Source: a virus
Length of the DNA stretch: 23,061 nucleotides
Direction: 5' to 3' (one strand)
IMG/VR virus record: IMGVR_UViG_3300036770_001875
Span: 1-23,061 of that record
Position numbers and translations under genes: made by a program. Below are positions 1 through 23,061 of this stretch, piece by piece; the first letter of the stretch is position 1; every line of letters begins with the position of its first letter. The notes under the pieces were generated by a model. The model saw nothing but the letters and a program-made list of their open reading frames with translations, was not told the origin of the DNA and made no database searches.

Positions 1-247
1 CTTCTTTGTTACTCCATTCTTGCCACCTTGCTGCGATGAGATCTAATAAATGTTTAAGCAGCGATTGATCTGAATCAGATAAATCATCTCTACCTGCGTA
101 CTCAAACAGCAAGTTCCATATAGCTTCACGCTCATGCTCGGCAACAAGATATACAAAGTATTCAAGCTGATAAAAAGCATGAACAACCCCGTTGGAATCA
201 GCAAGCCCTGCTTCTCTAGCCATGCGGATTATTTGTTCTCGGTTCAT
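1..247 (-). CDS. Small phage protein, 3' end cut by window edge (paralogue of next gene)
   Basis: An open frame reads from an ATG at 247 to the window edge, about 82 codons without a stop, so the C-terminus is missing. The N-terminus (MNREQIIRMAREAGLAD) matches that of the gene immediately upstream (MDREDIIRIAREAGF), so the two are paralogues. An AAGGAA ribosome site precedes the ATG, which overlaps the upstream stop codon as ATGA. The rest is mostly helical and acidic, with no motif I recognise. Short proteins that open with this IIR-AREAG segment occur in many phage genomes and have no known function. Its role is not known. Confidence 0.75.
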   Translation of the reverse strand, partial: MNREQIIRMAREAGLADSNGVVHAFYQLEYFVYLVAEHEREAIWNLLFEYAGRDDLSDSDQSLLKHLLDLIAARWQEWSNKE

Positions 248-483
248 GTGTTTTTCCTTGCTCGTATGGCTTCGGCGCAGTCTGCGGCAATCATCACCCC
301 GTTGTGATCCATGTCCTCGCACACCTTCGCACACGCCTCGTTTTCCTCTGCTTTTGCGGCAGCAGCAACAAGGTCGGCGAAGCGTTGAACTTGTTCCCAA
401 CTCACACCCAAAGCGACAACAGGGGTTGTTGTGTCACGAAACCCAGCCTCCCGCGCTATGCGGATGATGTCTTCTCTATCCAT
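244..483 (-). CDS. Small phage protein with IIR-AREAG N-terminus, 79 aa
   Basis: This 79-residue protein starts at an ATG with a GGAG site about 7 nt upstream. It overlaps its upstream neighbour by 8 bp and its downstream paralogue by 4 bp (ATGA), so translation is probably coupled. The first 15 residues match the next gene. The centre holds a QRFADLVAAAAKAEE helix followed by ACAKVCEDM with two cysteines, and the C-terminus has AADCAEAIRARK. The ending A-x-x-C-A-x-A-I-R-A-R-K is typical of short accessory phage proteins. No function can be assigned. It belongs to the terminal stretch of small genes in the replication operon. Confidence 0.75.
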   Translation of the reverse strand: MDREDIIRIAREAGFRDTTTPVVALGVSWEQVQRFADLVAAAAKAEENEACAKVCEDMDHNGVMIAADCAEAIRARKNT

Positions 484-901
484 GATTCTTCTCCTTTAGC
501 TTGGCTTCGATGGCTCTGGAAAACTCAATCACCTCATCCGGCGAGATATACATAGCTCGTCCTTCTGACCGATCACCACCAAAAATACTGTGCCCAGTAA
601 TGCGTTCCCACTCATCCTCAACTTGCTCATCAGTCAGCCCAACCCATTCACGCTTTGGTGGTGCGGTGTAGAGGGGTTCCAATTCATGGTCAGCAAAAGC
701 ATGTGACTTAGTTTTTAGGACAGTCAAAGACCCATCAGACCAAGTTTTCAGCCACGCCACCGGCTCTTGCTCTGTCTCCAATGCTTGGCGCAGGGCGCTA
801 ATCGCTTCCGAGTAGTAATCTTCATCACCAAATTCCATGCGAGCCACATCGTTTGCATCCTCCAACGCCTCAAGCGCCATCTGCATAGCTTTTCTGCTCA
901 T
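476..901 (-). CDS. Small phage protein of the EPVAW/LYTAPP type, 141 aa
   Basis: This 141-residue protein has an AGGAG site before its ATG. It begins with MSRKAMQMALEALE, then a central QEPVAWLKTW and LYTAPPKREW, then GLTDEQVEDEWE and a C-terminal helix ending in KLKEKNHG. The combination of an ALEALE start, EPVAW and LYTAPP is a recurring layout in uncharacterised phage accessory proteins; I know no tested function. The start codon overlaps the upstream stop as ATGA. Its first 18 coding bases are nearly identical to those of the upstream gene (see findings), which suggests recombination at gene ends. Confidence 0.8.
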   Translation of the reverse strand: MSRKAMQMALEALEDANDVARMEFGDEDYYSEAISALRQALETEQEPVAWLKTWSDGSLTVLKTKSHAFADHELEPLYTAPPKREWVGLTDEQVEDEWERITGHSIFGGDRSEGRAMYISPDEVIEFSRAIEAKLKEKNHG

Positions 902-1179
902 GATTTCTCTCCTGTTGCCTTGGCGATGGCGGCGCGTACGTACTCATAAGTCCTTGGCCGACCATCTAAAGCATTTAGATCATCCAGCACCATCAAAAGC
1001 GCATCTAACAAATCAGGCGCGGCGGCGATCAGGCGGGCGTTGGCTTCTGATGTTTCCAGACGCTTGCCGTCCATTGACAACGCGGTCACAAGTTCACGTC
1101 CGCTGTTGACGTACAAGGAATAGCCGCTTCTGTCGTAGTTCCACGGCCCCGGTGTGTGTTTCATAGCTTCTCTGCTCAT
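898..1179 (-). CDS. HTPGPW-type small phage protein, 93 aa
   Basis: The protein carries KHTPGPW near the N-terminus and ANARLIAAAPDLLDAL in the middle, the two hallmarks of a very common phage and prophage protein family of about 80 to 100 residues with no known function. The family usually starts at the Met just before KHTPGPW (here codon 6, position 1164). The ATG at 1179 has a GGGGGA site and overlaps the upstream stop as ATGA, so I keep the longer form, which adds MSREA. That extension matches the start of the downstream gene and may have been acquired from it. Confidence 0.85.
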   Translation of the reverse strand: MSREAMKHTPGPWNYDRSGYSLYVNSGRELVTALSMDGKRLETSEANARLIAAAPDLLDALLMVLDDLNALDGRPRTYEYVRAAIAKATGEKS

Positions 1180-1361
1180 GCTCTATCCCCCGTATGTTGT
1201 TTCCATTCATCTTTCTCCTTCATGCGCTGCTCGTAAACTTCCATGAGTAACTCAGCAGCTTCTTTGATCTTGAACTTCTCATTGGTGCAGTAGTCGGGCA
1301 AGCCTTCGGCATAACCTTCAAGCCATGCGGCAAGCATGGCGAACCTATGTGCGGGACTCAT
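1176..1361 (-). CDS. Hypothetical small helical protein, 61 aa
   Basis: This 61-residue protein begins MSPAHRFAMLAAWLEG and continues with alternating charged and hydrophobic residues (EAAELLMEVYEQRMKEKDEW), so it should be mostly helical. A purine-rich AGGAGTGAGGA ribosome site precedes the ATG. It overlaps both neighbours by 4 bp as ATGA. I do not recognise a family. The tight coupling and good ribosome site make it a real gene despite its size. Confidence 0.7.
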   Translation of the reverse strand: MSPAHRFAMLAAWLEGYAEGLPDYCTNEKFKIKEAAELLMEVYEQRMKEKDEWKQHTGDRA

Positions 1362-1600
1362 TCCTCACTCCTCTTCATGAAGGGCGGATCTTCTTTACCG
1401 TTCAGTATCCGTGCTATCTCACGGTCGATATACCACCGAGCCTTACGCAAATCCTCAACTTGCTCACCCTTCAGGCCAGCTCTCCATAAATATTTAATAG
1501 CATTCCCTACACAGAAATTCATATGCTCGGTAATCTCTATGCACTCCACGCCCGATGGGTGCTCGGTGTAGTGCTTGGGGTGGTTAACGGGATCGTTCAT
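1358..1600 (-). CDS. DUF3310 family protein, 80 aa
   Basis: The sequence DPVNHPKHY at the N-terminus, followed by ECIEITEHMNF, GNAIKYLWRAG and a C-terminal DLRKARWYIDREI, is the full signature of DUF3310 (SaV-like phage family). These are small phage proteins found beside nucleotide and replication genes. The family has been linked to nucleotide-kinase-like annotations by context, but no activity is established. Length is typical. A GAGGAG site precedes the ATG, and both ends overlap neighbours by 4 bp. It lies downstream of the polymerase and nucleases in the same operon. Confidence 0.92.
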   Translation of the reverse strand: MNDPVNHPKHYTEHPSGVECIEITEHMNFCVGNAIKYLWRAGLKGEQVEDLRKARWYIDREIARILNGKEDPPFMKRSEE

Positions 1601-1977
1601 GAATGCCGCTCCTCTTGTTCATGGATACGTTTCCAGTCCAATGCAGTCAACGAATCTTTGTTAGCGTTCCACCATGAGTAGTTGTAACGAAATGCGCGTT
1701 TATCCGATTCTGAAAACTTATCAGTGTGCTCGGCATACATAGCTTGAAATAGCCGTTTACGAAAACTGCCAGCGTCTACGTCCAACCAGACAAGGTATTT
1801 ATCTATGTTGGTAGTAAGAAATCGCATGGCTGTTATGGCTTTAGCCATTGGCCGTCTATCTTTAAGCGGGACCGAACAAGCGTCTATTACAGCTAATTCA
1901 ATAATGGTCCAAAATAAGCGTTTACCTCGCTTGGCTTGCTCTGCATTGAGTATCAGTTTAGTAGTCATGGCGCTCAT
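1597..1977 (-). CDS. Hypothetical protein, 126 aa
   Basis: This 126-residue basic protein has an AAGGGA site before the ATG and ATGA overlaps with both neighbours. The middle part (DRRPMAKAITAMRFLTTNIDKYL) is amphipathic and the C-terminal third is rich in Trp, Tyr and Lys (FRYNYSWWNANKDS). A second Met at codon 4 could also start it. I do not recognise a family and see no catalytic motif, signal peptide or membrane segment. Confidence 0.7.
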   Translation of the reverse strand: MSAMTTKLILNAEQAKRGKRLFWTIIELAVIDACSVPLKDRRPMAKAITAMRFLTTNIDKYLVWLDVDAGSFRKRLFQAMYAEHTDKFSESDKRAFRYNYSWWNANKDSLTALDWKRIHEQEERHS

Positions 1978-2207
1978 GGTGTGTCCCTTCTTTTAAGCAT
2001 GGCGTCGGCAATTACATAAGCTGTATTGGCAAAGGCTTCTTCAGGCTTAACGTGCGGCATCTGTGCCCACTTCCCTGCAAAGATCCCTGCGATAACCTGT
2101 CCTGCAAAGTAATCACGCAGTGACATACCTGGGTGCACAAACCGTTCATCGTTTGGTTGCGGTATGTCGTTAGGGTAAGCAGGACCACCGTCCATAAAGC
2201 TATTCAT
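1974..2207 (-). CDS. GMSLRDYFAGQ-type small phage protein, 77 aa
   Basis: The motifs GGPAYP near the N-terminus, PGMSLRDYFAGQVIAG in the middle and AYVIADAMLKRR at the end define a widespread small phage protein family of unknown function. Length is as usual for the family. A GGAGG site lies within the end of the upstream gene, and the start overlaps that gene's stop as ATGA. The protein at 12413-12643 has the same LRDHFAGLAMQAM to ADYMMIAR layout, so this phage carries two diverged copies, one in each minus-strand operon. Confidence 0.85.
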   Translation of the reverse strand: MNSFMDGGPAYPNDIPQPNDERFVHPGMSLRDYFAGQVIAGIFAGKWAQMPHVKPEEAFANTAYVIADAMLKRRDTP

Positions 2208-2380
2208 TCCACACCTCCACTAAGTCTGAAGTCAATACGCGCACGATCTAGTGCAGCAATACGCTTGCGCTCTGCAATAACTCTCGGATCTTTCCACGGA
2301 TAAGGCTGCTTAAGCAGCTTCCATTGACGTTTGAACGTTTCGAGCACGTTTGTGCTTTCGCTTGTTGTCTTTATTTGCAT
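2204..2380 (-). CDS. Small basic protein, 58 aa, overlapping its upstream gene out of frame
   Basis: A frame of 58 codons starts at an ATG at 2380 with a strong AGGAG site 6 nt upstream, and ends by overlapping the next start codon as ATGA. The product is basic with WKLLKQPYPWKDPRVIA in the middle and ERKRIAALDRARIDF towards the end. It fills an otherwise empty gap in a chain where every other junction is coupled. Its first 71 bases overlap the 3' end of the upstream winged-helix gene in another frame. The family is not recognised. The ribosome site and coupling are the main support. Confidence 0.7.
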   Translation of the reverse strand: MQIKTTSESTNVLETFKRQWKLLKQPYPWKDPRVIAERKRIAALDRARIDFRLSGGVE

Positions 2381-2741
2381 CTCTAACTCCTGTTATGTTG
2401 AATGGGTCACTGAAAAAAGGCTCAGGTATGGTTACCCTTGTCTTGGCAAACTTCTTGGAATACAAAACAGTTTCTTTATTCTGGAACAGCTCTTCTTGAG
2501 GTTTAGGCGTGTCGGTCAAGAAACGATAACGTCGTTCTGCGGCAATCTTTGGACGGTCTGGATCCTTCTTCAAAAAACTTTCCAAGCATCCGTACCGTAC
2601 AAGTCTCGTGAGAATGACGTGCGCCCCGTTCTTCGACATCGCTGTCTGCAATGCAACTTCGGATGTTGTCGGCGGGGTCGTTCGTTTCTTAACGTACTTG
2701 AGCACCCTGAGCTGTCTATCGGTCAGGGGCTGTGGGGTCAT
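2310..2741 (-). CDS. Winged helix-turn-helix protein, 143 aa
   Basis: Residues 5 to 60 (PLTDRQLRVLKYV, then TTSEVALQTAMSKNGAHVILTRLVRYGCLE) fit a MarR-like winged helix: helix 1, a TTSEVA helix-turn, a recognition helix and the start of a wing. Residues 60 to 80 are basic. The C-terminal half is basic and low-complexity (NKDNKRKHKRARN), probably disordered or nucleic-acid contacting. An AAGGAG site precedes the ATG. It overlaps the upstream gene by 26 bp. It is a likely DNA-binding regulator of the phage; the target is not visible from sequence. It is one candidate to bind the dyads described in the findings. Confidence 0.65.
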   Translation of the reverse strand: MTPQPLTDRQLRVLKYVKKRTTPPTTSEVALQTAMSKNGAHVILTRLVRYGCLESFLKKDPDRPKIAAERRYRFLTDTPKPQEELFQNKETVLYSKKFAKTRVTIPEPFFSDPFNITGVRDANKDNKRKHKRARNVQTSMEAA

Positions 2742-2898
2742 CAGTCCGCTCCTTTAACCACAGCACCGCGCAGCGCGAGTGAAACAATGCGTCTTCAGCA
2801 TGGTTCACCGCCTCTTCGTAGTTCTGTTCATTAACAAGTTCATACACAGCTTTTAATTCTTTGTGTGCGTTATGCAGATGTTCACTAATGTCTTTCAT
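2716..2898 (-). CDS. Hypothetical small helical protein, 60 aa
   Basis: This 60-residue protein is predicted almost entirely helical (MKDISEHLHNAHKELKAV, then NYEEAVNHAEDALFHSRCAV) with a TPR-like spacing of small residues. Its ATG lies 3 nt after the upstream stop. There is no clear ribosome site, so translation may depend on coupling. It overlaps the downstream winged-helix gene by 26 bp. No family is recognised. Confidence 0.6.
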   Translation of the reverse strand: MKDISEHLHNAHKELKAVYELVNEQNYEEAVNHAEDALFHSRCAVLWLKERTDDPTAPDR

Positions 2899-2901
2899 TG
2901 A

Positions 2902-3327
2902 TTAGCTCGCATTACCAAAGATGGATGACAACCGGTTATGGATTTGTTGAAGGCTTTGCTTTTGTATCGTCAGGTCGTTGATGCTGACTTCTATCGAGCT
3001 GATCTCTCCAGAAAGTTCTTTAGCCACAACCCTCCACGCATCCATCGAACTAATCTTCGGTATCTTCTTAACCTTAGTGATTTGGGGTTCAGCTAGTGAC
3101 TCGCTACCACCTCCAGCGACAACCGTGTACTCAACAGGACGCGAATCCGTGAGTGAGTACGTTGTACCAATTTTTACAATCTGACTGCGGTCAACCATTC
3201 TCGTTAAAACTTTATAGACGGTTGTGGGACGGACATTACCGAGTTGTTTGGCAATCGCTAAGACTGTCAGGCGGTCATATTTCTTCAACAGCTTGATGAT
3301 CTTGTCATCGTATTTAGGCTTACGCAT
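2902..3327 (-). CDS. Winged helix-turn-helix protein with C-terminal coiled coil, 141 aa
   Basis: The first 65 residues (KIIKLLKKYDRLTVLAIAKQL, then TTVYKVLTRMVDRSQIVKIGTTYSL) form a winged helix of the kind found in transcription regulators. The last 50 residues (ISSIEVSINDLTIQKQSLQQIHNRL) look like a coiled coil for dimerisation. A longer frame starts at 3354, but the ATG at 3327 is preceded by GGAAGGA at about 9 nt and lies 4 nt after the upstream stop, so I take it as the start. It is probably a DNA-binding protein of the replication operon; the target is unknown. Confidence 0.7.
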   Translation of the reverse strand: MRKPKYDDKIIKLLKKYDRLTVLAIAKQLGNVRPTTVYKVLTRMVDRSQIVKIGTTYSLTDSRPVEYTVVAGGGSESLAEPQITKVKKIPKISSMDAWRVVAKELSGEISSIEVSINDLTIQKQSLQQIHNRLSSIFGNAS

Positions 3328-3331
3328 AATA

Positions 3332-4015
3332 TTAATTCCTTCCGTTATGTTCACAATCGATTACAGGACAAAACTTCTTGCAGGTAAAGTTCTGCTTCGG
3401 ATTCCATGTGTTAGAAGCAAAACACTGCTCTAGACGGTCGATCTCCGGCAACCACCGCATCCAATACTCATCCGACTTGTCTTGTACGTAGTCGGCGGAG
3501 ACCAGATCTTGGGCTACCACGAAAACCAACCCCGCCCGAACATGTGTAACTTCAGGGAAATGCTTGAACACCAACAAGGACAACAACTCCAGTTGGTTAG
3601 TATCAGCGTACTGACTCTTGCCTGTCTTGTAATCCACGATCTTTGCTTTGTTATCGTTGATGACTAGAAGGTCAGCGATCCCTCTCAACCACACATCACG
3701 GGCGTTAAACTTACAGGGCTCAAAATCCTTAGTGAGCCCCATCTCATACTCACAATACTTAGTCCCAGGTAGTTGCTTAAGCACATCTAACTGCGGACGT
3801 ATGAACTCATACGCAGGGGGTAAATCTTTATCTGCTCCGATGTAATCCTCAGCAGCTTTGTGTACTGAGAGACCATAAAGCAAATGCTCTTGTTGCGGCT
3901 CAACAATATCTTTGACGATACGCAGTCTGTAATACTTTCTAGGGCACTGCTTGAACAGTGAAAGACTGCTGTACGACCACGTATAGTTAGCCGACATATT
4001 TGGTTGTTGTTCCAT
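3332..4015 (-). CDS. Cas4/RecB-like PD-(D/E)XK nuclease with likely iron-sulfur cysteines, about 227 aa
   Basis: Numbered from the ATG at 4015, the protein has SYSSLSLFKQCPRKYYR (Cys24), GLSVHKAAEDY (His52), an acidic strand GIADLLV (Asp115), the catalytic VDYKTGK (Asp128, Lys130) and Q141-L, which is the order of the RecB-type PD-(D/E)XK nuclease core. Cys212, Cys216 and Cys221 at the C-terminus with Cys24 match the four cysteines of Cas4 and AddB that hold a 4Fe-4S cluster. It likely trims DNA ends in phage replication or recombination. Starts at 4039 (GTG), 4027 and 3997 are also possible. I chose 4015 because GGAAAG lies 4 nt upstream. It overlaps the polymerase gene by 29 bp. Confidence 0.85.
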   Translation of the reverse strand: MEQQPNMSANYTWSYSSLSLFKQCPRKYYRLRIVKDIVEPQQEHLLYGLSVHKAAEDYIGADKDLPPAYEFIRPQLDVLKQLPGTKYCEYEMGLTKDFEPCKFNARDVWLRGIADLLVINDNKAKIVDYKTGKSQYADTNQLELLSLLVFKHFPEVTHVRAGLVFVVAQDLVSADYVQDKSDEYWMRWLPEIDRLEQCFASNTWNPKQNFTCKKFCPVIDCEHNGRN

Positions 4016-5855
4016 ATGACTTTCCATATTTGACTTCACAGTTCAAGGGAAGTGTTGAGGCCCACGATGGTCTCCAACGCATGGACTCTTGCACGTACGC
4101 GCATGCTTCTTCCCACTCGGCTTCGGGTGCTATACAAGCTACAGCGTCATGCACCGTCAGTACTACTTCGTATCGCTCTGAAATCTTTAGCATCTGCTCA
4201 GCGATAACACATCGTGCCAGTGCTTGGCATATGTTCTCCACCACCTTACCACCATAGATCTTGACGTAGCCCCGCTTGGTCTTATAGTGGTACTGCGTAG
4301 TTTGATGTATGGACTTTCTTGTTTTAACAGACCTATCAAGTGTCCCAACAGTATCTACTTCAATCTTAGGATATTTCAGTGGCAACTTGCTCGGTAGATC
4401 AAACCCTATCCCAGGCATCAGCTTGACTGCCTGTTCTTGCGTACCAAACTCAGTAGTTTTTAACTCTTCGCTTGCAAGAGCTTCTAAGCACTTTTGCCCT
4501 TGCTCCCACAAATAAGGTATGAGTCGGTTCGCGTTTCGATATGATTGGATGATGTAGTGAGCCATATCTAGCGTCATATCAACGCCGACCGACTTCATAT
4601 GCTTACAAAACTTTTCAGCACCAAGGCCATAACCGCAACCGAGTACAACAGTCTTGCCGATGAAACGTTGGGCATCTGTAACTCTTGACTCTTTAGTATT
4701 AAAAATTATCGACGCCATAATCTTGTATACGTCTTGACCTAATGCAAACGCTCTAACAAGTAGTTCTTCTCCGGCTAACCATGCAAGTATCCGAGCTTCG
4801 ATCTGGGACGAGTCCGAATCGATAAGCACATACCCGTCAGGAGCACAGATAGCTTCCTTGATCTTTGATTTGCGTGGTAGGTTCTGAAGGTTTACTTTGT
4901 CGTCACCGCCCCATCTTCCTGTATGCGCGGCGTAGTACCGGAGTGGGACGGGGAGGCTACCCCGAAACGATATGTCAAGTAGCCTCTGGGTCCGTGTCTC
5001 TTCAAGCGTGGATTTTGTCCCTAGACGAGCAGCAACAGCGCACTGCACACGAGGATCATCATGCTCAGCTAACGCTTTGAGACCGTCATCATTCTTTGCT
5101 AGAGCGTACGTCACCTTCTTGGTTGTCGGGCTTAGCTTCATGGGCACGTCCACGCCCCACGACTCAAGCAGCGCGGCAAACTTTTGGTTGGACATCAACA
5201 CTTCTTTCGTTACGCCAGCTTCTTCAAGAAGCGTTTCCTTCTTCGCTATCACGTCATCAAGATGCTTCTGCAATAACTCTGAGTCAAGTCTCAATAACGG
5301 CTTAGCAAACATACGTAACGTGAGGTCGATGAGGTTCAACTCACGCCGTTTGAAATTAGCTTTGAGCACATCGAATAACTTGTACGTGATCTCTACGTCG
5401 TTGGCGCAGTACCCTGCGTAGTTACGTAGTTCGTAGTCGGTGAAGTCTCTGCGGTGCTTGCCAAGGGCTAAGACTACCTCAGTGCCTTTTTGACCAAGGT
5501 TATAACGTTCTGCTAATTTAGCCAGACTGTTACCTGCCTCCGTACCATCAACAGCTCTCGCCATACACAGCGTGTCAAGATACGCAGGGGGGCAAATGTT
5601 ATAACGCCAATTAAGTATAGCACCGTCAAACATCATGTTGTGGGCTAAGACCGCAGCTTTATCCCACTGGAACTGTGACAGCCACTTAGCTGTCTGCTCG
5701 TGCGTACCGCTAAACCATTCAGTAGGCCCATCGTCTACCTTCACGCATACGCCGATAGTCTCGAAACGTGAATCACGAACGTACTCTTCTGTCGTCATCT
5801 TCGTCAAAGAATATTCTTTGTCGTAGTACGTTTCGAAATCAATCGTTATAATCAT
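3987..5855 (-). CDS. Family A DNA polymerase with 3'-5' exonuclease, 622 aa
   Basis: This is the replicative polymerase. The N-terminal DEDDy exonuclease shows Asp6 and Glu8 (TIDFETYYD), AHNMMFDGA (Asp77) and Y149-x3-D153. The palm has motif A DSSQIEAR (Asp348), motif B Arg397-x3-Lys401-x7-Tyr409-Gly, and motif C TVHDAVA (His569, Asp570). Motif C carries Ala571 where Pol I has Glu883. The residue matching Pol I Phe762 is Leu405. There is no 5'-3' exonuclease domain; 622 residues is usual for phage exo-pol enzymes. It overlaps the VRR-NUC gene upstream by 17 bp and the Cas4-like gene downstream, forming a compact replication cluster. Confidence 0.96.
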   Translation of the reverse strand: MIITIDFETYYDKEYSLTKMTTEEYVRDSRFETIGVCVKVDDGPTEWFSGTHEQTAKWLSQFQWDKAAVLAHNMMFDGAILNWRYNICPPAYLDTLCMARAVDGTEAGNSLAKLAERYNLGQKGTEVVLALGKHRRDFTDYELRNYAGYCANDVEITYKLFDVLKANFKRRELNLIDLTLRMFAKPLLRLDSELLQKHLDDVIAKKETLLEEAGVTKEVLMSNQKFAALLESWGVDVPMKLSPTTKKVTYALAKNDDGLKALAEHDDPRVQCAVAARLGTKSTLEETRTQRLLDISFRGSLPVPLRYYAAHTGRWGGDDKVNLQNLPRKSKIKEAICAPDGYVLIDSDSSQIEARILAWLAGEELLVRAFALGQDVYKIMASIIFNTKESRVTDAQRFIGKTVVLGCGYGLGAEKFCKHMKSVGVDMTLDMAHYIIQSYRNANRLIPYLWEQGQKCLEALASEELKTTEFGTQEQAVKLMPGIGFDLPSKLPLKYPKIEVDTVGTLDRSVKTRKSIHQTTQYHYKTKRGYVKIYGGKVVENICQALARCVIAEQMLKISERYEVVLTVHDAVACIAPEAEWEEACAYVQESMRWRPSWASTLPLNCEVKYGKSYGTTTKYVG

Positions 5856-6237
5856 CGCTAATCCTAATCTTGATGCGTTTCTGTGCGAACCTAGCCGTGG
5901 GAACGGTCATAATTTTTTCGCCGCGCATTCGCTTGTAGTCAGGGTTTATCTTGGATTGTTCCTCAAGCCACTGCTCAAGCAGGTTGATGTTCTGCTCGTT
6001 AATGGTGAAGGCTACCCCTTTGTGGGCACGTATGGTACGCATCTCTTCCATCTGCAATGGAGTCGGCACGTTGTCCCCCGCTTTACATTCTATAGCAAAG
6101 AACTTTCCGTTCACACAACCAACGATGTCGGGGATGCCACTCCTACCGTAGCCTCCGGTAGTGGGCTTAAAGAAATACGTACCGTACTCTATGAGTAGCT
6201 CGGTTACTTTATGTTTTACCTTGCCTTCGGGTGTCAT
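5839..6237 (-). CDS. VRR-NUC domain nuclease, 132 aa
   Basis: The sequence GRSGIPDIVGCVNGKFFAIECKAG holds the PD-(D/E)XK core of the VRR-NUC family: the Asp of IPDI and the Glu-x-Lys of ECK. The following TPLQMEEM supplies the usual Gln. Members are stand-alone phage endonucleases thought to cut branched DNA such as Holliday junctions. The frame extends to a TTG at 6249, but the ATG at 6237 has GGAG with 6 nt spacing and is the better start. The C-terminal 45 residues are basic (KRMRGEKIM, AQKRIKIRI). It is the first gene of the replication operon, directly after the promoter at 6260-6288. Confidence 0.9.
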   Translation of the reverse strand: MTPEGKVKHKVTELLIEYGTYFFKPTTGGYGRSGIPDIVGCVNGKFFAIECKAGDNVPTPLQMEEMRTIRAHKGVAFTINEQNINLLEQWLEEQSKINPDYKRMRGEKIMTVPTARFAQKRIKIRISDDYND

Positions 6238-6259
6238 CTCTTTCTCCAAAAGTTGACTT

Positions 6260-6288
6260 AGTATAGTGCATCAAATGGAGAAGCGCAA
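6260..6288 (-). promoter_or_regulatory. Sigma70-like promoter for the replication operon
   Basis: On the minus strand, TTGCGC (6288-6283) and TATACT (6265-6260) are separated by exactly 17 bp. The -10 box matches 5 of 6 bases and the -35 box 3 of 6. Transcription would start near 6253, about 16 nt before the VRR-NUC ATG. It lies between the terminator of the upstream operon and the first gene of this one, as expected for a separate transcription unit. Confidence 0.6.
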
Positions 6289-6304
6289 GACGGTAAAGCA
6301 ATAA

Positions 6305-6338
6305 AAAAGGGACAAACTGATGATTAGTCAGAATGTCC
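6305..6338 (-). terminator. Intrinsic terminator of the middle operon, built on a 27-bp dyad (site A)
   Basis: On the minus strand GGGGACA, an internal 2-nt mismatch, CTGA, a 7-nt loop, TCAG, a mismatch and TGTCCC form a stem followed at once by TTTTTT. This is a Rho-independent terminator 54 nt downstream of the stop codon at 6392. Positions 6311-6337 are also a member of the recurring 27-bp dyad family (arms GACAAACTGAT and GTCAGAATGTC on the plus strand), so the site may have two jobs. Confidence 0.75.
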
Positions 6339-6391
6339 CCAAAAGATAACGTCATGAACGCAGAGTTTAGGTGATCTGCACACCCAACCAA

Positions 6392-7291
6392 CTAGGAGTC
6401 TGTGATTATATCACCATCTAGGACTGCGTAAAGAGCTTCCTCGTGAGAATTCTCCATCCGAACACCGACATTCCGAATGGGTTGATTTAGCTCGACAAAC
6501 TGAAGCATGTTTATCTTATCCAAGTATGGCTGTGGTATCTCTTCCCTACTGCGATATACCGTTGCCACAAAAGATTCAGACTTGCCCTGCAAATACTTAT
6601 CGACCATGACATACGAACCATCACGCATGCGTTTAACAGCCACAGCCGATGTATCAGCTATCGCGCTATGCACATCACTGATGATCTCGTAGGTGTGCCA
6701 ATTATCACGCAGCTTGTCGTTCACGATAGCTTTGATTATGGCGGGCATTGCAACATCCGCAGCGTTATTACTATTTGCCACATCAACGGCAAAGCCTATC
6801 AACCGGATGTTTATGTCATCGGTTTTGTTGTATGAATTAAAGACCTCGCGCCTAGACATCCACAGCAAGTCGTAACACTTACTTGAAACCTCGTTGTGTA
6901 CTACCGTACCTACAAAGTCTAGGCTTTTAGGCTTGAAGAACTCAATGATCTTCTTCACCGCAACACGGGGATTCTCTGTCACTGCTTCGTCCCTACTGCC
7001 ACGCTTTTTCTTGATGTTGTCGTTACAGATTGCGAACACATGCTTTTTCTCCCCACGGTGCTCGCGTTTGATATAAGTAACTGTGCCGAGCTTTTGGAAC
7101 CCGTGGAAGATCGTGACGAACCGTAGATACCTTGTATCTTCGATGTCGGTGGACCGCTCGATGTCATCACGCAGGATTTCGAACTGCAACGATGGCACTG
7201 CGTTGTACGCACTTAGCAAAACATTCACAAGCGGAGGTGCTACCTCCGGTGTTGTTTGCCCTGGCTTTGCATCAATCTTGATCTTAAACAT
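6392..7291 (-). CDS. Hypothetical phage protein, 299 aa
   Basis: The frame extends to 7366, but the ATG at 7291 (MFKIKIDAKPGQTTPEV) has a TAAGGAG site about 9 nt upstream and lies 13 nt after the upstream stop, so I start there. The protein is a mixed alpha/beta soluble chain with a basic stretch near residues 90 to 100 (NIKKKRGSRDE) and no catalytic motif, cysteine cluster or membrane segment that I can name. It is the last gene of the middle operon, downstream of the AAA and VWA genes, and may serve that system. Its function is unknown. Confidence 0.75.
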   Translation of the reverse strand: MFKIKIDAKPGQTTPEVAPPLVNVLLSAYNAVPSLQFEILRDDIERSTDIEDTRYLRFVTIFHGFQKLGTVTYIKREHRGEKKHVFAICNDNIKKKRGSRDEAVTENPRVAVKKIIEFFKPKSLDFVGTVVHNEVSSKCYDLLWMSRREVFNSYNKTDDINIRLIGFAVDVANSNNAADVAMPAIIKAIVNDKLRDNWHTYEIISDVHSAIADTSAVAVKRMRDGSYVMVDKYLQGKSESFVATVYRSREEIPQPYLDKINMLQFVELNQPIRNVGVRMENSHEEALYAVLDGDIITDS

Positions 7292-7304
7292 GATGTTGTT
7301 CTCC

Positions 7305-8168
7305 TTACCATTCGAAGCGTGAGAGGATTTCGTCAACCTTGCCCTTGAGATCTTCACGTACCACATCGCTCTCTTTAACCGAGTCGGCGTCGATGTTGTA
7401 GATGGATCTCTCCAGATCCTTGCGAGCCCTCTCTAGCTTCGGATCTCGTGTGACGTTAAGTTTGTCGAGCATATCGACTAGCTCTACTGCGTTTGTTATT
7501 AGCGTAGAGTGGAAGCCTTTACGATTGCCGTCCTCATCGTTCGCAAGCCGCTCGGACATGTGAGACAAGCACTCGTGTAGCCGATCCCACACTTCACGCA
7601 TCGCACCGTTGATACGTTCCTCTGTGGTACGTGCGTACATATCTTCCAATTCCTTTCGGGCTTGGTGGCCTATGTCAATGCGAAAGTCACCCGATGTCGG
7701 CACAGGCGAGAACGTGTAGCGGAACGAAAACTTCCTCATCACTTCCTCAAGCGGTGGGTAGTCACCACGGTTGAACAGCTTGCCAAGCGAGAACGCAGCG
7801 GCTGACACCATATCTTCGTAGTTAGCTTCGAAGTTGCTTCGCAGGCTGAGCCAGTTCTGCTCATGCTCATCAAGCCTAGCCTTGAAGCCAGACATGAACA
7901 CCTCACCCGTGAGCAAGCGTGGGCCTTTGTCTGCCCAAGGCAAGGTCTGCTGGTTGTACCAAAGCCGAATGCGAGCCGAGTACTTGTTCCAAGCATCGAG
8001 TGCATTCTGTCCTGCGAGCAGGTTCTTGTGGTAGTTACCTGCGTTGATCTTTGTATCGTTCTGTTGATCAACTTCTTGTGATACTTTCTTATCCAACTTG
8101 CGAGCGGTCCACGTTGAAATGTTCAACTCGACAAGCATTGCACTGGTTTCAATACCGATATGTTCCAT
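7305..8168 (-). CDS. DUF3150-like protein next to AAA/VWA genes, 287 aa
   Basis: Numbered from the ATG at 8168, which has an AGGAGAG site, the N-terminus LVELNISTWTARKLDKKV and the later LPWADKGPRLLTGEVF resemble the opening of DUF3150-type proteins that often accompany MoxR ATPase and VWA genes. This match is from memory of the pattern and is tentative. The body is largely helical with an acidic C-terminus. The frame continues upstream to 8192, but that ATG lies inside the 27-bp dyad (site B), and the downstream ATG has the ribosome site. A role as a partner or substrate of the AAA/VWA pair is inferred from position only. Confidence 0.7.
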   Translation of the reverse strand: MEHIGIETSAMLVELNISTWTARKLDKKVSQEVDQQNDTKINAGNYHKNLLAGQNALDAWNKYSARIRLWYNQQTLPWADKGPRLLTGEVFMSGFKARLDEHEQNWLSLRSNFEANYEDMVSAAAFSLGKLFNRGDYPPLEEVMRKFSFRYTFSPVPTSGDFRIDIGHQARKELEDMYARTTEERINGAMREVWDRLHECLSHMSERLANDEDGNRKGFHSTLITNAVELVDMLDKLNVTRDPKLERARKDLERSIYNIDADSVKESDVVREDLKGKVDEILSRFEW

Positions 8169-8187
8169 TTTGTTCTCTCCTAGTTGG

Positions 8188-8214
8188 GACATGCTGACGA
8201 TTAGTCAGTTTGTC
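8188..8214. promoter_or_regulatory. 27-bp dyad, site B
   Basis: The arms are GACATGCTGAC and GTCAGTTTGTC around GATTA. The nine conserved positions of each arm are fully symmetric; only the 2-nt gap is not. It covers the stop codon (8201-8203) of the ribbon-helix-helix-like gene and ends 19 nt before the next start codon. I see no convincing -10 box beside it on the minus strand, so it acts within a transcript or as a protein-binding site inside the operon. Confidence 0.75.
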
Positions 8215-8392
8215 CGGTTGATGGTTCTGCAACTTCCGTTTTGTTATAAGTGTCGAACAGATGCTCGACGACTTGCGACATCGAAGGCTCAAAGCCAAGC
8301 CGGTCGGCCAACTTCTTTTGCAGGACGACAAGCTGCTCGCCTACCCCTTTGGATAGGCTCACGTTCAATCTGGTTTGCACATACTTAGTCAT
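8201..8392 (-). CDS. Ribbon-helix-helix-like small protein, 63 aa
   Basis: The ATG at 8392 has GAGG at 5 nt and lies 7 nt after the upstream stop. The longer frame to 8452 overlaps the VWA gene and lacks a site. The sequence TRLNVSLSKGV fits a beta strand, followed by helix A (EQLVVLQKKLADRLG) and helix B (SMSQVVEHLFDTY), which is the Arc/MetJ/CopG ribbon-helix-helix layout. Such proteins bind DNA as dimers on palindromic operators. The 27-bp dyad site B lies across its own stop codon, so it is a candidate autoregulator. The fold is inferred from pattern alone. Confidence 0.6.
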   Translation of the reverse strand: MTKYVQTRLNVSLSKGVGEQLVVLQKKLADRLGFEPSMSQVVEHLFDTYNKTEVAEPSTGQTD

Positions 8393-8399
8393 AACTTCC

Positions 8400-9668
8400 T
8401 CACTCGATGTAGACGGCTGCGCCGACTTTGGGTTGAAAACGCTTGTTACCAATCACGCACCACAGCACAGGTGCTGACTCTGCCCATGCTTGTGCGTCGT
8501 GCCCGAAAAACACACCGTCAGTTAAGACGATGACCGCCTGGGGCTTTAGGTTCTTCTCACGTACATACTGAGGTATGCAGTCAGGCGTAGTCCCGCCACC
8601 ACCGACAGGCTTGGTCAATTCAGCGAACGAACCAACCTCTGCACCTCTGTACGTCTCGTGCTTTGCGATGTGGGTATCCCAGTACAGAACCTCCATCACT
8701 TCAGGCATCAGCTCATCGCAGATCGACTTAACCTCGGACACGAACTGACTCAGTGGCTCGCCACTGATCGAGCCCGATGTGTCGATAGCATTGACGAAGC
8801 AGTGTGCCTTCTCACTGATGAGCATGGGCATCACGATGTCCATACCGATGAACCGACGGTTAGGTCTGCGCCATGAGGTTTGATCTCGACCGAGCATTGC
8901 AGACTTGAGGAAGTCACGCAGTGCTGCACGCCAGTCAACCTTGGGATGCAGTAACTCGTCGATGCCACGCGGCACGTTACCTTTCATCTTCCCTGCCAAG
9001 ATAGCACCTTCACGTAACGCATGGTCGATGTCACGCTGTAATTCCTCTTTCTCTTTAGCGTCCATCGATTGTGCGTCGTCCCAGTCATGCACGTCGTGTT
9101 GCTGCTGCTCCATCTGGGACATGCCCTGCCCACCTCGTGAGGGACGGCGACGTTCTGACTTCTCGTCAGGTTGTCCTCGCCCTGGCCCATTACCGTCGAT
9201 CTCTTTCATCTCTTTCTTGAGCAGCTCGTAGACTTGCTTGGTGTCCATACCACGATACTTCTCGTCGTACAGACCGATGCGATTACCGTCCTCGTCGGTC
9301 GGGAACGCTACCAAGTCACTCGCAGTGTCGCTATCCAAGATCTGTAGATTGATCACGAAGTCCATCGCACAGTTAGCGAGCAGGTGGTTCTCATCCGATA
9401 ACGCTTTCCACGTAGTCAGATGGCGATAGGCTTTGTGCATCGCCTCGTGCACCACCACGAAGTTGATCTGCTTGTCGGTAAGCCGCTCGATGAACTGCCG
9501 ACCGTACGTCACATCGCGTCCGTTGGTAGCTGCCGTGAGATGCGGGTCATCGACGACCTGCACCTTGCCGACCATGAAGATGCCTGAGAACAGGCAATAG
9601 TTCTTGTCCTTCATCAACTGGACATGGCAACGCTCGATTCGTTGCTCAACGGTTAGTTTATTTTGCAT
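8400..9668 (-). CDS. HExxH metallopeptidase-like plus VWA domain protein, 422 aa
   Basis: The N-terminal domain carries VVHEAMHKAYRH (His74-Glu75-x2-His78), a zinc metallopeptidase signature, followed by NCAMDFVINLQI (Asp103), as in the DUF2201 N-terminal family. A charged low-complexity linker spans about 155 to 215. The C-terminal VWA domain has an intact MIDAS: DTSGS (Asp296, Ser298, Ser300), GGGGTTPD (Thr360-361) and LTDG (Asp384). It forms a pair with the MoxR-type ATPase 10 nt upstream. Such pairs act as chaperones that remodel or insert metal into protein targets. The start at 9668 has AGGAG; the longer frame to 9725 overlaps the ATPase. Confidence 0.92.
   Translation of the reverse strand: MQNKLTVEQRIERCHVQLMKDKNYCLFSGIFMVGKVQVVDDPHLTAATNGRDVTYGRQFIERLTDKQINFVVVHEAMHKAYRHLTTWKALSDENHLLANCAMDFVINLQILDSDTASDLVAFPTDEDGNRIGLYDEKYRGMDTKQVYELLKKEMKEIDGNGPGRGQPDEKSERRRPSRGGQGMSQMEQQQHDVHDWDDAQSMDAKEKEELQRDIDHALREGAILAGKMKGNVPRGIDELLHPKVDWRAALRDFLKSAMLGRDQTSWRRPNRRFIGMDIVMPMLISEKAHCFVNAIDTSGSISGEPLSQFVSEVKSICDELMPEVMEVLYWDTHIAKHETYRGAEVGSFAELTKPVGGGGTTPDCIPQYVREKNLKPQAVIVLTDGVFFGHDAQAWAESAPVLWCVIGNKRFQPKVGAAVYIE
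9149..9175. promoter_or_regulatory. 27-bp dyad, site G, inside the VWA gene
   Basis: The arms are GACGTTCTGAC and GTCAGGTTGTC around TTCTC, one mismatch to the family consensus (GACG for GACA). It lies within the coding sequence, over the charged linker (about residues 165-173) between the metallopeptidase and VWA domains, where the protein tolerates variation. No promoter or start codon is evident beside it. Confidence 0.55.
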
Positions 9669-9678
9669 GTCTACTCTC

Positions 9679-10740
9679 CTAGAATAAGTACTGGTTCTCA
9701 CGCATCCACTGCACGAATACACCACTCGTGAATAAGATGTCGCGCTTCTCTTTGTTGCGTGCTGCCGTAACGCTGAACACCGACTGCAACTCTTTCGGTG
9801 TACGTTTCAAATAGGTAAACCACTTGTTGATGTTGCCCCTGTCGATCTTCTGCACAGCACCGTAGGCCATGATGCACAGAGCCGCAGGGGATGTGGGGAT
9901 CTTTGCTGTCGCAGGGTCGTGCATGATTGACTCCCAACTCGGTAGCGAGTCGGCCACCTCGACGTAGGCAACCAAGTCACGGCCAGCGTTCTCACCGATT
10001 GTGCCGCACAGCGCAGAGATCAGCGTGTCACGGCTGAACATGGCACGTTGCTTGATGATGTTGCTAGCCTTCTCACCGGACCGTGGCGAGAAGTATGACC
10101 GTTGCGGATACTTGGGGTTAAAGATCATGTGGTTCTCTGCTTGCGTAGCATCCTTGTATGAAGCCAAGCAGTGCGGGAACGCTTTGACCCACGCCAATAA
10201 CTCAGGTGCGAAGTTCTTCTCTGCACCGTACTCGATGTACGCTTCTGCCGTGGGGTTAGCGATGGGAACCACCGTCATGCGGTTGATGCTGTGGGATTTC
10301 ATCATGTCACCAACCCCATCGGTGCTGTTGTTACCCGCTGTCACTACGATAGTATCCTTGTGCTGTTTGAACCCAGCGATCCGCCGCTCATGTAGCAGGG
10401 GATGCAGCATGTTTTGCACAGCCTGTGACGATGGCTTGCTGAACTCGTCGATGAAGATGACAAGCGGCTCACCTGTGTGGAAGCCCCAGTGCTCGTTGGG
10501 ATAGAGCGATGTGGTCTGTGTCTCACGGTTGGGCATGGGCACACCGAGATCACCAAGGTCTGTTGTCGGCGTGTCGATGTACACAAGCCGGAAGCCTGTG
10601 CGGTTTGCTAGGCGTGTAGCCATAGCAGTCTTACCAATCCCAGGCTGGCCCACTAGATGCACAGCGTTGGTGTTGCCGATGGCGAGGATGAGTTCTTCTG
10701 CTTCGGCCAGTGATACTTCAGTGTTAAGTCTAAGTTCCAT
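9679..10740 (-). CDS. MoxR-type AAA+ ATPase, 353 aa
   Basis: Walker A is GQPGIGKT (31-38), Walker B is VIFIDEF (Asp98-Glu99) and sensor 1 is in VVTAGNNSTD (Asn137-138). The PHLL-type segment MLHPLLHERRIAG after Walker B and the lack of extra domains fit the MoxR/CbbQ branch of AAA+ proteins. These ATPases form hexamers that pair with VWA proteins to remodel targets; the VWA partner is the next gene, 10 nt away. The ATG has TAGGAAA 7 nt upstream. The dyad site C lies 32 nt before the start codon. What the phage ATPase acts on is not known. Confidence 0.93.
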   Translation of the reverse strand: MELRLNTEVSLAEAEELILAIGNTNAVHLVGQPGIGKTAMATRLANRTGFRLVYIDTPTTDLGDLGVPMPNRETQTTSLYPNEHWGFHTGEPLVIFIDEFSKPSSQAVQNMLHPLLHERRIAGFKQHKDTIVVTAGNNSTDGVGDMMKSHSINRMTVVPIANPTAEAYIEYGAEKNFAPELLAWVKAFPHCLASYKDATQAENHMIFNPKYPQRSYFSPRSGEKASNIIKQRAMFSRDTLISALCGTIGENAGRDLVAYVEVADSLPSWESIMHDPATAKIPTSPAALCIMAYGAVQKIDRGNINKWFTYLKRTPKELQSVFSVTAARNKEKRDILFTSGVFVQWMRENQYLF

Positions 10741-10772
10741 TTTGATTTCCTAGTTGATATGTAATGTTGTGC

Positions 10773-10799
10773 GACACCCTGACGATCAGTCAGTTTGTC
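10773..10799. promoter_or_regulatory. 27-bp dyad, site C
   Basis: The arms are GACACCCTGAC and GTCAGTTTGTC around GATCA. The conserved nine positions in each arm are symmetric and the 2-nt gap (CC against TT) is not. The stop codon of the upstream gene (10790-10792) lies in one arm. The ATPase start codon follows 32 nt after the dyad on the minus strand. No good -10 box precedes it. Confidence 0.75.
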
Positions 10800-11788
10800 C
10801 CGTTTATTTGGTCGATCAATGACGGGTCACCGCAGCGATTTATGAACAAAGCGTTGACATCGCGGGCGATGTATTTCGATGGTTGCACCTCCTCTCGTTT
10901 AAACAGTATGTGTGGGTATTGAAGTTTTAACAGGCTAATGAACAGTTGCTTGATACTTACATAGGTAACGTGGTTCACACCTTCGAGCGACGCACACAGC
11001 CGTACGAACAGCAGGTATGTCGTCTCGTGGTCGTCGTCCTGCATCGCTAGGTCAAGCCTGTCGAGGAAACAACCACGATACTTCCTAGCGTTCACTGGGT
11101 CACGCAACACGTCGAACATGTAGAACCGTGGGTAGAGCAGCTCGTTGTCCCGCACGATCATGGGTGCGCCTCTGGGTGTAACGCCCGTACTCGTACCATT
11201 CTCACGTAGCTCCATCAGTTTTGCATGCGCCTCGCTCAAAGGCCACCGACCCTGCGAGTCACCGAGCAATGACAAGCTAGTCTTGCAGTACTGCAAGAAC
11301 GGCTCGTACATGTTGAGTAGCCTTTTAGTCTCTGACACTTGGGCTACATACTTGTGTACCGTAGGAAGATTAGTGAATTTGTCCGTTGGTGCATGAAATA
11401 TCAACGGCGTGTCGTAGGGCAGCTTGTGCCAGAACCCCTCCCTCGTCGAGACGTGGATACTGCGTTGGCTCGTGGCGAACCCACCAAGCAGCGGTACAAG
11501 CACCCCCCACATAAAACCCAACGTAGTCGGCGTGTGATACCCGCATGCGTTGATGTGGATGTTCCCATCAGGCTTGAAGATGATGACTTTGTGCCCGTAC
11601 AGGAGGAGCTCGATGTCGCAGGGTGTGTCGGGGCTTTTGCGGATCAGGCACTGGCTGTACCGACGTGAACCAAGCGGACGCAGCCCTGACTGGTGGCTGT
11701 TCTTGTTGTAGGGCTTGATCTTCTCGTAGTGCGCCACAGCCTCTTCGTAGGTACGTAGCGACGGAAGTTTTGCATTGTGTAGAGACAT
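10790..11788 (-). CDS. Hypothetical phage protein, 332 aa
   Basis: Start at the ATG at 11788, which has AGGAG at 7 nt. A longer frame to 11902 overlaps the upstream gene and has a low-complexity Ser/Thr/Arg N-terminus. The protein opens with MSLHNAKLPSLRTYEEAVAHYEKI and has a beta-rich first half (YGHKVIIFKPDGNIHINACGYHT) followed by a helical half with several Cys and His. I recall similar proteins in uncharacterised phages but no function. It sits just before the MoxR ATPase and could provide the target or adaptor. The stop codon lies within dyad site C. Confidence 0.75.
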   Translation of the reverse strand: MSLHNAKLPSLRTYEEAVAHYEKIKPYNKNSHQSGLRPLGSRRYSQCLIRKSPDTPCDIELLLYGHKVIIFKPDGNIHINACGYHTPTTLGFMWGVLVPLLGGFATSQRSIHVSTREGFWHKLPYDTPLIFHAPTDKFTNLPTVHKYVAQVSETKRLLNMYEPFLQYCKTSLSLLGDSQGRWPLSEAHAKLMELRENGTSTGVTPRGAPMIVRDNELLYPRFYMFDVLRDPVNARKYRGCFLDRLDLAMQDDDHETTYLLFVRLCASLEGVNHVTYVSIKQLFISLLKLQYPHILFKREEVQPSKYIARDVNALFINRCGDPSLIDQINGTN

Positions 11789-11798
11789 CAAATCACTC

Positions 11799-12062
11799 CT
11801 AGTTGAGGGGCAATAAGTATGATGCGTACGATGAGTGGGCACAGACGATCTTTCCGTCTTTGACGATGTTGCCCCACTTCGTATTGATCTGGTTCTCGAC
11901 AATCTGACGCTTTGTCAGGATGTCGCGCCACTGGTAAACGACTTGCATGATCTGCTGCTCAGTAGCATTGTGGTTACCGAGCACAGCTTTCATGCCTTCT
12001 TCGAACTCGATCATCTGCTTGATGAGTTCTCGGTACTTGCGTAATGCGTCAATCTTGTTCAT
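11799..12062 (-). CDS. Hypothetical helical protein, 87 aa
   Basis: The ATG at 12062 (MNKIDALRKYRELIKQM) overlaps the stop of the 26-residue microprotein by one base (TGATG) and has TAGGAG 7 nt upstream. Residues 1 to 60 are helical and charged (EFEEGMKAVLGNHNATEQQIMQVV); the rest is short beta. No family is recognised. Its leader, TAGGAGTGATTTGATG, is identical to that of the next gene. Confidence 0.7.
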   Translation of the reverse strand: MNKIDALRKYRELIKQMIEFEEGMKAVLGNHNATEQQIMQVVYQWRDILTKRQIVENQINTKWGNIVKDGKIVCAHSSYASYLLPLN

Positions 12063-12142
12063 CAAATCACTCCTAATCCGATTAGAACTGCCAGTGCACA
12101 GGCACAGAAAATGATGCCTACAAATACGTGTTCGTCGTTCAT
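12062..12142 (-). CDS. Single-pass membrane microprotein, 26 aa
   Basis: A 26-codon frame starts at an ATG at 12142, with AGGAG 6 nt upstream inside the end of the previous gene, and stops at TGA overlapping the next ATG. The product begins MNDEH and the rest (VFVGIIFCACALAVLIGLGVI) is one continuous hydrophobic segment, so it should span the inner membrane with the acidic end in the cytoplasm or periplasm. The ribosome site and the exact fit between two genes argue that it is translated. It could be a small membrane regulator or lysis-related peptide; function is unknown. Confidence 0.65.
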   Translation of the reverse strand: MNDEHVFVGIIFCACALAVLIGLGVI

Positions 12143-12143
12143 T

Positions 12144-12416
12144 TCAATCTCCTAGTACGCACACCCAACGTGTGGCGGTTATCCGCTTGGTCAAAAGCTT
12201 TTGGCGTGCTGTGATACGCACGTAGTTATTGAAGTTCTTGACGTTGACCGCCTCCTGCGAACCACTCTTTGCGATTCTTAGTCCGTCAGCTTCAAGAACT
12301 ACGAAGCCTTTAGTCGTCAGTACTGACAGCAGTGCGTCCCAATCAGGCACCACCTTAGTCGGTATTGGCGTAGGCTCAGCAGTGAACGCTTGCTTCGGTA
12401 CGTCTTGTATCCTCAT
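12144..12416 (-). CDS. Hypothetical protein, 90 aa
   Basis: This 90-residue protein has a GAGGGGGAAG site next to the ATG, which overlaps the upstream stop as ATGA. The N-terminal 25 residues are Pro-rich (EPTPIPTKVVPDW), followed by an alpha/beta region (ALLSVLTTKGFVVLEADGLRI) and a basic C-terminus (ITARQKLLTKRITATRW). It may bind nucleic acid but shows no diagnostic motif. The family is not recognised. The ribosome site of the downstream microprotein lies in its last codons. Confidence 0.65.
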   Translation of the reverse strand: MRIQDVPKQAFTAEPTPIPTKVVPDWDALLSVLTTKGFVVLEADGLRIAKSGSQEAVNVKNFNNYVRITARQKLLTKRITATRWVCVLGD

Positions 12417-12643
12417 TCTTCCCCCTCACCAAAAATAAGCCTCTCACCATGCTTACTTGCATAGGTATTTGTGTTCTTTCGAGCGATCATCATGTAGTCA
12501 GCCATCTCGTAGGCTTCCTTAGCGAGGTACGGCATAGCTTCTTCTACCCAATGTTCAAATAAGTTGTCCTCTAAGAACATCTCCCTGTGCATGTCCATCA
12601 TGGCTTGCATAGCAAGTCCTGCGAAGTGATCTCGTAAATCCAT
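12413..12643 (-). CDS. LRDHFAGLAMQAM-type small phage protein, 76 aa
   Basis: The start MDLRDHFAGLAMQAM and the later AYEMADYMMIARK match the common phage family also found here at 1974-2207, where the motif reads LRDYFAGQ and IADAMLKRR. No function is known for the family. An AACTAGGAG leader lies 8 nt before the ATG. The C-terminal 20 residues (SKHGERLIFGEGEE) are charged and probably disordered. Having two diverged members in separate operons suggests an old duplication. Confidence 0.8.
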   Translation of the reverse strand: MDLRDHFAGLAMQAMMDMHREMFLEDNLFEHWVEEAMPYLAKEAYEMADYMMIARKNTNTYASKHGERLIFGEGEE

Positions 12644-12658
12644 TTCATATGCTCCTAG

Positions 12659-12697
12659 TTAAACAACATTAAAAAAGACAAAAACTCCAGTAATCAT
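12659..12697 (-). CDS. Possible 12-residue peptide in a gene gap
   Basis: A 12-codon frame (MITGVFVFFNVV) starts by overlapping the upstream stop as ATGA and ends just before the AACTAGGAG leader of the next gene. It could keep ribosomes moving across the gap, or it could be chance. There is only a weak G-rich sequence upstream. I list it so the gap is accounted for. Confidence 0.2.
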   Translation of the reverse strand: MITGVFVFFNVV

Positions 12698-12867
12698 TCC
12701 AACCCCTTCTTCACTACTAGTTCAAATTCTGTACCCCAGTCGAGCACCTGCAACTCGACTATGCGGTAATAACTTTTCACACATCTTTCGCTGTCATATA
12801 TAACGACGCATACATCTGCGTCGTCGCTGTAGCCCTCGATCATTTCCCTCAGCTCTTTCATCTTCAT
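12694..12867 (-). CDS. Small acidic protein, 57 aa
   Basis: A 57-codon frame begins at an ATG at 12867 that overlaps the upstream stop as ATGA; GTGGGA lies just before it. The product opens with MKMKELREMIEGYSDDADV and continues as beta strands (CVVIYDSERC, YYRIVELQVL). The opening helix followed by SDDADV and a beta strand is a layout common in short phage proteins of unknown function. The coupling and coding-like composition support it. Confidence 0.7.
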   Translation of the reverse strand: MKMKELREMIEGYSDDADVCVVIYDSERCVKSYYRIVELQVLDWGTEFELVVKKGLE

Positions 12868-13073
12868 TCCCACGGCTCTCTCCTTCCATGTTCGTAGTGC
12901 GCGTTCAGCACCATCTGTACGTCGAATGCGTTGCCGTACATGTCCATCTTGTGTTTCACTGCGTAGTCCAACGCTTCCTTCTCGGTATCAAAGAAGCCAT
13001 ACACATGTGCGGGTTCATGTGGGAAGAAGTTGAGGATCACCCACTTCCCTGTTTCTTCGCTGTTCTCGTTCAT
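12864..13073 (-). CDS. Hypothetical protein, 69 aa
   Basis: The ATG at 13073 overlaps the upstream stop as ATGA and has a GGAGGG site about 10 nt upstream, so I use it and not the longer frame to 13202, whose extra residues are Arg/Gln-rich shadow sequence. The protein has WVILNFFPHEPAHVYGFFDTEKEALDYAVKHKM, a beta strand, loop and helix typical of a small alpha/beta fold, then a second strand (AFDVQMVLNAH). No family is recognised. Confidence 0.7.
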   Translation of the reverse strand: MNENSEETGKWVILNFFPHEPAHVYGFFDTEKEALDYAVKHKMDMYGNAFDVQMVLNAHYEHGRREPWE

Positions 13074-13330
13074 TTCACCAACCCTCCTTTGTTGTTGAGA
13101 CCTGCGAGCAGGTCGATGCTTGTGATAAGCATGTAGTTGGACTTGTGCATGGGGGCGATGCACCACTGTTTGCGTTCGGCTTGGGCTTGCGCTTCGCCGC
13201 ATGGCTTGCAGATGAGGTGGCCGTACTTGGCACGCTTTTTACCGACGCCGTTGACCTTGCAGCGGAGGCAGTAACCGTTCTTGGGGACATTCTGACGGGT
13301 AGTCAGAATGTCGTTACTTGTTGCTTGCAT
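13070..13330 (-). CDS. Zinc-ribbon protein, first gene of the middle operon, 86 aa
   Basis: Residues YCLRCKVNG and ICKPCGEAQ give two CxxC pairs about 18 residues apart, a zinc ribbon. Basic residues lie between them (GVGKKRAKYGH). The ATG at 13330 has AGGAG at 5 nt. The frame also extends to an ATG at 13420, only about 9 nt after the predicted transcription start and without a ribosome site; that form would be 116 residues. The 27-bp dyad site D covers roughly codons 7 to 15, so any factor bound there could block this operon at its first gene. It may bind nucleic acid; function is not known. Confidence 0.75.
   Translation of the reverse strand: MQATSNDILTTRQNVPKNGYCLRCKVNGVGKKRAKYGHLICKPCGEAQAQAERKQWCIAPMHKSNYMLITSIDLLAGLNNKGGLVK
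13286..13312. promoter_or_regulatory. 27-bp dyad, site D (perfect 11-bp arms)
   Basis: The arms GACATTCTGAC and GTCAGAATGTC are perfectly complementary around GGGTA, making this the only fully symmetric member of the family. It lies 15 nt inside the first gene of the middle operon, about 120 nt downstream of the predicted transcription start. In mRNA it would form an 11-bp hairpin close behind the start codon. Confidence 0.8.
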
Positions 13331-13435
13331 ATCGACTCCTGTGGTTGATGACGTATGGACGAGCACCGACTCACTCCCTTGCGGGGGTGTTGCTACTTGG
13401 GGTTGTTGTGTTCTGTTCATCGATGCTACGCATCA

Positions 13436-13464
13436 ATGATACCATACTTTCTTAACAAAGTCAA
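13436..13464 (-). promoter_or_regulatory. Sigma70 promoter with extended -10 for the middle operon
   Basis: On the minus strand TTGACT (13464-13459) and TATCAT (13441-13436) are separated by 17 bp, with TG one base before the -10 box (TGGTATCAT). Both boxes match 5 of 6. Transcription would start near 13429 and run through the zinc-ribbon gene towards the terminator at 6305. A short palindrome (GATGC-GTA-GCATC) lies at the predicted start. Confidence 0.75.
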
Positions 13465-13465
13465 G

Positions 13466-13828
13466 TTAGTGTCCAGAGCTCTACAATGTGATGTAGGCAT
13501 CGAAAGGGGAGGGGGGTTTGTATGATTGTATGAAAATGAAAAAATAAAAAAATACAAAAGAACCCTTGATTTACGGGCTTTGTAGCAATGTATGATTTGT
13601 ATTGTTAGAAAGAGGCTACGGGGGAAAAATGGGTACAACGGGGGATGCACTGGCTGCGTTTCTGCAAAGCTGCGAAAAAAATTTCCGGAAGGCGTTTTTT
13701 GCCAAAATCGACAATACAAATACTACATTCTTTGTTTTCAATGACTTAGGTTCAATACATTAATCCAATACATTATGTTTTTTTTTCATACATTCATACA
13801 AATGGTGCTTGACAAGGTTGCGAAAAAC
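13466..13828. other. AT-rich divergent control region with TGTAT repeats (possible origin)
   Basis: No gene with a ribosome site is visible here. The octamer TTGTATGA occurs twice in tandem at 13518-13533. Its inverse (TCATACAT then TCATACAA) occurs in tandem at 13786-13801, and ATGTATGA lies at 13588. TGTATTG or its inverse CAATACA occurs at about 13598, 13712, 13753 and 13766. A-tracts and a run of nine T's lie between. Clustered short repeats in an AT-rich divergent region are typical of phage origins or repressor arrays. A possible plus-strand -35 box (TTGACA, 13809-13814) has only a weak -10 partner at 13832-13837. Confidence 0.5.
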
Positions 13829-13852
13829 CGTTAAGCTGCTCGCAGCTTAACG
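13829..13852. repeat. Perfect 11-bp inverted repeat
   Basis: CGTTAAGCTGC, two bases, then GCAGCTTAACG form a perfect hairpin. On the minus strand it is followed by GGTTTTT, so it could stop antisense transcripts arriving from the right. No plus-strand T-run follows it. It lies at the right end of the repeat-rich control region and 16 bp before the first 33-bp box. Confidence 0.6.
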
Positions 13853-13868
13853 AAACGGGGTGGCGAGA

Positions 13869-13901
13869 TTAGGCTACCACGTTGACATGACCGTTCCCTG
13901 G
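13869..13901 (+). repeat. 33-bp direct repeat, copy 1
   Basis: This box begins TTAGGCTACCACGTTGACAT and ends GACCGTTCCCTGG. It is identical at all 33 positions to the copy at 14628-14660. It ends 64 bp before the -10 box of the first duplicated gene, where an activator site would be expected. It contains TTGACA, but no -10 box follows at a suitable distance. Confidence 0.9.
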
Positions 13902-13942
13902 CTCCCTTCGTCTTTGCCAAGCTGGTTGCATCATGGCAAGCC

Positions 13943-13971
13943 GTGGCAAAATATTGTTGATTTGGTACAAT
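13943..13971 (+). promoter_or_regulatory. Promoter of first duplicated gene
   Basis: GTGGCA (13943-13948), a 17-bp spacer and TACAAT (13966-13971), with TG one base before the -10 box. The same GTGGCA and TGG-TAYAAT elements occur before the second copy. The predicted start falls at the first bases of dyad site F, so the transcript would begin with that dyad. Confidence 0.65.
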
Positions 13972-13976
13972 GGCGG

Positions 13977-14003
13977 GACATTATGACGTTTGGTCATAGT
14001 GTC
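13977..14003. promoter_or_regulatory. 27-bp dyad, site F, at a transcription start
   Basis: The arms are GACATTATGAC and GTCATAGTGTC around GTTTG. The consensus C-G pair at one position is replaced by A-T in both arms, so symmetry is kept. It begins 5 bp after the -10 box and ends exactly 21 nt before the start codon at 14025, as in the second copy of the module. Confidence 0.75.
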
Positions 14004-14024
14004 TTAACCAACCAAGGAAACGAT

Positions 14025-14591
14025 ATGAAAAACGAAGCGATGTATCAAGCAGGTTCTTTGTTCGCTGATAGCGAAACCAGTGCCGACGAAGCATTGGAAG
14101 TCGGCGCTCGTGCCATTGGCGACAAGCCGACCTTTGACCATTTCATGGCATGCCGAGCCGTGTTTGTTGATGCGTACGTGAGCCGCAAGCCGAACGCCAA
14201 AGGCGATGCGAGCGATCAAGCATGGAAGCGATTCAAGGATCGACTGGTTGCCAAGTTTGCTGTGACCATACCGCAAGCACCAAGCAAAGCCGCAACTAAA
14301 AAACGAGCCGAGCGCAGTGCAAAGCAGGAAGCACTGCTCAAGCAGTATGAGCACGCAACACCCGCCGAGCTCACGGACATGTTACGCAAGCAGTACGAGG
14401 CACAAGCAAAGAACCCGATGATTGACGACAAGAAAATCAACGAGCTCAAAGCAGTGCTCAAGGCAAGAACCAAAGGCGACCAAGCCGAGCAGGTCGCACT
14501 GCTCAAGTCGCTTCGTGCTGACGTATCGAAATTGGCCAAGGCATGCGGCGACCCAGCGAAACTTCGCAAGGTTATTGCACTGCTCAAGTAG
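14025..14591 (+). CDS. Duplicated-module protein, copy 1, 188 aa
   Basis: The start ATG at 14025 has AAGGAA at 5 nt and follows the dyad by 21 nt; upstream in-frame codons back to 13860 run through the promoter and are not coding. The protein is a paralogue of the next gene: both have YQAG or FSAG near the start, KPTF or NPTF, a YVSRKP or YHSVKP segment, a GDxA line, a Pro-Ser-Lys hinge, AxxKKAExR, and a Lys/Ala-rich coiled-coil half. The second half repeats ALLK several times, each encoded by nearly the same 12 bases. No known family is recognised. It ends at its own terminator. Confidence 0.75.
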   Translation: MKNEAMYQAGSLFADSETSADEALEVGARAIGDKPTFDHFMACRAVFVDAYVSRKPNAKGDASDQAWKRFKDRLVAKFAVTIPQAPSKAATKKRAERSAKQEALLKQYEHATPAELTDMLRKQYEAQAKNPMIDDKKINELKAVLKARTKGDQAEQVALLKSLRADVSKLAKACGDPAKLRKVIALLK

Positions 14592-14607
14592 CAAAGCAAA
14601 AGCAACG

Positions 14608-14629
14608 AACCCGCGCAAGCGGGTTTTTT
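14608..14629 (+). terminator. Intrinsic terminator after duplicated gene 1
   Basis: AACCCGC, a GCAA tetraloop (GNRA type) and GCGGGTT form a 7-bp stem followed by TTTT. It lies 17 nt after the stop codon. The second 33-bp box starts within its T-run. Confidence 0.9.
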
Positions 14630-14660
14630 AGGCTACCACGTTGACATGACCGTTCCCTGG
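14628..14660 (+). repeat. 33-bp direct repeat, copy 2
   Basis: Identical at all 33 positions to 13869-13901, and placed at nearly the same distance (62 bp) before the -10 box of the second module. The flanking bases on both sides have diverged. Confidence 0.9.
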
Positions 14661-14700
14661 TCGGTCTTGGCTGGACAATGACTGGGGAGCATGGGATAAC

Positions 14701-14728
14701 GTGGCAGAAAATGGCAATGTGGTATAAT
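14701..14728 (+). promoter_or_regulatory. Promoter of second duplicated gene
   Basis: GTGGCA (14701-14706), a 16-bp spacer and a perfect TATAAT (14723-14728) with TG one base upstream. The layout repeats that of the first module. The predicted start is at or next to the first base of dyad site E. Confidence 0.75.
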
Positions 14729-14735
14729 GTCATCT

Positions 14736-14762
14736 GACATTCTGAGATTGGCTCAGATTGTC
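14736..14762. promoter_or_regulatory. 27-bp dyad, site E, at a transcription start
   Basis: The arms are GACATTCTGAG and CTCAGATTGTC around ATTGG. The innermost consensus C-G pair is changed to G-C in both arms, keeping symmetry. It begins 7 bp after TATAAT and ends exactly 21 nt before the ATG at 14784. Confidence 0.75.
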
Positions 14763-14783
14763 GTTAACCCAAAGGAGTAGCAA

Positions 14784-15449
14784 ATGAGTAGCAAGAAGCC
14801 AGTAGTTGCAGCCCCCATTGCCCCAGTTGTGCCAGTTCAAATTTTGACTGGGGATCAGGAGAGCGCAGCCTTTTCAGCAGGTGCAGGAGAAGCTAGGACT
14901 AGCTTAGACCGTCTAGCCAGTGCAGAAGGTTATGCACGAGCTCTCGGATCCAATCCTACTTTCCTGCAATGGGAGAGCATGAGGGCTAAGTGGGTTGAAG
15001 GGTATCACTCAGTGAAGCCAGATACGACTAGCAATGCAGGAGATAAGGCCTTCAATGGCTTTGCCAAGTATCTTAGCGAGCTATATGGTATCGACAAACC
15101 CAAGTCCACTAGCGCAGCAGCAGTGAAAAAGGCTGAGGAGCGCAAAGCTGCTGTTGCTAAGCTAGAGGAGAAGTATCAGGATCAGGATCTGCCCCAGATT
15201 ATGCAACAGATCGAACGGCAATATGAGAAGCTAGCCAAAAGCCCCAGTGATACTCACGCAGAGAAGAAGATCAAGGAGCTAAAGAAAATTGCGAAGCTTA
15301 AAGCTAGCGATGAGAAGGCTGAGCTAGCTGAGGAGATCAAGCAATTGAAGGAGGAGATCAGGAGCATGCTATCAGCGCAGCGTAATGTTGACGTATTACG
15401 TGAGGTGCATGATTGCTTGAGCCAGTACGTTAGCAATGAGGAGGAGTAA
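14784..15449 (+). CDS. Duplicated-module protein, copy 2, 221 aa
   Basis: The ATG at 14784 has AAAGGAG about 8 nt upstream. The protein has a Pro/Val/Ala-rich start (about 1-20), then a domain paralogous to the previous gene (FSAGAGEARTSL, NPTFLQWESMRAKWVEGYHS, GDKAFNGFAKYL, then KPKSTSAAAVKKAEER), and a long Lys/Glu coiled coil from about 115 to 195. Its base composition differs from copy 1: CTAG occurs nine times here and never there. It forms an operon with the small gene one base downstream. The function is unknown; strong signals suggest high expression. Confidence 0.8.
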   Translation: MSSKKPVVAAPIAPVVPVQILTGDQESAAFSAGAGEARTSLDRLASAEGYARALGSNPTFLQWESMRAKWVEGYHSVKPDTTSNAGDKAFNGFAKYLSELYGIDKPKSTSAAAVKKAEERKAAVAKLEEKYQDQDLPQIMQQIERQYEKLAKSPSDTHAEKKIKELKKIAKLKASDEKAELAEEIKQLKEEIRSMLSAQRNVDVLREVHDCLSQYVSNEEE

Positions 15450-15450
15450 C

Positions 15451-15672
15451 ATGGATAGCAAGGAGATAACCAAGCTTTACTTGGAACTAATCCAGAATGA
15501 TCTGCGCGACATCATGGATAAGATCGACAGTGATTATCAGTACGCTATCGTTAGCGATCTAAGGCTCAGGCCCGACTATAGGGTTAAGCTTATCCTTCAG
15601 ACTACTAAGTTTAGAGCTAGTATCTTTCGCCTATGGGATAACATCGAACAATATTCCAATAGCATAGAATAG
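15451..15672 (+). CDS. Hypothetical small protein, 73 aa
   Basis: The ATG at 15451 has GAGGAG 4 nt upstream, one base after the previous stop. A longer frame from 15436 lies inside the previous gene. The product is acidic and helical (MDSKEITKLYLELIQNDLRD, IMDKIDSDYQYAIV, then TTKFRASIFRLW). No family is recognised. It shares the second module's promoter and the terminator 22 nt after its stop. Confidence 0.75.
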   Translation: MDSKEITKLYLELIQNDLRDIMDKIDSDYQYAIVSDLRLRPDYRVKLILQTTKFRASIFRLWDNIEQYSNSIE

Positions 15673-15693
15673 CCCAGTAGCAGCAGCTAGACT

Positions 15694-15722
15694 AACCCCA
15701 GACTAACCCTCTGGGGTTTTTT
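15694..15722 (+). terminator. Intrinsic terminator of the second module
   Basis: AACCCCAGA, a 7-nt loop (CTAACCC) and TCTGGGGTT form a perfect 9-bp stem running into a TTTTTT tract. It closes the operon of the 14784 and 15451 genes. Confidence 0.93.
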
Positions 15723-15844
15723 ATTGCCCAGACTCAGACCCCACCCAATCCCATACCCCCAAAAATCGACCGGTTACCCTAGGGCGACACATGCACACTG
15801 TTTTGCACAGTTAATCTTCATTTTTCAAAATACCCCCACCCCCC

Positions 15845-15873
15845 TTGTAAAATTTTGTATATGAATATATGAT
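15845..15873 (+). promoter_or_regulatory. Probable late-operon promoter
   Basis: TTGTAA (15845-15850), 17 bp and TATGAT (15868-15873) lie in an AT-rich stretch of the 200-bp gap between the terminator and the terminase small subunit. The boxes match 4 of 6 and 5 of 6. No other gene is visible in 15723-15923, and no member of the dyad family is present. Confidence 0.6.
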
Positions 15874-15923
15874 GCGATTCTAGAAACGAGCCCCCCTTCC
15901 ATTTTTGGAGTCCCGTTTCCTCC

Positions 15924-16565
15924 ATGCCCATTACTATTACGCCAACTACAGAGCACCCCGTACCTAAATCGTTTAAAGACGAGCATGCGGATTCTTTACG
16001 CGAAAATGCTAGAGCCGTTGCTAACACAGCGTCTATCCTGGTGGAATTAGGTATGCCGTTTGAAATGACGGCAGAAGATGAGGAAGAAGCTCGAAAGCTA
16101 TTTAATAGCTTCGATAAACAAAAGGGCGAAGAAAAAGACGGGCATAACCCAGCCTCACTTTATGATGGCTCTACCGCTGTCAAATTATCCGCACTGCTAG
16201 ATGCGTATGATAAGCAAGTAGTAACTGATGCTGTCCAGGTACGCACCTTTATTACTAATAAGCTACTAGAATTATCTGCTTGCGGCGATGCCAAGAATGA
16301 GCTGCGTGCTCTAGAGCTGCTTGGCAAAATGTCAGATATTGGCGCGTTTACTGAGAAATCTGAAATCACTATTACCCACCGGACTGCTGATGATTTGCGG
16401 AAAGCTATCGAAGATAAGATCCATCGGCTGCTTGGTGGAGATGTTATTGATGTTAAGCCTGTTAGTGTTGTGCAAGAAATTACAGTGGAACCTATAGATG
16501 CAGACGAGCCAGCAGGAAGTTCAGAAGCTACAGACGCTTCTGGCGAATCTTCCGAAGATACCTGA
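15924..16565 (+). CDS. Terminase small subunit (probable), 213 aa
   Basis: It lies directly before, and overlaps, the terminase large subunit. The protein has a helical N-terminal half (DEHADSLRENARAVANTASILVEL), a central segment (ALLDAYDKQVVTDAVQVRTF), then NELRALELLGKMSDIGAFTEKSEITITH, a line recurrent in phage terminase small subunits, and an acidic Ser/Glu tail. It should recognise the phage packaging site and feed DNA to the large subunit. A GGAG lies 13 nt before the ATG, which is a long spacing. Assignment rests on position and this motif. Confidence 0.75.
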   Translation: MPITITPTTEHPVPKSFKDEHADSLRENARAVANTASILVELGMPFEMTAEDEEEARKLFNSFDKQKGEEKDGHNPASLYDGSTAVKLSALLDAYDKQVVTDAVQVRTFITNKLLELSACGDAKNELRALELLGKMSDIGAFTEKSEITITHRTADDLRKAIEDKIHRLLGGDVIDVKPVSVVQEITVEPIDADEPAGSSEATDASGESSEDT

Positions 16566-18027
16566 AGCACAGCTTCGCTCGCTGTTAGCAGATCTAACGC
16601 AACATGAAAGGATGCGGGGTCGTGAACTTGCGGCGTCTAACTTTTTGGCGTTTGTTAAGAGGGTGTGGCCTTCGTTTATTGAGGGTCGGCATCATAAGAG
16701 AATGGCGTCGGCGTTTGAAAAAGTGGCTGAGGGCAAGATCAAGCGCCTAATTATTAATATGCCGCCTCGACATACCAAGTCTGAATTCGCTTCTTATTTA
16801 CTTCCGGCGTGGTTCCTAGGTCGATACCCCAACAAAAAAGTTATTCAGACAGCCCACACTGCTGAATTAGCGGTTGGTTTTGGTAGGAAAGTACGAAACT
16901 TAGTCGATTCCGATACTTATACGGACATTTTCCCAAATGTTTCGCTACAGGCAGACTCAAAAGCTGCCGGTCGATGGAACACAAATAAGGCAGGTGAGTA
17001 TTTTGCTATCGGTGTCGGCGGTGCTGTGACCGGTAAGGGTGCTGATCTGCTAATTATTGACGATCCGCACTCGGAACAAGAGGCTGCATTAGCTGCAACT
17101 AACCCAGAAGTCTACGATAAAGTGTACGAGTGGTACACATCTGGCCCTCGTCAGCGTCTACAGCCGGGGGGTTCCATCATTATTGTGATGACTCGGTGGG
17201 GTTTACGTGATTTAACGGGCCAAGTTGTCAAAGCGAGTGCCCAAAGAGGTGGTGATGACTGGGAAGTGATTGAGTTTCCTGCGATTTTGCCCTCTGGAAG
17301 CCCACTTTGGCCTGAATTTTGGTCATTAGATGAGCTTTCAGCCCTTCGAGAAGAGCTTCCTAACTCAAAATGGCAGGCTCAGTACCAGCAACAGCCCACT
17401 TCTGAAGAAGGTGCCATCGTTAAACGCGAATGGTGGAAGAAATGGGAGAAAACTAGCCCTCCTAAATGTGATTTCATCATCCAATCGTGGGATACCGCCT
17501 TCGAAACGACGACACGTTCGGACTTTTCAGCGTGTACGACCTGGGGTGTGTGGACTAATGAGGATGGGGATACCCATATTATTTTGCTTGACTCGTATAA
17601 AGCACGGCTTGAGTTCCATGAACTAAAAAAGAAGGTGCTAGAGCTTCATCAAGAGTACGAACCTGATGCGCTAATAGTAGAAAAAAAGGCTTCTGGCATA
17701 TCCCTCTACCAAGAGTTGCGTCGGATGGGGGTACCCGTGTCTGAGTTCACCCCAAGTAAAGGCAACGACAAAATCACACGGTTAAATGCAGTATCTGACA
17801 TTATTGCGTCTGGGCGTGTCTGGGTTCCAGAAACGAACTGGGCGGAAGAACTTATTGATGAGGTTGCAAGTTTTCCTTCCGGCGAGCATGATGACTTGGT
17901 TGATGCTACGACGCTAGCATTAGCACGCTTCAGGAATGGCGGTTTCTTACGGTTGCCCATCGATGAGCCTGAAGAGACCCCCTATTTTAAAGGCCGTAAC
18001 AATCGGCGCGGTTACTACTTGTCGTAG
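16498..18027 (+). CDS. terL: Terminase large subunit, 509 aa
   Basis: The ATPase domain has Walker A PPRHTKS (89-95), Walker B LLIIDDP (Asp188-Asp189) and the coupling motif IIIVMTRW (about 227-234). The nuclease domain has QSWDTAF (Asp332), LIVEKKASG (Glu395) and GEHDDLVDATT (Asp465-Asp469), the RNase H-like acidic set. It pumps DNA into the capsid and cuts the concatemer. The gene starts 68 bp inside the small subunit; a shorter start at 16612 (MRGRELAASN) is possible but would trim a helical N-terminus often present in the family. It ends 8 bp before the portal gene. Confidence 0.97.
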   Translation: MQTSQQEVQKLQTLLANLPKIPEAQLRSLLADLTQHERMRGRELAASNFLAFVKRVWPSFIEGRHHKRMASAFEKVAEGKIKRLIINMPPRHTKSEFASYLLPAWFLGRYPNKKVIQTAHTAELAVGFGRKVRNLVDSDTYTDIFPNVSLQADSKAAGRWNTNKAGEYFAIGVGGAVTGKGADLLIIDDPHSEQEAALAATNPEVYDKVYEWYTSGPRQRLQPGGSIIIVMTRWGLRDLTGQVVKASAQRGGDDWEVIEFPAILPSGSPLWPEFWSLDELSALREELPNSKWQAQYQQQPTSEEGAIVKREWWKKWEKTSPPKCDFIIQSWDTAFETTTRSDFSACTTWGVWTNEDGDTHIILLDSYKARLEFHELKKKVLELHQEYEPDALIVEKKASGISLYQELRRMGVPVSEFTPSKGNDKITRLNAVSDIIASGRVWVPETNWAEELIDEVASFPSGEHDDLVDATTLALARFRNGGFLRLPIDEPEETPYFKGRNNRRGYYLS

Positions 18028-18035
18028 GAAAAATC

Positions 18036-20402
18036 ATGGCTATTGACAAATCACTGTATTCAGCCCCAGCAGGGATCAACACCACCATAATCGGTATGGA
18101 GCCTATAGCGCTGGAGATTGAACTACCCGACGATTCTGATGCGACAGGTGTCGAAGTTACGCTGACGCCGGAGCCTAAATCGGCTGATGATTTCGATGCT
18201 AACTTAGCTGAATTCATGGAAGAGTCAGAGCTGCAATCAATTGCCTCTGACATTATGGAGATGATCGACGCTGATATTAACTCGCGCAAAGACTGGGTTG
18301 ATATGTACGTCAAAGGCTTGGACGTTTTGGGGCTACGGTACGACGAGGTGACAGAACCTTGGGATGGTGCATGCGGCGTGTTCTCTACGCTACTAACAGA
18401 AGCAGCAATTCGGTTTCAGAGCGAAGCTATTACTGAAACATTCCCCGCAGCAGGTCCAGTAAAGACAAGCATTATTGGTCAGTGGAGCCCCGACATCGAA
18501 GAAGCAGGGCGCAGGGTTCAGGCTGATATGAACTATCAGCTTACGGACAAGATGCCTGAGTATCGGTCGGAGCATGAGCGTGCACTTTGGGCGCTGTCTC
18601 TTGCAGGCTCCTCGTTTAAGAAAGTCTACTACGACCCGACGGTCGAGCGGCAGGTGTCGATGTATGTGCCTGCTGAAGATGTCATCTTGCCTTATGGGGT
18701 AACCCACCTTCATAGGGCCGAGCGCATTACGCACATCATGCGTAAGACTAAGAATGATATTAAGCGTTTGCAGGTTGCTGGGTTCTACCGAGAAGTAGAT
18801 CTGGGCGAGCCGCTTAGTAGTCAGAATGACATCGAGAAAGCCAAAGCTCAGAAAGAAGGCTATAACCCGTCAGACGATAACCGGTATCAGATTTATGAAG
18901 TGCATATTGAGTATGACTTGCCGGGGTATGAGGAAGAACTGCCGTTACCCTATGTCATTACGATTGATAAAGGCACTAATAAAATCCTAGCGATACGTCG
19001 CAATTGGAAAGAAGCCGATAAGAGACATCGTGCTCGCCAGCACTTCGTACACTATATATACATCCCTGGCTTTGGCGCTTATGGCTTTGGGTTGATCCAT
19101 ATTATTGGTGGTTACGCTATCGCAGGCACGATGCTGATCCGTCAGCTTGTGGATGCTGGTACGCTGTCTAATCTCCCAGGCGGGTTGAAGTCTAGAGGGC
19201 TTCGGATCAAAGGAGATGACACACCGATTGCCCCAGGCGAGTGGCGGGATGTCGATGTCCCAGGCGGTGCAATCAAAGACAACATCCTCCCGCTGCCTTA
19301 TAAAGAACCTAGTCAGGTTCTATTGTCGCTGCTTAATCAGATCACAGACGAAGCAAGAAGGCTTGGCGCTATTGTCGATATGAAAGTTAGCGACATGAGT
19401 GCTAACGCACCTGTCGGTACGACGCTAGCTATTCTTGAGCGGCAGTTAAAAACGATGGGCGCAGTCCAAGCCCGTGTACACGCTGCAATGAAGCAGGAGT
19501 TCAAGCTTCTCAAAGAAATCATCCGCGACTACACCTCGCCAGATTACAGCTACGTCCCGCAAGATGGCTCGCCACAGGTTAAGGCCGAGGACTACGACAT
19601 TGTTGAAGTAATTCCGGTGTCTGACCCCAACGCCTCGACAATGGCTCAGCGGGTTGTGCAGTATCAGGCAGCGTTGCAGTTAGCTCAGGGTGCACCACAG
19701 TTATATGACCTGCCCCGCTTGCACAGACAGATGCTCGATGTGCTTGGCGTTCCTAACGCTGACAAGCTTGTGCCGACCGATGACGACCAGAAGCCACGCG
19801 ACCCCATCAGTGAGAATATGAACGTGCTGAAGGGCTCGCCGGTAAAAGCGTTTATTTATCAGGATCATCAAGCGCATATCTCAGCGCACATGAACTTTAT
19901 GCAGGATCCGACGGTCGCTGCAATGCTTGGTCAAAACCCGATGGCAGGTGCGATGCAGGGTGCGATGATGGCTCACATCAACGAGCATTTAGGGTTCTTA
20001 TATCGCCAGCAGATCGAAGAGCGGATTGGTGCGCCCCTACCCCCGCCCGATGCCGAGCTGTCTCCCGAAGAAGAAGTGGCAATGTCCCGGTTTGTGGCAG
20101 AAGCATCCAAGCAAGTGCTACAGATCCATCAAGGTGAAGCTGCTCAACAGCAGAACCAGCAGATGGCACAAGATCCGCTTATCCAGATGCAGCAGCAAGA
20201 GTTGCAAATCAAAGCGGCTGAAGTACAGCGCAAAGCTCAGAAAGATGCCATCGACGCTCAGGAAACTAGAGAGCGTTTAGATATTGAGAAAGCACGGTTA
20301 GCCCAACAAGAACGGCAGTCCAACGCTAAAAACCAGATAGACATATTTAAAGATGCAAATAGAAACAGAGAACGAAGTCAACGAAGAAGCCCTGAGAAAT
20401 AA
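18036..20402 (+). CDS. Portal protein, 788 aa
   Basis: It directly follows the large terminase and has podovirus-type portal features: an N-terminal domain with DINSRKDWVDMYVKGL and WDGACGVFSTLLTEA, a clip and stem core with SLAGSSFKKVYYDP and HFVHYIYIPGFGAYGFG, the GGAIKDNILPLPYKEPSQV region, and SDMSANAPVGTTLAILE. The last 150 residues are Gln-rich coiled coil (QQQNQQMAQDPLIQMQQQ, then RLAQQERQSNAK), like the long barrel of the P22 portal. It forms the dodecameric DNA gate and anchors head assembly. The ATG has GGAAAAATC upstream. Confidence 0.95.
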   Translation: MAIDKSLYSAPAGINTTIIGMEPIALEIELPDDSDATGVEVTLTPEPKSADDFDANLAEFMEESELQSIASDIMEMIDADINSRKDWVDMYVKGLDVLGLRYDEVTEPWDGACGVFSTLLTEAAIRFQSEAITETFPAAGPVKTSIIGQWSPDIEEAGRRVQADMNYQLTDKMPEYRSEHERALWALSLAGSSFKKVYYDPTVERQVSMYVPAEDVILPYGVTHLHRAERITHIMRKTKNDIKRLQVAGFYREVDLGEPLSSQNDIEKAKAQKEGYNPSDDNRYQIYEVHIEYDLPGYEEELPLPYVITIDKGTNKILAIRRNWKEADKRHRARQHFVHYIYIPGFGAYGFGLIHIIGGYAIAGTMLIRQLVDAGTLSNLPGGLKSRGLRIKGDDTPIAPGEWRDVDVPGGAIKDNILPLPYKEPSQVLLSLLNQITDEARRLGAIVDMKVSDMSANAPVGTTLAILERQLKTMGAVQARVHAAMKQEFKLLKEIIRDYTSPDYSYVPQDGSPQVKAEDYDIVEVIPVSDPNASTMAQRVVQYQAALQLAQGAPQLYDLPRLHRQMLDVLGVPNADKLVPTDDDQKPRDPISENMNVLKGSPVKAFIYQDHQAHISAHMNFMQDPTVAAMLGQNPMAGAMQGAMMAHINEHLGFLYRQQIEERIGAPLPPPDAELSPEEEVAMSRFVAEASKQVLQIHQGEAAQQQNQQMAQDPLIQMQQQELQIKAAEVQRKAQKDAIDAQETRERLDIEKARLAQQERQSNAKNQIDIFKDANRNRERSQRRSPEK

Positions 20403-20565
20403 CGGGTACGTCCTTACTTCGAAAGAAGTGAGGAATGCTCGGTACGACGTGTGCCGAGCGTGCCCTAATTTGCGTTCTATGGTGAAGACTTGCACGCAGT
20501 GCGGGTGCTTTATGCCTGCTAAAACGTGGTTAAAAAACGCTAAATGTCCTGATTATTGGTGGTGA
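20353..20565 (+). CDS. Zinc-ribbon protein, DUF6171-like, 70 aa
   Basis: The cysteines CRACP, then CTQCGCFM, then a final AKCPDYWW match the compact DUF6171 pattern: a CxxC pair, a CxxCxC cluster and a closing Cys-Pro-x-x-Trp. Members are small phage-encoded zinc-binding proteins of unknown role, often in late operons near portal genes. The ATG at 20353 lies 50 bp inside the portal gene, and no better start is visible. Confidence 0.8.
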   Translation: MQIETENEVNEEALRNNGYVLTSKEVRNARYDVCRACPNLRSMVKTCTQCGCFMPAKTWLKNAKCPDYWW

Positions 20566-20567
20566 GT

Positions 20568-20771
20568 ATGTCGAACGAACGCATGATGTTAGATCACTTG
20601 TTCAATAAATTAAAAGAACGCGAACGCGAAACAATGGACGCAATGGCTGAAGGTAGCAGTAAAGATTTTGCTGAATATAGGTATTTGTGTGGCGTCATCC
20701 AAGGTCTGCGCCGTGCAAGGATGGAGGTTCAAGACCTTGTGCAACGTTACGAGGATTATGATAATGACTGA
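20568..20771 (+). CDS. Small helical late-operon protein, 67 aa
   Basis: The ATG at 20568 (MSNERMMLDHLFNKLKERE) lies just after the upstream stop and has GGTGGTGA before it. The chain is helical, with EYRYLCGVIQGLRRARMEVQDLV as the core, resembling short coiled-coil proteins found between portal and scaffold genes in phages. Its role is unknown. It overlaps the next gene by 8 bp. Confidence 0.75.
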   Translation: MSNERMMLDHLFNKLKERERETMDAMAEGSSKDFAEYRYLCGVIQGLRRARMEVQDLVQRYEDYDND

Positions 20772-21120
20772 TGAAGTCGAAAAAGCAAAACAATTACCGG
20801 TGCCGAAAGGCTACAAAATCTTATGTACCCTTCCAAACTACGAAGAGAAGTTTGATAGCGGCATAGTTAAAGCAGACATTACGATTAAGCACGAGGAGTT
20901 GTTAACTAACGTGCTGTTTGTGGTGAAGTTAGGTGAGCTTGCCTATGCCGACGCTTCTCGGTTCCCTACAGGACCGTGGTGTGCAGAAGGTGATTTTGTT
21001 CTAGTTAGAGCTAACACAGGTACCCGCATCATGATCCATGATCGGGAGTTCCGTCTAATCAATGACGATTCCGTCGAAGCGGTGGTTGAAGATCCACGCG
21101 GCATTCGGCGTGCAGGGTGA
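20764..21120 (+). CDS. GroES-like co-chaperonin (probable), 118 aa
   Basis: The ATG at 20764 (MTDEVEKAKQLPVPKGYKIL) overlaps the previous stop by 8 bp; a start at 20758 is also possible. The protein has KGYKILCTLP, a mobile-loop-like segment (EEKFDSGIVKADITIKHEE), VLFVVKLGELAY, FPTGPWCAEGDFVLVRANTG and a C-terminal LINDDSVEAVV, matching the order of Cpn10 strands: roof, loop, GD-V-L-V strand and final strand. Phages use such proteins with host GroEL to fold capsid subunits, which fits the position beside scaffold and capsid. The fold is assigned by pattern. Confidence 0.65.
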   Translation: MTDEVEKAKQLPVPKGYKILCTLPNYEEKFDSGIVKADITIKHEELLTNVLFVVKLGELAYADASRFPTGPWCAEGDFVLVRANTGTRIMIHDREFRLINDDSVEAVVEDPRGIRRAG

Positions 21121-21128
21121 GGTGAGAT

Positions 21129-22121
21129 ATGGCTGAAGCTGAAAAATATGAATTTGAGTTTCCTGATGAAGTTGATGCTAAAAAAGAATCTTCTTCAGCA
21201 CCAGAGAAACTAGAAGCTGCGGAAGCAGTTGAAGTTGTTGATGATACACCGGATAAAGATAAGGGGCGCAAGCCTCTGGACGGTCCGGTGCCTAACATCC
21301 CCGACGACGAGCTATCTAAGTATGACGAGAGCGTACAGAAGCGCATCAAGAAAATTACGCATGGATACCACGACGAGCGTCGCGCTAAAGAAGCTGCACT
21401 ACGAGAGAAGGAAGAAGCACTTAAGTTCGCTCAGCAACTTGTTGAAGAGAACAAAAAGCTAAAAGGTTCCGTATCTCAGAATACAGCGGCTTTGGTAGAA
21501 CAAGCTAAACGCGCAGCCAGTTTGGAGATGGATCAGGCGCGAGCTGCTTATAAGTCTGCGTACGAGGCTGGTGACCCTGATGCTGTTACGCAAGCACAGG
21601 AAGCGTTGCTTTCTGCCAAAATAAAAGTGGAAAGATTGGCTAACTACAAGCCACCTGCTTTACAAGATGAACAAAGTGATGTAAAACCTGTTTCTAACAG
21701 GGAAAGTTCGGCAACGACTGACCCCGCCCAGGCTCCGTTAGACTCCAAAGCACTTGCATGGCGTGACAAAAATCAGTGGTTTGGAGACCCGGAACACGAA
21801 GAAATGACCAGCTTCGCGCTAGGGCTGCATCAAAAATTGGTCCGATTGGGGGTAGACCCTCGATCAAATGAATACTACGAGCGTGTAGATGCTCGTATGC
21901 GTGAGGTGTTTCCAGAAGCATTTGATGACGCCCCTAAACCTGCTGTTGAGGAGAAGCCGACACAACGTAGTGCTAACGTAGTAGCTCCAGCGACCCGTAA
22001 TGTTGCGCCAAAGAAAATCACATTAACGAGTTCCCAAGTAGCTATAGCAAAACGTTTGAATGTCCCCCTTGAACTGTATGCCCGTAAAGTGGCGGAAGAA
22101 ATGAGGAAACAAAATGGCTGA
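21129..22121 (+). CDS. Capsid scaffold protein (probable), 330 aa
   Basis: The protein is acidic at the N-terminus (EKYEFEFPDEVDAKKE), has KKITHGYHDERRAKEAALREKEEAL followed by a long coiled coil to about residue 150, a flexible Pro/Ser/Gln linker, WRDKNQWFGDPEHEEM, and a short basic C-terminal helix (RLNVPLELYARKVAEEMRK). This layout, with a coiled coil and a basic capsid-binding tail, is typical of podovirus scaffold proteins, and so is its place between portal and capsid genes. It overlaps the next gene by 8 bp. It would be lost from mature virions. Confidence 0.8.
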   Translation: MAEAEKYEFEFPDEVDAKKESSSAPEKLEAAEAVEVVDDTPDKDKGRKPLDGPVPNIPDDELSKYDESVQKRIKKITHGYHDERRAKEAALREKEEALKFAQQLVEENKKLKGSVSQNTAALVEQAKRAASLEMDQARAAYKSAYEAGDPDAVTQAQEALLSAKIKVERLANYKPPALQDEQSDVKPVSNRESSATTDPAQAPLDSKALAWRDKNQWFGDPEHEEMTSFALGLHQKLVRLGVDPRSNEYYERVDARMREVFPEAFDDAPKPAVEEKPTQRSANVVAPATRNVAPKKITLTSSQVAIAKRLNVPLELYARKVAEEMRKQNG

Positions 22122-22575
22122 TAACCGCATAAGTCGTGAATTAGAAACCCGTGAAAAAACCGAGCGTAAACGTACTTGGCAACCTGCTCAGTTGTTGCCT
22201 GAACCTGCACCAGAGGCGGGGTACAAATTCCGGTGGATTCGAGTTTCTACGCTTGGTAAACCCGACCCGACTAACGTATCTGCCAAACTCCGCGAAGGCT
22301 GGGAACCTGTGCGTACCTCAGATCACCCTGAGATGAAAATGTTTCTTGACCATGATAACCAACAGTTCAAGGACAACATCGTAGTGGGCGGTCTCATGTT
22401 ATGCAAAACCCCGACAGAGATGGTTGAGCAAAGGAACGCTCACTTTCAAAGGCTTGCCGAAGGGCAAATGCAATCTGTCGATAACTCATTCATGCGCGAG
22501 AACGATCCAAGAATGCCGCTATTTAAAGAGCGTAAAACTTCGGTGACATTCGGACGCGGTAATCAACAATCGTAG
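22114..22575 (+). CDS. Hypothetical virion-region protein, 153 aa
   Basis: It starts 8 bp before the scaffold stop. The N-terminus is charged (SRELETREKTERKRTW), followed by GYKFRWIRVSTLGKPDPTN and KLREGWEPVRTSDHPE, then a helical part with EMVEQRNAHFQRLAEGQMQ. Similar FRW-R---REGWEPV proteins occur beside capsid genes in environmental phages, but I know no function. It may be a minor head protein or a second assembly factor. Confidence 0.75.
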   Translation: MADNRISRELETREKTERKRTWQPAQLLPEPAPEAGYKFRWIRVSTLGKPDPTNVSAKLREGWEPVRTSDHPEMKMFLDHDNQQFKDNIVVGGLMLCKTPTEMVEQRNAHFQRLAEGQMQSVDNSFMRENDPRMPLFKERKTSVTFGRGNQQS

Positions 22576-22586
22576 GAGTATTCCAA

Positions 22587-23061
22587 ATGGCTTACCCGAC
22601 TGTCTCAGCCCCTTATGGGCTACGTCCGATCAATTTGATCGGCGGTCAGGTTTTTGCCGGTCAGACTCGCCTGCGTCGTATTGCTAGCACCTATACGACT
22701 AATATCTTCTTTGGCGACCCGGTGAAAATCGTGGCTGATGGCACTATCGAACGTGCAACCAATGAATCAGACGCCCCTAACGAGGGTTTTGCTGGTGTAT
22801 TCATGGGTGTCTCGTATGTTAGTGCTGCAACAAAGCAACCTACTTTCTCGCAGTATTGGCCTGGAGTTTCGGTTGTTTCTGGCACTGTTATCCAAGCGTA
22901 TGTTGCGGATGACCCCGATCAACTGTTTCAAGTTGTCGGCTGTTCGTCTGGCACCACTGTTAATACAACCAACACCGCTTTCCAGTACACCGCTATTGGT
23001 AGCAACGTTGCGTTAATCAACAATGCTGGGGATACAATCAGTGGCGATTCTCGCCAAGCCG
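22587..23061 (+). CDS. Capsid or head-decoration type structural protein, 3' end cut by window edge
   Basis: The frame opens at an ATG at 22587 with TAGGAG about 8 nt upstream and stays open to the window edge for 158 codons. It begins MAYPTVSAPYGLRPINLIGG, then GQTRLRRIASTYTTNIFFGDPVKIV and later AYVADDPDQLFQVV. The PYGLRP-NLIGG start and FxGDPVK segment recur in head structural proteins (major capsid or capsid-associated) of environmental podoviruses. The truncated end prevents a firm choice between the two. Confidence 0.8.
   Translation, partial: MAYPTVSAPYGLRPINLIGGQVFAGQTRLRRIASTYTTNIFFGDPVKIVADGTIERATNESDAPNEGFAGVFMGVSYVSAATKQPTFSQYWPGVSVVSGTVIQAYVADDPDQLFQVVGCSSGTTVNTTNTAFQYTAIGSNVALINNAGDTISGDSRQA

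Follow-up and report, generated by a model that had tools for sequence, protein, structure and literature searches.

The window, by which we mean the whole 23,061-nucleotide stretch of viral DNA analysed here, contains a family of 27-bp dyads that are best read as the operators of a phage-encoded regulon in an uncultured virus of bacteria. Their regulator is most likely cl13, which we propose to be an all-helical protein that binds DNA as a dimer, represents a new family and acts on a stoperator-like array; we give this joint reading a probability of roughly two in three. It is built on computed results, namely the sites, their slots, the absence of RNA pairing, and clade-specific operator types that coevolve with cl13. 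Because the 'code words' of the operators change together with cl13, the pairing probably represents a genetic switch plus its key, both of which would thus be identified.

Proposed operator dyads of the early region

All seven dyads of fixed geometry listed in the initial annotation are present at their coordinates and with that geometry, and an eighth that it had overlooked, an exact copy of the consensus GACAATCTGACGCTTTGTCAGGATGTC, lies at positions 11898-11924. The features considered here are as follows.

6311-6337, unstranded: operator dyad in the slot before the VRR-NUC gene (5839-6249), filled in 35/35 contigs
8188-8214, unstranded: operator dyad immediately ahead of the DUF3150-like gene, whose true start is about 8168; slot filled in 17/36 contigs
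9149-9175, unstranded: operator dyad within the VWA/DUF2201 gene (8400-9725); 28/37 contigs have an intragenic site here, 498-555 nt into the gene
10773-10799, unstranded: operator dyad preceding the AAA ATPase gene, as in 32/35 contigs, where 19-43 nt separate site and gene
11898-11924, unstranded: operator dyad inside ORF 11799-12065, roughly 110 nt ahead of the probable start of the 10790 gene
13286-13312, unstranded: operator dyad within the opening codons of the zinc-finger gene, whose true start is at about 13327
13875-13899, plus strand: another conserved element, TACCACGTTGACATGACCGTTCCCT, which precedes the site at 13977 by 102 bp
13977-14003, unstranded: operator dyad spanning the point where transcription of the first cl13 gene is predicted to begin; TACAAT at 13966-13971
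14025-14591, plus strand: cl13 copy a, 188 aa, all-helical, the proposed operator-binding regulator (AlphaFold2 pLDDT 91.9)
14634-14658, plus strand: identical copy of the element TACCACGTTGACATGACCGTTCCCT, 102 bp upstream of the site at 14736
14736-14762, unstranded: operator dyad spanning the point where transcription of the second cl13 gene is predicted to begin; TATAAT at 14723-14728
14784-15449, plus strand: cl13 copy b, a 221-aa paralogue 31% identical to copy a

The dyads of the window deviate from the 18 specified bases at 0-2 positions and follow one another at intervals of about 0.7-1.9 kb across 8.5 kb. In 100 simulations under an order-2 Markov model of the window, no site with three or fewer mismatches arose, and the pattern read backwards has no match in the window or in any of the 49 related records. 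Two sites are at TATAAT promoters and six in the leftward gene cluster. The location of sites at transcription starts, gene junctions and an operon terminator, as first described, is borne out in part: such sites exist, yet those at 9149, 11898 and 13286 fall within reading frames. Variants altered in both arms and in one arm likewise both occur, although the initial annotation, which named its sites E and F as paired and A and G as unpaired, was partly wrong in the assignment. The paired changes are at 13977 (CTGAC to ATGAC) and 14736 (CTGAC to CTGAG), and the single-arm changes at 6311 and 9149. The 2-nt gap, described as unconserved, requires correction, position 5 being A or T in 88% of cases.

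A symmetric profile applied to 43 related IMG/VR contigs retrieved 300 sites, compared with none in shuffles; the single-site IMG records L002, L013 and L057 were left out as possible chance matches. Slots are conserved across the relatives, and 260 of the 261 assignable sites fall within the early region bounded by the VRR-NUC gene and cl13. The two checks proposed in the initial annotation, a shuffled-sequence control and a comparison with related phages, thus both come out in favour of its phage-regulon reading, since shuffles yield no matches and the sites occupy the same gene positions in relatives. Its statement that the late operon is free of sites also holds: no site was found in relatives within 150 nt upstream of the 15924 and 16498 (terminase-side), polymerase or 3332 exonuclease genes. 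A scan of bacterial genomes in GTDB found 11 stretches with one match apiece and no array; the binding factor is therefore probably viral, and a host factor or bacterial regulon was rejected. Among cultured relatives, none carries cl13 or the zinc-finger protein, and those of the AAA and DUF3150 proteins are distant only.

The initial annotation had favoured a DNA site for a symmetric protein over an RNA hairpin, and the family-wide statistics agree. Gap bases pair below expectation (52 versus 66.6 and 37 versus 54.8 expected) and the arms vary independently (126 Watson-Crick pairs at position 7 versus 124.3 expected), from which it follows that the sites act as DNA sites. By the same independence, coordinated change of both arms, earlier taken as a sign of selected symmetry, is not a general rule. 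That the dyads work as RNA hairpins in early transcripts, through translational control or termination, is extremely improbable, although some slots place the site 19-43 nt ahead of a start codon and one slot has the expected signature. Compensatory stem pairing together with a U-tract was found only in the slot before VRR-NUC, where a T-run follows the site in 19/25 cases and position 5 pairs more often (0.60 versus 0.28), identifying this slot as a terminator. Indeed, on the minus strand the site at 6311 is followed by CC and then TTTTTT (6303-6308), so that it is also an intrinsic-terminator hairpin. In the other slots, however, gap pairing is below expectation and arm changes are uncompensated, a minus-strand T-run accompanies only 13/203 sites, and two sites of the window are on the opposite strand, at promoters. 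The hairpin reading was rejected on these pairing statistics, the terminator slot excepted.

Covariation of operator type with cl13

In more distant relatives the same slots are occupied by dyads whose half-sites differ (CTTAC, CCTAG, TCCG, GCGAC and others). Every operator type consists of 27-29-bp dyads, and the types are clade-specific. Whole-protein distance was compared with operator distance over 50 loci, with core-genome distance controlled, for cl41 and for the genes lying up to 10 kb from the AAA gene. The divergence of cl13 follows that of the operators with a partial r of 0.60-0.63 (0/200 permutations as high), w15924 reaches 0.41 and the remaining screened genes lie at -0.13 to 0.27. 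The value for cl13 is 0.63 with GC also removed and 0.60 with w15924 also removed, and that of w15924 falls to 0.29 once cl13 is controlled. Copy b covaries in its own right (partial r 0.44, 23 loci). The strongest covariation maps to helix 3 and the following loop in copy a, and to helices 3 and 4 in copy b. cl13 and the operators coevolve, and the 14025 and 14784 products, two of the five candidates first put forward, are those that covary with operator sequence.

The pair L251 and L252 illustrates a switch of type: their aligned DNA is 80-96% identical, yet every operator is of a different type, and the cl13 gene is unalignable, as is a short region near the zinc-finger gene. Other cases fit less simply. 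L324, a contig of G002, has a cl13 at distance 0.84-0.89 yet a canonical operator, and L255, either a recombinant or a mis-assembly, combines a CCTAG-type cl13 and cl13 operator with TAACA-type operators elsewhere. Within the GACA-only subset w15924 is slightly above cl13 (0.46 versus 0.36). Operator-class changes counted on gene trees leave cl13, w10790 and w15924 tied for best, the count being too coarse to separate genes.

Proposed mechanism and candidate binders

cl13 has no Pfam match and no HTH even at E values up to 1, and a fold search of the PDB and viral structure models returned no match; a DNA-binding fold is accordingly putative. We infer binding, dimerisation, repression and the timing of cl13 action as follows. 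Each 11-12-bp half-site would be read by helix 3, the following loop and helix 4 of one subunit. Both rightward cl13 promoters have their transcription start covered by the operator; binding there should therefore block initiation, and cl13 would set its own level. In relatives, TATAAT-like hexamers cluster 5-8 nt upstream of plus-strand sites, with no such pile-up on the minus strand. The other six sites belong to the leftward early operon and are found at gene junctions, inside the coding sequence for VWA and at the distal terminator. cl13 bound there would most likely road-block the elongating polymerase in a stoperator-like manner and so reduce the expression of early and replication genes in the later course of infection.

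It is unlikely, though it deserves the most weight among the alternatives, that another phage or host protein binds the operators and that cl13 merely travels along. cl13 sits at the edge of the array, is itself a target and has no recognisable DNA-binding domain; the neighbouring w15924 correlates too, and the screen covered cl41 and the region up to 10 kb from the AAA gene. However, AAA, VWA and DUF3150 hold or flank operators and their own sequences do not track type, so linkage alone fails to explain the match, and controlling each for the other favours cl13 over w15924. A repressor role for the 8201 ribbon-helix-helix protein or for cl41, an 80-aa HTH protein encoded outside the fragment, is very improbable, although both resemble DNA-binding proteins, cl41 is present in 22/22 contigs covering its neighbourhood and a widened ribbon-helix-helix profile matches 47/79 loci. 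A regulator gene is expected wherever the operators are, and the close 8201 family occurs in 10/43 contigs, being missing from 33/43 canonical-array contigs (the 70-kb G013 included); moreover, the gene lies unchanged within the near-identical block of L251 and L252 where the operators switch. cl41 looked ideal, but its recognition-helix segment VSRMTIYKWF is shared without change by phages carrying GACA-CTGAC, CTTAC and ACCG operators, and its partial r is 0.02 versus 0.60 for cl13 over the same loci. Neither 8201 nor 2310, both proposed initially, is therefore retained, homologues of the 2310 HTH protein being found in very few contigs.

A parS-like cluster for partition, packaging or recombination would suit many symmetric sites spaced over 8.5 kb, some of them intragenic, but is also highly unlikely: the sites occupy fixed slots at cl13 promoter starts and gene junctions, one is fused to a terminator, and no integrase or resolvase family (PF00589, PF00239) occurs in 22 contigs, many of which are fragments. 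This same absence means that lysogenic immunity is not an obvious role of the array.

With cl13 as regulator, a widespread group of uncultured phages would have in this array a well-defined gene-control system that can be tested. Its candidate regulator is assigned to no known fold family, and nature supplies a series of protein alleles with their matching operators, from which a recognition code should be directly readable. It also raises the question of why operator types diversify with no sign of lysogeny, the usual explanation being superinfection immunity. Tentatively, cl13 may be the first member of a new family of regulators that bind DNA sequence-specifically, and a large group of apparently non-lysogenic phages may exchange cl13 alleles, each together with its matching six to ten operators scattered over the early region, the types acting like immunity groups without lysogeny. 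If so, co-infecting phages of the same type would be excluded. Operator type could also mark phage-phage interaction in metagenomes.

Relation to known arrays

The stoperators of L5 and other Cluster A phages are many copies of one regulator site in promoters and transcribed regions, with a consensus that differs between phages and goes with regulator sequence; they are oriented with transcription and spread over the genomes of temperate phages, and the regulator, an immunity repressor with an N-terminal HTH, blocks transcription elongation when bound (PMC6550527, PMC9283540). The L5 site is 13 bp, asymmetric and bound by a monomer (PMC9283540). The likeness noted initially is upheld as such: in both systems sites occur at promoters and inside transcribed regions of one genome, and site and regulator sequences vary together. 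In contrast to L5, the array here consists of 27-29-bp dyads confined to one early region, cl13 has no detectable HTH, and the integrase families are absent from the 22 contigs, many of them fragments. The resemblance is one of analogy, not membership.

The temperate Streptomyces phage phiC31 has conserved inverted repeats and a repressor. As in our array, palindromic operators occur in a number of copies and at more than one promoter of the phage; phiC31 differs in having a serine integrase, none being found in the 22 contigs here.

Planktothrix phage Pag-Yong1 has no cl13 homologue by profile, and its pair of helical proteins likewise fails to align with cl13. Its record (OL906435), which does not report the dyads as regulatory, contains about 20 copies of CCGGTTCAG-N-CTGAACCGG, different in sequence and shorter in core, which mostly lie just before start codons and surround a distantly related ATPase/DUF3150/VWA gene cluster.

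Distribution and positions of the dyads

All seven dyads of the initial annotation lie where it placed them, and an eighth, an exact consensus match, is found at 11898-11924. The consensus, GACA-N2-CTGAC-N5-GTCAG-N2-TGTC, specifies 18 bases, from which the window sites depart by 0-2 mismatches; 100 Markov simulations of the window, a linear fragment and complete IMG/VR entry of 23,061 bases, gave no match with up to three mismatches. The variants with both arms altered were partly mislettered in that annotation: two-arm changes occur at 13977 and 14736, one-arm changes at 6311 and 9149.

The exact pattern occurs in 82 IMG/VR stretches, many of them multi-copy, and the 49 records examined in full carry 1-11 sites each (≤2 mismatches) and no match to a reversed control pattern. 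In a set of 43 contigs, some partial, from uncultured phages having genes in common with the window, a symmetric profile (>10 bits) detects 300 sites against none in shuffled sequence, the control on which the regulon reading had been made to depend. Among bacteria and archaea (84,980 genomes) no array was found; the pattern appears there in only 11 stretches, with a single match each, so that the array is a phage feature. Genes of the window that mark its position are as follows.

5839-6249: VRR-NUC gene
8400-9725: VWA/DUF2201 gene
13070-13327, − strand: zinc-finger gene; small protein with two CxxC pairs, present in most relatives, at times in two copies
14025-14591 and 14784-15449, + strand: the two copies of cl13, a helical protein

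Almost all assignable sites (260/261) lie between the VRR-NUC gene and the second cl13 gene, which holds in contigs of 50-70 kb too. As the initial annotation expected, relatives share the same gene positions: a site occurs between 5839 and 6392 in 35/35 contigs, before the AAA ATPase gene in 32/35 (19-43 nt ahead of the gene), and within the VWA gene in 28/37 (498-555 nt from the gene start), gene starts being estimates throughout. In the contig set, the polymerase, 3332, 15924 and 16498 genes all lack an upstream site. On the rightward strand, TATAAT-like hexamers cluster 5-8 nt upstream of the sites, which therefore appear to span the point where transcription from the cl13 promoters begins; leftward sites show no comparable peak. 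Many of these phages have a duplicated cl13, with an operator at the promoter of each copy. The listed ORF 13860-14591 has its start placed too early, the ATG at 14025 being the likely true one; the cl13 promoter and operator fall within its first 55 codons (13860-14025). A second conserved element, TACCACGTTGACATGACCGTTCCCT, is present upstream of both cl13 genes (13875-13899 and 14634-14658), 102 bp before each operator; its counterpart in relatives, TACCRCGTTGRNATGACCGTTCCCT, stands 31-149 bp away. The element may represent another kind of promoter or activator site.

The preference for a DNA site over an RNA hairpin is borne out by 190 distinct sites, in which Watson-Crick pairs occur less often than base frequencies predict at gap positions 5 (52 against 66.6) and 6 (37 against 54.8) and as often as predicted at position 7 (126 against 124.3). 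Sites in front of VRR-NUC depart from this: there a T-run follows the site on the transcribed strand in 19/25 cases versus 13/203 elsewhere, and position 5 is paired in 60% versus 28%. Judged by its sequence, this site is an operator and an intrinsic terminator combined.

Operator types and the protein that follows them

In some relatives that share the gene order, the GACA-N2-CTGAC pattern is missing. Dyads of contig G050 read GACA-N2-CTTAC and those of G051 and G058 are of CTT[AT]C types, while G060, which has neither CTGAC nor CTT[AT]C types, carries in the same slots seven GAACA-N2-ACCG-N7-CGGT-N2-TGTTC dyads, identified de novo, with an unchanged ACA-to-TGT length of 25 bp. An AAA-protein scan gave 80 loci spanning the array, 79 of which were analysed: a blind dyad finder returned families of 3-12 dyads in 70/79, against at most two in loci subjected to simple shuffles. 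Further types at the same gene junctions include CCTAG, TCCG, GCGAC, AGTGTC, AGTTAC, CAAGA and others.

Pairwise protein distance was compared with pairwise operator distance after removal of core-genome distance, for genes within about 10 kb of the AAA gene plus cl41 (an 80-aa HTH protein encoded beyond the window), many contigs being fragmentary. Partial correlation with permutations removes phylogenetic dependence only partly, the control here being the other genes. For cl13 the correlation is 0.60-0.63 over 50 loci, a value reached in 0/200 permutations; the adjoining gene w15924 gives 0.41 and the remaining genes -0.13 to 0.27. The cl13 value stays at 0.63 when GC is also removed and at 0.60 when w15924 is, w15924 itself dropping to 0.29. 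cl13 scores highest in 4/5 subsets; in the GACA-only subset w15924 exceeds it (0.46 versus 0.36). Each cl13 copy on its own places the covariation peak at helix 3 (residues 37-54), the following loop and helix 4.

Although cl41 is encoded in 22/22 contigs covering its neighbourhood, its partial correlation of 0.02, versus 0.60 for cl13, led to its rejection as reader of the operators. A ribbon-helix-helix-like protein (8201-8396, − strand), between the VWA and DUF3150 genes, is present in 10/43 contigs, in certain clades only. cl41 (for example G044:18300-18542, outside the window) has at least 578 relatives in an IMG/VR scan and a nearly invariant recognition segment, VSRMTIYKWF.

Natural swaps show the same association. 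Loci L251 and L252 share 80-96% DNA identity across the terminase, AAA, VWA and DUF3150 genes; all operators are GGACA-N2-CCTAG in the former and GGACA-N2-TCCG in the latter, the VWA-internal site included, and cl13 is the main unalignable gene, together with a short stretch near the zinc-finger gene. L254 and L256 differ from L258 in the same manner. In L255, cl13 and its preceding operator are of the CCTAG type and the other operators of the TAACA-TCCG type, a mix that fits a recent recombinant or a chimeric (mis-)assembly. L324, with a distant cl13 alongside canonical operators, runs counter to the association. The zinc-finger protein has no Pfam match; its CxxC spacing is similar to that of DksA/TraR zinc fingers.

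A candidate regulator and its relation to known systems

From the computed sites, slots and covariation, cl13 is the best-supported candidate for a dyad-binding regulator, binding being what we infer from them. Its AlphaFold2 model is all-helical and confident (eight helices, pLDDT 91.9, pTM 0.56), with no Pfam family and no structural match in the PDB (best E 1.5) or among viral models (best E 0.47). In the proposed mechanism, cl13 would act as a dimer on the dyads, keeping transcription from starting at its own promoters and impeding elongation through the early operon. Ordinary lysogenic immunity is not indicated, because integrase families PF00589 and PF00239 are found in 0/22 contigs, many of them fragments; plasmid-like persistence may apply.

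The likeness to L5 stoperators seen in the initial annotation holds in two respects common to both: sites lie at promoters as well as internally, and site and repressor match (PMC9283540, PMC6550527). It fails for site size and symmetry: stoperators of these temperate phages are 13-bp, asymmetric and read by an HTH monomer (PMC9283540, PMC6550527), whereas the window sites are 27-bp symmetric dyads. The array may work like L5 stoperators, by analogy, and does not belong to that group.

No cultured phage of the collection encodes cl13 (tblastn). The cultured cyanophage Pag-Yong1 of Planktothrix (OL906435, L348) carries dyads of the form CCGGTTCAG-N-CTGAACCGG, about 20 in all, most of them directly before start codons, around a distant DUF3150/ATPase/VWA cluster. 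It encodes two helical Lys-rich paralogues, and its array could allow a similar system to be tested in culture.
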